DNA from: Pseudomonadota bacterium
GTDB lineage: Bacteria; Pseudomonadota; Gammaproteobacteria; Acidiferrobacterales; Acidiferrobacteraceae
Reading direction: 5' to 3'
DNA: 64,000 nucleotides
Assembly (NCBI GenBank): GCA_021777335.1
Contig: JAJYDT010000007.1
Location: forward strand, 1-64,000
The notes under the pieces were generated by a model. That model made no database searches, was not told the origin of the DNA, and was given only the letters and a program-made list of their open reading frames with translations. Position 1 is the first letter of the stretch; each line of letters begins with the position of its first letter. This document shows positions 1 to 64,000 of the stretch, piece after piece. A program made the translations under genes and the position numbers.

Positions 1-209
1 GCGAACAGGCTGTGCGTCGAACTTGGGCGTGTCGGTGGCGTCGGCTGATCGAGTCCTATTCGCTGCGTAGGACAAAAGACGGCAACCCCTGCTTCCTGCG
101 GTAAAGCACATGATCGGCGAGGCGCGGTCTTGCCGTGTCGCCCGGGTCGAGACACAACTGCGACGCAAATTGGCTTCTCCCAGATGCGCGGGAGGAGTAA
201 TCCCGGCGC

Positions 210-430
210 TTGAGCTTTATCTGTGGCCGGTGCGATGGTCGCGCTACCTCACCGTCGGTATGGTTTACCGGCCGCCGCGTGTATCTAGCGGTGGTGTGGA
301 TGCTCACCTCCCCGCCGGGCGGTTCGTCGAGTCAAGCGCTGTGCGATCTATTGAGCATCCCGGCCCGCACGCTCAAGCGCTGGCGGATGTGGTGGCAAAA
401 TGTGCCGTTCACCCGGGCCGGTGGGACCGC
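210..430 (+). pseudogene. Fragment of a transposase-like helix-turn-helix protein
   Basis: The translation has a CGRC cysteine pair near its start, a GRRVYLAVV stretch, and then IPARTLKRWRMWWQ, which resembles the helix-turn-helix segment of small transposase-associated proteins. It runs without a natural end into unrelated sequence, joining a PEP-CTERM tail about 40 bases further on in another frame. No catalytic domain is visible. It is best read as a relic left by a mobile element inside a decayed surface-protein gene. The family assignment rests on general resemblance only. Confidence 0.3.
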
Positions 431-459
431 GCCGTTCGGCATCAACCATAACGGGGTAA

Positions 460-633
460 TCGTGGGGGTGGTATTCGGATGCCTCGGGAATGGAGCAAGG
501 CTTCGTTACCACCCCGGTCCCCGAACCCTCCATGCTGTTACCGATGGGCGTAGGTCTTGCCCTGCTCGGACTCAAGCGTCGGCGCACACGGCGTAACGGC
601 ATCCTAGTCGGACGGGACCAATCTACCGCTTGA
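460..633 (+). pseudogene. Orphan PEP-CTERM sorting tail (decayed unit 1)
   Basis: An open stretch after the stop codon at 457-459 encodes TTPVPEPSMLLPMG, then a hydrophobic segment GVGLALLGL, then a basic cluster KRRRTRR, ending at the TGA at 631-633. This is the full tripartite PEP-CTERM exosortase sorting signal: the VPEP motif, a membrane helix and a positive tail. No start codon, signal peptide or mature domain is attached. Fourteen bases after the stop is a GAAGGAGAG ribosome-binding site and a new ATG. The same tail/RBS/start arrangement recurs at 1442-1600, so this is the 3-prime end of one member of a tandem family. Confidence 0.6.
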
Positions 634-646
634 AGGAGAGACAGCC

Positions 647-793
647 ATGTCACGGCGATATCATTCAATGAGAGTAGGGGCATCCCTTGGACGTATAGGG
701 GACCACCAGTTCACGAAAGGGCGTGGGAAGCGACGTGTGGGTCTGGAAACGGCTGCTCGATGCGATCATGTCACGGATGAACCGGGACCGTAA
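647..793 (+). pseudogene. Truncated 5-prime end of a PEP-CTERM paralogue
   Basis: A good ribosome-binding site (GAAGGAGAG) precedes the ATG at 647, which opens a 48-codon frame beginning MSRRYHSMRVGASLG. The intact gene at 1591 begins MPKRYHAMRAAASAG after an almost identical leader, so the two starts are clearly paralogous. Here the frame soon diverges into arginine-rich sequence and stops at 791-793 with no signal-peptide core and no sorting tail. It may still be translated into a useless peptide. I read it as the start of a duplicated gene whose body was lost. Confidence 0.5.
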
Positions 794-1016
794 TCCGCAG
801 GAGTTCGTCGTGCTTGCGGGTCGTGCGGCCGAGTGGTACGCGGAACCCTATTCCGCCGGGGACATGGCGTACTGGGTAGCCTCCGAGCGCGAACGTCTGC
901 ATCAGCGCGATGTTGTTGAAAAAGTCGTTAAAACTGGCCTTGGCGCAGCCCGCTCCCTCCCTCCGGGAACCACGACCATTGCCGTACCGCATGATTGTGA
1001 TGAGACAGTCAGATAA
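723..1016 (+). CDS. Unrecognised short open frame, possibly a relic
   Basis: The frame opens with GTG at 723 (ATG alternatives lie inside it) and encodes up to 97 residues, including an acidic/aromatic stretch around AGRAAEWYAEPYSAGDMAYW. I recognise no family. It overlaps the truncated paralogue start at 647-793 in another frame and ends just before the insertion-sequence end at 1023-1043. No convincing ribosome-binding site is visible. It could be a remnant of a cargo or passenger gene of the lost element, or chance open sequence. Confidence 0.2.
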   Translation: MGSDVWVWKRLLDAIMSRMNRDRNPQEFVVLAGRAAEWYAEPYSAGDMAYWVASERERLHQRDVVEKVVKTGLGAARSLPPGTTTIAVPHDCDETVR

Positions 1017-1022
1017 TGGGGC

Positions 1023-1043
1023 ACTAATGGAAAATCCGGGATA
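1023..1043. repeat. Solo end of an IS1380-like element
   Basis: The sequence CTAATGGAAAATCCGGGATAA matches the right end of the broken element at 23914-25417 (CTAACGGAAAATCCGGGATAA) at all but one base. No matching second end or transposase lies within 1-2600. It therefore looks like a relic terminus of a related insertion sequence, and it marks the DNA between the two decayed PEP-CTERM units as having been invaded and then eroded. Confidence 0.55.
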
Positions 1044-1291
1044 AATTTTTTGAACCGTCCGCCGTAACCCCGCGCACCCCGCAGGCTTCCGGCAATGCCG
1101 AGCACAAGGCGTCTCTGCCACAGTCGGGAAAGTCACACCTATTAGGACACTTAGTATGGTCAGCAAGACAGGTCGGGGCGGGAAGAGAACCGTGTACCCA
1201 ATCTGTAATCTAGGACAGGTTAGACTGTCTCGGTCGCCTGGGCAATGTGAAGGCGTTCATCGTAAATAACTCTGGCGGGAGGAGTCAACAC

Positions 1292-1577
1292 ATGAACCAT
1301 CCGTTCTTTGGGGGGCCTGTCGGGTGCGATCAACATGTGCTTAGTGGCTTCGGGCTTGTCGCGGCGCTCCTGAGGTCCACGGCGCACGCCACCACATATG
1401 GCTACACATCCTTCAACATGCCAGGCGCGTACGGCACCCGGGTCCCTGAAACCCTCCATGCTGTTACAGATGGGCACAGGTCTTGCCCTGCTCGGACTCA
1501 ATCGCCGCGCACACCCCGGGCGACGGCGCGCGCAACATAACAGTTCGCGGTCAGATGAGATCCAACCTACCGCTTGA
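1292..1577 (+). pseudogene. Internally deleted, frameshifted PEP-CTERM gene (decayed unit 2)
   Basis: A GGGAGGAG ribosome-binding site precedes ATG 1292. The first 50 codons give a signal-peptide-like start (hydrophobic core VLSGFGLVAALL, then TAHATTYGY) and then jump straight to the sorting motif. At about 1449-1451 one extra A turns VPEPSM into VPETLH and throws the tail out of frame. In the correct frame the tail reads SMLLQMGTGLALLGLNRR and ends at the TGA at 1575-1577. So most of the mature domain has been deleted and the anchor is frameshifted. The stop is followed within 14 bases by the start of the intact family member. Confidence 0.6.
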
Positions 1578-1590
1578 AGGAGAGACGGCC

Positions 1591-2502
1591 ATGCCAAAGC
1601 GATATCATGCAATGAGGGCAGCGGCATCCGCTGGAACAGAGGACTGTCCGTTCATGGAGAGTCGCGGGATCGGATCGCGCGGCCCCATCGTCCTTGCCGT
1701 TCTGGCCATGATGATCGTGGCCTGGTCGATACCGTGCTATGCGACAACCGACCCGGATCTTGCATACGTCGAGAACGACATCCAGTCGCCGCCCACGATG
1801 TATTCCTACGGCTCATGGGCTGCGAGCAGCGTGTCCCCGTGCTTCGGGAGCAGCTGTCAGAGCAGCAATGGCAATCCCTTCCAAAACCCGTCGAACGTTT
1901 CCTCACTTGTCGGCGGCCTCGGTTCCGCTTCGGCCAGTGCGGATTTATCGACCGGTATCCTGCAGGCCTACGCTCAGGAGGATGGCACGACTGGTTCGAG
2001 CGCGGCCGCAGGTGCCGTATTCTGGGACACCCTGACGTTCTCCGGAGTGACGGGTACCAATACCACGGGGGCGCTCGTCTTCACGGTTCCCGGAAGTTTC
2101 ACCGATGTCGGATACGGCGGCGCCTGCGCTGCGGTGCAGGTGGGCGGGTACGCCCAATGTAACCCGTTCACCGCCCCGGTTCTGAACGCGAGTTCCCCGT
2201 CGGAGACCCTCAGAATCCCGTTCACGCTTTCGAACGGCTCGCCCACCGAGATTGTGGCAGCGCTCTATGGCACAGCCTATAACAGCTTCAACATTGCGAC
2301 CGCCGATCTGAAGGATCCACCGCAGGTGTCGCTACTGCTCCCCACCGGTGTCACGTATACCTCGGCATCGGGTGTGTTCCTGAGCAATACCACCCCGGTG
2401 CCGGAACCGGCCACGTGGGTAACGATGGCGTGCGGGCTCGCGCTGCTCGGACTACGCGCATTGCGCGGCCGGAACGCTCGGACGAGGCGCCGCGCACCCT
2501 GA
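1591..2502 (+). CDS. PEP-CTERM sorting domain surface protein
   Basis: This is the only intact member of the local PEP-CTERM family, 303 residues from an ATG preceded by GAAGGAGAG. A hydrophobic export segment lies at about residues 31-46 (IVLAVLAMMIVAW), preceded by an unusually long polar start; ATG 1654 is an alternative start but lacks a good ribosome-binding site. The mature part is rich in Ser, Gly, Thr and Ala and contains a few cysteines, as expected for an extracellular beta-rich protein. The C terminus has VPEPATW, a hydrophobic helix (ACGLALLGL) and an arginine-rich tail, the signal processed by exosortase. No exosortase gene is in this window. In known systems such proteins go with exopolysaccharide production; the nucleotide-sugar genes at 25-29 kb may be related, but that link is inferred. 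Confidence 0.85.
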   Translation: MPKRYHAMRAAASAGTEDCPFMESRGIGSRGPIVLAVLAMMIVAWSIPCYATTDPDLAYVENDIQSPPTMYSYGSWAASSVSPCFGSSCQSSNGNPFQNPSNVSSLVGGLGSASASADLSTGILQAYAQEDGTTGSSAAAGAVFWDTLTFSGVTGTNTTGALVFTVPGSFTDVGYGGACAAVQVGGYAQCNPFTAPVLNASSPSETLRIPFTLSNGSPTEIVAALYGTAYNSFNIATADLKDPPQVSLLLPTGVTYTSASGVFLSNTTPVPEPATWVTMACGLALLGLRALRGRNARTRRRAP

Positions 2503-2582
2503 TTCTGCGGCGTCGGGTGCTGGTTCATATCAGCGGGTGGTGATGCGACGTTTTCCGTGGTCTCGCCGCAGGCATCTATTCG

Positions 2583-2626
2583 GGAGATGCGCATGCTCGA
2601 TGCGTGCTAAAAATACCCGCATCTCC
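2583..2626. repeat. Inverted repeat with 9-bp arms in the convergent gap
   Basis: GGAGATGCG at 2583-2591 is complementary to CGCATCTCC at 2618-2626, with a 26-base loop containing GATGCGTGCTAAAA. This lies in the gap between the convergent PEP-CTERM gene and the c-di-GMP gene, where a transcription terminator could sit, but there is no T-tract. The 14-base loop segment recurs at 12186-12199. The rest of 2503-2785 shows no gene. Confidence 0.35.
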
Positions 2627-2785
2627 TTGGCTTCCGGGACGTCGCCCTTGGCTTGGGCCGCCGATGCCCTCCGCGCGCTCATCGCGCGGTTGCGGCCAGT
2701 ACCCCTGAGAGGGCCTCACAAGCCAGCAGGGTGGCTCTCGCGGACCAAGCCGGGAACGCAGCGGCTTTATGGACTGATACACCGC

Positions 2786-5700
2786 TCATGAACTGCGCCC
2801 CACCGGCGGCCCGAGCCGCTGGAGCACGGCTTCGCGGAACCGGTTGCGCAGGTCATCTGCATCCAACGGGAGCGGGACATATTCGGCTGCTGGATTTTGG
2901 TCGATAGTGCCCGTAGCACTTACGTGAGCCATATCCCGAACCAGGATGATGCGCGTCACGGTCGGATAAATCCCCCGGACCTGACGCATGAATTCCTCGC
3001 CAGAGGTTTCGAAGACCTCCTGACCTGCGATAATCATTGCCACGTCATTTACCGCCAGCGCCTCGAAGGCCTTCTCTGTGCTCTCGACGGCAATGATCCG
3101 GTACGCGTTCATGTCCAACACCGATTCAAGCACGGCCACGATGTCGGGTTCATTATTCACGACCAGAATTGTTGCTGACTCACCGCGCGGCGCAGGCTTT
3201 GGGAGCGGGTAACACCCTCCTGCACGGAGCAATTCGTAGAACTCCGGGGCCGGGACCGGCCTGCTGAAAAAGTAACCTTGGATCTCGTCGCAACCCTCAG
3301 CCGCCAACAACCGTAACTGCCCTTCCGTCTCGACGCCCTCTGCAATTACCCGCATACCCAGACCATGCGCAAGCGCCACCACCGAGCGCGCAATCACAAA
3401 GCTGTCCGCATCACCCGTCATCCCCCGCACAAAGGACTGGTCGATCTTGAGCACGTCCACCGGGAATTCCTGCAGGTAGCCGAGCGAAGAGTAGCCGGTT
3501 CCAAAATCGTCAATGGACAATCCGATACCTGCGGATTTGAGCGCACGCAGAACCTTTAGTGTCCGATCGGCATGATCCACATAGGCACTTTCGGTAATCT
3601 CCAATTCCAGGTTTCTTGGATCAATCTCCGTTTGGACAATGATCTCGTGAACACGTCCCGCCAGGCCCTCATCCTGAAACTGACGCGCGGAAACGTTGAC
3701 TGCCATGTTCACGGCTACCCCGGTCGCCTTCCGCCATTCAACCTGTTGCATACAGGCCGTACGCAGCACCCAGTCCCCAACCGCAATAATGAGACCTGTA
3801 TCCTCGAGAACGGGTACAAACGCCGCCGGGGATACCAAACCCTTCTCCGGGTGCCGCCAGCGCAACAGGGCCTCGGCACCCACGATTCTCCCATGGGCCA
3901 ATTCCACCTGAGGCTGGTAGTGCAGCGTAAATTCATCGCGTTCGATGGCTTGGCGCAGGGCCTGCTCAAGCTCATGGCGTTCGCGGGTCCTGATATTCAT
4001 TTCCGGGGCATAGAAACGGATCTGCTCCTGCCCCGCCGCCGGTATCGAATGCAGCGCGAGTTCGCCGTGGGCCAATAGCGCCTCCGGATCGTCACCATCC
4101 TCCGGACCAAGCGCGATCCCGACTCGGGCGTCCAGCACAATAGTCTCCGTCTCTATGGCCACAGGACCCCTGATGGCCTCCAGTATGCGCTGCGCGATGA
4201 TTTCAGCCTGGTGCGGCTGCTTGATATCGGCCAAGAGCAGGGCAAACGTATCGCCACCCAAGCGGGCGACGGTTTCTGTACCGAAGCGGGCTACCGTGTC
4301 GCTCGTTCGAACCGCGCGGGTGAGCCGCGCGCCGATCTCGCGCAGCGCCAAGTCTCCAGCGTGCCGGCCCAGGGTATCGGAGATTTTGCGCAACTCAACC
4401 ATCTCGACCACGAGGACCGCGGTGCGTGCACCGGAGCGCTGCGCCCTGGCAAGTATCTGCCCCAGACGGTCATGGAATAGTGCCCGGTTGGCAAGCCCTG
4501 TGAGCGGATCGTAATAGGCGAGATAGCGAAGCTGACGTTCCTGATCGATATACTCGAGGCCGAGCCCAGTGTCCGCGGCGAGTTCTTCCAGCAGCCGGAG
4601 TTCCTCTGAGTCGAAAAATCCTGGCTCGGCGGCGTATAACGCCAACCCACCGATCACGTGCTGTTGAATCTGAAGTGGAAAGGCCGCCGCAGACCGCAAG
4701 CCACATGCACGCGCAGACTCGCGCCATGGCACCATACGGGGATCATGCTCGATATCGTTGCACACCATATACTTGCCGGAACGCAGTGCGATACCGATTG
4801 GACCGCGCCCCTCCGGAAGCTCCTCCCGCACCGAAATTCTGATCTTCTTGATATAGTCCTGACCCGGCCCGGCCCAGGCCTTCGGAATTACCTCCCCGCT
4901 TTCCGGATCCACCATTCCAATCCACGCAAGACGAAACCTTCCCTGATCAACCGCGATGCGGCAAACTTCTGCCAACAGCGCGTGACGCTCGCGAATCCGC
5001 AGGAGTGCGCTGTTTATGCCGCTCAGTACCCGGTAGACCCGATTAAGACGCCCGACCCGCTGGTTTTTATCCAGGATTTCCGCCGTACGCTGCTCGAGCG
5101 TGCCGGCCATCTCGTCGAAGTCAGCGGCAAGCTGGCCGAGCTCGCTGGTACCGCCGGGGATATGGGTACGGGCCGTTAGATCTCCAGCAGCCAGACGTCG
5201 GGTTGCGGAGAGCAATACACGAACCGGGCGCATCACGAAAATGGTCCCACCCAACCAGGCCAGGATGAATACCAATGCCGTAGTCAATATCAGGATGAAG
5301 AGTTCGCGAAGAGTCGCCTGATAGACGCCTGCGTAAGCGACCCTGGTGGGGATCCCCATTATGACGTATAAGTCGTGGGCACTGCCCAGGTGGCGGACCC
5401 GCGAAAAGGCATCGAGCCAGGACCGACCATCCAGGCCGCGCGTTTCCACGACTCCGGCTCCTGCAGCAGACTGGAGCCTATGCCCGAGTCGCGAATTAGC
5501 CAGCGATTTCCCGAGCCACCGTCGCCCATGCGGGTAGCGGAAAAGCACCTCATAGCTTGGATCAAGAACGGTCAGGGTTGCGCCGGCAGACAGGCGGTAG
5601 TTATCGGATAATGCGTTGAGCCAGTGAAGCTTCAACGCCGCGATCAGCAATGCCGTAACCCGACCTCGGGGATCCCGCAGCGGGTAAGCGCCGACCACAA

Positions 5701-6271
5701 CGGGTTGTCCGGTCATCTGACCGATTTGATAGTTACCCAACGAAAACTGGCGCGACTGGAAAGCGCGCTGAAAGAACGCTTCTCGCGCGGGGTCTACCGG
5801 ATGCGGGAACTCCACGGCGCTGCACAGCACACGAGCGTTCGGCGCGATCAGGGCGAAATTGGCATATTGGGGGCTGTGGGCGAGGATCCCTGCGAGGAGC
5901 AGATGGCAGCGAGTCGCATTTCCCGAACGGACCTGCGGCAAGTGGGCAAGCACCATCAGTAGCCGCTGTGTTTCGCGAATCCGTTGCGCTTCGCGACGAC
6001 CGATCTGTTGCGCCACCTGCATGGCTCGGTCTTGTGCGGTGGCCCTGGCTTCGGCCCGTTCCCGTCGCGCCGAGTAGCCGATAACCCCGAGTGCAGGCAG
6101 GACCGCTAGCCCCACCAACAGGAGCAGGCGTGCGCGCAGTCCCCAAAGGGGACGACGTGGCACTGCCCGACCCGCCGGGGAGGTTCCGCTCCCAGATTGG
6201 GCCGGGGGTAACGCTTTGCTATCATCACTGGCCTTCCTGCCACCACCGGACTCGGTATGCGGTGCCCTCAC
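2786..6271 (-). CDS. Membrane GAF-GGDEF-EAL protein with degenerate receiver (putative c-di-GMP phosphodiesterase)
   Basis: This 1161-residue inner-membrane signalling protein has a membrane helix at about 46-67, a periplasmic Cache-like sensor at about 70-315, a second helix at about 323-347 and a HAMP domain to about 400. A GAF domain (about 425-570), GGDEF (about 580-745), EAL (about 765-1010) and a C-terminal response-regulator fold (about 1032-1150) follow. The GGDEF signature reads GGDTF at 672-676, so cyclase activity is unlikely. The EAL half keeps EAL 800-802, LEITES 890-895, DDFGTGYSSL 921-930 and KID 942-944, so c-di-GMP hydrolysis is expected. The receiver has VVNNEPD in place of the usual acidic pair and IIAGQ where the phosphorylated aspartate should be, so it is probably not phosphorylated. 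It is transcribed alone, facing the PEP-CTERM gene. Confidence 0.9.
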   Translation of the reverse strand: MRAPHTESGGGRKASDDSKALPPAQSGSGTSPAGRAVPRRPLWGLRARLLLLVGLAVLPALGVIGYSARRERAEARATAQDRAMQVAQQIGRREAQRIRETQRLLMVLAHLPQVRSGNATRCHLLLAGILAHSPQYANFALIAPNARVLCSAVEFPHPVDPAREAFFQRAFQSRQFSLGNYQIGQMTGQPVVVGAYPLRDPRGRVTALLIAALKLHWLNALSDNYRLSAGATLTVLDPSYEVLFRYPHGRRWLGKSLANSRLGHRLQSAAGAGVVETRGLDGRSWLDAFSRVRHLGSAHDLYVIMGIPTRVAYAGVYQATLRELFILILTTALVFILAWLGGTIFVMRPVRVLLSATRRLAAGDLTARTHIPGGTSELGQLAADFDEMAGTLEQRTAEILDKNQRVGRLNRVYRVLSGINSALLRIRERHALLAEVCRIAVDQGRFRLAWIGMVDPESGEVIPKAWAGPGQDYIKKIRISVREELPEGRGPIGIALRSGKYMVCNDIEHDPRMVPWRESARACGLRSAAAFPLQIQQHVIGGLALYAAEPGFFDSEELRLLEELAADTGLGLEYIDQERQLRYLAYYDPLTGLANRALFHDRLGQILARAQRSGARTAVLVVEMVELRKISDTLGRHAGDLALREIGARLTRAVRTSDTVARFGTETVARLGGDTFALLLADIKQPHQAEIIAQRILEAIRGPVAIETETIVLDARVGIALGPEDGDDPEALLAHGELALHSIPAAGQEQIRFYAPEMNIRTRERHELEQALRQAIERDEFTLHYQPQVELAHGRIVGAEALLRWRHPEKGLVSPAAFVPVLEDTGLIIAVGDWVLRTACMQQVEWRKATGVAVNMAVNVSARQFQDEGLAGRVHEIIVQTEIDPRNLELEITESAYVDHADRTLKVLRALKSAGIGLSIDDFGTGYSSLGYLQEFPVDVLKIDQSFVRGMTGDADSFVIARSVVALAHGLGMRVIAEGVETEGQLRLLAAEGCDEIQGYFFSRPVPAPEFYELLRAGGCYPLPKPAPRGESATILVVNNEPDIVAVLESVLDMNAYRIIAVESTEKAFEALAVNDVAMIIAGQEVFETSGEEFMRQVRGIYPTVTRIILVRDMAHVSATGTIDQNPAAEYVPLPLDADDLRNRFREAVLQRLGPPVGRSS

Positions 6272-7161
6272 CGGGATCTCCCCTCTCGCTAAACAGTGTT
6301 ACCGGCTGGGGTTAGCGAACATCTCATCGCTCCACGATCAGCAACAAGTTTATATGGCCCATTGATAACTGTAGTTCCATTTTTGGCATTCCGCATGGGA
6401 TCCAACATTTCAAATCAGCAGGCATTGTGTCGACCCCGACGGGCAAGATCGTTAGTCTCGAAACACATGGCAGCACCATTACAAAAAGCCGGCGCGAGGC
6501 CCAGGCGCTGCACCAACCGCCAGTCCAGCGCGCATAACAGACAGCCGATCTGGCTACGGGTACTGACCAAACACGTCCAGGGTACACTGCGTATACCGAA
6601 TCCGCGGACAGGCTGGCGCTAACGGCACCGACATAGGCGAGATCGAGGTTCAGATCGCGTTCCCCCGTGCACGGTAAGACCCAGGCCGAAGAGCGCTGCC
6701 GCCCGGTCGGGGGTGACACCCTCCACCGTGAAAATCTCACCCAGGATTCCTGGTGTCGCTAAGATCCGCGTGGCATAGTGCCCCGCCATATCCCGTCATG
6801 TCGCCTGGCAAATGGTCCGCGGTATGGCCACAGCGAGGAACACAGACGCCCGACACGCCTCTTCGGCTTCTGCGCGCGGCCGGTGAGCGAAGGCAAAGCG
6901 AATGGAAAATCCCCAGGTGATAGCAATCGAATACGCTGTCTCCGGAAGTCCTATGCGATCGCGCAAGCGGTGCGTTTCCACAACAGATTGCTTACCTATA
7001 GCCTTTCGTTCTGAAATGCCTCCTGAGTTTCGTTGGTCGTGAAGATCAAGTGTTCGGGAAAACAGATCACCGAGGTAATCATAACCACGGGTAACGCGGC
7101 GCCTATCCTGTGGCATCATCTGGTTAGCGCAAGACGGGGATCTCGGAAGGGAGGAGACCGG
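6272..7161. other. Intergenic region, 890 bases, no supported gene
   Basis: I see no convincing gene here. A 56-codon frame on the minus strand (6619-6789) encodes a peptide containing GEIFTVEGVTPDRAAALFGLGL. It reads more like real protein than the longer frames overlapping it, but it has no recognised family and may be the remains of a gene. The region upstream of 7162 carries the leader of the aldolase-family gene. Confidence 0.4.
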
Positions 7162-7776
7162 TTGGATATCGAAGGCGTTCGCAAATTTACGCTTGACTGG
7201 CAAGACCAGCCAGCGCGGGTCGTGCCGGAAATGGGGCACCTCAATTATTGGCGCGCTATTTTTCGCACCCAAGGTCTGGTGGGTGCTGATCGCGCTCGTT
7301 ACGGGGGTATCGGTTTTGGCAACCTCAGTTGTCGTAGCGGAACGGGTTTTCTCATTACCGGTAGCCAGACTGGCGCGCTCGATACGCTCGACCCGATCCA
7401 CTTCTGCCTCGTCACAACCTGGGATATCGCGGGCAACCACCTCCAGGCCTGCGGTCCGACTGCCCCCTCATCGGAGGCCTTGAGCCACGCCGCCTGCTAT
7501 GACAGTCACCCAGAAATCAACTGGGTATTTCATATCCACAGCCCCGGCCTCTGGCATGCCGCCCCCCGGCTAAAACTCCCCACGACGAGAGCCGATATCG
7601 CCTACGGTACCCCGGCCATGGCAGAGGCTGTGGCACAACTGCTCCATGGCAATCTGACGCTACCTTGTCTCGTACACATGGGTGGACACGAAGACGGCCT
7701 GATCGCCACCGGTTCCAGCGCTGAGGATACCGGGAATATCGTGGAGCGCTATCTTGCCGTCATTGGTGGAAGTTAA
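7162..7776 (+). CDS. Class II aldolase/adducin family protein
   Basis: A cytoplasmic protein of 204 residues related to the zinc-dependent class II aldolases, such as fuculose-phosphate aldolase and methylthioribulose-phosphate dehydratase. It carries the family's GFGNLSCR loop, the metal-binding pair HIHSP and a third histidine in GGHEDG. The frame is open back to 7033, but the best start is TTG 7162, directly behind the strong ribosome-binding site GGGAGGAG; the extra upstream residues do not resemble the family. Its substrate cannot be told from sequence, because it stands alone without kinase or isomerase neighbours. The next gene downstream, a dienelactone hydrolase, is 267 bases away and probably separate. 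Confidence 0.75.
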   Translation: MDIEGVRKFTLDWQDQPARVVPEMGHLNYWRAIFRTQGLVGADRARYGGIGFGNLSCRSGTGFLITGSQTGALDTLDPIHFCLVTTWDIAGNHLQACGPTAPSSEALSHAACYDSHPEINWVFHIHSPGLWHAAPRLKLPTTRADIAYGTPAMAEAVAQLLHGNLTLPCLVHMGGHEDGLIATGSSAEDTGNIVERYLAVIGGS

Positions 7777-8043
7777 TTCGAACATGTGTCCTTATAATCA
7801 GGCCATATTCTCTGGCGGAGACCACGCACCACTTTAATCGTAATGCCAAAACAGGCCACACGGCCGTAGGCCACGGACCACGCGAGACTGCCGAGCTGCC
7901 TCCTGAGGGCGCGCGATGAACCCTGATGTGGTTAGACGGCGGGGGTAACTCACCGCACTGGATTGGCGCCCTTAGATGCCAGGAATTACAATGACCATCC
8001 GCCTGTATTCATCCCTAACATCCATCAGTGAGTTTATAAGACA

Positions 8044-8766
8044 ATGAAAACTGAATCTTATGAGTACCGCGACCAGTCTTCCGTACTGGAAGGATATATT
8101 GCTTGGGACGACGAGCGCAGTGGTCGCCGCGCCGGTGTTCTTGTATTTCATGAATGGATGGGTATCACCGACCACGAGCGCCGGGCTTGCAATGACCTGG
8201 CCAATGTCGGATATCTCGCACTGGCTGGCGATATCTATGGAAAAGGGGATCGGCCTACAGGGCAAAATCAGGCGGCACAGTACGCCGATCGATATCGCAC
8301 GGGTGACCGGGCGCTGATGCGGCGGCGGGCTCAGGCAGCACTGGCTGCCTTGCGCGCCCATCCTTTATGCGACTCCACGCGGATCGCAGCCATTGGGTTT
8401 TGTTTTGGCGGCACGGTCGCCCTGGAACTTGCCCGAAGCGGGGCAGATCTCAAGGGTGTTGCAACCTTTCATGCGGGACTTGGTACACCCCGGCCAGCAT
8501 CCTCAGCGGGCGTCATAAAGGCTAAGATTCTCGCCTTACATGGAGCAGATGATCCTTATGTTCCGCCACCTGAGGTCATGGCCTTTCAGGATGAGATGCG
8601 CAAAAGTGGCGCCGATTGGCAGTTTGTTCAGCAGGGGGGTGCCGTTCACAGCTATACCAATGAAGCGGCGGGAAACGATCCAGGGAAAGGTTTTGCCTAC
8701 AACGAGCGCGCTGCGCGGCGTAGCTGGCGGATGATGCTCACATTCTTTGACGAAATCCTGTCTTAG
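8044..8766 (+). CDS. Dienelactone hydrolase family protein
   Basis: An alpha/beta-hydrolase of 240 residues. The Cys-Asp-His triad of dienelactone hydrolases is visible: the nucleophile in GFCFGG, the acid in GADDPYVPP and the histidine in AVHSYTN. The length is usual for the family. It has no signal peptide and is expected in the cytoplasm. Family members cleave lactones or esters; without catabolic neighbours the true substrate is unknown. The start at ATG 8044 is the first in frame, though no strong ribosome-binding site precedes it. Confidence 0.85.
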   Translation: MKTESYEYRDQSSVLEGYIAWDDERSGRRAGVLVFHEWMGITDHERRACNDLANVGYLALAGDIYGKGDRPTGQNQAAQYADRYRTGDRALMRRRAQAALAALRAHPLCDSTRIAAIGFCFGGTVALELARSGADLKGVATFHAGLGTPRPASSAGVIKAKILALHGADDPYVPPPEVMAFQDEMRKSGADWQFVQQGGAVHSYTNEAAGNDPGKGFAYNERAARRSWRMMLTFFDEILS

Positions 8767-9561
8767 TCGGGGTTTATATTCGGGCAAGCGTTGGTGATCG
8801 GATAAGGCGCCGGGATTACAGAGAAGGGCACGCAACCCCGAGAGCTCATGGACATCCATTTCCACGGATCCAGGGTAGCTACAGCGACCCATGCGGGGCT
8901 GATGACTTACGTGGCTGCGACTATCGGATGGGGTCAAGCACCGGTGGGAACACTTTTTGCGCGCGCAGACATCCGGGCCTGCCACAAACACCGGAAGAAG
9001 GCACCTATAAACTCCGGGCATGATCAGCCGGGATGGACAACTTGCCGACCACCGCTCCGCAGACCTGCAGCGCCGACCCAAATCTGGACCAGCAACCTCA
9101 CCTATGGTGTGCCTCGCGATCAACGCGCCCCGCCGAGGAGCTGCGACTCCATCTGCGCTTTGCGCACAGTACCCGGCTTCGCTGACCCAAGTGCCGCAAT
9201 TCCAGCGTTTCGGTGTTCCTCCTCACCAGGGCAAGAGTTTCCGCATGGAGTTTCCGCCTGTCGAGAGGCCACGAGCTGCCACTGGGCGCTGAAATCTCTC
9301 GCTGCAGTGCAGCTGCTCATACAGGCTCTTGCATGGTCCCATATCAGTCTCGCGCTCGGACGCTTTTAACATGCTGGTGTGGCGCTCTGCGCCCACCATC
9401 ATGAATTCTCGTGTGTCGCTTATACGACAGAGCTGCGCGGAGAGTCAGGCGTCCGCATGCTCCGGATTGCCGTTTCCTCCTGCTACAATTGCCTCGGGCA
9501 CCTGCATGCAGGCCCGAACGAGCCCTACCCGGGGCAGCAACTAACCAATCCGGAGACTGCC
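8767..9561. other. Intergenic region, 795 bases, no supported gene
   Basis: Several overlapping frames of 60-170 codons occur, but none has a start with a ribosome-binding site or a recognisable motif, and they disagree on frame. The composition suggests eroded coding sequence. The last part is the leader of the adenine deaminase gene, with GGAG 8 bases before its ATG. Confidence 0.4.
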
Positions 9562-10578
9562 ATGCCATCCGCAGCACCATCAGCCCTGGAATTTGCCTGT
9601 CGCATGCCCAAGGCGGAACTACACGTACATATTGAAGGGACACTCGAGCCACAGCTCGCCTTCGCGCTCGCGCGCCGCAACGGCATCACCCTGCCCTACG
9701 CGGACGAAGATGCGCTCCGCGCCGCCTACCACTTCGCCGACCTGCAGTCGTTCCTTGATTTATACTACAGTTGCGCCAGCGTACTGCGCACCGCCGATGA
9801 TTTTACTGACCTGATGCTCGCGTACCTGAAACGTGCGAAAGCGGATCAGGTCGTGCATACGGAGATTTTCTTTGACCCGCAGACGCATACTGCGCGGGGC
9901 GTACCGATGGGCACTGTCATTGAAGGCCTCATTGCCGGCATTAAGGAAGGCCGCCTGCGACTCGGTATCAGTGCAAAATTGATCCTCTGTTTCCTGCGGC
10001 ACCTTAGTGAGGGGGAGGCGTTCGATACACTCACCGAGGCCGAGCCGTTCCTCGACTATATCGATGGCTTTGGCCTTGATTCATCGGAGCGCGGGCACCC
10101 ACCGAAAAAATTCGCGAGCGTCTTCGAGAAGTGCCGCGCACTCGGTAAACCCGTGGTTGCGCACGCAGGGGAAGAGGGTCCGCCCTGCTACATCACTGAA
10201 GCGCTCGATATCCTGAAAGCATGCCGCATCGATCATGGCGTGCGCGCGGTTGAGGACAGCGCGCTCCTCGAAAGACTCGTGCGCGAGCAAGTGCCGCTTA
10301 CCGTGTGCCCACTATCGAACGTGCGGCTTTGCGTCTATCCCGACATGCGCACACATTCGCTGCCACAATTGCTCGCCGCAGGCGCGATGGTCACCATCAA
10401 TAGCGATGATCCTGCATATTTCGGCGGCTACATGAATGACAACATTCGTGCGGTCCAGGCCGCGTTTTGTCTCGACGAACAGACCTGGAGACGGGTTGGC
10501 CGCAACAGCATCGAGGCAAGCTGGGCGAGCACCGAGGAGAAGGCCGTCTGGCTCGCGCAGCTCGATCCTGTAGGCTGA
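9562..10578 (+). CDS. Adenine deaminase
   Basis: A 338-residue cytoplasmic amidohydrolase of the adenosine/AMP deaminase superfamily that converts adenine to hypoxanthine in purine salvage. Metal ligands are visible in KAELHVHIEGTLEP (H21, H23), the catalytic HAGEEGPP, RIDHGVRA and NSDDPAYFGGY. The blocks FFDPQTHT, LDSSERGHPP and HAGEEGPP match the bacterial/fungal adenine deaminase group rather than true adenosine deaminases. The frame is open upstream to 9379, but the start at ATG 9562 fits the family's N terminus and has a GGAG ribosome-binding site. It stands alone. Confidence 0.85.
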   Translation: MPSAAPSALEFACRMPKAELHVHIEGTLEPQLAFALARRNGITLPYADEDALRAAYHFADLQSFLDLYYSCASVLRTADDFTDLMLAYLKRAKADQVVHTEIFFDPQTHTARGVPMGTVIEGLIAGIKEGRLRLGISAKLILCFLRHLSEGEAFDTLTEAEPFLDYIDGFGLDSSERGHPPKKFASVFEKCRALGKPVVAHAGEEGPPCYITEALDILKACRIDHGVRAVEDSALLERLVREQVPLTVCPLSNVRLCVYPDMRTHSLPQLLAAGAMVTINSDDPAYFGGYMNDNIRAVQAAFCLDEQTWRRVGRNSIEASWASTEEKAVWLAQLDPVG

Positions 10579-11157
10579 TTTCCGCCTTATATCACCGTGC
10601 CCTGTCGGGGAAATGGCGAGGAGAAGAAAACCGTAAAGAACCTTATCGAATGGTTGTTGTTCAGCCGGGGAGACGCTGATGACAACACACAAAAACAGCA
10701 GCATACGCGATTACACACAGACCCCCTTGGGAAGGGTAGGCGCCTAGAAGGTACTCGCCACCAGGACACCCGATCTTACCCAGATTGACCCTCCGGTCCG
10801 CTCCGACTCACCTCCCGGAAGACCGCTTTTCAGGAATATCAAAATCCGGATCTGGGGCAAAACGATCTCGCCGGCATGCGGGGCATCTGACCCGAGACAA
10901 TCCCTGCTGCATTTTTCGGCGCTGCGATCCGACATCGCCAGACTGATCGACCGCCGGTCAATCGGGAATCGGTACGGTGCCCGGAACAGGCGCCGCAGTC
11001 ACAGACTTTCGACACCAAGGCGCGGGTGACACGACAAGCAAGGCATCACTTGTTTCGCACGCCATCGTTACACGGGAAATCGCGACAGGGACGATTATTT
11101 TGAGATTACCCTGAAGGGCCGCGCGTCCGAGACCGTACGCGGACGCAGACCACCGCG
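10579..11157. other. Intergenic region, 579 bases, no supported gene
   Basis: The region lies between convergent genes and contains only short frames without motifs or ribosome-binding sites. I see no terminator with a T-tract, no RNA gene and no repeat shared with other parts of the window. Confidence 0.4.
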
Positions 11158-11667
11158 TCACTTCTTGACATATATCCTGCCAATCATACCCGCCGCGAAG
11201 TGTCCTGGCTCATGGCAGGCATATTCCACCACACCGGGCGTATCGGAGAATTTCCAGATCAGGCTCTTGGTCTGACCCGGTGCAAGACTGATGCCGTTGG
11301 GGTCATGCATTGGCATGCCGGGCATTGCATGCATCTCCTGTTCATGCTCCAACTGTTCCTGCTTGTCGCCGATCACGAACTCATGCCGAATCCTGCCCAC
11401 ATCGGTGACTATGAAACGCACTGTTTCGCCCGGACGCACATGCACGGTAGACGGATTGAACCGCATGCTGTCCAGAGCGGCAATATGGATGGTCTTCTGG
11501 ACTTGGCCGGCACTCCCTGGCTGGCCGAAGCTAAATCTGACCCGATGCCGGGACGGTTGCGCGCCGCGCTCCACAGCAGACATAGCTGGCGTGCCCTGGG
11601 CCAGCGCCGAGGATACCGGCAGGGTGAACAGAACAGCGCTCAGGACAATTGGCAACAACGTGTTCAT
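11158..11667 (-). CDS. Exported cupredoxin (type 1 copper protein)
   Basis: The first 23 residues form a signal peptide ending SSALAQ, giving a periplasmic protein of about 145 residues. The C-terminal half is a cupredoxin fold with a complete type 1 copper site: H95 in IRHEF, then C151, H156 and M161 in YACHEPGHFAAGM. A Met/His-rich loop (about 111-121, EMHAMPGMPMH) could bind extra copper, as in copper-handling proteins. It could serve as an electron carrier or in copper resistance; no oxidase or copper-export gene is adjacent, so the role is open. Confidence 0.85.
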   Translation of the reverse strand: MNTLLPIVLSAVLFTLPVSSALAQGTPAMSAVERGAQPSRHRVRFSFGQPGSAGQVQKTIHIAALDSMRFNPSTVHVRPGETVRFIVTDVGRIRHEFVIGDKQEQLEHEQEMHAMPGMPMHDPNGISLAPGQTKSLIWKFSDTPGVVEYACHEPGHFAAGMIGRIYVKK

Positions 11668-12476
11668 CCATTTCTCCTCATATCGTCTCCCGGGGTGCGT
11701 ATAAATGGATTCGATTGGTTACTGTTGTCAACGCGGAAACCTCTGGCTCCGGTGCGCAGGTGGCACATTATTCACAAGTCAGCCATGTCGGCAATACCCA
11801 GGTGCCTCAAGAACGGAGATACGAGCCTCCGTCGTTTGCCGGCTCGGCGGTCTGCAGGATCCAGGACGTGCGCTGCGCGTACCCCGCCCTTTGCAGCGGT
11901 CTGTGGCCGGGACCCGTGCAGCGGGGGGGCATGGTGAACCCGGCACACGCGGAGGTCTGGGGCTTGCTGGCAGGAGAGAGCGTACCGTGTCGCCAGCCCG
12001 GGGCGGGGCCATCGGGGGTTTCGTCAGCTACCATGCAGGACGCGGACCGCGGGGGCGGCCCCTTGGGTGCAAAGAACGCACGAGTGCCACTTGAGTGCCC
12101 GAAAAAATCCATAGCCAGAGGGGCCTTGGGGCACACGTTTTTTTGTGTCCCGTGAGATTGTTCTCCCGGATTGACCTCCACATCTGATGCGTGCTAAAAG
12201 GCGCCACCTGCGAGCAACCTCGCGAACCCGGGAGATCGCTGAACGTTTAATGGACAGCGACAGTAATCCTAAACAATTCGCCTAAAGGCACGTTGCGCTC
12301 ACGCTTTCTTGATGAGCCCGCCTGCCGAAGGCCAGGCGGGGGCACCACCTGCATCCGGTAACCTCCCCTAAACAGTTATGTGAATGGCGATGTCTGGGCC
12401 TGAGCGGGCCTGTAGGGGGTCCCTGTGTCCTGGATTAGCGAACTGCGGGTTGATCGCGCTGTGTATTGGAGGTTTC
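11668..12476. other. Intergenic region, 809 bases, with leader hairpin
   Basis: No gene is supported. At 12186-12199 the 14-base string GATGCGTGCTAAAA repeats the one at 2599-2612. At 12317-12340 a perfect 8-bp hairpin (CCCGCCTG ... CAGGCGGG, 8-base loop) lies about 137 bases before the transporter start. It could be a transcription terminator without a T-tract or part of a regulatory leader. At about 12128-12148 a GC-rich inverted repeat has a run of seven T in its loop. Confidence 0.4.
12317..12340. promoter_or_regulatory. Hairpin in the leader of the NRAMP-like gene
   Basis: The arms CCCGCCTG (12317-12324) and CAGGCGGG (12333-12340) are perfectly complementary around the loop CCGAAGGC. 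It lies upstream of a divalent-metal transporter gene, where metal-responsive leaders are known in other bacteria. I could not match it to the yybP-ykoY manganese riboswitch or another named class. Confidence 0.3.
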
Positions 12477-13862
12477 ATGACCATTCAAGTTGAGGAAGGG
12501 GTGCATTCGCCCCTCCCTTCGGGCCAAGACGAACTCAACTTAAATGAGCTGCCGGCCTCAATTAGAGAGCGATTACGGGATCGGCTCTATATCTCGCGGT
12601 TACGCCAGAGACCTCAAACACCGTGGAACCGCTTGGTGCTGGCATTCGCTCTTATTGGCCCCGGTGTTCTGGTCATGCTCGGTGACAACGACGCGGGCGG
12701 GGTCATCACGTATATCCAGACCGGTGCAAGCTACGGATTCGGTGTTTTCATTCCACTGATATTCGTACTGGGCGGGATCGCCTACGTGGTTCAGGAAATG
12801 ACTGTCCGACTGGGCGCTGTGACCCGTCGGGGCCACGCGGAACTGATCTGGAAGCGCTATGGCCCGTACTGGGGCGCCTTCTCTCTCGTCGACCTTGTGG
12901 TCGCAAATTTTCTGACGCTGATCACGGAATTCATCGGAATCCGGGTCGCAGCCGAGGCTTTTGGCATTCCGCCAGCATTGGCGGTCGCGTCGGCGGTGGC
13001 GTTTATTGCCGGGACCCTGATTTTCTTGCGTTACTGGACTTGGGAGCGTATCGCTCTGGGCGTGGCTCTGGTCAACCTCGTTTTTGTGCCGATTGCAATC
13101 ATGGCACACCCCGACTGGCGGGCAGTAGCCGCTTCGTTCGTGCACTGGCGGGTACCGAATTTCATGTCGGCATCTTTCCTGATCCTGGTTTCAGCCAATA
13201 TTGGTACCACGATTGCTCCATGGCAGCTATTTTTCCAGCAATCCAGTGTCGTTGACAAGGGTCTTACACTAAAGGATATCCCTGCCGGCCGCCGGGATAC
13301 CGCTCTCGGTGTGATTGGCATGATGGCGGTGGCATTGGCGATTATTGTTCTCGCCGCACAGTACATTCACGGTCTGCCGGGCGCCGATAACTTTCAGATC
13401 GCGCAGGTGTTAAGCACGCTGCACCATCGGCTCGGCGGCGCGATCGCCACGCTCTTCGCGGTCGGGCTGATGGAGGCAGGGCTCATCGCTGCCATCGTGA
13501 TCACTGCCAGCACATCCTGGGCCGTGGGCGAAGCGCTCGATCTGCCACGTTCCATCAATGAGCCACCGAAGCAGGCGCTGACGTTTTATCTGCCTGGGAT
13601 CATCGCTACGGCCTTTGCTGGCGCGATCGTCTTGCTCCCGCATGTACCACTTGGGTTCCTTAATCTGACGGTTCAGGTTGTCGCAACGGTGTTCATGCCT
13701 GCTGCCATGCTGTTCCTTCTCATGCTTCTGAACGACCAGGAACTGATGGGCACATACGTGAACTCACGGCGGCGCAACGTGCTATCAATCGCAATCATGA
13801 TGGTTCTGATCATCTGCAACGTCCTGTACGCGACGGCAACCATTTTCCCGCACGCGTTGTGA
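12477..13862 (+). CDS. NRAMP-family divalent metal transporter, atypical DNDAGG type
   Basis: A polytopic inner-membrane protein of 461 residues with about 11 membrane helices. It follows the NRAMP pattern, but helix 1 reads GDNDAGG (residues 69-75) where classical members have DPGN. The helix 6 motif reads TIAPWQLFFQQ (245-255) where MntH-type proteins have a metal-binding methionine and histidine (MPHN). Loss of the soft methionine ligand suggests a specificity other than manganese or iron, perhaps magnesium as in NRAMP-related magnesium transporters. The start at ATG 12477 has TTGGAGG before it; the open frame extends further upstream without family similarity. A small membrane-peptide gene starts 8 bases after the stop. 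Confidence 0.85.
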   Translation: MTIQVEEGVHSPLPSGQDELNLNELPASIRERLRDRLYISRLRQRPQTPWNRLVLAFALIGPGVLVMLGDNDAGGVITYIQTGASYGFGVFIPLIFVLGGIAYVVQEMTVRLGAVTRRGHAELIWKRYGPYWGAFSLVDLVVANFLTLITEFIGIRVAAEAFGIPPALAVASAVAFIAGTLIFLRYWTWERIALGVALVNLVFVPIAIMAHPDWRAVAASFVHWRVPNFMSASFLILVSANIGTTIAPWQLFFQQSSVVDKGLTLKDIPAGRRDTALGVIGMMAVALAIIVLAAQYIHGLPGADNFQIAQVLSTLHHRLGGAIATLFAVGLMEAGLIAAIVITASTSWAVGEALDLPRSINEPPKQALTFYLPGIIATAFAGAIVLLPHVPLGFLNLTVQVVATVFMPAAMLFLLMLLNDQELMGTYVNSRRRNVLSIAIMMVLIICNVLYATATIFPHAL

Positions 13863-13870
13863 GGTGATTT

Positions 13871-14062
13871 GTGAATCTGGACCACTATGACCGAAAAGAG
13901 ATAGAACGCCTCCTTCGCGACGAAGGCTGGGACCATCCGCCCGCGGAGGTGAGGAGGATATTGCCATCCGGATGGTATCGAGCCGCTTTCTGGGCGCTGC
14001 GTGCCTATATCATTGTCATGGTTGTGGTAGTGGCGATCGGATTTGCGCGTGGGGCCCATTAG
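13871..14062 (+). CDS. Small single-helix membrane protein, unknown
   Basis: A 63-residue peptide starting at GTG 13871 with GAGGTGA just upstream, only 8 bases after the NRAMP-like gene. A charged N-terminal half (about 1-35, with ERLLRDEGWDHPP) precedes one hydrophobic helix (about 41-59, WALRAYIIVMVVVVAIGF). Close coupling suggests co-translation with the transporter and a possible accessory role. I do not recognise the family. Confidence 0.55.
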   Translation: MNLDHYDRKEIERLLRDEGWDHPPAEVRRILPSGWYRAAFWALRAYIIVMVVVVAIGFARGAH

Positions 14063-14317
14063 CGGCGCCGGCTGCAGTCGTTTCGGTGTTACATGATGCT
14101 GGCAGATTGCATCAGGATACGCGGAAAAATGGCATCACCCGTCTGGCATTATGCTAGGATGGTGCTCTACCCCGTTCGGGTGGCCTCGTTCGCAATCTTA
14201 CAGCCGGCCGGATGCCATGCGTCCAAGGCCGCACGCCCGTTCACGCGGAAACGGCGGGTGGCAAGCGGAGCCAACCAGTTTCAGCAGACAGAACGGTTCT
14301 GCCAGATCGGGTGACGG

Positions 14318-15235
14318 ATGATAGGTATGATGCATCTAGACACCCTCAATCTCTGGAATCCACGCGCTGGAATTGATTTTGGCGCAGCATTGCTCACCGC
14401 TTTTGTGCTCGGCATGATTCACGGGATTACCCCCGATGAACATACTTGGCCCATCACGTTCAGTTATTCCATAGGCAGCTACAGTACGCGGGGCGGGATG
14501 CGTGCCGGGCTGCTGTTTTCGCTTGCCTTTACTCTGCAACGGGCGATTGCGAGTGAAATCGCATATGTCGGCATCACTGCCTTCGACCGGCTGGTAAATG
14601 CCCCGCGGTTCAATTTTTATGTCTATCTGGTGGTTGGCACAGTCATGTTTGTATCAGGCTATTATGTGCTGCGACGCGGCAGCATCCTTCATCTTTTCCA
14701 CCGCCACCCGATCAGCTATCCCGCCAAGGTCGCGGAACCGCGTCCCGCGCCTGCCTATATGCCGCTCGTTCACGGTTTCATCGCCGGCTGGGGGAGTGGA
14801 GCGTTTGCCCTCATTGTCTACACGGTCCTCGCCCCTGCCATGCCGAGCGCCACCTGGGGTTTCATGCCAGGCCTGCTATTCGGGGTGGGGACCATGGTGA
14901 CACAAATCCTTTTCGGGGCACTGTTTGGCGCCTGGATGGCTCGTCGGCATCTGCCAGAGGAAGTCCGGACCTATGTCGCCCGTATGGTCGCGGGACGCAC
15001 ACTGACGTGGAGCGGTCTTTCCTTTGTTTTGATCGCCCTGCTTGGGCTGCTGGACCCGGGAATCGGCGTACTGCAGATCAGCACCGGGATCCGCGTGCAC
15101 AATCTGGCCCATCTCGGCATCGGTTTTTTTCTGTCTGTGATTATCCTGTGTATCGTGGCCATCTACGCATTTATCCGCTCGCTTCACGAGGCGAGGATGT
15201 GGCAAGATCGCCTTACGCGTCCCATGAATCACTGA
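14318..15235 (+). CDS. NicO-like nickel/cobalt-type permease
   Basis: An inner-membrane protein of 305 residues with six to eight predicted helices. The first helix region carries HGITPDEH (H35-x4-D40-E-H42), a variant of the His-x4-Asp-His metal signature of nickel/cobalt permeases such as NiCoT and RcnA. A His-rich loop (LFHRHP) follows near residue 126. The family moves Ni2+ or Co2+ either way, so direction is not clear. Its start is ATG 14318; further ATGs at 14327 and 14330 are also possible. It sits 255 bases after the NRAMP-like unit, suggesting a shared metal-homeostasis theme. Confidence 0.65.
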   Translation: MIGMMHLDTLNLWNPRAGIDFGAALLTAFVLGMIHGITPDEHTWPITFSYSIGSYSTRGGMRAGLLFSLAFTLQRAIASEIAYVGITAFDRLVNAPRFNFYVYLVVGTVMFVSGYYVLRRGSILHLFHRHPISYPAKVAEPRPAPAYMPLVHGFIAGWGSGAFALIVYTVLAPAMPSATWGFMPGLLFGVGTMVTQILFGALFGAWMARRHLPEEVRTYVARMVAGRTLTWSGLSFVLIALLGLLDPGIGVLQISTGIRVHNLAHLGIGFFLSVIILCIVAIYAFIRSLHEARMWQDRLTRPMNH

Positions 15236-15617
15236 AAGACTCATAGAGCGAGCCAATCGCTTTGTGCGGTGTCTGGTGTGGATCGCCTGTGCTTCACGCT
15301 GCACGGAGCGTCACCTGATAGCCGTTACTGTGCCACTTCGGCGGGCCCCTGCACGCGATCGCCCGCCAGGCCGTGTATGATGTCACCGTGCCTGATGAAA
15401 GACCGTGGTCAGACGTGTATCGCTGCGTTGAAAAATGGGATGATTTGCCCCGGACCCGGAGTAGCCGGCACGTTGTTTCCAGGCAAAACCGACGAGACGA
15501 TCCTCAGGGGCAACGTGCCGTCTTGGACCTGCCATGCCGGGGACGATAGGGGAATGTTTCAGAGAACAGGCCCGTGCCGGGCCCGTTGTGTTCGGCCGTG
15601 ACCGGGAGAGAATCCAT
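15236..15617. other. Intergenic region, 382 bases, no supported gene
   Basis: It holds no motif-bearing frame. The open frame of the next gene extends back to 15534, but those residues do not resemble the family, and the ribosome-binding site is at the inner start. No terminator or repeat was recognised. Confidence 0.4.
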
Positions 15618-16337
15618 ATGGCGACGTATTCAGTAAGCGTCCTGGGTCACGAGCAGGTCGCGGAGGGTACCATGGCGTTCCGCTTTGAGAGGCCGGCGGG
15701 ATTCACTTACAAGCCTGGTCAGGCGGTCGACATCGCGCTCATGGATCCTGCAACGGGTGCGAAGGGTCAGCACCGCGTACTCTCGCTCGTCAGTGCCCCC
15801 TGCGAAAACGAGTTGATCGTGGCCACGCGCATGCGTGACAGCCCCTTCAAAAACGGGCTCAAGGCAACTGCAGCAGGTGACAACGTGCAGCTTGAGGGGC
15901 CTTTTGGATCACTCACGCTTCACGCCAACCGCGCGCGACCCGCCGTATTTGTCGCTGGCGGTATTGGGATTACGCCATTCATGAGTATCCTGAGGCAGGC
16001 GGCGAAGGATTGTCCAGACCAGCATTTGTTCCTGATCTATGCCAATCGGCGGCCCGAGGATGCCGCGTTTCTGTCCGAGCTGAAGGATCTTGAGAAAGAG
16101 AATAAATATTTTCATCTGGTTGCAACGATGACCGGTATGCACAAATCCGCCAGCGCATGGAGTGGTGACCGGGGCCGCATTGATGAAGCGCTTCTGAAAA
16201 GAGTAGCCGGTGATCTTCTGGCGCCGATCTACTATGTGGCCGGACCGCCGGCGATGGTCAACGGGATTCGGCAGTCACTGAGTAGCATGAAGGTCAGTGA
16301 CGACGATATTCGCAGCGAAGACTTTTTTGGTTACTGA
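15618..16337 (+). CDS. FAD/NAD(P)-binding oxidoreductase (ferredoxin reductase fold)
   Basis: A compact 239-residue reductase with two domains. The N-terminal beta-barrel has the FAD-binding RVLSLVS (53-59, a variant of RxYS). The nucleotide-binding domain has AGGIGITPFMS (113-123), YVAGPPAMV and a C-terminal SEDFFGY. There is no [2Fe-2S] or globin domain, so it is a stand-alone reductase that passes electrons between NAD(P)H and an unknown partner. It starts at ATG 15618 with GGGAGAG upstream. Its closeness to metal transporter genes hints at reduction of a metal or metalloprotein, but that is inference. Confidence 0.8.
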   Translation: MATYSVSVLGHEQVAEGTMAFRFERPAGFTYKPGQAVDIALMDPATGAKGQHRVLSLVSAPCENELIVATRMRDSPFKNGLKATAAGDNVQLEGPFGSLTLHANRARPAVFVAGGIGITPFMSILRQAAKDCPDQHLFLIYANRRPEDAAFLSELKDLEKENKYFHLVATMTGMHKSASAWSGDRGRIDEALLKRVAGDLLAPIYYVAGPPAMVNGIRQSLSSMKVSDDDIRSEDFFGY

Positions 16338-16701
16338 TGCCAATAGAGCAAATGTTCTCTGGGCATGTCGGCAAGTACCGGTACGAAACGCCGTCACTGC
16401 GGGAGCACCGTGCCATGGTCCCCACTGGTAAGGAACACCCACAGTGAGATCACGAGCCACGTTCGGGCGGGTGAAGAGTGCGGCAATGAGCAGAAGTTTG
16501 TAATAAGCCAAGCCTGCCCGGCGCAGACGCGGAAGCGCTTGTCCGCCGGACGATGCCTAGGCGTTGCGAATTTTATGTTGCATCAGGCCGAGCATATGTC
16601 ACTGACAGCCTGGGCCAGACCCGGGTGAGACGGCAGCGCTGCTGTTACACGGTTCCCGTCGGCATATTTACAGGACCGATGAGGAACAGGTCTGGCGTCG
16701 C
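16338..16701. other. Intergenic region, 364 bases, no supported gene
   Basis: The space between convergent genes holds no supported frame. A short minus-strand stretch reads like a hydrophobic helix (YYKLLLIAALF) but runs into the end of the oxidoreductase gene, so it is taken as chance or as a decayed membrane-protein gene. Confidence 0.35.
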
Positions 16702-17226
16702 CTAGGAGCGGCGGAGCAATACGTACACTGCGCCGGTTCCCCCGTGGGCGGAACGTGCCGACGAGAAGGCTATTACCTCATTCTTCTGTCGCAGCCAGGC
16801 ATTGACCTTGGTCTTGAGCACGGGTACCTTGCCCGCTGAGCTCAACCCCTTCCCATGGATGATGCGCACACAGCGCTTGCCATGTTCACATGCCTCGCGC
16901 AGAAACTCATCGACCAGCTCCCGTGCTTCGGACACAATGAGTCCGTGAAGGTCAAGGTCCGCTTCAATGGCGTAATGGCCGCGCCGGAACTTGCGCCATG
17001 CCACCTGCTGCAGGCCAGGCCGCATGAACGAAAGCTCCTCGCCGGTTTCGATCTCTTCGGATTCGGCGTCATCTGACAGCAGACTGCGCAATACCGCCTT
17101 CTCATCAAGGCGGGATTGTACGGGCACGGGCGGGCGCCGCTGACGGAATGGGCCGATCTTGTCCTGCTTGATCGGTTTGGCGCCACATGCCGCTTTTCCG
17201 AAAAGATCCCGATCCTTCTCGTTCAT
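16702..17226 (-). CDS. Smr domain protein
   Basis: A 174-residue cytoplasmic protein with a C-terminal Smr (MutS2-related) domain, marked by DLDLHGL and IIHGKGLSS. This domain is a nicking-endonuclease or RNA/DNA-branch binding module. The N terminus MNEKDRDLFGKA, followed by KPIKQDK, matches the stand-alone SmrA/YdaL-like group. The chosen ATG 17226 has GTGAGG upstream; a start 39 bases earlier is possible. It follows trxB by 49 bases and is probably co-transcribed with it. Confidence 0.85.
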   Translation of the reverse strand: MNEKDRDLFGKAACGAKPIKQDKIGPFRQRRPPVPVQSRLDEKAVLRSLLSDDAESEEIETGEELSFMRPGLQQVAWRKFRRGHYAIEADLDLHGLIVSEARELVDEFLREACEHGKRCVRIIHGKGLSSAGKVPVLKTKVNAWLRQKNEVIAFSSARSAHGGTGAVYVLLRRS

Positions 17227-17274
17227 GGCGTACCTCACTGTCTGCGGTTGCTGCTCCGGGGGCACCGGATCTCG

Positions 17275-19400
<2,126 letters not shown>

Positions 19401-19472
19401 GCCGGACCGCGGCGTACCCGCAAGGCACACATGTAATATACTAGGCGCAGATCTTCCGCGCGGGGCGGTCTT

Positions 19473-21758
19473 GTGGGTCCAGCAAGCTATAAGAAGGAAC
19501 GCCTGCCATTGGCACCGCCGCTGGTGCGTCTTGTACGCGAGGCGGGCCTTTATCTGCTCGGCGCGACGGCGCTCTATCTTTTACTCGCGTTGGCGACCTA
19601 TCATGCCGGGGACCCGAGCTGGTCGCATGTAGGTGCCCCGGGCGGTGTGCGCAACGTCGGCGGACGAGTTGGTGCATGGGTCGCCGATCTCCTCTACGTT
19701 GCTTTTGGCTATGTTGCGTTTGTATTCCCGGTCATGCTCGCGTATGCCGCATGGCGCATGTTGCGCGTGCGCGCCAGACCACCAGGGGAAAAGCGCGCGC
19801 ACCTCCTTGGCTGGATCGGTTTTGTGTTGACGCTCTTCGGCGGATGTGGGCTTGCTGATCTTGCGGTCAATCACAACCCCTTTCGGCTGCCGTTCTCTGC
19901 GGGAGGGCTCTTGGGACACCTCGTCGGCAGCATGCTCGCAGGTGCTTTCAGCGTGGTCGGCGCCACCATATTTCTGCTTGCGGTATTCCTGTCTGGTATT
20001 ACCCTCTTCACACGGCTGTCATGGCTCGCGCTGATGGATCGTACCGGGGCGTTCGTCTTCGCGGCCGCATCGTGGATCCAGGACGAAGTGAGTGCCACGT
20101 ATGACCGTATTTACGGTCTCAAGGCAAAGCAGCAGCGCCGCGAGACCGTAGCCAAGGAGCGACGCGTGATTGCTGCACAGCCTCCGGTGCGCATTGAACC
20201 GGTTGTGCGCCCAATTCAGGGTGAACGGGTCGAACGCGAACGTCAGGCGCCATTGTTCAAGATCCCGCTCGCGCGCGGCGAGCTTCCGCCATTATCGTTA
20301 CTTGACGAGCCGGGAGAACGCAAACACCAGCTGTCGGAAGACGCGCTCAAGCAGATGTCCCAGCAGCTCATTAACAAGCTGCGCGACTTTCATATCGATG
20401 TGGTGGTGACGGGCATGTTGCCAGGGCCCATCATTACCCGCTTCGAGATCGATCCGGCTCCCGGCATTAAGGCGAGCCAGATCACCAATCTCGCAAAGGA
20501 TCTGGCCCGGGCGATGTCCGTAGTGAGTCTGCGTGTAGTGGAGAACATCCCGGGTAAGTCGGTTGTCGGCATTGAAATTCCGAACGAGCACCGGGAGACC
20601 GTCTATCTCTACGAATGCCTGTCTTCGCGCAGCTACGAAGAGACCGAAGGTCTCGCGCTTGCGCTTGGCAAGGATATCGCGGGGAGCCCGGTCGTGACCG
20701 ACCTCACACGGATGCCGCATCTGCTGATCGCCGGTACCACCGGTTCCGGAAAGTCTGTATGCATCAATGCCCTTATCCTGAGTCTGCTGTACAAGTACAC
20801 ACCGGAACAGTGCCGGCTCATCATGATCGATCCAAAGATGCTTGAGCTCGCCGCGTACGATGGGATTCCGCATCTGCTCGCGCCGGTGGTCACCGAAATG
20901 AAGCAATCGGCGCAGGCGCTGCGCTGGTGTATCTTCGAGATGGAGCGTCGTTACCGCCTTATGTCGCATCTTGGTGTTCGCAACATAGGCGGCTATAACC
21001 GCAAGGTCATTGATGCGCTCAATGCGGGACGACCGATCCTCGACCCGAACCCGGGCCCAGGAACGGAACCTGCATCGCTTCACCCGCTCCCGTTCATTGT
21101 CATTCTTATCGACGAGCTAGCCGACATGATGATGGTGGTGGGCAAGAAGGTTGAGGAGCTCATCACCCGGCTGGCGCAAAAGGCCCGCGCTGCGGGGCTG
21201 CATCTTGTGCTCGCGACGCAACGACCCTCGGTCGACGTGATTACAGGACTCATCAAGGCCAACATCCCGACCCGGATCGCCTTCCAGATGTCGGCCCGTG
21301 TCGATTCACGCACGGTGCTGGATCAGATGGGTGCGGAGCAGCTGCTGGGCCAGGGTGATATGCTGTTTCTACAGGCGGGCAGCGGTGTACCGATGCGTGT
21401 CCACGGTGCCTTCGTCGCGGATCATGAAGTGCACAAGGTCGCGGAGTTCCTGAAGCAGCAGGGTACACCGGAATACAATGAGCGGATCCTTTCCGGCGAA
21501 CCCGAGGAGGGTGCCGAGTCGGTATCTATACCGGGGGACGAACTGCCTACCGGCGAGGCCGACCCGCTGTACGATCAGGCGCTGCGGATTGTGACGGAGA
21601 GCCGCAAGGCGTCGATCTCCGGGGTGCAGCGGCGTCTGCGCATAGGTTATAACCGTGCCGCGAGGTTGATCGAGGAAATGGAGCGCGTTGGTGTGGTGGG
21701 TCCGCTGCAGACCAACGGAAGCCGCGAGGTGCTGGCGCCACCGGCACCGGAGGACTGA
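19473..21758 (+). CDS. ftsK: DNA translocase FtsK
   Basis: A 761-residue septum-located motor that pumps chromosome-terminus DNA and activates XerCD recombination. Four or five N-terminal membrane helices (about 24-190) anchor it, a short linker follows (about 210-290), and the motor domain carries Walker A GTTGSGKS (421-428) and Walker B VILIDELADMM. The last 65 residues are the DNA-reading gamma winged helix (VQRRLRIGYNRAARLIEEME). The linker is much shorter than in E. coli FtsK. The start is GTG 19473. It leads ftsK-lolA-rarA, a common gammaproteobacterial order. Confidence 0.95.
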   Translation: MGPASYKKERLPLAPPLVRLVREAGLYLLGATALYLLLALATYHAGDPSWSHVGAPGGVRNVGGRVGAWVADLLYVAFGYVAFVFPVMLAYAAWRMLRVRARPPGEKRAHLLGWIGFVLTLFGGCGLADLAVNHNPFRLPFSAGGLLGHLVGSMLAGAFSVVGATIFLLAVFLSGITLFTRLSWLALMDRTGAFVFAAASWIQDEVSATYDRIYGLKAKQQRRETVAKERRVIAAQPPVRIEPVVRPIQGERVERERQAPLFKIPLARGELPPLSLLDEPGERKHQLSEDALKQMSQQLINKLRDFHIDVVVTGMLPGPIITRFEIDPAPGIKASQITNLAKDLARAMSVVSLRVVENIPGKSVVGIEIPNEHRETVYLYECLSSRSYEETEGLALALGKDIAGSPVVTDLTRMPHLLIAGTTGSGKSVCINALILSLLYKYTPEQCRLIMIDPKMLELAAYDGIPHLLAPVVTEMKQSAQALRWCIFEMERRYRLMSHLGVRNIGGYNRKVIDALNAGRPILDPNPGPGTEPASLHPLPFIVILIDELADMMMVVGKKVEELITRLAQKARAAGLHLVLATQRPSVDVITGLIKANIPTRIAFQMSARVDSRTVLDQMGAEQLLGQGDMLFLQAGSGVPMRVHGAFVADHEVHKVAEFLKQQGTPEYNERILSGEPEEGAESVSIPGDELPTGEADPLYDQALRIVTESRKASISGVQRRLRIGYNRAARLIEEMERVGVVGPLQTNGSREVLAPPAPED

Positions 21759-21759
21759 C

Positions 21760-22368
21760 GTGGGACGTTCCTGGATCGCGACAGCAGTACTCGTATTATC
21801 CATGCAAGCTATCGCGGGGGTTCCGGGTCCCTTGGAACGCTTTTTCCATGACGTGCACAGCTACCGCGCACATTTCAGTCAGGTTGTGTATGACGGTGCC
21901 CACAAGGTGGTCCAGCGGTCCCATGGCAGGATGTGGGTTCTGCGCCCGGACAAGTTCCGTTGGGATTATGTGCATCCGCGCGAGATCATTGTCGGTGACG
22001 GCCGGTTGCTCTGGCTGTACGATCAGGGGTTGCGCCAAGTGACCGTGCGGTCAATGGCGGACGCCCTCAAAGGAACGCCGGCGCTGATCCTCTCCGGAAA
22101 GGGGCACCTGCGCTCGCGTTTCAAGATCCGGGATCTGGGTATCCGCCAAGGGCTGACATGGATTGACCTGCATCCAAGACGCAGGGGTACTGGTTTCGTC
22201 GACATCCGCCTGGGTTTCAAGGGCAATCTTCTGAGCCGTCTTGTGCTCAAGGATAGTTTCCGGCAGACAACCGACATCGTGCTTTCGGATTACCAGGAGA
22301 ATGTATCCATCAGCCCCCGCCGGTTCCGCTTTTCCCCACCCAAGGGCGCGGACGTCGTCCACGAGTAG
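21760..22368 (+). CDS. lolA: Outer-membrane lipoprotein carrier protein LolA
   Basis: A 202-residue periplasmic chaperone that takes lipoproteins from LolCDE to the outer membrane. A signal peptide ends near AIAGVPG (about 18-20). The mature protein has the LolA blocks YRAHFSQVVYD, GRMWVLRPDKFRWDY and a C-terminal FSPPKGADVV. The start is GTG 21760, just past the ftsK stop, with GGAGG inside the end of ftsK, indicating translational coupling. Its presence implies a Gram-negative envelope. Confidence 0.93.
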   Translation: MGRSWIATAVLVLSMQAIAGVPGPLERFFHDVHSYRAHFSQVVYDGAHKVVQRSHGRMWVLRPDKFRWDYVHPREIIVGDGRLLWLYDQGLRQVTVRSMADALKGTPALILSGKGHLRSRFKIRDLGIRQGLTWIDLHPRRRGTGFVDIRLGFKGNLLSRLVLKDSFRQTTDIVLSDYQENVSISPRRFRFSPPKGADVVHE

Positions 22369-22370
22369 CC

Positions 22371-23705
22371 GTGACTGTCTCCGTGCTCGTGACACTTGCT
22401 GACCGTCTCCGGCCCGCAACACTTGATGACTTTGTTGGCCAAACCGGTCTGCTTGCGCCGGGCCGGCCGTTTCGGCGCGCAATCGAGGAAGGTCATGCGC
22501 ACTCAATGGTACTGTGGGGGCCTCCAGGCAGCGGCAAGACCTCGCTTGCACGTGTTATTGCCGCGCGTCTCGCGCTTCCTTTTTCAGCGGTATCGGCGGT
22601 CCTCTCTGGCGTGAAAGAAGTTCGCCAGATCATCGACGCGGCGCGTGAGCGTGCCGACAGGGCTGGCCATGCAACGCTTCTGTTTGTGGACGAACTGCAC
22701 CGCTTTAACAAGAGCCAGCAGGATCTGTTTCTGCCGTGTCTAGAGGAAGGATTCTTGGTGCTGATCGGTGCGACCACCGAGAACCCCTCGTTCGAGATTA
22801 ACAAGGCGCTGTTATCACGCGTCCGTGTTTACGTCCTGAGGGCACTGTCGTCCCAGGATCTCCGGGACCTGATTGATCGCGCACTGACGGATCGCGAGCG
22901 CGGTCTGGGGTCTCTCGATGTGCGTATTGCCCATTCAGATCGTGATCTTCTTGCAATGGCAGCTGACGGAGATGCACGGCGCGTGTTGCAGCTGTTGGAG
23001 CGCGCGTGCGAACTTGGGGAGCGCAAGGGAGACATCGTGCATGTGGGCGAGCGTGAGATCGCGGAGCTTCTTCGAGACGGGGTCCGCCGGTTCGACAAGC
23101 GCGGCGAGGAGTTCTATGACCAGATTTCGGCGATGCACAAATCGATCCGAGGTTCTTCCCCGGATGCCGCGCTCTACTGGCTCGCACGCATGCTTGACGG
23201 CGGGTGCGACCCGCTCTATATCGCGCGGCGGCTGGTAAGGGCGGCGTCGGAAGACATAGGAAATGCAGACCCCCAGGCGCTTACGCTTGCGTTACGCGCA
23301 TGGGATGCCATGGATCGTCTCGGAAGCCCGGAAGGAGACCTTGTGCTCGCTCAGGCGGCGCTGTATATCGCCAGTGCGCCCAAGAGCAATGCAGTATATC
23401 GTGCGTTTCAGGAAGCGCGTGCCGATGTCATACGCCATGGCTCAGCTGAGGTTCCGCTCCATCTAAGGAATGCGCCGACCGGTCTCATGAAGGACGCAGG
23501 ATACGCCGCCGGGTATCGTTACCCCCATGATGAGCCGGATGCCTACGCCGCTGGCGTTTCCTATTTTCCCCAGCACATGCGTGAGACGGTGTACTACCGG
23601 CCGAGCGAACGTGGGGTCGAGGCCCGCATTGCCGAGCGCATCGCGCGCTGGCGTGCGCTCGAACGCCTTGCGCGCGTCAAGGATGAGCCGGAAGACGTGC
23701 TCTGA
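22371..23705 (+). CDS. rarA: Replication-associated recombination protein A (AAA ATPase)
   Basis: A 444-residue AAA+ ATPase of the RarA/MgsA/WRNIP1 family that acts at stalled replication forks. Walker A is GPPGSGKT (50-57) and Walker B is LLFVDELHRF, with sensor 1 in IGATTENPSF. The C-terminal cluster domain (SPDAALYWLARML, EDIGNADPQAL) is intact. It starts at GTG 22371, two bases after the lolA stop. It is the last gene of the ftsK-lolA-rarA unit. Confidence 0.95.
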   Translation: MTVSVLVTLADRLRPATLDDFVGQTGLLAPGRPFRRAIEEGHAHSMVLWGPPGSGKTSLARVIAARLALPFSAVSAVLSGVKEVRQIIDAARERADRAGHATLLFVDELHRFNKSQQDLFLPCLEEGFLVLIGATTENPSFEINKALLSRVRVYVLRALSSQDLRDLIDRALTDRERGLGSLDVRIAHSDRDLLAMAADGDARRVLQLLERACELGERKGDIVHVGEREIAELLRDGVRRFDKRGEEFYDQISAMHKSIRGSSPDAALYWLARMLDGGCDPLYIARRLVRAASEDIGNADPQALTLALRAWDAMDRLGSPEGDLVLAQAALYIASAPKSNAVYRAFQEARADVIRHGSAEVPLHLRNAPTGLMKDAGYAAGYRYPHDEPDAYAAGVSYFPQHMRETVYYRPSERGVEARIAERIARWRALERLARVKDEPEDVL

Positions 23706-23913
23706 GGGCCTCCAGGGTCCCGTCTGCTTTCGTTTGTCTGATTGACTTCCCGCCCCAGGTATTAGATCAATAAGGGGCACCGCGCGGCGCGATCCAGCGT
23801 TCACGATAATGCGAGGCAGGGAAGCCAGTCATGATTCGCATTTTCAGACATTATGTACCCAAGGCGCTGCTGTTGCTCGCCATGATCGAGGCATTGATCA
23901 TCGTCTCTGCCAT

Positions 23914-25417
23914 TTATCCCGGATTGTCCATTAGCCCGCTGAAGTAGTCTCAAAAATGGAGGAGAACTCGGCGGGCAGCGTGAAGCGCGCCGATTGCGCC
24001 CACAACCCCGTGACCAGACGCGTCGCTTCATCGCCAAGGCGAGTTTCAGGATCGGTTTTCGTCCTTCCTGGATGAGGTAACCCGCTACGCCAAAGAGCTG
24101 GTAGCGAAGCGTCTTGAGCGTTCTAGGCGAGGTGCTTTTCAAGAGCGTTTGACGAAACAGACTCATCAGGTTGAACGCCATCATCACAACGTTGAGGCAG
24201 ACCTCGGTCGCGAAGAAGTCGTCGAGGCAGAAGCTGTCGGCGGTGAAGTCGTACTTCAGTTCCTTGATGCGGTTTTCGGCATCGGCACGCCCGCGGTAGG
24301 TGCGCCAGAGCTCAAGCACCGGCAGTGAAAGGTTCGTGACGAGCGCCGCATCGCGGTATTTGCCAAACTGCGGGTCGTTGGCAAAGAGCGAGAGCGTCTT
24401 GCCCGGGGCGTTTTCCCGCTCCTCGATGTGCTGGCGGATCGCCACCACGCGCCAGGGTGAGCGCCAGGAGGAGGCCGGGTAATCGAAGCTGGCGCACTCG
24501 ATGCCGGGGGTGACTGACCACCACCCCGCAGCGCGCACGAGCGCGCGCTGCAGTGGCTGATGGAGCCGCAACGCGATGATGTAGTTGAGGCGGTGTTTGG
24601 CCTCGATTTCCTCGAGCAATTCCGCTTCGCTAAACTCACTGTCGGCGCGCAGCAACCCGATGCGCTTCCCACCGAGGTGCTCAATCGTGGCACTCAGGAA
24701 GGCGCTCGCGTTGTTGGCACTTCGCGTGTTGCCGGGCCGCAGCCAGAGGTTCGCCACCCTCTGGATATCAGCGAGAAAGGCGATCAAGGGGTGGTGTGAA
24801 GGTCATCTGCGTTTGGCCGGGTTGTAGCCGCGCGCCGCCCCTTCCTGTTTGCCATAGCGGGTCATGACAGTGGAATCGAGATCGAGGGTGAGGCAATCAA
24901 TCTTCAAGTTCGAGAAAAGCCAGGCGAACAGACGCCCGAAGACGGCATCGTTCGTCGACTGATCGAACTTGCGAAACAGCCGCATGACGGCCTTGAAGTT
25001 CGCCATCCTCTTCCATCCAAAGAGGCGCTTGAGGACCGTGTCGTGGCGTGTCACTTCGCCGTGCTCGAAGCGGTTCGCCCCGCACTAGACACCGAGCATG
25101 AATTGCTGGATCAACTGCAGCGGCGAGTAGCCGCGATTGGATCGGGCATGGGCAGTCCGCAGCCGCCGAGGGCGGTATCGAATCCCATGCGATCGAGCAT
25201 GCGTTTCATCAACGCCATGCCGCCCCAGGGCGTGATTTCCTTGTCCGTGAACCGAAGCTCGACCTCCATCGCACCTCCGGAAGAGAAAAGTCCCTCGCGC
25301 TGAGCGCGACTCAATCTGTTTACGATCCGCCGATCATAAATTACATCAAGGACTTGCGCCAATGGCTTCCATGAGCACTCCGTCAATACTGGGTGGCTAA
25401 CGGAAAATCCGGGATAA
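23914..25417 (-). mobile_element. IS1380-family insertion sequence, inactivated
   Basis: The element is about 1504 bases long, bounded by imperfect inverted repeats. The left end is TTATCCCGGATTGTCCATTA at 23914-23933; the right end, read on the minus strand, is TTATCCCGGATTTTCCGTTA. It encodes one transposase on the minus strand, now broken. No target duplication of the expected 4 bases is obvious at the borders. A related solo end lies at 1023-1043. The insertion lies between rarA and the nucleotide-sugar genes. Confidence 0.8.
23931..25269 (-). pseudogene. IS1380-type DDE transposase, multiply disrupted
   Basis: Translation from ATG 25269 (GGAGG upstream) reads MEVELRFTDKEITPWGGM and continues as an IS1380-type transposase, but not in one frame. 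There is a frameshift near 25140, after GLPMP. A nonsense codon follows at 25085-25087 (TAG, after MLGV, probably from TGG). A second is at 24803-24805 (TGA between NPAKRR and PSHHPL, probably from CGA). A 1-base frameshift near 24030 follows, after which the true tail LVTGLWAQSARFTLPAEFSS ends at 23931. Catalytic-region blocks such as LDLDSTV and ELKYDFTADSF remain readable. With four lesions it cannot be active. Confidence 0.9.
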
Positions 25418-25537
25418 TATTCATTAAGGCGCCGCTCAGGGAGGAGGACGAGCGGACCTTGATATTGCCTCTGGCACCCGTTCTGCGAATCCGACAAAAG
25501 TCGGAGGATGAGCTCGGCGGCGGTTAGGGGTCGGGGT

Positions 25538-25553
25538 GCGGATATATATCCGC
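25538..25553. repeat. Perfect 16-bp palindrome
   Basis: GCGGATATATATCCGC is its own reverse complement and is flanked by GGGGT and CCCCG, extending the pairing imperfectly. It lies 51 bases past the stop of the minus-strand epimerase gene. There is no T-tract, so it may be a rho-independent-like hairpin, a protein-binding site or an element footprint. Confidence 0.5.
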
Positions 25554-25603
25554 CCCGCGATTTGCGCGGACCCTAGTTTCGGATCGTTTACGCGACACCC
25601 TGA

Positions 25604-26632
25604 TTAAGTACCGCCATGGCCTACAGCCTTATACTCCAGATACCACTTCACGAACCGCGACACGCCTTCCTCCACGGTGGTGGCTGGGCAAAACCCAGTG
25701 GCTGCGGCGAGCTCCGACACATCTGCGCGTGTTGAGGGGACGTCCCCATCCTGCATTGGCAGAAAATCAATGATGGCTTTTTTTCCAAGACAGTCCTCAA
25801 GGACCTTGATGTAATGCATCAGCGCGACCGCGCGATTGTTTCCAATATTGAATACGCGGTAGGGCCCAGGACTCGTCGCGGGGTCGGGGCATGCGCCTGA
25901 CCATTCGGGATTGCCCGCAGGCGGGCGGTCGATCACTCGCACCACACCCTCGACAATGTCGTCGACGTAAGTGAAGTCCCGCACCATATGGCCGTTATTG
26001 AAGACCTTAATGGGTTGACCCGACAGGATGCCTTCGGTAAACAGGAAGAGCGCCATGTCCGGACGCCCCCAGGGTCCGTAGACCGTGAAAAAGCGCAGGC
26101 CCGTGCAGGGGACTCTGAAAAGATGCGCATAGCTGTGGGCCATCAGCTCGTTTGCCTTCTTGCTCGCAGCGTAGAGCGAGATGGGATGATCGACGTTGTC
26201 GTGCTCCGAGAATGGTTGGGTTTCGTTCAGGCCATATACCGAGCTCGATGAGGCAAACACAAGATGGCCAACGCCCGTATGGCGACATCCTTCGAGCAGG
26301 TTGACGAACCCGACGATATTCGAATCGACATAGGCATGCGGATTGACGAGTGAATAGCGTACGCCAGCCTGTGCTGCGAGATTCACGACCACGTCAAAGT
26401 GTTCCTTGGCAAAAAGTGCCGCCATCGAGGCTCGGTCCGCGATATCCCGATGTTCGAACCGGAATCCTGGCCCCGCCGGTATCCGCGCTAGGCGCGCTTG
26501 TTTCAGCGCTACCGGATAGTAATCGTTGAGACTGTCGACGCCGACGACGGTATCTCCGCGTCCGATGAGTCGGAGCGTAAGGGCGTTGCCGATGAAACCG
26601 GCGGCGCCGGTGACCATGATGTGCTTGGGCAT
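25604..26632 (-). CDS. UDP-glucuronate 4-epimerase-like NAD-dependent epimerase
   Basis: A 342-residue short-chain epimerase with the NAD motif [11 protein letters not shown] near the N terminus, the catalytic SSSSVYG and YAASKKANE, and the substrate block [14 protein letters not shown]. These match CapI/LpsL-type UDP-glucuronate 4-epimerases, which make UDP-galacturonate for surface polysaccharide. The start at ATG 26632 gives the canonical [17 protein letters not shown] lies about 12 bases upstream. It follows the nucleotide-sugar dehydrogenase by 23 bases on the same strand, so the pair could make UDP-uronic acids in sequence. Confidence 0.88.
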
Positions 26633-26655
26633 GCGTGAAATATCTCCAGAATCGG

Positions 26656-27960
<1,305 letters not shown>

Positions 27961-28166
27961 CACTGTGTGTTCGATGTTGGCATGTTTCCCCAAGCATAGT
28001 CCAGACTGCTTTCCGAGGATCCGTCGACCGTCGCACCCTACGGCTGAGGCTGCGCGACCGCAATACGCCCAAAGCTGGATAACCCCGCCTCAGATGGTGC
28101 GGTAACGTAGTCCAGAACCCGGAAGGCATTGGGCATCCAGGGTGTTGCAGCCACAAGGAAAGAGGC

Positions 28167-29246
28167 ATGCGGATACTCGTCACGGGGGGTGCGGGGTTCA
28201 TCGGTTCCCATCTCACGGAGCGCTTGGTGGTGGAAGGCCACAAGGTGCGCGTTCTTGACAACCTGTCGTCGGGCCGGCGCGAGCACTTGAGTGCTGTGTT
28301 CGACCAAATTGAGTGCGTGGTCGGCGATGTCCGGGACCGGGGTGACGTGTCGTTTGCGCTCAGGGAGCGGGACGCCGTGGTCCATCTCGCGGCGATTGCC
28401 TCCGTACCCGCAAGTCTCCTGGATCCTGTGGGCACGCACGAGACCAATTTTGACGGTACCCTTGTGCTGCTCGATGCCGCCCGTCGCCAGGGACTTGACC
28501 GCTTCGTGTACGCAAGTTCGGCCACAGTCTATGGAGACAGCGTATCGCCGCCCGTGCGGGAGGACGAACCGCCTGAGCCGGGCTCGCCTTATGCGGCCGA
28601 CAAACTGGCGGGCGAGTACTTTCTGCGGTTCTATGCCCGTAGGTACGGAATCCGGGCGATCACTTTGCGTTTTTTCAACGTCTACGGTCCGAGGCAGGAT
28701 CCCGGTTCGTCGTACTCGGGTGTGATCAGCCGGTTTCTCTATGCGGCCGCACACAATCAGCCGCTCACGCTGTTCGGTGACGGACGGCAGACGCGCGATT
28801 TTGTGTGGGTTGCGGATGTGGCTGGCTGTCTTGCCAGGATGGTGAGCGCCCCTGTCGACGCGTTTACCTTGATGAATGTCGGTACTGGCCGTGAGTCGTC
28901 CCTGCTCGACCTGATCAATGTCATGGAGGATCGCCTTGGACGCGGACTTGAGCGAAGGATTGAATCCGCGCGCCCGGATGATATCCAGCGCTCCTGTGCT
29001 GACACGGCGCGGATGCGCCATTCCGGAATTTCCTGTGATACTGGTCTTGACAGCGGTCTCGGGCGTCTCATGCGGATCGCAGGTATCGAGCGCGTTCCCG
29101 TGGGCTCAGTTAAGCGCGGTGGACAGAAGCGCTCGATAGCGCTTCACGAGGTCGCTCTTGTCGCTAAGGAGATTGAAGACCGAAAGGATTGTCCTGCGTC
29201 CGGCGTCATTACCAAACGCGCGGTCCCGGCGCGTGATCTCGAGTAA
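28167..29246 (+). CDS. NAD-dependent epimerase/dehydratase with antisense C-terminal extension
   Basis: A 359-residue short-chain epimerase of the UDP-glucose 4-epimerase group. It has TGGAGFIGSHL at the N terminus, catalytic YASSATVYG and SPYAADKLAGE, then FFNVYGPRQDP and FGDGRQTRDFVWVADV. The family usually ends near residue 310-320. Here the frame goes on for about 45 residues of basic, family-unlike sequence that is the exact antisense of the C terminus of the YbbN-like gene (141-base convergent overlap). The extension suggests loss of the original stop or a frameshift near the end. It is divergent from the dehydrogenase with about 200 bases between. Confidence 0.85.
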   Translation: MRILVTGGAGFIGSHLTERLVVEGHKVRVLDNLSSGRREHLSAVFDQIECVVGDVRDRGDVSFALRERDAVVHLAAIASVPASLLDPVGTHETNFDGTLVLLDAARRQGLDRFVYASSATVYGDSVSPPVREDEPPEPGSPYAADKLAGEYFLRFYARRYGIRAITLRFFNVYGPRQDPGSSYSGVISRFLYAAAHNQPLTLFGDGRQTRDFVWVADVAGCLARMVSAPVDAFTLMNVGTGRESSLLDLINVMEDRLGRGLERRIESARPDDIQRSCADTARMRHSGISCDTGLDSGLGRLMRIAGIERVPVGSVKRGGQKRSIALHEVALVAKEIEDRKDCPASGVITKRAVPARDLE

Positions 29247-29978
29247 CTGGTCGAGGCCGGCCTCGTATTGCTCAGCCAGGATGTAACGCGCGCCGAGATG
29301 CAGGCGCGCCTCCATGTCGGAGGGGTCGCGCTCGATGCGCCCCTTGAGTTCTGCGGTCGGGGGCGCGTTATGGGCGAGCCTTAAGAACTCGAGGCGCGCG
29401 AACAGGGTCTGGATCTCTGGGCGGCTGCGAGCCTCGCGGGAGAGTTTGTTCAGGACCGCCTCTCCTTCGTCAACTTGATTTTGTTCGAACAGCAGGGATG
29501 CGAGGTGCTGCTTGACACGATCGTTGGCCGGATCTTCTGCCATGGCAGCACGAAGCTGCTCGACCGCCTTGTCGTTCTCGCCGCGCGCCTTTGTGGCAAG
29601 TGCCTCGTCAATGGCCTGATCGGAGGCGCGGGGTATGTGCCGGTCGATGAATGCACGGATAGAACGCTCGGGTTGCACACCCATGAATTCGTCCACCACC
29701 TCGCGATTCCGGAATGCTTTGACCGTCGGCAGACTGCGCACACGGTAACGGCTGGCGATCGCATGCTCGGTATCGGTGTTGAGCTTCGCGAGCCGGAATG
29801 TACCGCCGTATTCCTCGGCAAGCCGCGCGAGCAGCGGCATCAGTATCTGGCAGGGACCACACCAAGCGGCCCAGAAGTCGACCAGCACCGGCCGCAGCAC
29901 CGACTGTTCGATGACCTCTGTCTCAAACGAAGATGTGGTGACGTCGAGCAAGTGCGGGGCAGGCGGGGCGCTCGTCAT
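29106..29978 (-). CDS. ybbN: Thioredoxin-TPR co-chaperone, YbbN/CnoX type
   Basis: A 290-residue cytoplasmic protein with an N-terminal thioredoxin domain (active site WCGPCQ in FWAAWCGPCQ) and a C-terminal TPR-like helical part (from about residue 115). The layout matches YbbN/CnoX, a chaperone-holdase that guards proteins under oxidative stress and passes them to GroEL or DnaK. Unlike E. coli YbbN, which lacks a CxxC pair, this one keeps both cysteines, so it may be redox active with TrxB. The start at ATG 29978 fits the family; the frame is open further upstream without similarity. Its 3-prime end overlaps the convergent epimerase by 141 bases. Confidence 0.88.
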   Translation of the reverse strand: MTSAPPAPHLLDVTTSSFETEVIEQSVLRPVLVDFWAAWCGPCQILMPLLARLAEEYGGTFRLAKLNTDTEHAIASRYRVRSLPTVKAFRNREVVDEFMGVQPERSIRAFIDRHIPRASDQAIDEALATKARGENDKAVEQLRAAMAEDPANDRVKQHLASLLFEQNQVDEGEAVLNKLSREARSRPEIQTLFARLEFLRLAHNAPPTAELKGRIERDPSDMEARLHLGARYILAEQYEAGLDQLLEITRRDRAFGNDAGRRTILSVFNLLSDKSDLVKRYRALLSTALN

Positions 29979-30197
29979 TAGGGACCTGTATCCTGAAAAG
30001 TTCAAGCGATTGTTGATCGATATGAGGGTCTTCGGCCCCAAGTTCAAGAGCGGGCCATTGTTCAGCGTTTTGATTGACAGTGCCCTGCGGAAACGGCTAA
30101 AGTGCCGCGCGCTCAAAAGGAAGTGCATATTTAAGTTGCTGTTTCCCGAGTGGAATAGCTGGATATGCATGGTGGTTGGACCTACAATCCGCGTTCC

Positions 30198-30272
30198 GCT
30201 CCCTTCGTCTAGCGGTTAGGACACCAGCCTCTCACGTTGGGAACAGGGGTTCGATTCCCCTAGGGAGCGCCA
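30198..30272 (+). tRNA. tRNA-Glu (anticodon CTC)
   Basis: A complete cloverleaf can be drawn: acceptor GCTCCCT with AGGGAGC, a D arm, anticodon stem CCAGC/GTTGG with loop CTCTCAC giving anticodon CTC, and T arm AGGGGTTCGATTCCCCT. The discriminator is G and a CCA tail is encoded at 30270-30272. A TACAAT -10-like box lies at 30183-30188, followed by a GC-rich CCGCG discriminator stretch typical of stringently controlled stable-RNA promoters; the -35 is weak. Confidence 0.95.
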
Positions 30273-30423
30273 TCCGTGAAGCGGCACGTCCATGGCCTTG
30301 TATTCCATTCCCCATGGGGGCGCTGTCGCCGGGCCTTCCCCATACCTTGTGGCATGGCCGGCCGTCGCTTGAGGGCCATATGATGACGTCAATAGTAGGA
30401 TCTCGAAGGAAGGGAATTACGGT

Positions 30424-31728
30424 TTGACGGTAATGGACGATTCGCGGGCTGATAAGAACGTCCGGGGGCCGGGAACGGTTGCGATTCGGGAGGTTCTCCC
30501 CCCAGAGGCGATCAGCGAACAGGCCCATACCGTACTCCGGCGACTTGCCGAGGCGGGTCACAGTGCGCGTCTCGTGGGCGGCGGTGTCCGTGACCTTCTG
30601 CTCGGTCGCGAACCGAAGGATTTCGACGTCGTCACCGACGCCCTTCCGGACGAGATCCGCCGTCTGTTCCGCAATGCACGTCTCATCGGGCGCCGTTTCC
30701 GCCTCGCGCATGTCCATTTTGGCCGTACCATCATCGAGGTGGCAACCTACCGAGGAACACCCAAGCCCGCGACGAATGAAGGTGGACCGGACGAGAATGT
30801 ATTCGGGACCGAGGAAGAGGACGCATGGCGGCGTGATTTCACGATCAATGCACTCTATTACGAGGTCAAGCAGAAGCGGCTTTATGACTATGTTGGCGGG
30901 CTTGAGGATCTGAAACGCGGTATCCTGCGCACGATTGGCGAACCCAGTGCGCGGTTCAATGAGGATCCGGTGCGGATGCTGCGCGCCGTGCGTTTTGCGG
31001 CCAAGCTTGGATTCCGTGTCGACCCCGCGGCCGAGGCCTGTCTGCCCGAGCTTGCTGATCGGCTCGCCGAGGTGTCGCCCGCCCGGCTCTTTGAAGAGGT
31101 ACTTAAGCTGTTTCAGGGCGGCTATGCCCTTGAGACGTACGAGTTGCTGCGCCACTATGGACTGTTCCGCCCGCTGTTCCCGCTGACCGAGGAAGCACTC
31201 CGGAGCGAAGAGGGGCATTTCCCGAAGATGCTCTTGCCGCGGGCGCTCGAGAATACCGACGTGCGGGTGCGCACGGCCAAGCCCATCACCCCTGCATTTC
31301 TGTTTGCCGCACTCCTCTGGGGCCCCGTGCAACAGGAGCTGAAGGCGCATCCGCCCCACGGGTCCGACGGCGGGCAAGCGATCCAGCAGGCCGCGGACCG
31401 GGTCTTGCGGGAACAGCTCAAGCGCGTGATGATTCCAAAACGCTTCAGCGGGCCCGCGCGCGAGATCTGGGGTTTACAGTCACGTTTTGACCGCCGTTCG
31501 GGACGACAGGCGTTTCGGTTCCTCGAGCACAAGCGGTTCCGGGCTGCATACGATTTTCTGCTGCTGCGTGCCGAATGCGGCGAGGAGGAGCCGGCGCTCG
31601 CCGAATGGTGGTCGCGGTTCCAGGAAGCCCATACGGAGACCCGCGACGAGATGGTGAAGGTGCTCGGCCCGGCACCTACAAAGCGGCCACGACGACGCAG
31701 ACGCCACGCCGTGTCTCATGCGCCCTGA
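30424..31728 (+). CDS. pcnB: Poly(A) polymerase I
   Basis: A 434-residue nucleotidyltransferase that adds 3-prime poly(A) tails to RNA and promotes decay. The nucleotidyltransferase core has LVGGGVRDLLLGREPKDFDV with the catalytic DFD, followed by the RRDFTINAL block and the RFNEDPVRMLRAVRFAAKL helix. The very basic C-terminal tail (RPRRRRRH) and the length separate PcnB from CCA-adding enzymes. It starts at TTG 30424 (GGAAGGGAA upstream) or ATG 30433. It heads a unit with folK, a deoxynucleoside kinase and panBCD, a common gammaproteobacterial order. Confidence 0.93.
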   Translation: MTVMDDSRADKNVRGPGTVAIREVLPPEAISEQAHTVLRRLAEAGHSARLVGGGVRDLLLGREPKDFDVVTDALPDEIRRLFRNARLIGRRFRLAHVHFGRTIIEVATYRGTPKPATNEGGPDENVFGTEEEDAWRRDFTINALYYEVKQKRLYDYVGGLEDLKRGILRTIGEPSARFNEDPVRMLRAVRFAAKLGFRVDPAAEACLPELADRLAEVSPARLFEEVLKLFQGGYALETYELLRHYGLFRPLFPLTEEALRSEEGHFPKMLLPRALENTDVRVRTAKPITPAFLFAALLWGPVQQELKAHPPHGSDGGQAIQQAADRVLREQLKRVMIPKRFSGPAREIWGLQSRFDRRSGRQAFRFLEHKRFRAAYDFLLLRAECGEEEPALAEWWSRFQEAHTETRDEMVKVLGPAPTKRPRRRRRHAVSHAP

Positions 31729-32269
31729 GTCACATGTTGCCTTTGTGGGTCTCGGAAGTAATCTTGGGGATTCGATGACCGAGATTCGAAGCGCCTGTAC
31801 GCAGCTTGCCTCGCTGCCCGGAACCGCGCTTGAGCATTGCTCCGGGGTTTATCGCACAGCCCCGCTCGACGTACGCCCACAGCCTGATTTTCTGAATGCG
31901 TGTTGCCGTCTCGCTACGGTGCTTACTCCGGTACTACTACTCGAGGGACTCATGCGAATCGAACGCGACCATGGACGGATTCGCCTTGGAAAGGGTGAGC
32001 CGCGCACCCTCGATCTTGATCTATTGCTCTATGATGACGTGATGTACATGACCCCAGGTCTGACCCTGCCACACCCAAGACTGCACGAGCGCGCGTTTGT
32101 CCTGTATCCTCTTGCGGACCTTGATGCAGGCCTCGTGATCCCGGGGCACGGGCCCCTTCGGGCGCTGCTCGATCGGTGCGCAAGACAGCGGATTGAGCGG
32201 CTCGAGGTCCCTTTGTTCAATATTCCGGGTCTTGGCGACGATCATGATCAGTGCGAACAAGGCGCATGA
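31718..32269 (+). CDS. folK: 6-hydroxymethyl-7,8-dihydropterin pyrophosphokinase
   Basis: A 183-residue folate-synthesis enzyme that transfers pyrophosphate from ATP to 6-hydroxymethyl-dihydropterin. Signature blocks are GLGSNLGD near the N terminus and GEPRTLDLDLLLYDD in the middle, followed by LPHPRLHERAFVL. Its start overlaps the last 11 bases of pcnB, showing translational coupling. Its end overlaps the kinase gene by 26 bases. Confidence 0.95.
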   Translation: MRPESHVAFVGLGSNLGDSMTEIRSACTQLASLPGTALEHCSGVYRTAPLDVRPQPDFLNACCRLATVLTPVLLLEGLMRIERDHGRIRLGKGEPRTLDLDLLLYDDVMYMTPGLTLPHPRLHERAFVLYPLADLDAGLVIPGHGPLRALLDRCARQRIERLEVPLFNIPGLGDDHDQCEQGA

Positions 32270-32945
32270 GCCCCAAGGGGCCGATCGGTTACCCCCGTGC
32301 GGCCGCGTTGGTGGCTATATTGTGGTTGAGGGGCCGATCGGCGCTGGAAAGACGAGCCTTGCGAAACGTCTCGCGGAGGCTTACGGCGCGGAGCTGATGC
32401 TCGAGGATCCCGGTCAGAACCCGTTTCTTGAGCGCTTCTATCAGTCGCCGCGCCAGTTTGCACTGCCGACCCAGCTGTTCTTCCTGTTCCAGCGGGCGCA
32501 GATGCTGCGTGAATTCAGCCAGCAGGATCTGTTCCAGTCGCTTCATGTCACCGATTTCCTGTTTGAGAAGGATCCGCTATTTGCGCGGCTCACTCTAGAT
32601 GACGATGAACTCAGGATCTACGACCAAGTGTATGGTCATATGGAACGGGGCCATGTACATCCCGCGCTTGTCATCTATCTGCAGGCGCCCCCGGACGTGC
32701 TGCTTGAGCGTATCCGCCGTCGCGGGATCGTATTCGAGCGCGGGATCGAGCGGCGTTATCTCGAGCGTTTGGTAGAGGCCTACACGCAGTTTTTCTACCA
32801 GTACAGCGCTTCGCCTTTGCTCGTGGTCAACGCTACCTCCGTGAACTTTGTCGAGCGGCCCAGCGATTTCACTGCGCTGCTCGAGCATCTGCGGACGATC
32901 AAAAGCGGGCGTCACTTTTTTAACCCGCTGCCACTAGGACTTTAG
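32244..32945 (+). CDS. Deoxynucleoside kinase
   Basis: A 233-residue cytoplasmic kinase of the deoxyadenosine/deoxyguanosine kinase family, acting in deoxynucleoside salvage. The P-loop is VVEGPIGAGKTSLA. The acceptor-site region includes EDPGQNPFLERFY and the LID-like RIRRRGIVFERGIE. ATG 32244 is the likely start, inside the end of folK. Related kinases are commonly found between folK and panB in this lineage. The preferred base cannot be read from sequence. Confidence 0.88.
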   Translation: MISANKAHEPQGADRLPPCGRVGGYIVVEGPIGAGKTSLAKRLAEAYGAELMLEDPGQNPFLERFYQSPRQFALPTQLFFLFQRAQMLREFSQQDLFQSLHVTDFLFEKDPLFARLTLDDDELRIYDQVYGHMERGHVHPALVIYLQAPPDVLLERIRRRGIVFERGIERRYLERLVEAYTQFFYQYSASPLLVVNATSVNFVERPSDFTALLEHLRTIKSGRHFFNPLPLGL

Positions 32946-32947
32946 GT

Positions 32948-33748
32948 ATGGATGCGATCACAGTACCTTCTTTAAGGGAGATGAAACACGAAGGCCGCAG
33001 GATTGTTGCGCTCACGGCCTATGACTATACCTTTGGCCAGCTCCTCGACCGCGCGGGGATCGATATCGTGCTCGTTGGGGACAGCCTCGGTATGGTGATG
33101 CAGGGGCAAAGCTCGACCTTGCCCGTAACACTCGAGGACGTCATTTACCACACACAGTGCGTTGCGCGTGGTGTCAGGCGTGCGCTCGTTGCCGCGGATA
33201 TGCCGCTTGGTAGCTATGAGGAGGGACCGGAGCAAGCATTCAGGAGTGCCGCACGGCTGATGGGTGAGGGTGGTGCGCAGATGGTCAAGCTGGAGGGGGG
33301 CGCGTTCCTCGCCCCGACCGTACGGTTCTTGGTCGAGCGCGGTATCCCGGTCTGGGCCCATATCGGACTTATGCCGCAGCACGTCCATCAGCTGGGGGGC
33401 TACCGTGTACAGGGCCGCTCACAGGTCGCAGCGGCATCTCTGAAAACGGACGCGCGTACGCTCGAGGATGCCGGCGCGTCCCTTCTGCTGCTTGAGGTGA
33501 TTCCGGCCGTGCTCGCATCAGAGATCACCGAGAACGCCACCCATATGGCGACCATCGGCATTGGTGCCGGCGTATCATGCGACGGCCAGGTGCTTGTACT
33601 CCACGACCTGCTTGGCTTATCGGACCGCTTTCATCCACGGTTCGTCAAAGACTTCATGGACGGCAGCCGGAATATCCTCGCTGCGGTCGAGCAGTATGTG
33701 GCTGATGTACGCGAGGGCCGGTTCCCGGGGCCCGAGCACAGTTTCTGA
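32948..33748 (+). CDS. panB: 3-methyl-2-oxobutanoate hydroxymethyltransferase
   Basis: A 266-residue enzyme making ketopantoate from 2-oxoisovalerate and methylene-tetrahydrofolate, the first step to pantothenate. It shows the metal-binding VLVGDSLGMVMQG, then MVKLEGG, and the conserved HIGLMPQHVHQLGGY. Length and block order are standard. It starts two bases after the kinase stop and is followed at once by panC. The acetolactate-synthase-like gene at 36595 would act upstream of the 2-oxoisovalerate precursor if it is a true acetolactate synthase. Confidence 0.96.
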   Translation: MDAITVPSLREMKHEGRRIVALTAYDYTFGQLLDRAGIDIVLVGDSLGMVMQGQSSTLPVTLEDVIYHTQCVARGVRRALVAADMPLGSYEEGPEQAFRSAARLMGEGGAQMVKLEGGAFLAPTVRFLVERGIPVWAHIGLMPQHVHQLGGYRVQGRSQVAAASLKTDARTLEDAGASLLLLEVIPAVLASEITENATHMATIGIGAGVSCDGQVLVLHDLLGLSDRFHPRFVKDFMDGSRNILAAVEQYVADVREGRFPGPEHSF

Positions 33749-33750
33749 GC

Positions 33751-34590
33751 GTGGACATCTGCCACGATTCAGAAAGTCTTCGGGCGGCGCGGCGGGTGCT
33801 GATGCCACCGCTTGCGTTCGTGCCAACCATGGGCAACCTGCACGCCGGGCACCTGCGACTTGTCGAGCAGGCGCGTGCCTTGGCGGGTTCGGTTGCCGTC
33901 AGTATCTATGTGAATCCACTGCAGTTCGGGCCACATGAGGATCTCAGCTCCTATCCGCGGACGCTCGATCGGGATCTTGACCTGCTGCGCGCTTCCGGTG
34001 CCGATCTCGTGTTTGTACCGGATGATCACGTTCTCTACCCGCGGGGGTTTGCCGCGCATACCCGGGTCGATGTGCCCGGTTTAAGCACTATTTTGTGCGG
34101 GGCGCTGCGCCCCGGACACTTCTCGGGGGTGGCGACGGTCGTGTGCCGCCTGTTTCACTTGGTCGCGCCAGCGGTCGCAGTCTTCGGGAAAAAGGATTAC
34201 CAGCAACTTCTCATCGTACGGCATATGGTCGAGGATCTCGCGCTTGATGTGGATATTATCGGGGTCGACACCGTGCGCGCGCCGGATGGACTCGCCCTGA
34301 GTTCGCGTAACGCCTATCTCGACCCTGAGGAACGCCAGCGCGCATGCGGTCTATACTTACAGTTAAGGCAAGCGGCCTCAGCGATCGCCGCAGGTGTTGC
34401 GCTCGATGAGGTCGAGGCGCGCGCGCTTGAGGACTTGCGTGAATCTGGGCTTGCACCGGATTATGTCACGGTACGAAGGCGCAACGACCTTGCCACGCCC
34501 ATGCGCGCCGATCGCGCGCTCGTCGTGCTGGGTGCGGTGCGGCTGGGGCGTACCAGACTCATTGACAATGTTGAATTCGAGCGGCCATAG
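33751..34590 (+). CDS. panC: Pantothenate synthetase
   Basis: A 279-residue ATP-dependent ligase joining pantoate and beta-alanine. The nucleotidyltransferase motif is PTMGNLHAGHL, followed by VSIYVNPLQFGPHEDL, GRALRPGHF-like LCGALRPGHFSGV, FGKKDYQQLLIV and LALSSRNAYL. The start GTG 33751 lies two bases after the panB stop. It is complete and shows nothing unusual. Confidence 0.96.
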   Translation: MDICHDSESLRAARRVLMPPLAFVPTMGNLHAGHLRLVEQARALAGSVAVSIYVNPLQFGPHEDLSSYPRTLDRDLDLLRASGADLVFVPDDHVLYPRGFAAHTRVDVPGLSTILCGALRPGHFSGVATVVCRLFHLVAPAVAVFGKKDYQQLLIVRHMVEDLALDVDIIGVDTVRAPDGLALSSRNAYLDPEERQRACGLYLQLRQAASAIAAGVALDEVEARALEDLRESGLAPDYVTVRRRNDLATPMRADRALVVLGAVRLGRTRLIDNVEFERP

Positions 34591-34645
34591 TGGTTTGAAC
34601 GCGAAGCTAAAAGACAGGATAATGCATGCTCATTGAGGGGTAGCC

Positions 34646-35026
34646 ATGCAGAGAATGCTTCTTCGCGCCAAGCTCCATCGGGTGCGGGTAACGCAATCGG
34701 AACCGGACTATGAGGGCTCGGTGGCAATTGATACCCTGCTGCTCAAGGCGGCAGACATCCACGAGTACGAGCGGATCGAGGTCTACAATCTGCGAAATGG
34801 CGAGCGCTTCGCGACCTACGCAATTGCTGCCTGCGAGGGTAGCGGCACAGTGTCGGTCAACGGCGCGGCTTCCCACAAGGCGGCTCCCGGAGATCTTGTC
34901 ATCATCTGTGCATACGCAGGGCTCGAGGAACGCGAGATGGCCTCGTTCAAGCCGCGTCTCGTCTACGTCGACGGTGCCAATCGGGTCGTGCGCATTCGGG
35001 CCGAGATTCCCGTGCAGGTCGCCTAG
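34646..35026 (+). CDS. panD: Aspartate 1-decarboxylase (pyruvoyl type)
   Basis: A 126-residue proenzyme that cuts itself between G24 and S25 (YEGSVAID) to form the pyruvoyl cofactor, then decarboxylates aspartate to beta-alanine for panC. The later blocks [15 protein letters not shown] and CAYAGLEE are typical. TGAGGGG precedes the ATG. The 55-base gap from panC is short enough for one transcript. The stop codon shares four bases with the stop of the convergent phosphatase-like gene. Confidence 0.96.
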
Positions 35027-35517
35027 CTCCTCGGAAGAGCCATATCTCCTTTGGCGTGTCTCACCGCAAGTTCCGCAACGACAAACCGTGACCAGCATTC
35101 ATCCGGATCCCACGATTGCGCAAGATCTGCAAGCGCTCGCGGCTCCGGCCAGCCGAGCGCAAGGATCCGGTACAGTGCGACAAAGACCGACGCGCGCTTG
35201 TTGGCGGCGCAGTGCACGAAACGCCGCCGCCCCTCCGTCTCCCGCATGACCTCAATGAAGCGCAGAAGGTGTGCGTGCGTCGGTGCCTGCCAGGGCACCG
35301 GTATGCCGATATAGACGAGCCCGAGCGACTCGGAGAGGGCCTGTTCCCCCACAAGCGCGTACTCGGCGTCGGGTAGGCCCAGGTTGATGACCACCTCGCA
35401 TCCGGCCGCGGCCACCGCGCACAGCTCGTCAGCATCCGGCTGACCCGAGGTCAGCAGATCGTCTGCAAGCCAGCGGAGGTTTAGGAGAGAAGCCAGTCCG
35501 CTACTGGGGTAGATCAT
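35023..35517 (-). CDS. Protein tyrosine phosphatase-like protein (Cx4R loop)
   Basis: A 164-residue cytoplasmic protein. The loop [13 protein letters not shown] has H102, C103 and R108, which is Cys-x4-Arg, one residue shorter than the usual Cys-x5-Arg of dual-specificity phosphatases. Similar short loops occur in a poorly studied bacterial family named as tyrosine-phosphatase-like. An upstream NLGLPD strand matches the general fold. Activity is unproven. ATG 35517 is the probable start; the frame remains open for a further 71 codons without similarity. It lies 43 bases after the Kdo hydroxylase gene and probably shares its transcript. Confidence 0.65.
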
Positions 35518-35560
35518 CGGCAGCCCGAGTGGCTCAACGCGGTTTTCGTGCCACGTCGCT

Positions 35561-36439
35561 TCACGCGAGCGTGCGTCCCGCGATCCGTTCGAGTACGCGC
35601 AGGGGCGAGTGCCCTGGTGTGCGCATGGCAGTAACCGGCAGATGCAGCGTTTGTTCGAGCAGGTATTGGCCAGAGAGCGCTGCGTGCAACGTCTGATCGC
35701 TGAATACGATCCACGAGGATCCTGCTGCAAAGTTCACCTCATGCCGGGGCGCGTCGTGCTGATAGGTCTCGTCCATCTTCATACGGTCATGCATCTGCAA
35801 CATGTAGTGATCGTAATCGCTGCGCCGGCCCCGCGTCACGCCAAGAAGGGCGAGCAGGATATGGACGCCAGCCAAGGGGGGTCGGATCATCGGGAGGAAC
35901 CGGCGTGCGCATTCCTCGAAGGGTTCCCCAATGCGCCAGTGGCGTGCGCGGCCCTCGGGATTGATATTACTGAAGACCCGGAGGATGCGGTGCCCGTGAT
36001 TGGGCCGCGAGGCAAATGCGTCCACGTGCAGCTTTCGGTCATCCTTGCGGGGTGAGAGACGGCGATCATCCACCTCTGCCGGACGATAACTCACACGAGC
36101 TTGCGTGATCGCGGTTCTGTAGGACGGCAGCAGCTGCTCGACAAGCGTGAGCGCGTGTTCCCCGAAGCGGCGCATCATGCGCAGAAGCGCTTCGTGTTGT
36201 GGTCCGGTGAGCCGTGTCCCCTGAAGCCGGTTTTTCCGGGGATCGAGGCTGATGTTCTTGCGCCGTCCGTCGAGACAGTCCGGGGTCAGAAACTGCTGCT
36301 CGTCGGGCTCAAGCTCAAAACGCAGCGCCGGAAGATACAGCACAGCGCCCCGTTCGAGTGTCTCCACGGCCTGTGCTTGCGCCGGACCCTGGTGAGGTGC
36401 ACGCCAGTCTGTGATTGGCAGGGACAGCATCGGTTGCAT
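35561..36439 (-). CDS. Kdo 3-hydroxylase family Fe(II)/2-oxoglutarate dioxygenase
   Basis: A 292-residue protein resembling KdoO, which hydroxylates the outer 3-deoxy-D-manno-octulosonate of lipopolysaccharide. The iron-binding motif is LHVDAF (H138, D140), with a probable distal histidine at H252 in TLHAAL. The blocks VSYRPAEVDDR, RILRVFSNINPEGRARHWRIGEP and RRFLPMIRPP are typical of this family. The start ATG 36439 is preferred, with an in-frame TTG further out. It implies a lipopolysaccharide core with modified Kdo. It is divergent from the promoter at 36502. Confidence 0.8.
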   Translation of the reverse strand: MQPMLSLPITDWRAPHQGPAQAQAVETLERGAVLYLPALRFELEPDEQQFLTPDCLDGRRKNISLDPRKNRLQGTRLTGPQHEALLRMMRRFGEHALTLVEQLLPSYRTAITQARVSYRPAEVDDRRLSPRKDDRKLHVDAFASRPNHGHRILRVFSNINPEGRARHWRIGEPFEECARRFLPMIRPPLAGVHILLALLGVTRGRRSDYDHYMLQMHDRMKMDETYQHDAPRHEVNFAAGSSWIVFSDQTLHAALSGQYLLEQTLHLPVTAMRTPGHSPLRVLERIAGRTLA

Positions 36440-36501
36440 GACGCGATCATGGGCTGGCAAAAAAGGTTTTTCAACGGGGTGGGAGGGTTGGAACCTTTCG
36501 T

Positions 36502-36530
36502 TTGACAGCAGCGTTCACGTGGTGTTATAT
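36502..36530 (+). promoter_or_regulatory. Near-consensus sigma-70 promoter
   Basis: TTGACA at 36502-36507 is a perfect -35 box. After exactly 17 bases comes TTATAT at 36525-36530 (consensus TATAAT, with an overlapping TATAAA). This is the best promoter seen by eye in the window. It points at the ThDP enzyme gene starting at 36595. The expected transcription start falls in or next to the palindrome at 36535-36546. Confidence 0.7.
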
Positions 36531-36534
36531 AAAC

Positions 36535-36546
36535 AAACGATCGTTT
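36535..36546. promoter_or_regulatory. Perfect palindrome AAACGATCGTTT, operator-like
   Basis: This 12-base perfect palindrome begins 4 bases after the -10 box, so it should cover the transcription start. AAAC/GTTT half-sites are typical of TetR-family operators. A repressor bound here would block the promoter. No TetR-type gene is in this window, so the regulator is unknown. Confidence 0.5.
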
Positions 36547-36594
36547 CAAAGCGAGCAGGTTCTTGGGAAGGTGTCACCATGACAAGGAGACGTT

Positions 36595-38397
36595 ATGGGC
36601 AGCAAGCGTGATATCGGGACGGCCACTGGCAGGGAGGTGGAGGCGCCGGTGGCGTGGCGAAGGGTCGTCGGTGCGCGACGTCCGGTTCCCGACGTGCTTA
36701 TCGATTATCTGCTGAACGAAGAAGTCGACACGGTGTTCGGGATCCCTGGCGGGGCCATTATCCCAGTGCTCGCAGCCATCGAGCGCGCTCCGGGGATGCG
36801 GTTTGTCCTCGCAAAACATGAGGGGGGCGCTGCCTTCATGGCGGACTGCTATGCGCGTGTAGGTGGCAAGACAGGGGTGTGTCTCGCCACCACTGGCCCG
36901 GGTGCGACCAATCTGTTGACAGGGGTTGCGGCAGCTTATGTGGATTCGGTGCCATTGCTGGTGTTGACCGGGATGAATCCGGTCCCCACCTGGGGCATGG
37001 GCGATTTTCAGGAGTCGTCGGTCTACGGGGTTGATACCGTCGGTCTGTTCCGCCACGTCACCAAACAAAGTGATGTCGTGGTGAGCGAGAAAGTCATGCA
37101 GCCGCTCCTGCGGCGCGCCTTCGCAGTCGCCAACAGCGGGCGTCCTGGCCCGGTCCATCTCGCCATACCGCGCGATGTGCTCGCACGCTCGGTGTGCCCC
37201 GACCTCTGGCCCCCGCAGACCTATCGGTGTGTTCCGCCCGCTGCGGGCGCGGACGAGGTGTCGCGCGTTGCGCATGCCTTGCGCCATGCCGACCGGCCCT
37301 TGATGCTCATCGGCAGCGGTACTTCGTGTGACGCCGCCAAAGCCCTGGCTGCAATCAGCAACGAGCTTGCGGTACCCATGATCGCTACGCCCCGGGCCAA
37401 GGGCCTATTCAGTGACTGTAGTGCGCGTTACTACCTGGGAACTATGGGTATTGCCGCAAGCGCGCGCGTCGACCATTTTCTCGCCACCTCAGGCTGCGAT
37501 CTCGTGCTTTCGATCGGAGCGGGTTTCGGTAGCTACGCGACCAATTCTTGGGATCCTGGGCTGCGCCAGGGCCGCATGATCCAAGTTAACATTGATGCTG
37601 AAGCGATCGGGCGCGTGTATCCGGTAGACCTTGGCATCGTGAGCGATGCAGGCGTCTTCGTGCATGCCTTGAAACGCGCGCTTATGACGCATCCAGCGCC
37701 TGGAACCGGAGTAGCGGATCGTGGCGAGCGCACGCAATGGCTCGTGCCTTATCTCGCCATCCCGGCCTGGTGTTGGCCGCGGGATGAAGCGTCTTGCGCG
37801 AACCGCCCGCTATCCCCCATTGAGATCATCCGCTCAGTGGACCGTGCCGTGCCGGAGGGAGGCATCATCATGGTCGATTCAGGCTCTATGTTGCTATGGG
37901 CTACCCATTATCTTCCTGAAATCCGCTCGCGTCGCTTCATCGGCGTATGGGGTTCTGCCAGCATGGGACACGTTACTGCGGGCGCAATCGGCGCGAGATT
38001 CGCGGCTCCTGAGCGCGCGGTGCTCGCATTGGTCGGCGATGGCTGTTTTCTTATGAACGGCATGGAGATCGCGACCGCAGCCGAGTGGCGTCTGCCCATT
38101 GTGTGGGTTGTAAACGCGAATGCGCAGCTTGGGATGATTCATTACGAGCAACGAGCGTCGGGCCTTACTGCAAGCTCGGAATTCGCACGGTGCGATCTTG
38201 TGAAGGTCGCAATCGGGCTCGGCGCGCACGCGCTGGTCTGCCGCGATGCGATCGAACTCACAGGCGCGATCTGCGAAGGTTTCACGCGCACAGGACCTAC
38301 TGTGATCCAGGTTGACGTGGATCCGACACCCACGCCTCCGATGGGCCAGAAGAAGGCGGGGGGCGCACGCTGGCAGGAATACATCGACAGCATCTGA
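36595..38397 (+). CDS. Acetolactate synthase-like thiamine-diphosphate enzyme
   Basis: A 600-residue ThDP enzyme with the three-domain layout of acetolactate synthases. The catalytic glutamate lies in KHEGGAAFMADCYAR (E76), TTGPGATN follows, and the ThDP/Mg motif GDGCFLMNGMEIATA comes at about 478-492. The start ATG 36595 has AAGGAG five bases away. It could condense pyruvate to acetolactate for branched-chain amino acids or acetoin. There is no small regulatory subunit (ilvN) or ilvC next to it. Related ThDP enzymes such as glyoxylate carboligase, oxalyl-CoA decarboxylase or sulfoacetaldehyde acetyltransferase look similar, so the exact substrate is uncertain. It is first in a unit with an aminotransferase and a haemoglobin. 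Confidence 0.75.
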   Translation: MGSKRDIGTATGREVEAPVAWRRVVGARRPVPDVLIDYLLNEEVDTVFGIPGGAIIPVLAAIERAPGMRFVLAKHEGGAAFMADCYARVGGKTGVCLATTGPGATNLLTGVAAAYVDSVPLLVLTGMNPVPTWGMGDFQESSVYGVDTVGLFRHVTKQSDVVVSEKVMQPLLRRAFAVANSGRPGPVHLAIPRDVLARSVCPDLWPPQTYRCVPPAAGADEVSRVAHALRHADRPLMLIGSGTSCDAAKALAAISNELAVPMIATPRAKGLFSDCSARYYLGTMGIAASARVDHFLATSGCDLVLSIGAGFGSYATNSWDPGLRQGRMIQVNIDAEAIGRVYPVDLGIVSDAGVFVHALKRALMTHPAPGTGVADRGERTQWLVPYLAIPAWCWPRDEASCANRPLSPIEIIRSVDRAVPEGGIIMVDSGSMLLWATHYLPEIRSRRFIGVWGSASMGHVTAGAIGARFAAPERAVLALVGDGCFLMNGMEIATAAEWRLPIVWVVNANAQLGMIHYEQRASGLTASSEFARCDLVKVAIGLGAHALVCRDAIELTGAICEGFTRTGPTVIQVDVDPTPTPPMGQKKAGGARWQEYIDSI

Positions 38398-38416
38398 TCA
38401 TGCACAGGGAGGCAGC

Positions 38417-39406
38417 ATGGATATCTGGCTTGATGGGACAATACGGCGTGATACGGAGATTTCGGTCTCGCCCTGGTCGCATACGTTGCATTATGGGATG
38501 GGAGTATTCGAGGGCATCCGCTCATACGATGGTGCCCATGGCCCAATGGTATTCCGGCTCGGCGATCATCTCAAGCGGCTCAGGTCCTCGGCTGGACTGG
38601 TCGGCATGGATCTCGTCTGGGATCTGCCGGCGCTTGCCACCGCAGTAATCGAGACGCTCAGAGTGAACGGACTCGGGGACGCCTATATCCGGCCTCTTGT
38701 CTACTACGGCGCGGGAGGCATGGCGCTCGATAGCCGGGCACACCCCGTACATCTCCTTATTGCCGCATGGCGCTGGGATGATTATCACGAAGCTTCCCAC
38801 ACGGCCGGTCTGAGCACCCACATTGCGGGCACGCGTCGCTGGTCCGCTACAAGCACGGCGGTACAGGCCAAGGCGGTTGGCAACTATCTGAATGCTCAGC
38901 TCGCGTTTCGCGAAGCGGTATCCTGCGGGGCTGACGAGGCGATTCTTTTGGATGAGCAGGGGTATCTCGCCGAGGGCCCGGCTGCGAACGTGTTTCTTGT
39001 GCGCAACGGCCGGCTGTACACACCGACCACCAGAAATGCCCTTGAAGGAATTACGCGTGACACGGTTATCATGCTTGCGCGTCGGCGTGGATATACGGTC
39101 ATTGAGACCGATCTTACGCGAGAGGATCTTTATCGTGCTGATGAGGCATTCTTCACCGGCACCGCATACGAGATCAGGACCATCGCGTCTGTGGACGGGC
39201 GCAGGATTGGAAACCGCGAGGCGCGACCCGTCTCGGGCTCGCTTTGTGACGCCTATGCAGCGCTCGTGCGCGCTCAGGAGGGTGTTGTGACTGTGGCAAG
39301 CGCCATGGTGGAACACTGGCTTACGCCCGTGTACGCATCGCGTCGCCCGCAGGTGTTTGCGGTTGCTGAGGCTGCACAGTCCTTGCTGGCCAGGGGGCGC
39401 TCATGA
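38417..39406 (+). CDS. ilvE: Branched-chain amino acid aminotransferase (class IV PLP)
   Basis: A 329-residue PLP enzyme of fold type IV. The Schiff-base lysine is in QAKAVGNYLNAQ. The blocks HYGMGVFEGIRSY, YIRPLVYYG, DEAILLDEQGYLAEGPAANVF and GITRDTVI follow the IlvE pattern, and FFTGTAYEI closes it. The start ATG 38417 has GGGAGG upstream, 19 bases past the ThDP enzyme gene. It interconverts Leu, Ile and Val with their 2-oxo acids, fitting a preceding acetolactate synthase. D-amino-acid transaminase is a less likely alternative. Confidence 0.88.
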   Translation: MDIWLDGTIRRDTEISVSPWSHTLHYGMGVFEGIRSYDGAHGPMVFRLGDHLKRLRSSAGLVGMDLVWDLPALATAVIETLRVNGLGDAYIRPLVYYGAGGMALDSRAHPVHLLIAAWRWDDYHEASHTAGLSTHIAGTRRWSATSTAVQAKAVGNYLNAQLAFREAVSCGADEAILLDEQGYLAEGPAANVFLVRNGRLYTPTTRNALEGITRDTVIMLARRRGYTVIETDLTREDLYRADEAFFTGTAYEIRTIASVDGRRIGNREARPVSGSLCDAYAALVRAQEGVVTVASAMVEHWLTPVYASRRPQVFAVAEAAQSLLARGRS

Positions 39407-39771
39407 GTGGTCCGGCGGATAGCCTCTATCAGCGTCTCGGTGGCCGGGTGGGCATCAGGCGCATTGCCGAGGATGTATGGGAGAATCATGTCGCGAACCC
39501 GGAGGTCAGTCCGCGGTATGTGCGCAGCGATGCCGCTGCCATCATCAGGCGCGTGACGGATTTCATTTGTGCAGGTACAGGGGGGCCCGGACCCTATGAT
39601 GGGCCATCGATGCGGCAGGCACACGAAGGTATGAACATCAGCCATCGCGAGTTCATGGCGGTAACCGACGATGTACTGCGTGCGCTCGAAAAAAACCGTG
39701 TGGGCAAGAATGAGCAGGGTGAGCTGTTCTTGCTCCTCTTTTCCCTGCGCAATGAGATCATTCATCAGTAA
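39403..39771 (+). CDS. Group 1 truncated haemoglobin
   Basis: A 122-residue haem protein. The proximal histidine is H74 in MRQAHEGMNIS, after the loop CAGTGGPGPYDGP, and the fold length fits a 2-on-2 globin. At the B10 position, where most truncated haemoglobins have tyrosine, the alignment EDVWENHVANP appears to place tryptophan, as in a subgroup with altered ligand binding. Its ATGA start overlaps the aminotransferase stop, so the two are translationally coupled. It may bind O2, NO or nitrite, perhaps protecting the oxygen-sensitive ThDP step, but that role is inferred. Confidence 0.85.
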   Translation: MSGPADSLYQRLGGRVGIRRIAEDVWENHVANPEVSPRYVRSDAAAIIRRVTDFICAGTGGPGPYDGPSMRQAHEGMNISHREFMAVTDDVLRALEKNRVGKNEQGELFLLLFSLRNEIIHQ

Positions 39772-39951
39772 CGTTGTCATGGGGGGGGCGCGTATGCAAA
39801 TAGCGGTATTGCGAACGGGCAAGGCGACTCGCGTGCGGCACACGCGGTGGTCTAGGATCGAGAGATCCTGATAAGACCCAGGGCCGCCGTCATCGACCTC
39901 ACGGCGCACTTTGCGCAGCTGCTGTCGGAGAAAGTAGCGACCGATCTCAGG

Positions 39952-40315
39952 GATCCACTCTCGCCGGATATATCATCACTTGTGGTTTGGGCACTGACGC
40001 GGCTGCGGCGCAGGCGGCGCGGGCTTTGCCCGGATCAACCGTGGTCAAGGCGCTGAATGGCGTTACTGCCGACAACTTCGCAGATCCAGAATTCAGCGGG
40101 CCGTGGCGCAGATGTTCTATTGCGGCAATAACACGGTCGGCAGAGCGGTAGTCCATGAGCTGATCCTGGCGTGTGGCTATCGCCCGGTTGGATGTGGTAG
40201 TGCGCTCAGCAATGCGCGTTACCTCGAGGCAGTGGCAATGCTCTGGCTTCAATCTGCGTTCTGGGAAGACCGGGCAGCAGGATTTCGCTTCGAGTTAGCC
40301 GGGAAGATTCCCTGA
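39952..40315 (+). pseudogene. Dinucleotide-binding (F420/NADP-type) oxidoreductase, frameshifted remnant
   Basis: Pieces of an NADPH-dependent F420 reductase-like protein appear in three frames. DPLSPDISSLVV starts near 39952. After a frame change comes GTDAAAAQAARALPGS, continuing into VVKALNGVTADNFADPEFSG. After another frame change comes MFYCGNNTVGRAVVHEL, then ARYLEAVAMLWLQSAF, ending at 40315. At least two frameshifts and loss of the N-terminal nucleotide-binding part make it a pseudogene. The rest of the gap from 39772 shows no gene. Confidence 0.7.
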
Positions 40316-40322
40316 GGCACGG

Positions 40323-42464
40323 TCATCTGCCATTGTTCTGCAGGTAGCGCCCGAACGCCACGCCCGCCATCGGCTTTGCAAACAGATAGCCCTGCCCTTC
40401 GCCGCAGCCGTGGGTTTTGAGGAACGAGAGCTGCTCTTCCGTTTCAATTCCCTCGGCCGTGACCTTGAGCCGCAACGTCTTTGCAAGTGAGATCACAGCT
40501 GTCACGATTGCGGCGCTGCTTTGACTTCTGGGAAGCTCGGCAATAAAGGATCGATCAATCTTCAGGCAGTCGATCGGGAACTGGTGCAGGTAACCAAGCG
40601 ACGAGTATCCAGATCCGAAGTCATCAAGTGCGATGCTGACGCCTTGTTCCTTGATCGCGCGAAGCACGCGAGCCGCCGTCTTGGCATGATTGATGAGCCC
40701 GCTTTCCGTAATCTCGATCTCGAGCCGCGACATTGGGATGCCGGCCTCGCGCATACATCCGGACAGTTCTGCGAGCAGATGCTCGTTCTCGAGCTGGTGG
40801 CTCGACACGTTGATTGATAGTCTGAAGTCGTCTGCGACTTCCCAGTTGGCCATCTGTTTCGCGGCTTCGCCGAGAATCCACACCGTGGCCTCACGGATCA
40901 GCCCGGAAGACTCCATCATGGGGATGAATTCCCCCGGGGGCACATGGCCGAATTCCGGATGACACCATCGCATCAACGCCTCGGCGCCGCAGATGTGTGA
41001 TGTACGGAGCACGATGCGTGGCTGGAATTCCACGTGGAGTTCGTCGCGCTGGAGCGCAAGACGGAGTTCGCGTTCGATCCGCAGACGTCGGGACTCTCCG
41101 CGCTGCGGAGTCGCCATGTAGAAGCGATGCTGATTTTTTCCGGTGCGCTTTGCCTGATACATCGCACTGTCCGCCTGCTGCAGTAGCTCGTAGACGTCAA
41201 TGCCATCGCTGAAGGGAAAGATAGTGATGCCGATGCTTGCCGAGATCCGCACCGCCTGGCCATCAATCTCGAGCGGCTGGCTGATGACGCGGGTCAGTTT
41301 TTCCGTGATCGCCTCAATGTGCCCTACTTGGGTGATGTCGCTTAGTACGACAGTGAATTCATCTCCTGACAGGCGCGCGACGGTGTCGGATGCGCGCACG
41401 TTGTCGAGGAGGCGCAACCCGATCTCACGTAGCAGGCTGTCGCCCGCCTGGTGGCCGAGCGAATCGTTAATAACCTTGAATCCATCAAGATCAATGAAGA
41501 GGACTGCGAGCAGAGTCTCGTTGCGTTGGCTGCGTGCAATGGCATGCTGCATGCGGTCGAGGAACAGACCGCGGTTTGGAAGACCGGTCAGCGTGTCATA
41601 ATTGGCAAGGTAGGTAAGGTGTTCTTCCGCCTTCCTGCGGTCTGTGATGTCATGGCTATTGACAAGGTAGACCGGGGGAACCTCGTTATGTGAAAGCTGT
41701 AAACGTACCTCAATTGGATAGCGGCTGCCGTCTTTTCTGCGGTGTTCAGTTTCAAAGATGATCCGGTTTTCCAACCCTTCATGCAGGGGCCGCGCCAGTT
41801 GTTGGATCTCGGCTTCGGACATCACAGGGTTGATATCCGGCACCCGAAGATGCCGAAGTTCATCCCGCGAGTATCCAAGATGGTCAAGCGCCCCCTGGTT
41901 GGCCTGCAGGATCTGCAGAGATGTGCAGTCAACGACATAGATTTCATCCCACGAATGGTCGATGAGACGTCCGAAGCGCAGATCTTCACGATCGAGGCGT
42001 GCAAGTTCCCGGAGATCGCGCGCTACGGATATCACGTAGCGCCGGTCATCGATCACAACCGTATGAGCAACTACTTCGACCGGGATCGGTGTTCCGTCCT
42101 TGGCGACGTGGATCTCTTCAAACGTCGTTGTTTCTTCGCGACAGATCCCGCGTCCCGTGGCGCGGACGCGCTCAACATTCGCGGGAGGGTTCAGCGAGCG
42201 GGCGCTCATTTTCAGAAGTTCATCACGAGTGTAACCAAGACGCGCGCACGCCACGTCGTTCACCGCCATGAAGTTTTCGTGCACGCCACCGACGGAGAGT
42301 GGCGCCACGAATACGGCGTCACCGATACTGTTGAACAGGGTTTCATAGAGCAGGGTCGCCGCATCGCGACCCCGGTTTGTCATCGTGGGCGTATCTTGGC
42401 CCCGCACGTTGCAATCAATGGTGTTCATGAAGTAGATACCGCGCCCAGGCCTTTCCGGGGGCAT
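40323..42464 (-). CDS. PAS-PAS-GGDEF-EAL c-di-GMP signalling protein
   Basis: A 713-residue cytoplasmic protein with two PAS sensor domains (about 40-150 and 165-275), GGDEF (about 280-440) and EAL (about 455-705). The cyclase site reads SGDEF (366-370), a permitted variant, with the metal-binding DLDGFK before it. The EAL site keeps EAL (495-497), LEIEITES, DDFGSGYSSL and KIDRSF. Either or both activities are possible. No membrane helix is seen. The outermost start ATG 42464 is given; ATG 42428 or 42383 would also leave the PAS domains whole. It is transcribed alone. Confidence 0.9.
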   Translation of the reverse strand: MPPERPGRGIYFMNTIDCNVRGQDTPTMTNRGRDAATLLYETLFNSIGDAVFVAPLSVGGVHENFMAVNDVACARLGYTRDELLKMSARSLNPPANVERVRATGRGICREETTTFEEIHVAKDGTPIPVEVVAHTVVIDDRRYVISVARDLRELARLDREDLRFGRLIDHSWDEIYVVDCTSLQILQANQGALDHLGYSRDELRHLRVPDINPVMSEAEIQQLARPLHEGLENRIIFETEHRRKDGSRYPIEVRLQLSHNEVPPVYLVNSHDITDRRKAEEHLTYLANYDTLTGLPNRGLFLDRMQHAIARSQRNETLLAVLFIDLDGFKVINDSLGHQAGDSLLREIGLRLLDNVRASDTVARLSGDEFTVVLSDITQVGHIEAITEKLTRVISQPLEIDGQAVRISASIGITIFPFSDGIDVYELLQQADSAMYQAKRTGKNQHRFYMATPQRGESRRLRIERELRLALQRDELHVEFQPRIVLRTSHICGAEALMRWCHPEFGHVPPGEFIPMMESSGLIREATVWILGEAAKQMANWEVADDFRLSINVSSHQLENEHLLAELSGCMREAGIPMSRLEIEITESGLINHAKTAARVLRAIKEQGVSIALDDFGSGYSSLGYLHQFPIDCLKIDRSFIAELPRSQSSAAIVTAVISLAKTLRLKVTAEGIETEEQLSFLKTHGCGEGQGYLFAKPMAGVAFGRYLQNNGR

Positions 42465-42865
42465 GGCTCGGACGTGGGCTATCGCTCGTCGTTGTTGACG
42501 GCCTTTTGTCGTAACGGCCGGTTAATCGAACTCTAGCACAAAAGCGGTTGCGCGCAGGCAGATGGCGTCAAGGAATTTTGGTGCCAGTTTTTAGGACCCG
42601 GGTGCTGGGGCCGGGGATCCGGTGGCTGCAATTGCCAAATAGTTATTCCACGTCAAGAGGGACGTAAACGCCGCGCGGTTGACCAAAGGTCTGTACGGGC
42701 TGGGGATTATCCATCGCTAGAACGACGTCGGGCCTAGATCTGCCCGTTGCCAACATAACCCGCGTGATCAGGACGGATGGCCCCAGCCTGATGTCTGTGG
42801 TTGGGGTCCCCACATAATCCGCCATGAAGTTGGAAGGATATGCTGTAAGTCCCTGTGTTGATTTG
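42465..42865. other. Intergenic region, 401 bases
   Basis: No supported gene. A 60-codon frame on the minus strand (42643-42825) encodes an even-looking peptide with RLGPSVLITRVMLATGRS and DNPQPVQTFGQPRGV. It has no ribosome-binding site and no family I know, and could be a decayed gene fragment behind the tRNA. Confidence 0.35.
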
Positions 42866-42949
42866 TGCCGGGAGGGGGACTCGAACCCCCACGGTGTCGC
42901 CACCACCGGATTTTGAGTCCGGCGCGTCTACCAGTTCCGCCATCCCGGC
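42866..42949 (-). tRNA. tRNA-Leu (anticodon CAA)
   Basis: On the minus strand the acceptor GCCGGGA pairs with TCCCGGC. The anticodon stem CCGGA/TCCGG encloses loop CTCAAAA, giving anticodon CAA. A long variable arm (GGTGGCGACACC) marks a class II tRNA, and the T arm is GGGGGTTCGAGTCCCCC. CCA is not encoded after the discriminator A, unlike the tRNA-Glu at 30198. Confidence 0.95.
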
Positions 42950-42958
42950 GCCGCGCTT

Positions 42959-42964
42959 ATTATA
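42959..42964 (-). promoter_or_regulatory. Consensus -10 box for the tRNA-Leu
   Basis: On the minus strand TATAAT lies ten bases before the tRNA 5-prime end. A weak -35 (TTAGGG) is found with an 18-base spacer. The short GC-rich stretch between -10 and the gene is typical of stable-RNA promoters. Confidence 0.55.
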
Positions 42965-43010
42965 GCCGGCGTCTTTGCCAATCCCTAATCGGCGTTAGAA
43001 CACGGTACGT

Positions 43011-45157
<2,147 letters not shown>

Positions 45158-45225
45158 CGACCCCGCCGGGACCGCAGGCAGCATGTCGCATACGCGGCGT
45201 ACACGATAAATATAAAGGCAATTTC

Positions 45226-45561
45226 ATGAGTTTTCTGATCCGCAAAGCCTTCGCGGCGGCTCCGAGCCGGACCACCCAGGGGGGCGCTGGTTCGTTCTTC
45301 GCGCTCGCGCCACTTGTCCTATTTTTCATCGTCGCTTATTTCCTGCTCATGCGTCCGCAACAAAAACGCATGAAGGAACACCGCGAGCTTTTGGCGGCAC
45401 TGACGAAGGGTGATGAAGTAGCGATGTCGGGGGGGATGCTCGGGCGCGTCCTGGATGTCGGGGATGTGTTCGTGACCCTCGAGATCGCGGCAAACGTCTC
45501 AGTGAAGGTCCAGAAGCAGGCGGTCCAGTCGGTCCTGCCGAAGGGAACGCTGAAATTCTGA
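45226..45561 (+). CDS. yajC: Preprotein translocase accessory subunit YajC
   Basis: A 111-residue inner-membrane protein that binds SecDF. One membrane helix (about 24-42, SFFALAPLVLFFIVAYFLLM) is followed by the family motif RPQQKRMKEHRE and a small cytoplasmic domain. It starts at ATG 45226. The 282-base gap before secD contains a GC-rich inverted repeat at about 45564-45584 and no gene. Confidence 0.95.
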   Translation: MSFLIRKAFAAAPSRTTQGGAGSFFALAPLVLFFIVAYFLLMRPQQKRMKEHRELLAALTKGDEVAMSGGMLGRVLDVGDVFVTLEIAANVSVKVQKQAVQSVLPKGTLKF

Positions 45562-45843
45562 GAGGCCCGGGACCGCCGGGGGCCGTGGCATGTGTTTGGC
45601 CGGAAGGAATGCGGCTGCGGGGGAAAGCCGTACCGCATCACGGAATTCACCCCCGATGCGCCCGGCATCGTTGCCAGGCTGGACAGACCTTAATATCATG
45701 GCGCCTCATGAAATATCGTTATGCTGTAAGCGGGGGCCCGCACCGGCCCCGTGGATGGGCGCGCAGACGAAGCGGTACCGCTCAGGATGGTCGAAGTCTG
45801 ATGTACGCACGAGTCCTCGAACCCCTTGGTCGCTGGGGGTGTT

Positions 45844-47727
45844 GTGAATAATCAGTACCCGCCCTGGAAGAATCTGCTGATTGCGGTCGTGATCGTGCTC
45901 GGGATGCTCTACGCATTGCCAAACCTCTATGGCGAGGATCCGGCGATCCAGATTTCGGGTGTGGGTTCGACCAGCGTCGGTACGGGTACACTTGATCGCG
46001 CGGAGGCGGCGCTCAAGCAGGCAGGGCTGCCCTATTCACGGCCGACGCTCGGGCCGAAGGGTGCTAAGCTCCGTTTTGTCGACACCGAGACCCAGTTGCG
46101 TGCAAAGGATCTGGTGGAGAAGACACTTGGTGAGCGCTACACCGTGGCACTGAACCTTGAGCCAGCGACCCCCGCTTGGCTCAGTGCAATCGGCGCGAAG
46201 CCGATGTATCTCGGGCTTGATCTGCGCGGTGGGGTGCACTTCCTGATGGAGGTTGACATGAAAGCCGCCATCAGAAAGGCCATGGAGACCGAGGTCGGCG
46301 ATCTGCGACACCTGCTTGGGAATGCCAACGTGGGTTATCTGTCGGTCGACCGGGAGTCCGATGGGCTCCATATCGCGTTTCAGAATGAGGCTTCGCTCAA
46401 CGCAGGGCGCCGCCTGATCGAGCGTCACCATCCGGACCTCATCCTGAGACCACTGCCGAACCATCGGTTACCAACCCTGCTTGCGACCCTCAGCCCGGCG
46501 GAGATTCAGAAGAAACAACACTTTGCTCTGGTACAGAACGTCACCGCGCTCAGGCGGCGTGTGAATGATCTCGGCGTTGCACAGCCGATTATCGAACAGC
46601 AAGGCAAGCGGCGCATCGTGGTCGAGCTTCCCGGTGTTCAGGACACCGCACGAGCGAAACAGATTCTCGGGCGCACGGCGACGCTTGCCGTGAAGATGGT
46701 CGACGAGTCACACAGTCTTGCCGCAGCGCTCGCAGGAAACGTGCCACCGGGCGACAAGATTTATTATGACCGCTACGGCCATCCGATCCTGCTCAAGCGC
46801 CACACGATCTACTCAGGTGACGACATTGTCGATGCCTCGGCCGGATTCGATAACCAGACCAGCCAGCCAGTTGTATCAATCACGCTCGATGCGCGGGGCG
46901 CTGCGCGCAATGAACGCGTGACCCGGCGCAATGTCAACAAGCGCATGGCGGTGGTTTATGAGGAGATTCGGTCCCATCTCGTACGCGATGCGCAGGGTCG
47001 GCCGGTCCTCAAGAATGGCCACGAGGTCATGCGTACTCACCGTATCGAGCAAGTGATAACCGCGCCGGTGATCCGTGAGCCGATCGGCGCGCGTTTCCAG
47101 ATCACGGGTATTGGCAGCATCAAGACCGCGCGTGATCTCGCGCTGTTGCTGCGCGCAGGCGCGCTCGCGGCACCGGTCAAGATCATCGAGGAGAGGACCG
47201 TTGGTCCGAGTCTCGGCGCCGCCAACATCCGCCGTGGCTTTGACTCCACGATGATTGGATTTGCGGCGATCGCGGTCTTCATGATTGTGTATTACCGTTT
47301 CTTTGGGCTGATCGCTGCGGTTGCGCTTGTCGCCAATATGATGCTCTTGGTGGCGTTGCTGTCCCTCCTTCAGGCGACGCTTACCCTGCCGGGCATTGCT
47401 GGCATAGCGCTCACGGTCGGCATGGCGATTGATGCCAACGTGCTGATTTTCGAGCGTATTCGGGAAGAGCTTCGCGCCGGGAATACGCCGCAGGCATCGA
47501 TTAATACGGGCTATGAACGTGCGCTTGCCACAATCATCGACTCCAACATCACGACACTTATCGCCGGGCTCGCTTTGCTCTGGCTTGGATCAGGTCCGGT
47601 GCGTGGGTTTGCGGTAACACTGTGCATCGGTATCATGACCTCGATGTTCACGGGTGTGATGGTGTCGCGCGCCCTCGTCAATGCCTATTATGGCCGCCGT
47701 CGGCGGCTGAGCCGGATCGCAATCTGA
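45844..47727 (+). CDS. secD: Protein translocase subunit SecD
   Basis: A 627-residue inner-membrane protein that, with SecF, uses the proton gradient to pull proteins out of SecYEG. The start GTG 45844 gives the usual MNNQYPPWKNLLI beginning and has GGGGGT upstream; an in-frame TTG at 45826 is less likely. The first helix is followed by a large periplasmic part with GLDLRGGVHFLMEVD. Five C-terminal helices carry GIAGIALTVGMAIDANVLIFERIREE. secF follows after two bases. Confidence 0.97.
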   Translation: MNNQYPPWKNLLIAVVIVLGMLYALPNLYGEDPAIQISGVGSTSVGTGTLDRAEAALKQAGLPYSRPTLGPKGAKLRFVDTETQLRAKDLVEKTLGERYTVALNLEPATPAWLSAIGAKPMYLGLDLRGGVHFLMEVDMKAAIRKAMETEVGDLRHLLGNANVGYLSVDRESDGLHIAFQNEASLNAGRRLIERHHPDLILRPLPNHRLPTLLATLSPAEIQKKQHFALVQNVTALRRRVNDLGVAQPIIEQQGKRRIVVELPGVQDTARAKQILGRTATLAVKMVDESHSLAAALAGNVPPGDKIYYDRYGHPILLKRHTIYSGDDIVDASAGFDNQTSQPVVSITLDARGAARNERVTRRNVNKRMAVVYEEIRSHLVRDAQGRPVLKNGHEVMRTHRIEQVITAPVIREPIGARFQITGIGSIKTARDLALLLRAGALAAPVKIIEERTVGPSLGAANIRRGFDSTMIGFAAIAVFMIVYYRFFGLIAAVALVANMMLLVALLSLLQATLTLPGIAGIALTVGMAIDANVLIFERIREELRAGNTPQASINTGYERALATIIDSNITTLIAGLALLWLGSGPVRGFAVTLCIGIMTSMFTGVMVSRALVNAYYGRRRRLSRIAI

Positions 47728-47729
47728 CC

Positions 47730-48665
47730 ATGGAATTCTTCCACATCAAGCATGACATCCCGTTCATGCGCTACGCGCGGGTCACGACGATCATCTCGGC
47801 GCTGACTTTCATCGCCGCAGTATGGATGCTCGCCACGCGTGGACTGAACCTTGGGGTGGATTTTACGGGAGGCACCGTGATGGAGGTGGTTTATCCGGGA
47901 CCTGCGCGCCTTGATGAGGTTCGTACGCTGCTCGCAAGGTCTGGGTTCAATGACACTACTGTGCAGAACCTTGGCACGTCCAGCGACGTACTGATCCGCC
48001 TGCCGGCGAAGGCGGGGCTCACGAGTGCACAGGTCGGTGACCGGGCGTACGCTGCGCTGCGGGCGCAGGCTCCAGGTCTTCAGCTTCGTCGCGTCGATTA
48101 TATTGGCCCCGAGGTCGGCAAGGAACTCTTCAATGACGGCGCACTCGCACTGCTGCTTGTGTCGTTCGGGATCACAATCTACCTCGCGTTTCGCTTCGAG
48201 TGGCGGTTTGCGATTGGCGCAATCGTGGCGACGGTGCACGATGTCGTGATCCTGCTGGGCCTGTTTTCGTTCTTTCGGTGGGATTTTTCTCTTACTGTGC
48301 TTGCCGCGGTACTTGCGATCCTAGGTTACTCTGTGAACGATACCGTAGTTGTTTTCGACAGAATTCGGGAAAACTTCCGCAAGCTGCGCAAAGGGACGAT
48401 ATCACAGGTCATCGACAATGCGATCACGAGGACCTTGTCCCGTACGGTGATGACGCATGTCATGACGCAGCTCATGGTATTGTCCATGCTGTTCCTCGGG
48501 GGCCGTGTGCTCTTTTATTTCGCTCTGGCGCTTACTATTGGCATCGTCGTTGGTACCTACTCGTCGGTGCTTGTGGCGAGTCCTATCGTGATGTGGCTCG
48601 GTATCTCGCGTGATGACCTGCTCCCCAGTCGCAAGGAGACCGCTCAGTACGACGCACGCCCATAA
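47730..48665 (+). CDS. secF: Protein translocase subunit SecF
   Basis: A 311-residue partner of SecD with six membrane helices. The N-terminal LNLGVDFTGGTVMEV and the late helices with GYSVNDTVVVFDRIRE are the family hallmarks. ATG 47730 is the natural start; the frame is open back into secD without similarity. The C terminus ends normally. Confidence 0.97.
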   Translation: MEFFHIKHDIPFMRYARVTTIISALTFIAAVWMLATRGLNLGVDFTGGTVMEVVYPGPARLDEVRTLLARSGFNDTTVQNLGTSSDVLIRLPAKAGLTSAQVGDRAYAALRAQAPGLQLRRVDYIGPEVGKELFNDGALALLLVSFGITIYLAFRFEWRFAIGAIVATVHDVVILLGLFSFFRWDFSLTVLAAVLAILGYSVNDTVVVFDRIRENFRKLRKGTISQVIDNAITRTLSRTVMTHVMTQLMVLSMLFLGGRVLFYFALALTIGIVVGTYSSVLVASPIVMWLGISRDDLLPSRKETAQYDARP

Positions 48666-48776
48666 GTGCCTGGGGGGCCGATCGTCCGGAAAAAGACGCA
48701 TCCTGTCGGCTTGAGGGTCGTCTTACGCGCTCCGCCGTGGTACTCCGGCACGGGGCAGATCACGCGGGTGCACCTC

Positions 48777-50159
48777 ATGACTATCGCAAATCTTGCGAGC
48801 CTCTGGCGCGCTGATTCGTTGTTTCAGGTCGGCATGGCGGTCGCGGTGGCTATTCTCGCGCTGTTCATGCTCCGCCGCCGTGCGCACCGCCTGATTCTGC
48901 TCGTCGGACAGATGGGGGCGTTCCCGTTCAAATGTGTCCGCAGCGTGTTGGTGGGGCTTGCGGCTGAGATCGGGGAGCGCAATCGCACAGTGCTGCTCGC
49001 CCAGGCCCGGCACGAAACCGGAGGGTATCTCGAGAAGGAGTTTCGTTCGGTGGACGAGAGTCTGCGGCGCGACCTTGAGGCGTTTCCGGAGCTGCATCAG
49101 ACGCTCCTGCGCCAGGCGGCGGCGATCGAGGATGATCATCGCCAGTCGGGCAAAATGCCGCCGCCGCCGACCGAGTGGAATCATCTTATGTCCGTGTTGA
49201 CCCGCGCGCAGCCGCCGGGCGATGAGTCCGTGCAGAGCCTGTGGGCTGGGTTTCGCAAAGATGTTGCCCGGGCACAGCGCCAAGCACTTACAGATTATCG
49301 CAGATCTTACGAGGGTCGCCATCGGCTGCTTGAGGCGTTACGGCCCGCCCTTGAACACCTGTGTGATACGCTTGCGCAGGTAGACCATGATCTCGTGATG
49401 CTGCGCGAACGTGCCACTGCGATAGATCATTATATGCGCCGCTACGATGCGATTGTGGCAGGTGAAGACCAGGTGGTGCGTACGCTCACGTCGTCTGCTG
49501 TGGTCCAGTTCGTGACGGCGCTCCTCCTGACCGTATTTGTGGGTGCAGGCTATGTCGCGCAGTTTCTGCTGCTGAGTCTCGCATTTTCCGGCGGAATGTC
49601 ATCCGAGCCGAGCCACCTGATCGCTTTTTGCCTGCTCACGGCGGGTGGCCTTGCCGGGCTTATGCTGACGGAGGCAGGGGATCTCTCGGGGCTTGTGTCT
49701 CTGCCTGCGTCCATCCGCCCGGGGGCACGCCGAGGGGTATTGTTCGGCGCCTTGGGCATTCTGTTACTACTGGCGTCTGTCGAGGCCGCGGCAGCCCTCT
49801 GGGCCCCGCGCCCGCCAGCCTCGGCCGGCGTCCTTGGGGGCTGGGGGCGTGGTGAAATGGCACTGTGCCTGGCGCTGCTGCCCTGGCCACTTGCACTTGC
49901 CCCGCTGCCACTTCAGTCCCTGATCTACAGCCTGCGCGCGGTGACGGGTCTGCTTCTGCGTGCGTTGATCGGGTTTCTCGCGGTGTTTTGCGGGCTCGTC
50001 GCGCGGCTCATCACACAGCTCGCGTTCGCGGCCATCATCCTCTACGATGCGCTCATCTTCGTGCCGCTTGCGCTGCTTGTGCTGGCGCGCCGATTGGCCG
50101 CTTCTCATGTGTTTACCCCGTACCATAAAGGGTCCGGACGCCCAACCGCGGATCCCTGA
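48777..50159 (+). CDS. Unrecognised coiled-coil membrane protein between secF and glyA
   Basis: A 460-residue protein I cannot assign to a family. It has one N-terminal hydrophobic segment (about 17-50) and a long charged helical region (about 62-235) rich in Arg, Glu and Leu that looks coiled. Five or six membrane helices follow (about 240-270, 280-299, 319-342, 360-385, 388-440), and it ends in a short basic tail. No catalytic motif, P-loop or cysteine cluster is visible. The inner ATG 48777 is the chosen start, though the frame is open from 48666 with no better ribosome-binding site. It could be an envelope scaffold or stress protein linked to secretion; nothing firmer can be said. Confidence 0.7.
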   Translation: MTIANLASLWRADSLFQVGMAVAVAILALFMLRRRAHRLILLVGQMGAFPFKCVRSVLVGLAAEIGERNRTVLLAQARHETGGYLEKEFRSVDESLRRDLEAFPELHQTLLRQAAAIEDDHRQSGKMPPPPTEWNHLMSVLTRAQPPGDESVQSLWAGFRKDVARAQRQALTDYRRSYEGRHRLLEALRPALEHLCDTLAQVDHDLVMLRERATAIDHYMRRYDAIVAGEDQVVRTLTSSAVVQFVTALLLTVFVGAGYVAQFLLLSLAFSGGMSSEPSHLIAFCLLTAGGLAGLMLTEAGDLSGLVSLPASIRPGARRGVLFGALGILLLLASVEAAAALWAPRPPASAGVLGGWGRGEMALCLALLPWPLALAPLPLQSLIYSLRAVTGLLLRALIGFLAVFCGLVARLITQLAFAAIILYDALIFVPLALLVLARRLAASHVFTPYHKGSGRPTADP

Positions 50160-50246
50160 TCCGACGGGTTGGGGCTATTGTGCGGAAACATGCATTGGAC
50201 GGCTAAATCGGCTATCCTTATGCCTCTTTTGTGGACAGAGGCTGAC

Positions 50247-51545
50247 ATGAACGAGGCGGCGAGAATGGCCCGGCAATCCGGGTGGGCACGGGTGGCGCAC
50301 GAGTCGCTCCAAAGCTTTGACCCCGACGTCGCCGCGGCCATCGGGGCCGAGGCGCAACGCCAGGAAGATCACGTCGAGCTCATCGCGTCGGAGAACTATG
50401 TTAGCCGCGCGGTTCTCGAGGCCCAGGGTTCGGTGCTCACGAACAAGTACGCCGAGGGCTACCCGGGCAAGCGCTACTACGGGGGTTGCGAACATGTCGA
50501 CGTGGTGGAACAGCTCGCGATCGATCGTCTGAAACGCCTGTTTGGGGCAGCCTACGCCAACGTGCAGCCGCATTCCGGTTCGCAGGCTAACCAGGCTGTC
50601 TACGTTGCCCTGCTCGAGCCCCATGACGTCATCCTTGGGATGAGTCTTGCCCACGGTGGCCATCTTACGCACGGTGCCAAGGTCAACTTTTCCGGGAAGT
50701 ATTATAAGGCGGTGCAGTACGGCATTGACGAGCGCACGGGCGAGGTGGACTACGCAGAGATTGAGCGGCTAGCAACTGAGCACCGACCGAAGATGGTAGT
50801 CGCTGGTTTCAGTGCTTATTCTAGGATCCTCGATTGGAACCGCTTCCGTTGGATTGCGGACAAGGTGGGGGCCTATCTGTTTGTCGATATGGCGCACGTG
50901 GCCGGGCTCGTCGCCACGGGGCTCTATCCGAACCCCGTGCCTGTCGCGGACGTCGTGACCTCCACGACGCACAAGACCCTGCGTGGGCCGCGCGGCGGGA
51001 TCATCCTTGCGCGGGCAAATCCAGAGATCGAGAAGAAGCTGAATTCCACTATCTTCCCTGGGATCCAGGGCGGGCCGCTCATGCACGTCATTGCAGCTAA
51101 AGCCGTGGCGTTCGCCGAGGCGCTGCGTCCGGAGTTCCAGGACTACCAGGAGCGCGTGGTAGCCAATGCGCGCGCGATGGCAGCGGTAATAATGGAGCGT
51201 GGCTACAAGATCGTTTCGGGCGGCACCGACGATCACCTGTTCTTGGTCGACCTGAAGGGTCGGGATCTCACGGGGCGCGACGCCGAGGTAGCGCTTGGGC
51301 GGGCGCACGTTACAGTCAACAAGAATGCTGTTCCTGGGGATCCACAACCGCCTTCAGTCACGAGTGGTCTTCGAATCGGGACGCCGGCGGTGACGTCGCG
51401 CGGTTTCGGGGTGCCGGAGGTGCGCGAACTTGCGCTCTGGATCTGCGATGTCCTTGATGCTCCACAGGATGCGCGTGTGCTCGAACGGGTACGAGGGCAG
51501 GCGCAGAGACTTTGCGCACGATTCCCCGTCTATGCCAGCGATTGA
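50247..51545 (+). CDS. glyA: Serine hydroxymethyltransferase
   Basis: A 432-residue PLP enzyme interconverting serine and glycine with tetrahydrofolate, supplying one-carbon units. The PLP lysine is in [12 protein letters not shown]. Other blocks are [35 protein letters not shown] and [17 protein letters not shown] 50247 (AGAGG upstream) gives an N terminus some 12 residues longer than in E. coli. nrdR follows after 44 bases. Confidence 0.97.
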
Positions 51546-51589
51546 CCTTGTGATAGGCGGGTTGCGTATTACCGCGCCGCCCCGCCGGC

Positions 51590-52114
51590 ATGCGATGCCC
51601 TTTCTGCACGGCTGAAGATACGCGCGTCGTCGACTCGCGTCTCGCGGGCGATGGTGTCTCGGTGCGGCGCCGTCGCGAATGCCCGCGCTGTCTCGAACGG
51701 TTCACGACCTTTGAGCATCCGGAACTGCATCTGCCTCAGGTCATCAAGTCTGACGCGCGGCGCGAGCTCTTTTCGGCAGACAAGTTGCGTACAGGTATCC
51801 AGCGTGCTCTGGAAAAACGGCCGGTGGATACGGAGCGCGTGGACGCGCTAGTGCAGCGGGTGGTGCACCGGATACTCGCGGCTGGCGATCGCGAGATTTC
51901 GAGTCGCCGGATCGGCGAGTGGGTTATGGAGGAGCTGAAGCAGCTCGATGCTGTAGCCTATGTCCGGTTTGCGTCCGTCTATCGCAGTTTCCAGGATGTC
52001 AGCGCGTTCAGCGAGGAGATCGAACGGCTCAGGAATGAACGTGCAGACAATGCATCGCCCGTAGAGCCACAGACAGGGCAGCAACTAAAACTTCTTCCTG
52101 AAGACAAGGAATGA
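51590..52114 (+). CDS. nrdR: Transcriptional repressor NrdR
   Basis: A 174-residue ATP-cone and zinc-ribbon regulator of ribonucleotide reductase genes. The zinc ribbon uses MRCPFC and CPRC. The ATP-cone runs from about 50 to 140, with [20 protein letters not shown]. It is slightly longer than usual at the C terminus (to LLPEDKE). It lies between glyA and ribD as in many gammaproteobacteria, and its stop overlaps the ribD start by four bases. Confidence 0.95.
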
Positions 52115-53205
52115 GTCGGGCGGACCGGTGTCACATGGCGCGTGCGCTCGTGCTTGCAAGACGTGGGCTCACCACCACGGACCCGAATCCTCGGGTCGGT
52201 TGTGTCATCGCTTTGGGCAATGAACGGATAGGGGAGGGATGGCACGAGCGCGCGGGTGCGCCACATGCTGAAGTGAATGCGCTCGCCGCGGCAGGCCAGC
52301 GGGCCGAGGGCGCAACTGCTTATGTAACGCTCGAGCCCTGTGCACACATCGGGCGTACGCCGCCCTGCACGGATGCACTGATCGGTGCGCGGCTTGCGCG
52401 CGTCGTGGTTGCGACAATTGACCCGAATCCGCTCGTCAGGGGTTCGGGTATTGCGCGCTTGCGTAAGGCGGGTATCGCGGTTGAGGTCGGGCTTCTTGAG
52501 GGCGAGGCGCGAACGCTGAACCCCGGATTTTTTCAAAGGATGCAGGCGGGACGACCGTATGTGCGGGTCAAGCTCGCGGCAAGCCTTGACGGGCGTACGG
52601 CCACCGCAGACGGTGAGAGCCGCTGGATCACAGGTGAGCCCGCGCGTGCCGACGTGCAGCGCTTTCGTGCTCGCTCGTCTGCGATTCTCTCGGGTATTGG
52701 CACTATATTGCGCGACAACCCACGGCTTACGGTAAGGCCGTCAGTGGTGCGCCCGCCGCTTCGCGTGATTGTGGACAGCCGTTTCCGGACACCCCCGGGC
52801 GCTCGGTTGTTTCGAGAATCGGGCCCCGTGCTCATCGCTGGGGTCGCGGGAGCAGCAGGCGCGGCGCAGATTCTGCGCGTATCGGGCGCCGAGATCGCTG
52901 TGTTTGAGGCCACCCAGGGACGCGTACCGCTCGCGGATCTCTTGGGTCTGCTCGCGACGCGCGGTGTCAACGAGCTGTGGACTGAGGCAGGGCCGACGCT
53001 GGCTGGTTCGCTCATCGGAGAGGGTCTCGCCGACGAGATCATCCTCTATCTCGCACCTCGACTTTTGGGTGCTAGCGCCCGTGGGCTCTTTGATCTTCCC
53101 GGGCTATTACGACTTGAGGAGTCGCCTAGACTCAAGATCGTAGACGTGCGGCCCGTGGGGGATGACTGGCGCGTGATCGCGCGTCTGGAGAACACCGGTC
53201 AGTGA
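52111..53205 (+). CDS. ribD: Riboflavin biosynthesis protein RibD (deaminase/reductase)
   Basis: A 364-residue bifunctional enzyme catalysing the second and third steps of riboflavin synthesis. The N-terminal deaminase zinc site is HAEVNAL with [12 protein letters not shown]. The C-terminal reductase has [25 protein letters not shown] and the late [13 protein letters not shown]. It starts in the ATGA overlap with nrdR and is followed by ribE after 14 bases. Confidence 0.96.
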
Positions 53206-53219
53206 GCCGGGAAGGAACC

Positions 53220-53891
53220 ATGTTTACTGGAATCGTACAGGCGATTGGGGTTGTTTGCGAGTGCCAGGGCACACGGGACCGAAGAGTCGCCGTGGACTCT
53301 CCTTCATGGGACTGGTCGGCCGTTGCGGTGGGAGATAGTGTCGCCATGCAGGGAGTCTGTCTCACTGTCAGTGTGCGCCGCCCAAAGGGTTTCCAGGCAG
53401 ATGTATCGGAGGCAACACTTTCCTGCACCACACTCGGATTGCTTGTGCCTGGAGCGCGCGTCAATCTGGAGCCTGCGCTTATGCTTAAGGATCGACTTGG
53501 GGGACACCTTGTGAGCGGTCATGTGGACGCGGTCGGAAGGCTGCGTTCACGAAGTTCGGCAGGGGAGTCCCTCAGGCTCGAGTTCACGTACCCCGAGGAG
53601 CTGCGTCGCTATCTCGCGATCAAGGGATCTGTCACCGTCGACGGCGTCAGTCTTACAGTCAATGAGCGGACCGTCGACACCTTTGTGGTCAACCTTGTGC
53701 CGCATACGCTTGAGGCGACAACGCTCGCAACGCTAGTGCCTGGGGATCCCGTCAACCTCGAGGTTGACCTGATTGCGCGCTATCTTGAGACACTCCTCTC
53801 GGATCAAGACCAGAAGGTTCATGCGGTAAGCCGGAAGCTGCTTGAAGAGCACGGTTTTCCGGCCGGAATCCGTGACCCTAATCGCGTATAA
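53220..53891 (+). CDS. ribE: Riboflavin synthase alpha chain
   Basis: A 223-residue enzyme that dismutates two 6,7-dimethyl-8-ribityllumazines into riboflavin. Two homologous lumazine-binding barrels are visible; the first starts MFTGIVQAIG, and the second includes VSGHVDAVG and GVSLTVNER. ATG 53220 with GGAAGG upstream is preferred over GTG 53202. ribBA starts 28 bases after the stop. Confidence 0.96.
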   Translation: MFTGIVQAIGVVCECQGTRDRRVAVDSPSWDWSAVAVGDSVAMQGVCLTVSVRRPKGFQADVSEATLSCTTLGLLVPGARVNLEPALMLKDRLGGHLVSGHVDAVGRLRSRSSAGESLRLEFTYPEELRRYLAIKGSVTVDGVSLTVNERTVDTFVVNLVPHTLEATTLATLVPGDPVNLEVDLIARYLETLLSDQDQKVHAVSRKLLEEHGFPAGIRDPNRV

Positions 53892-53918
53892 TCCGGAGAA
53901 TCACAGAAGGAATCTCCC

Positions 53919-55070
53919 TTGGCGATCAGTCCTATCCACGAAATTATCGACGAACTACGGCGCGGCCGCATGGTCATTATCATGGATGATGAGGACCGCG
54001 AGAACGAAGGCGACCTTTTAATTGCGGCAGATGTGGTGCGCCCTGAGGATATCAATTTTATGGCACGGCACGGGCGGGGACTCATCTGCCTGACGCTTAC
54101 GCAGGAACATTGCCGCCAGTTACACCTTGCTCCGATGGTTGCGGACAACCTGACGCCCCGCTCTACCCGGTTCACGGTCTCGATCGACGCGGCCCATGGC
54201 GTGACCACCGGGATCTCCGCGGCCGACCGCGCAATGACGGTCCGCGCGGCCGTCAGGGTTGACGCTAAGCCAGCCGATCTCATCCAGCCGGGACACGTAT
54301 TCCCGCTGACCGCGCAGCGCGGGGGTGTGCTTGCGCGCGCTGGCCATACGGAGGCTGGTGTTGACCTTGCAAGGCTCGCTGGCTTCGGCCCAGCGGCCGT
54401 GATCTGCGAGATCTTGAAGGATGACGGCAACATGGCAAGACTGCCTGAGCTTGAGGTATTTGCACGTACTCATGGACTCAAGATTGGCACGATTGCCGAT
54501 CTCATCGCATACCGGCTCGCGAATGAATCGAGCGTACGCCGGGTGGGCGAGCACACGCTCCAGACGCAGTTCGGCGAATTTCGGATGATTGCCTATCATG
54601 ACGAGATTGAGGACCGGGTCCATCTCGCGCTAGTGCACGGCGTACTTGATCCGGCGCGCCCGGTACTCGTGCGGGTCCATGTACATTCGAGTCCGTGCGA
54701 TCTGTTTATGGAGACTCACCGTCACGGATCCTGGACCCTGGCAGGGGCCATGCAGCGCATTGCCGTGGATGGAGATGGCGTCGTGGTCGTGCTTGACCAG
54801 CCGGAACCTGCAGCAGATGTGCTTCGGCGCCTGCGACATTTGCAAGAGGGCAACTGCGGCATAGAATGGACTTCGGGTCGCGATGAATTGCGGACCTACG
54901 GGCTCGGCAGCCAGATCCTTGCAGATCTTGGTGTGCGCGAGATGCGCGTGTTGAGCCACCCGAAGAAAGCGCCGGCGCTGTCCGGTTTCGGACTCAGGAT
55001 TGTAGGTTATCTCGAGACGAACGAGGATGGGTATAGGGGCGGGGCTGAATCTCAGAGGGAGGTACGATGA
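53919..55070 (+). CDS. ribB: RibBA-like protein: DHBP synthase with degenerate cyclohydrolase II domain
   Basis: A 383-residue protein. The N-terminal dihydroxybutanone-phosphate synthase domain (about 1-200) is intact, with [10 protein letters not shown] (23-32), RHGRGLIC and HTEAGVDL. The C-terminal half (about 205-367) has the GTP cyclohydrolase II fold, but the zinc site is destroyed. Where active enzymes have three cysteines in VHSECLTGD...RCDC, it reads [18 protein letters not shown], and the GTP-binding QEGRNIG block is missing. It probably makes only DHBP, so a separate ribA should exist elsewhere. TTG 53919 is the start, with AAGGAAT upstream. Confidence 0.93.
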
Positions 55071-55591
55071 GTATTCATTATACAGAGGGAAGTCTTAAGG
55101 TTGAGAATGCGCGCATTGGTATAGTGGTTGCGCGTTTTAATGATTTTATCGTCGCGCGATTGCTTGATGGTGCGCTCGATACGCTCCGGCGTCACGGCGT
55201 GCGCGACGAGCGCATCGAGGTGGTGCGTGTCCCCGGGGCGTTCGAGGTGCCGCTTGCGGCTGTGCTCATGGCACAGAGCGGACGGTTTGACGGGATCATT
55301 GCGCTTGGTGCCGTGATCCGCGGTGAGACACCACACTTTGATTTTGTCGCCGGAGAATGTATCCGGGGCATAAGCCAATTGATGGTAACGCATAAACTCC
55401 CGATTGGACTTGGTGTGCTGACGGTCGACAATATTGAGCAAGCGATCGCACGGGCGGGTGCCAAGGCAGGCAACAAGGGGCAGGAGGCGGCGCTCGCGGT
55501 GATCGAAATGGTCGATGTCGCGCGGCAGCTCAAGGTTGCGCGAGCGGCCGTGGTGCCGTCTTCCGAACGTGCCGGCTCAGGCAGTGGCTGA
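55067..55591 (+). CDS. ribH: 6,7-dimethyl-8-ribityllumazine synthase
   Basis: A 174-residue enzyme condensing the DHBP and pyrimidinedione products. Conserved blocks are [44 protein letters not shown] and [15 protein letters not shown]. Its start overlaps the ribBA stop by four bases, and it overlaps nusB at the end. The extended C-terminal tail (after about 155) is longer than in E. coli. Confidence 0.96.
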
Positions 55592-56072
55592 AACGCCTGC
55601 GTCGGCGAGTGGATCCTCGGGAAGCATCGCGGGGTGCGGCCCCCCGCGTAAGGGCGGCCGCAAGCGGGCGCGCCAGGCTGCGGTTCAGGCGTTATACCAA
55701 TGGCAGTTGACGGCGCAGCGTCCGGACGAGATCGAGACCCATTTTATCGACGACCATGATCTCAAGGGTGTTGATCGCGAGTACTTCCATGTCCTCGTGC
55801 GCGAGATCCCTCTGCATCTGCATGAGCTCGACGACCACCTGACCCCGCACCTGGACCGTGCGATCGACGAGATCGACCCTGTCGAGCGGGCGATTCTGCG
55901 CATTGGGGCCTATGAATTCGAGTTTCACCCAGAAATTCCATACCGCGTCATCCTGAACGAGGCTATTGAACTTGCCAAGATGTTCGGGGCTGAGCATGGC
56001 CACAAGTTCGTCAATGCAGTACTCGACAAGGTGGCGGCGGATCTGCGCAAAAGTGAAGTGGCTCCCGCGTGA
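55569..56072 (+). CDS. nusB: Transcription antitermination factor NusB
   Basis: A small RNA-binding helical protein that joins NusE in rRNA antitermination complexes. The core begins [17 protein letters not shown] and includes [15 protein letters not shown] and [24 protein letters not shown]. The start is uncertain: GTG 55569 or GTG 55584 both overlap the end of ribH and would add an Ala/Gly/Ser-rich leader of 27-32 residues not found in short homologues. The ribH-nusB order is common. Confidence 0.92.
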
Positions 56073-57037
56073 CCGGTGAGTTCGATCTCATCCGCAGGTA
56101 TTTTTGGGACGCGAGTTCGTTGCGCGATGATGTCGTCACTGGCATCGGGGATGACTGTGCGGTACTCGCACCACCACTCGGCATGGAACTCGTGGTCTCA
56201 ACCGACACGCTGGTCGAAGGCGTGCATTTTCCCGAAGGCACCCATCCCTCGGATGTCGGCTACAAGGCGCTCGCGGTCAATCTGAGCGATCTCGCCGCGA
56301 TGGGCGCCGATCCCGCCTGGTTTCTATTGAATCTGACACTGCCCAGGGCGGACGCGGAGTGGCTTTCCGGATTCAGCAAAGGACTCCTCCAGCTCGCGCG
56401 GGACTATCATATTGCGCTCGTTGGCGGCGATACCACGCGCGGCCCGCTTTCCGTGACAATCACAGTCCACGGTTTTGTACCGCAAGGAGGCGCGATCAGG
56501 CGTCGTGGCGCACGTCCCGGCGATGTCGTCTATGTCACCGGATTCCTCGGCCAAGCCATACTGGGTCTTAAGTGCTGGCGACGCGAGATCGATCTTCCCG
56601 AGGAGTTTCTGCCTGGGGCCCTGGACCGTTTCCTGCGCCCAGCCCCGCGCCTCGACGAGGCACGTGTTTTGCGCGGGCTGGCCTCTGCGGCCATCGATCT
56701 TTCTGACGGGCTCGCTGCGGATCTTGGTCACCTGCTCGAGGCGAGCGAGGTTGGTGCACGAGTTTGGCTCGAGCGTTTGCCAGTATCGCCGGCTTACGAC
56801 AGTGTCTTCGGGTCTATGGGCTGGGATCCGGTGCTTGCAGGCGGAGACGACTACGAGCTCTGTTTCACGCTGCCGCCTGAGCAGCGACGCGCCTTCCACG
56901 GGCGGTTCGTGGATTTTAGCTGCGGCTTCGCTGAGATTGGCGAGATTGAGGCAGAGCCAGGGTTGCGCCTCATAGGAGCTGGCGGCAGCCCCTATGCGCT
57001 CGCGTGCCCCGGTTATGACCATTTTGCGGGATCCTGA
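56069..57037 (+). CDS. thiL: Thiamine-monophosphate kinase
   Basis: A 322-residue ATP-dependent kinase making thiamine diphosphate, the cofactor of the ThDP enzyme at 36595 among others. Conserved blocks are GIGDDCAVL, DTLVEGVHF, GYKALAVNLSDLAAMGA and DLSDGLAADLGHLLE, with GGDDYELCF near the C terminus. GTG 56069 overlaps the nusB stop. The gene end overlaps pgpA by 23 bases. Confidence 0.95.
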   Translation: MTGEFDLIRRYFWDASSLRDDVVTGIGDDCAVLAPPLGMELVVSTDTLVEGVHFPEGTHPSDVGYKALAVNLSDLAAMGADPAWFLLNLTLPRADAEWLSGFSKGLLQLARDYHIALVGGDTTRGPLSVTITVHGFVPQGGAIRRRGARPGDVVYVTGFLGQAILGLKCWRREIDLPEEFLPGALDRFLRPAPRLDEARVLRGLASAAIDLSDGLAADLGHLLEASEVGARVWLERLPVSPAYDSVFGSMGWDPVLAGGDDYELCFTLPPEQRRAFHGRFVDFSCGFAEIGEIEAEPGLRLIGAGGSPYALACPGYDHFAGS

Positions 57038-57521
57038 AAGTGTCTCTATCCGGTTAGTAAAGGTAGCCCGACGGCTCATCGCAACCGGGTTTGGTGCCGG
57101 CCTTCTCCCTTGGGCACCGGGCACTTTCGGCACGGTTGTCGGGCTGCCACTTGCCTTTGTGATCGAGCGGTTCTCGATGGCAGGGCATCTGCTCGTGGTG
57201 TTCATCCTTTTCACCATTGGGCTTCCGGTATGTGGTGACGTTGCCCGCGAGCTTGGCCAACGCGATCCCCAATCCATTGTCTGGGACGAGATCGTGGGTG
57301 TGCAAGTCGCCCTTTTGGGCTCGCCGCTTGCGCCTTGGCCGTTCCTCTTCGGGTTTGTGCTCTTCCGTTGTTTCGATATTTTCAAACCGTTCCCATTGCG
57401 GCGTCTCGAGCGGCTGCCGGGAGGGGTTGGCATCATGGCAGATGACGTCGGTGCCGGGGTTTATACGGCCCTTGTCCTCTGGGGGGCGCGGTCATGGCTC
57501 GCGACGTCATTGCGGCTCTGA
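57015..57521 (+). CDS. pgpA: Phosphatidylglycerophosphatase A
   Basis: A 168-residue inner-membrane phosphatase that dephosphorylates phosphatidylglycerol-phosphate. Three or four hydrophobic segments and the blocks GFGAGLLPWAPGTFGTVVGLP, WDEIVGVQ and FRCFDIFKPFP are typical. ATG 57015 lies inside the end of thiL. The C terminus overlaps cinA by 28 bases. Confidence 0.94.
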   Translation: MTILRDPESVSIRLVKVARRLIATGFGAGLLPWAPGTFGTVVGLPLAFVIERFSMAGHLLVVFILFTIGLPVCGDVARELGQRDPQSIVWDEIVGVQVALLGSPLAPWPFLFGFVLFRCFDIFKPFPLRRLERLPGGVGIMADDVGAGVYTALVLWGARSWLATSLRL

Positions 57522-57994
57522 CTGAAGCGCTCGGTCGCGCGCTTATCGCCGACAGGCGCCGGCTTGGTGTCGCGGAATCCTGCACGGGAGGTGGCCTTTC
57601 CTATCGACTCACCGAGCTGCCAGGAAGCTCGGACTGGTTCGATCGTGGTTTCGTGACCTACAGCAATGTTGCGAAGACCTCACTCCTCGGCGTGCCAGAG
57701 GGTGTTATAGCGATGCATGGGGCAGTGAGCGCCGAGGTGGCCGAGGCCATGGCGCGCGGGGTGTTGGATAGAGCGCCGGTCGATCTTTCAGTCGCCATTA
57801 CTGGCATTGCCGGGCCTAGTGGCGCTTGTCCTGGCAAGCCAGTTGGTACCGTCTTTATCGCAGTGGCCGCACAGGGGCATCTGGGTTGCCGACGGCACTG
57901 GTTCGCAGGCGATCGCGGCGCGGTCCGGCGTCAGTCGATCGAACATGCGCTGCGGGCCTTGCTCGATCTCCAGGAAGTGTTTAAAAACGCCTAG
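57494..57994 (+). CDS. pncC: Nicotinamide-nucleotide amidohydrolase (CinA C-terminal domain)
   Basis: A 166-residue single-domain PncC that converts NMN to nicotinate mononucleotide and ammonia, a salvage step of NAD. The family blocks are AESCTGGGLSYRLTELPGSS, FVTYSNVAKTSLLGV and ITGIAGPSG. Only the C-terminal half of two-domain CinA is present, as usual in gammaproteobacteria. Its position just before recA is conserved. Confidence 0.95.
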   Translation: MARDVIAALTEALGRALIADRRRLGVAESCTGGGLSYRLTELPGSSDWFDRGFVTYSNVAKTSLLGVPEGVIAMHGAVSAEVAEAMARGVLDRAPVDLSVAITGIAGPSGACPGKPVGTVFIAVAAQGHLGCRRHWFAGDRGAVRRQSIEHALRALLDLQEVFKNA

Positions 57995-58077
57995 ATTTCA
58001 GTGGTGAGGGACGTCCGCGCGGTTTTATGAAATAATGATCCATCTGACGTATCCAGCTTCCCCGGGGGGATTGATCG

Positions 58078-59133
58078 ATGGACAGCAATAAGGACAAGGC
58101 ATTGATCGCGGCACTGAGCCAGATCGAGAAGCAGTTTGGAAAAGGCTCAGTGATGCGCTTGGGGGATCAGGGGACAGTGCCGCCCGTGGAATGCATTCCG
58201 AGTGGTTCGATCGGTCTTGACCTTGCGCTCGGGATCGGGGGACTGCCCCGCGGACGGGTGGTCGAGATCTATGGCCCGGAATCTTCCGGAAAGACCACGC
58301 TCACGCTCCATGTCATCAGTGAGGCCCAGAAGCTTGGTGGCACAGCGGCATTCATTGACGCTGAGCATGCGCTTGATCCAGGTTATGCCAGGATGCTCGG
58401 GGTATCCGTTGACGATCTCCTTGTTTCGCAGCCCGACTCCGGGGAGCAAGCGCTCGAGATCACGGATATGCTGGTGCGTTCGGGCGGCGTCGATATCGTG
58501 GTAGTCGACTCAGTGGCGGCGTTGACCCCGCGGGCGGAGATTGAGGGTGAGATGGGCGATTCGCACATGGGGTTGCAGGCACGTCTGATGTCTCAGGCGT
58601 TGCGTAAGCTCACCGCGAATATCAAGCGTTCGAATACGATGGTCATCTTCATTAACCAGATTCGCATGAAGATTGGCGTTATGTTTGGCAATCCGGAGAC
58701 CACGACCGGAGGCAACGCGCTTAAGTTTTACGCCTCGGTTCGGCTTGACATCCGGCGTACCGGTGCGATCAAGAAGGGCGAAGAGATCATTGGCAGTGAG
58801 ACACGCGTCAAGGTGGTGAAGAACAAGCTTGCGCCCCCTTTTCGCCAGTGTGAATTTGACATCCTCTATAACCAGGGGATTTCGAAAGAGGGCGAACTCA
58901 TTGATCTCGGGGTCGCGGCGGGCTTGGTGGAGAAGTCTGGTTCCTGGTTCAGCTATAACGCCGAACGCATCGGACAGGGCCGTGACAACGCGCGCCAGCA
59001 TTTGCGAGACAATCCTGCGGTGGCCGCTGACATCGAGTTGCGCATCCGCGAGACGATGCAGGGCAGACCCGCCGGTCCTGTGTCCGCAGTCGAAGAGCGC
59101 GCCCTTCCAGCGACCGAAGAAGCCGGTCTCTAA
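58078..59133 (+). CDS. recA: Recombinase RecA
   Basis: A 351-residue strand-exchange ATPase and co-protease for LexA. Walker A is GPESSGKTT and Walker B is [12 protein letters not shown]; the L1/L2 loop residues ([18 protein letters not shown], then [20 protein letters not shown]) are intact, and an acidic C-terminal tail is present. GGGGGA lies seven bases before the ATG. No match to the CTGT-N8-ACAG LexA box is visible in the 83 bases upstream. recX follows after seven bases. Confidence 0.98.
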
Positions 59134-59140
59134 AAGGACG

Positions 59141-59614
59141 TTGCAAAAGCTCACCGAGCTCAATGTGCTCTACCGCAAAGCGGTGCGGGCGCTTGCGCGC
59201 CGCGAGCATGCGGTTGCGGAGTTACGCCAACGTCTTTCCGACGCTGCGCCCGCCAAGGAGGTCGAGTCGGTATTATCCCTGCTTTGTCGCGCGGGATTGC
59301 TTTCGGACGCGCGGTACGCGGAGGTACGGAGCGCGACTGCCCATAGGCGCGGGTGGGGGCCAGTACGACTTCGCAGGGAACTTGAGGCGCGCGGGGTCGC
59401 AGCCGAGACGATCGATGAGATTGTGGGCGACAGCGCTCGACGATGGGTCGAGGAGGCAGCACAGGTACGGTGTCGGCGCTTCGGGACAGATATACCCAAA
59501 ACGCCCGCGGAAACAGCCCGACAGATCCGCTTTCTGCAGGGCCGCGGTTTTACAATGGAGCAGATCAGATGGGTCCTGAGGACCGCGCACGATGACGGTC
59601 TTGAACAGGGGTAA
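59141..59614 (+). CDS. recX: Regulatory protein RecX
   Basis: A roughly 157-residue helical protein that binds RecA filaments and limits their growth. Repeats typical of RecX are seen in [41 protein letters not shown] and [16 protein letters not shown]. The exact start is unclear: TTG 59141 sits close behind AAAGGAC, and GTG 59165 is a shorter alternative. The reading frame overlaps recA further upstream, without family similarity. Coupling to recA is usual. Confidence 0.9.
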
Positions 59615-59624
59615 AAGGATCGAC

Positions 59625-62213
59625 ATGAAGAGTAGTGACATCCGGCAGCGTTTCCTGCAATTTTTCGAGGAACGGGACCATCGCATTGTGCCCGGCAGCT
59701 CGCTCGTGCCCGCCAACGATCCGACGTTGCTCTTTACGAATGCTGGTATGGTGCAGTTCAAAGAGACATTCCTTGGACACGAACGCAGAGCCTACCGCCG
59801 CGCGGCCAGCGCGCAGCGCTGTGTGCGCGCAGGGGGAAAACATAACGACCTCGAGAATGTGGGCTACACTGCGCGTCACCACACGTTTTTCGAGATGCTT
59901 GGAAATTTCAGTTTTGGGGACTACTTCAAACGTGAGGCCATCCGCTTCGCTTGGGAGTTCCTCGTAAGTACTCTCAAGTTGCCACCTGAACGGCTCTGGG
60001 TCACGGTATTTGAGGAAGATGACGAGGCGGTCTCGGTGTGGCTTGATGAGTTGTGCGTAGACCGTAATCGTTTCGCACGCATCGGTGCTAAGGACAACTT
60101 CTGGTCAATGGGCGACACCGGCCCGTGCGGCCCGTGCTCCGAAATCTTTTATGACCATGGTCCCGAGGTTCCGGGCGGCCCGCCTGGAACCCCAGAAGCC
60201 GACGGTGACCGGTACGTTGAGATCTGGAACCTCGTGTTTATGCAGTTTGACCGAGACGTGCAGGGGCGCTATCACCCGTTGCCGAAGCCCTCAGTCGATA
60301 CTGGCATGGGACTGGAGCGTCTCGCTGCGGTCATGCAGGGAGTACACAGCAATTATGATACCGACCTCTTCCAGGGATTAATTCGGTTTGCAGCCGATGC
60401 GCTTGAGGTCAAGGATCGGTCCGACAAGTCGCTGAACGTGCTCGCCGACCATATCCGTGCTGCGGGATTTCTCGTAACCGATGGGGTGGTGCCAAGTAAT
60501 GAGGGGCGCGGCTACGTGTTACGGAGGATTATCCGCCGCGCGCTGCGCCACGGAAACCGGCTGGGGGCGCGTGAGCCATTTTTCCACGAGCTTCTCGCCC
60601 CGCTCGTCACCGAAATGGGAGGCGCATATCCGGAGTTGGTGCTCGGGCAGGAACGAGCTGCGAAGGTTTTGAGGCAGGAGGAGGAGCGCTTTGCCGAGAC
60701 CCTCACGCAGGGGTTGAAGATCCTTGAGGAGGATATCGCGCGTCTGAATGGGCGAACGCTCCCTGGTGAAAGTATCTTTCGTCTCTATGACACCTATGGT
60801 TTTCCAGTTGACCTTACCGCTGACATCGCGCGTGAGCGCGGGTTTTCACTCGACATGGCAGGCTTCGAGCGGGCAATGGATGAGCAGCGCGCCCGCGCGC
60901 GGGCCGCAGGCGCCTTCAAGGGCGTTTATGAGGGCGCACAGGAGGGTATTGCCACCGAGTTCTCAGGGTATGAGACCACTGAAGACGAGGGGGTTGTGCA
61001 GCGCATTACCCGCGAAGGCGTTGTGGTAGAAAAGCTTGAAGCGGGAGAGGACGGGATTGTCTACCTCGACCGCACGCCGTTTTATGCCGAATCTGGTGGT
61101 CAGGTCGGAGACCGCGGCTGGCTGCTTACGTCTCATGGTGCATTCAAGGTCAATGATACGCATAAGGGCCACGCACATGTCGGCCAAGTGAGTAAAGGGC
61201 ATATCGCGGTCGCGGACCGGGTTGCATGCGAGATCGACCGCGACCGGCGCAAGAAAGTGGCCTACAACCATTCTGCAACGCATCTCTTGCATGCGGCACT
61301 GCGCCGGATCCTCGGAGATCACGTCCAGCAAAAAGGGTCACTGGTCGAACCCGAGCGGTTGCGGTTCGATTTCGTGCACTTTGAACCCTTGACTGCGGAG
61401 CAGATAGAAGACGTCGAGCGCGATGTGAACCGTGTGATCCGAGAGAACTGCGACGTTGAGACCCGGCTCATGGCGGTTGACGAGGCAATCGCCTCGGGCG
61501 CGCTCGCGCTCTTTGGTGAAAAGTACGGTGAGGAGGTTAGGGTAGTGGCGCTTGGCGGTTTTTCAACTGAGCTTTGCGGAGGCACCCATGTTGTGCGAAG
61601 CGGCGATATTGGTCTTTTCAAGATTGTTTCGGAGTCCGGTGTTGCTGCGGGCATCCGGCGCATCGAGGCCGTGACCGCGGACGCGGCGCTCGACTATGTG
61701 GTGGCTACCGAGCGGCGGCTCCGGCGCGTTTCTGCCCTCCTCAAGGTGACGCCGGACGAGACTGAACGGCGTGTTGAACAAATGAATCAGCGGATCCGGG
61801 TGCTCGAGAAAGAGGTGAGTCAGCTCCAGGCGAAACTTGCGGCAGGTGTTGGCGATGACCTCCTCTCTCGCGCCGAGCTGGTAAATGGCGCCCGTGTGCT
61901 CGCGGCGCGTCTTGAGGGTGCTGATAGCAAGGCGCTACGCGAAGCGCTCGACCGGCTGAAGACACGGCTTGGGTCAGGTGCCATCGTGCTCGCGGCGGTT
62001 GATAGCGATCGACGGGTGACACTTGTCGCGGGCGTGACCAAGGATTTGACCGCACGCTTGCACGCGGGTGATCTCGTTAACCACGTGGCACGCCAAGTGG
62101 GCGGAAAGGGCGGGGGCCGGGCAGACATGGCTCAAGCCGGTGGCTCAGACCCAGATGGGCTCGATGCGGCGCTCTCAGGCGTCTGTGGTTGGGTAGCGCA
62201 GGTTCTGCAATAG
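59625..62213 (+). CDS. alaS: Alanyl-tRNA synthetase
   Basis: An 862-residue class II synthetase. The catalytic domain has [14 protein letters not shown] and [18 protein letters not shown]. The editing domain shows [12 protein letters not shown] and the zinc-binding CGGTHV, and the C-terminal dimerisation part is complete. The start ATG 59625 with AAAAGGA upstream gives the normal [12 protein letters not shown] beginning. Its place after recA-recX is typical of gammaproteobacteria. Confidence 0.97.
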
Positions 62214-62280
62214 CGCCAATGTTTACGGGGATGGCGGAAGCAGATTTAATGCGCGCGTCTTATTGTTGGCGGGTTGTTTC

Positions 62281-63531
62281 ATGACCTTGATTGTTCAGAA
62301 GTTCGGAGGGACCTCGGTCGGCAGTATTGAGCGAATCAACGCGGTCGCTGACCGTGTGGTCAGAGCGCGCCTGGCTGGCCACGACATGGTGGTGGTGCTG
62401 TCTGCCATGAGCGGGGAGACCAATCGCCTGCTCGCGCTCGCCCATGACCTTCATAGCGACCCGCCAGCACGCGAGGTTGATGTGCTGCTTGCAACCGGCG
62501 AGCAGGTGACGATAGCGCTGCTCAGTATCGCACTCGCGCAACGTGGATGCGACGCACGGTCCTACACGGGGGCCCAGGTGCACATCCGTACGGACAACGT
62601 ACACGGGAAGGCGCGGATCTTGGACATCGATGATGCACGCGTGCGCGACGACCTGCGGAAGGGACGGGTTGTTGTTGTGGCCGGATTCCAGGGAGTCGAT
62701 GAGGACGGCAATATCACCACGCTTGGCCGGGGTGGATCCGACACCACCGCCGTGGCGATGGCTGCGGCGCTTAAAGCCGACGAGTGCCAGATATACACTG
62801 ATGTGGATGGTGTCTACACGACGGATCCCCGGATCGTTCCAGAGGCGCGTAGGCTCGAATGTATCACCGTTGAGGAGATGCTTGAGCTCGCAAGTCTGGG
62901 AGCAAAGGTGCTTCAGAGCCGTTCCGTCGAGTTTGCTGGGAAATATAAGGTGCCGCTACGGGTCCTATCGTCGTTCGACGATGGGCCAGGCACACTTATC
63001 ACTCATGAGGAGAGCGGGATGGAACAGGTGCTTATTTCAGGGATCGCCTTTAATCGTGACGAGGCCAAGTTGACCGTCAAAGGAGTCCCGGATCAGCCCG
63101 GGGTGGCATATGCAATTCTCGGGGTGGTGGCAGACGAGCACATCAATGTCGACATGATTATCCAGAACGTGGGTGCGGATGGGACGACCGATTTCACATT
63201 TACCGTCGATCGGACAGACTATCGCAAGGCCACCACTGTACTTGAGCAGATCGCAAAAAAGCTCAGGGCTCGTGAGGTAACCGGAGACGATAGGATCGCT
63301 AAGATCTCCGTCGTCGGCGTTGGCATGCGCTCTCACACCGGTGTGGCAAGTGTCATGTTCAAGGCGCTTGCGGATGAAGGTATCAACATCCAGATGATCT
63401 CGACGTCGGAGATCAAGATTTCGGTAGTGGTAGAGGAGAAATATCTCGAACTCGGGGTGCGTGCGCTGCACAGCGCCTTTGGACTAGAGAAGGGGCAGGT
63501 GCGCACTGGGTCCGTGACCCATTCGGCGTAA
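62281..63531 (+). CDS. lysC: Aspartate kinase
   Basis: A 416-residue enzyme making aspartyl phosphate for lysine, threonine and methionine. The kinase domain starts [11 protein letters not shown] and has the [12 protein letters not shown] and [14 protein letters not shown] blocks. Two C-terminal ACT domains (about 265-410) provide feedback control, as in the beta-type single-function aspartokinases. ATG 62281 is preferred. The order alaS-lysC-csrA-tRNA-Ser resembles Pseudomonas. Confidence 0.96.
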
Positions 63532-63547
63532 GTCCAAAGACTGTCTC

Positions 63548-63577
63548 TTGGGTGGGCAGTCATATGAATGGTAATAT
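63548..63577 (+). promoter_or_regulatory. Probable sigma-70 promoter before csrA
   Basis: TTGGGT at 63548-63553 and TAATAT at 63572-63577, with an 18-base spacer, lie in the 214-base gap between lysC and csrA. The position fits a dedicated csrA promoter with a long leader, which in other bacteria is a target of CsrA autoregulation. No second clear box was found. Confidence 0.4.
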
Positions 63578-63745
63578 AAACGAAACAGGCGGCTGGTGGT
63601 CGAAATCGCATAGGACCATCTCTCAAGACAACCGCGTGGTGGAGCGGGCGGCACAGGGAGTGGGTATCCGTTCAGGAAGAACGTGTTCCCGAGTTCCCTT
63701 AATTAACACGGGATTATCGGTCGCTACGAAAGACAGGGGTGCGCG

Positions 63746-63955
63746 ATGCTGATTTTGACCAGAAGGATAGGTGAGACGCTAAATATCGGGGACGAGGTAC
63801 AGGTGACCGTTTTGGGTATTAAAGGTAATCAAGTTCGCATTGGAGTGAGTGCGCCGAAAGAGGTACCGGTGCACCGCGAAGAGATCTACGAGCGGATCAA
63901 AAAAGAGAAAGAGGCAGGAAATGTTCCGCTGCAGGTCCAGCATAAAGAAGGCTGA
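63746..63955 (+). CDS. csrA: Carbon storage regulator CsrA
   Basis: A 69-residue dimeric RNA-binding protein that controls translation by binding GGA motifs in leaders. The sequence starts [18 protein letters not shown] and continues with [16 protein letters not shown], both fully conserved, including the arginine in the RNA-binding face (VHREE). In many bacteria CsrA controls GGDEF/EAL genes, so the two such genes here are plausible targets, by inference. The leader contains AGGGG before the ATG. Confidence 0.97.
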
Positions 63956-63988
63956 TCCACGTTTTGTCATCGCCGAGTAACGACTTAA

Positions 63989-64000
63989 GGAGAGATGGCC
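63989..64000 (+). tRNA. tRNA-Ser, 5-prime end only
   Basis: The last twelve bases, GGAGAGATGGCC, match the acceptor and first D-stem bases of bacterial tRNA-Ser genes (usually anticodon GCT), which commonly follow csrA in gammaproteobacteria. The window ends inside the gene, so the anticodon cannot be seen. Confidence 0.7.

Follow-up and report, generated by a model that had tools for sequence, protein, structure and literature searches.

A 64-kb stretch of DNA, here called the window, carries a ThDP-dependent enzyme, a class-IV PLP aminotransferase and a truncated haemoglobin encoded as a single unit behind a promoter and a perfect palindrome (Table 1). The gap between the ThDP gene and the aminotransferase gene is 19 nt, and the ATGA at 39403-39406 is common to the stop of the latter and the start of the globin gene, which confirms the coupling of the three genes reported in a preliminary description of the locus. 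Its family calls (ThDP, IlvE-like and truncated haemoglobin) agree with Pfam and NCBIfam profiles, and the promoter hexamers, their N17 spacing and the exact palindrome are present as it claimed. Its statement that this is the best promoter in the window did not hold, as the non-standard -10 keeps it out of the hits of a consensus scan. Three further elements had gone without mention: the decayed NpdG-like gene behind the globin gene, a CGTTCAC half-site in the promoter spacer (36512-36518), and the remainder of the cluster, which lies on another contig.

Table 1. Features of the locus, with positions in the window.
Feature	Position	Strand	Basis
Promoter, TTGACA (36502-36507)-N17-TTATAT (36525-36530)	36502-36530	+	Sequence
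Putative operator, perfect palindrome AAACGATCGTTT (36535-36546) inside TAAACAAACGATCGTTTCAA	36530-36549	.	Motif match; covers expected transcription start
ThDP-dependent enzyme, 600 aa (P0001)	36595-38397	+	Pfam TPP_enzyme_N/M/C; tree clade 100/100
Class-IV PLP aminotransferase, IlvE-like, 329 aa	38417-39406	+	TIGR01122, 305 bits (cut-off 246)
Truncated haemoglobin group N, 122 aa	39403-39771	+	Bac_globin; S. benthica HbN, E 6e-34; alignments
Decayed NpdG-like NAD(P) oxidoreductase gene	39794-40306	+	Pieces in three frames, part missing

Families of the three proteins

The ThDP enzyme resembles the acetolactate synthase large subunit (IlvB/IlvI) in its three ThDP domains, its catalytic Glu and its conserved Gln and Lys, and its relatives include acetolactate synthases; however, where the genome's own IlvB reads GMVRQWQ it has GMIHYEQ. 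It scores below every curated NCBIfam cut-off, with 330.8 bits against TIGR00118 (biosynthetic acetolactate synthase; cut-off 538.35), for which the own IlvB reaches 862.6 bits, and 258 bits against PRK11269 (glyoxylate carboligase; cut-off 791). The Xsc family is not among its best 25 families, and an orthologue (L018) reaches 221 bits against TIGR03457, whose cut-off is 676. In the tree, the enzymes of this type form their own clade (100/100) outside the IlvB/IlvI/Gcl group (98/97). The phylogenetic check that had been proposed has set the clade apart from acetolactate synthase and glyoxylate carboligase, and the third comparison, with Xsc, was made by profile score. Judged by tree and profiles, the ThDP enzyme belongs to a separate, fully supported clade and is not an acetolactate synthase, a glyoxylate carboligase or a member of another curated family. 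Its nearest solved relative is BbmA (PDB 8x3x, 8x3y and 8xod), which matches over the full length, at 365 bits when the window enzyme by itself is the query and 634 bits when the family profile is, exceeding all acetolactate synthase structures; a literature search for the function of BbmA returned nothing.

The aminotransferase clears the cut-offs of both PRK06606 and TIGR01122 (IlvE_I), scoring 305.4 bits against 245.55 for the latter (289.7 for the L018 orthologue). It is 47% identical to the housekeeping-type IlvE of the genome (contig C15) and is tied to a different enzyme set. Housekeeping IlvB, IlvC (KARI) and IlvE are located elsewhere, away from the trio, and this, together with the tree position and low profile scores of the ThDP enzyme, leaves the earlier label of branched-chain genes without support as worded.

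The globin scores 42.7 bits against Bac_globin (cut-off 21) and its proximal His74 (F8) is invariant, which places it in group N. By alignment, the remaining diagnostic residues are Trp26 (B10), His29 (B13) and Tyr39 (CD1), and the distal pocket is formed by Trp (B10), Ile or Val (E7) and Val (E11). Trp26 and Val51 thus occupy the positions that are Tyr (B10) and Gln (E11) in HbN of the NO-dioxygenase type, and each of the eight operon globins has Trp at B10. The protein is closely similar (E 6e-34) to Shewanella benthica HbN (8ugz), a peroxide-reactive truncated haemoglobin (PMC11904497), with which it shares Tyr at CD1, His at B13 and hydrophobic E7 and E11 residues, although the S. benthica protein has Phe at B10; in contrast to that protein in this comparison, the operon globin sits in a conserved gene cluster. 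The earlier suggestion that the globin guards against NO loses ground, as its pocket is not of the Tyr/Gln type (PMC11904497). The protein may guard against O2 or peroxide, act as a sensor or be a catalyst.

The conserved cluster, protein U and the operator motif

The order ThDP enzyme, aminotransferase, globin is found in every genome that carries this ThDP clade, i.e. the window genome and seven others representing about five further lineages; most genomes in the comparison are metagenome assemblies. Elsewhere the trio is preceded by a divergently oriented TetR gene, in many cases a nitroreductase gene, and a gene for a protein of about 420 aa that we call U; an NpdG-like reductase gene is usually the last of the unit. 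In the window genome TetR (L060:2205-2882), nitroreductase and U are encoded on a separate contig, C87. The NpdG-like gene is intact 3′ of the globin gene in six other genomes, decayed here and missing from one (that of L006), and it is therefore dispensable. A nitroreductase is found in 8/8 genomes, the version of L004, L005, L007 and L009 being 53-57% identical, outside the cluster and perhaps a different gene. The ThDP enzyme and U co-occur, the same 2 of 60 relatives having both, and the trio genes are under strong purifying selection (dN/dS 0.02-0.18) with correlated divergence. The preliminary description would have taken the linkage for accidental had the order been confined to this strain and the palindrome not been conserved; neither was the case, and the genes are linked. 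The distribution of the cluster is patchy. No conserved transporter was seen among the cluster genes compared across genomes; plasmids gave no match to the ThDP enzyme at E 1e-80 and none to U, and viral contigs gave none to U. A PADLOC search was without match, and a defence function was rejected on that basis. A literature search returned nothing on this gene combination.

U belongs to no Pfam or NCBIfam family, and a Pfam search up to E 0.1 gave no match. Its AlphaFold model (pLDDT 77.6, pTM 0.82) predicts a TIM barrel like that of glycoside hydrolase clan A, aligning with GH1 and other clan-A enzymes at a Z of about 23 over some 320 residues, but with just 8-13% identity. Membership in GH1 was rejected, as the fold alone agrees and sequence support is absent: hhalign of U with three E. 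coli GH1 proteins gave a probability of 6%. Clan-A enzymes have two catalytic Glu, at the ends of strands 4 and 7; in U a Glu follows strand 4 (FYEMN), but the conserved stretch GWDAQPQN after strand 7 contains none.

Taken by itself, the palindrome was rejected as evidence, as the window holds three matches with two mismatches allowed where 1.7 are expected, a count near chance. AAACGATCGTTT is present once in the whole 2.57-Mb assembly, even with one mismatch allowed; the exact 12-mer has no second copy there and hence no wider regulon. A motif was trained on other TetR/nitroreductase/U promoters with the window left out. Because the by-eye choice of CGTTC sites was partly circular, a blind Gibbs sampler was also run without the window. 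The window palindrome is the top match of these externally learned motifs across the 64 kb, its region scoring 21.0 bits and the next upstream region 5.4 bits, and it lies just past the -10, as in the orthologous promoters. In the orthologous clusters the same motif is found at the promoter adjoining the TetR gene, which answers the proposed search for the palindrome near such genes; agreement with the motif is poorer for the L004 element. The orthologous clusters and contig C87 also have TTGAC(N) at the same spacing. Because the external motif selects the window palindrome first and at the equivalent place, the palindrome is probably the operator of the C87 TetR, and the two halves of the cluster probably form one regulon. 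The regulator, which the preliminary description had left unnamed, thus has a strong candidate.

A possible pathway and its alternatives

We consider it likely that the trio is the second half of a rare TetR-regulated metabolic gene cluster, probably horizontally spread, that was split in this genome. The cluster appears, from its gene families, to run a small-molecule pathway. Its ancestral form would have comprised a TetR gene divergent from genes for the nitroreductase, U, ThDP enzyme, aminotransferase, truncated haemoglobin and NpdG-like reductase; in the window genome, the trio would have retained its own operator copy, followed by the decayed NpdG-like gene, with the other three genes on C87. 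When inducer is absent, TetR bound to the palindrome over the transcription start would block both half-operons, and it would be released by an inducer, which may be a substrate or product of the pathway. As guessed from family membership, the aminotransferase would convert a hydrophobic amino acid to the corresponding 2-oxo acid and back, and the ThDP enzyme would decarboxylate a 2-oxo acid and transfer the acyl carbanion to an acceptor in an acyloin-type carboligation. Redox steps, or their protection, would fall to the flavin nitroreductase, to the haem globin and, in genomes that have it, to the NAD(P) reductase; U would act on the pathway product or a precursor. A bolder version, which we doubt, has a dedicated globin with an unusual Trp (B10) haem pocket catalyzing a step on an intermediate made by the ThDP enzyme, with U founding a new enzyme family, in an undescribed biosynthetic pathway; if true, the globin would serve as an enzyme of the pathway and not to handle oxygen or NO. 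A nitroso-plus-oxo-acid route to a hydroxamate, prompted by the nitroreductase, is pure speculation, and a literature search found nothing on such chemistry with this enzyme type.

Were the trio instead a second, oxygen- or gas-adapted branched-chain module, with an alternative acetolactate synthase, its own IlvE and a globin excluding O2 or NO, one would understand why the aminotransferase exceeds the IlvE_I cut-off, why acetolactate synthases are among the ThDP relatives and why a globin adjoins in every case. This is quite improbable, as the ThDP enzyme reaches 331 bits where TIGR00118 asks for 538 and falls outside the IlvB/IlvI/Gcl clade, a regulatory subunit, KARI and dehydratase are absent among the cluster genes, the canonical enzymes are encoded elsewhere, the globin pocket differs from the Tyr/Gln type, and the module offers no role for U, the nitroreductase or the NpdG-like reductase. 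Another alternative is TetR-induced breakdown or detoxification of an environmental compound, which U would open and the nitroreductase reduce, the aminotransferase and ThDP enzyme passing the carbon to central metabolism and the globin handling peroxide. Routes of this kind commonly combine TetR with nitroreductase-family proteins and globins of peroxide-reactive type, and the predicted glycoside-hydrolase-like fold of U and the patchy distribution would suit one; however, a conserved transporter is lacking from the cluster and a Glu from the conserved stretch of U after strand 7, and we regard this route as unlikely. Chance neighbours beside a chance palindrome are scarcely credible: a palindrome of 12 bases is by itself weak evidence, as its count in the window indicates, but the gene order kept in eight genomes already refutes chance for that order, and purifying selection, correlated divergence and the first-place match to a motif learned elsewhere weigh against it as well.

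Truncated haemoglobins are common, and their physiological partner is rarely known. In the split metabolic cluster that we favor, a globin is tied to a defined enzyme set by conservation, selection and shared regulation, and its role becomes testable. The cluster is also a compact target for new chemistry, combining U, an enzyme-like protein that belongs to no family, with a ThDP enzyme whose clade is separate from the known families of acetolactate synthase. If one ancestral cluster does occupy two loci under the same operator, it would be a clear case of a regulon outlasting rearrangement.

Gene order in the window and its relatives

The gammaproteobacterial assembly that contains the window (2.57 Mb, 98% complete) carries the ThDP enzyme, class-IV aminotransferase and truncated haemoglobin with their ATGA overlap, TTGACA-N17-TTATAT and the palindrome AAACGATCGTTT, all as the preliminary description claimed, although by consensus this promoter is not the top-ranked one in the window that the description took it for. 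Allowing one mismatch, a whole-assembly search found the palindrome in a single copy. An ORF at 1483-2502 ends in a tail, VPEPATW...LLGLRALRGRNARTRRR, that resembles a PEP-CTERM sorting signal.

Features of the window and of contig C87 of the same genome (seen as locus L060)
Feature	Position	Strand	Remark
ORF, PEP-CTERM-like tail	window 1483-2502	+	
Kdo hydroxylase KdoO	window 35561-36460	-	395 bits, cut-off 300
Promoter TTGACA-N17-TTATAT	window 36502-36530		
Perfect palindrome AAACGATCGTTT	window 36535-36546		
ThDP enzyme	window 36595-38397		
Class-IV aminotransferase	window 38417-39406		
Truncated haemoglobin	window 39403-39771		overlaps aminotransferase (ATGA)
Decayed NpdG-like gene	window 39794-40306		pieces in three frames
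PAS-GGDEF-EAL cyclic-di-GMP protein	window 40323-42464	-	
Second TetR-family-like gene	L060:1563-2126	+	
TetR	L060:2205-2882	-	
Nitroreductase	L060:3547-4239		
U	L060:4226-5590		

In a scan of GTDB 220 with one genome per species, ThDP enzymes of 52-55% identity were found at seven loci (L004-L009, and L018, a contig of the relative G034 that was found again as L024 and L061), and in all seven the same aminotransferase and then the globin follow the ThDP gene. The hosts are Gallionella acididurans, a Hydrogenophilales MAG, a groundwater betaproteobacterium, a gammaproteobacterium and several proteobacterial MAGs; because L004, L005 and L007 are mutually close, about six independent lineages are represented, including the window. 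Comparison among these three loci gave dN/dS values of 0.05-0.06 for the ThDP enzyme, 0.14-0.18 for the aminotransferase, 0.02-0.06 for the globin and 0.05-0.08 for U, a protein of about 420 residues that precedes the three genes in the other loci.

A cluster divided between two contigs

Elsewhere, a divergent TetR gene stands ahead of the cluster wherever the contig extends far enough, a nitroreductase gene precedes U in L006, L008 and L018, and an NpdG-like NAD(P) oxidoreductase gene lies behind the globin in all loci except L006. U is missing upstream of the unit in the window. Because U is found on contig C87 with TetR and nitroreductase, and the window retains only a decayed NpdG-like gene (its pieces share 39-70% identity with the intact version, at a combined E of 7e-31), the window holds a fragment split from an ancestral cluster. 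Just beyond these remains lies the cyclic-di-GMP protein gene, convergent with the operon; on C87, a second TetR-family-like gene adjoins that of the cluster.

The TetR-nitroreductase intergenic regions contain TTGAC(N)-N17 and an AT-rich -10, followed by candidate operator sites, among them TAAACGAACGTTCATTTA in L018, TAAATAAACGTTCATTTA in L008, TAAGTGAATGTTCGTTCACTTA in L006, and ATATATCGTTCACTTA plus GATCGATCGTTCACGA on C87. A weight matrix built from six intergenic sites, the window left out, placed the two strands of the window palindrome in ranks one and two among 127,954 positions. Those six sites had been picked by eye, so a Gibbs sampler was also run blind, again with the window left out; its 18-base motifs had their top window match at 36530 (TAAACAAACGATCGTTTC, 18-19 bits, runner-up 10-12). 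The upstream region of the ThDP gene, shared with divergent kdoO, had the top motif score of 21.0 bits, the best other upstream region of the window (50 regions tested) reaching 5.4; a score of 21.0 was attained once in 2000 trials with shuffled matrices and once in 1000 with shuffled sequence. The TetR recognition-helix region is nearly constant (VSPAVLYQHF, VYPAVIYQHF and, on C87, VSAAVLYQHF). Very probably the TetR encoded on C87 uses the palindrome as its operator, which would place both half-clusters in one regulon, and the shared upstream region means that it may also influence KdoO.

The preliminary description had regarded a gene order confined to this strain and an unconserved palindrome as signs of an accidental link; neither was found, and its suspicion that the three genes form a set with a genuine operator ahead of them was right, with TetR binding there predicted from sequence.

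Proteins of the cluster

The same description had proposed branched-chain genes with a globin guarding against NO or O2, which is mostly unsupported. The operon aminotransferase does exceed the IlvE_I cut-off. Since the genome encodes a housekeeping IlvB adjoining KARI (C28), a second acetolactate synthase above PRK08322 (C145) and IlvE (C15), the three genes are not the normal branched-chain route of the cell. This globin, the sole Bac_globin in the genome, is closest to S. benthica HbN, in which Tyr(CD1) and His(B13) deviate from the TrHbN-2 consensus and Tyr(CD1) is involved in peroxide reactivity (PMC11904497). With positions taken as in that study, all eight operon globins have both residues, whereas B10 is Trp in all eight and Phe in S. 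benthica. E7/E11 are hydrophobic, and the aligned operon globins lack the Tyr(B10)/Gln pocket that goes with high O2 affinity and enzymatic function (PMC11904497). These residues fit better with a peroxide/redox-related or dedicated catalytic role than with NO dioxygenation.

In the ThDP enzyme the three ThDP domains are complete in number and both catalytic Glu76 and the GDG...N motif are present, yet it falls under every listed NCBIfam cut-off. A maximum-likelihood tree that included E. coli IlvB, IlvI, Gcl, PoxB and Oxc places the operon enzymes in a clade (100/100) apart from IlvB/IlvI/Gcl (98/97). The sister group comes from archaea, Aerophobota, Chloroflexota, Verrucomicrobiota and Armatimonadota, and several of its genes have, instead of an aminotransferase or globin gene, a neighbour that reads as a STAS anti-sigma-antagonist. 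At L010:5635-7704, L013:2383-4446, L015:5628-7707, L016:5630-7707 and L019:5646-7719 a gene reading as a STAS-type anti-sigma-factor antagonist is directly upstream, with kinase-like and sensor genes near; by these neighbours, the sister-clade enzyme reads as linked to a partner-switching system. The nearest solved structure is BbmA, for which a literature search found no function.

U matched no Pfam or NCBIfam family. Its AlphaFold model is a TIM barrel (pLDDT 77.6, pTM 0.82) that best matches GH1 and other clan-A glycosidases (8-13% identity; Z about 23 over about 320 residues; Foldseek E about 1e-7). Comparing profiles of U and three GH1 enzymes of E. coli gave no support for GH1 kinship, and U has a Glu after strand 4 and an invariant GWDAQPQN, without Glu, after strand 7; U is therefore called glycosidase-like in its modelled fold alone.

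Occurrence and spread

Among 60 relatives, the same two, the source genome and G034, carry both the operon-type ThDP enzyme and U. Evenly drawn samples of the class (369 genomes) and the phylum (398 genomes) contained U in no further genome; of 150 genomes from the family of G426, one had it, namely G426 itself. A close nitroreductase is present in all eight cluster genomes; in those of L004, L005, L007 and L009 the gene is a version of 53-57% identity located on a separate contig, adjoining a TetR gene in the L009 genome. In the L004, L005 and L007 genomes this version lies between DUF6282 and peptidase-U32-like genes (L068:315-3186, L069:460-3334, L070:461-3327), a different conserved neighbourhood. 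Divergence among ThDP enzyme, aminotransferase, globin and U is correlated (exact Mantel test: five pairs at p 0.001-0.013, aminotransferase-U at 0.069), and the patchy occurrence fits horizontal transfer. The unit in the window makes up half of a cluster that is rare, under selection and probably controlled by TetR, and that includes one protein of no known family.
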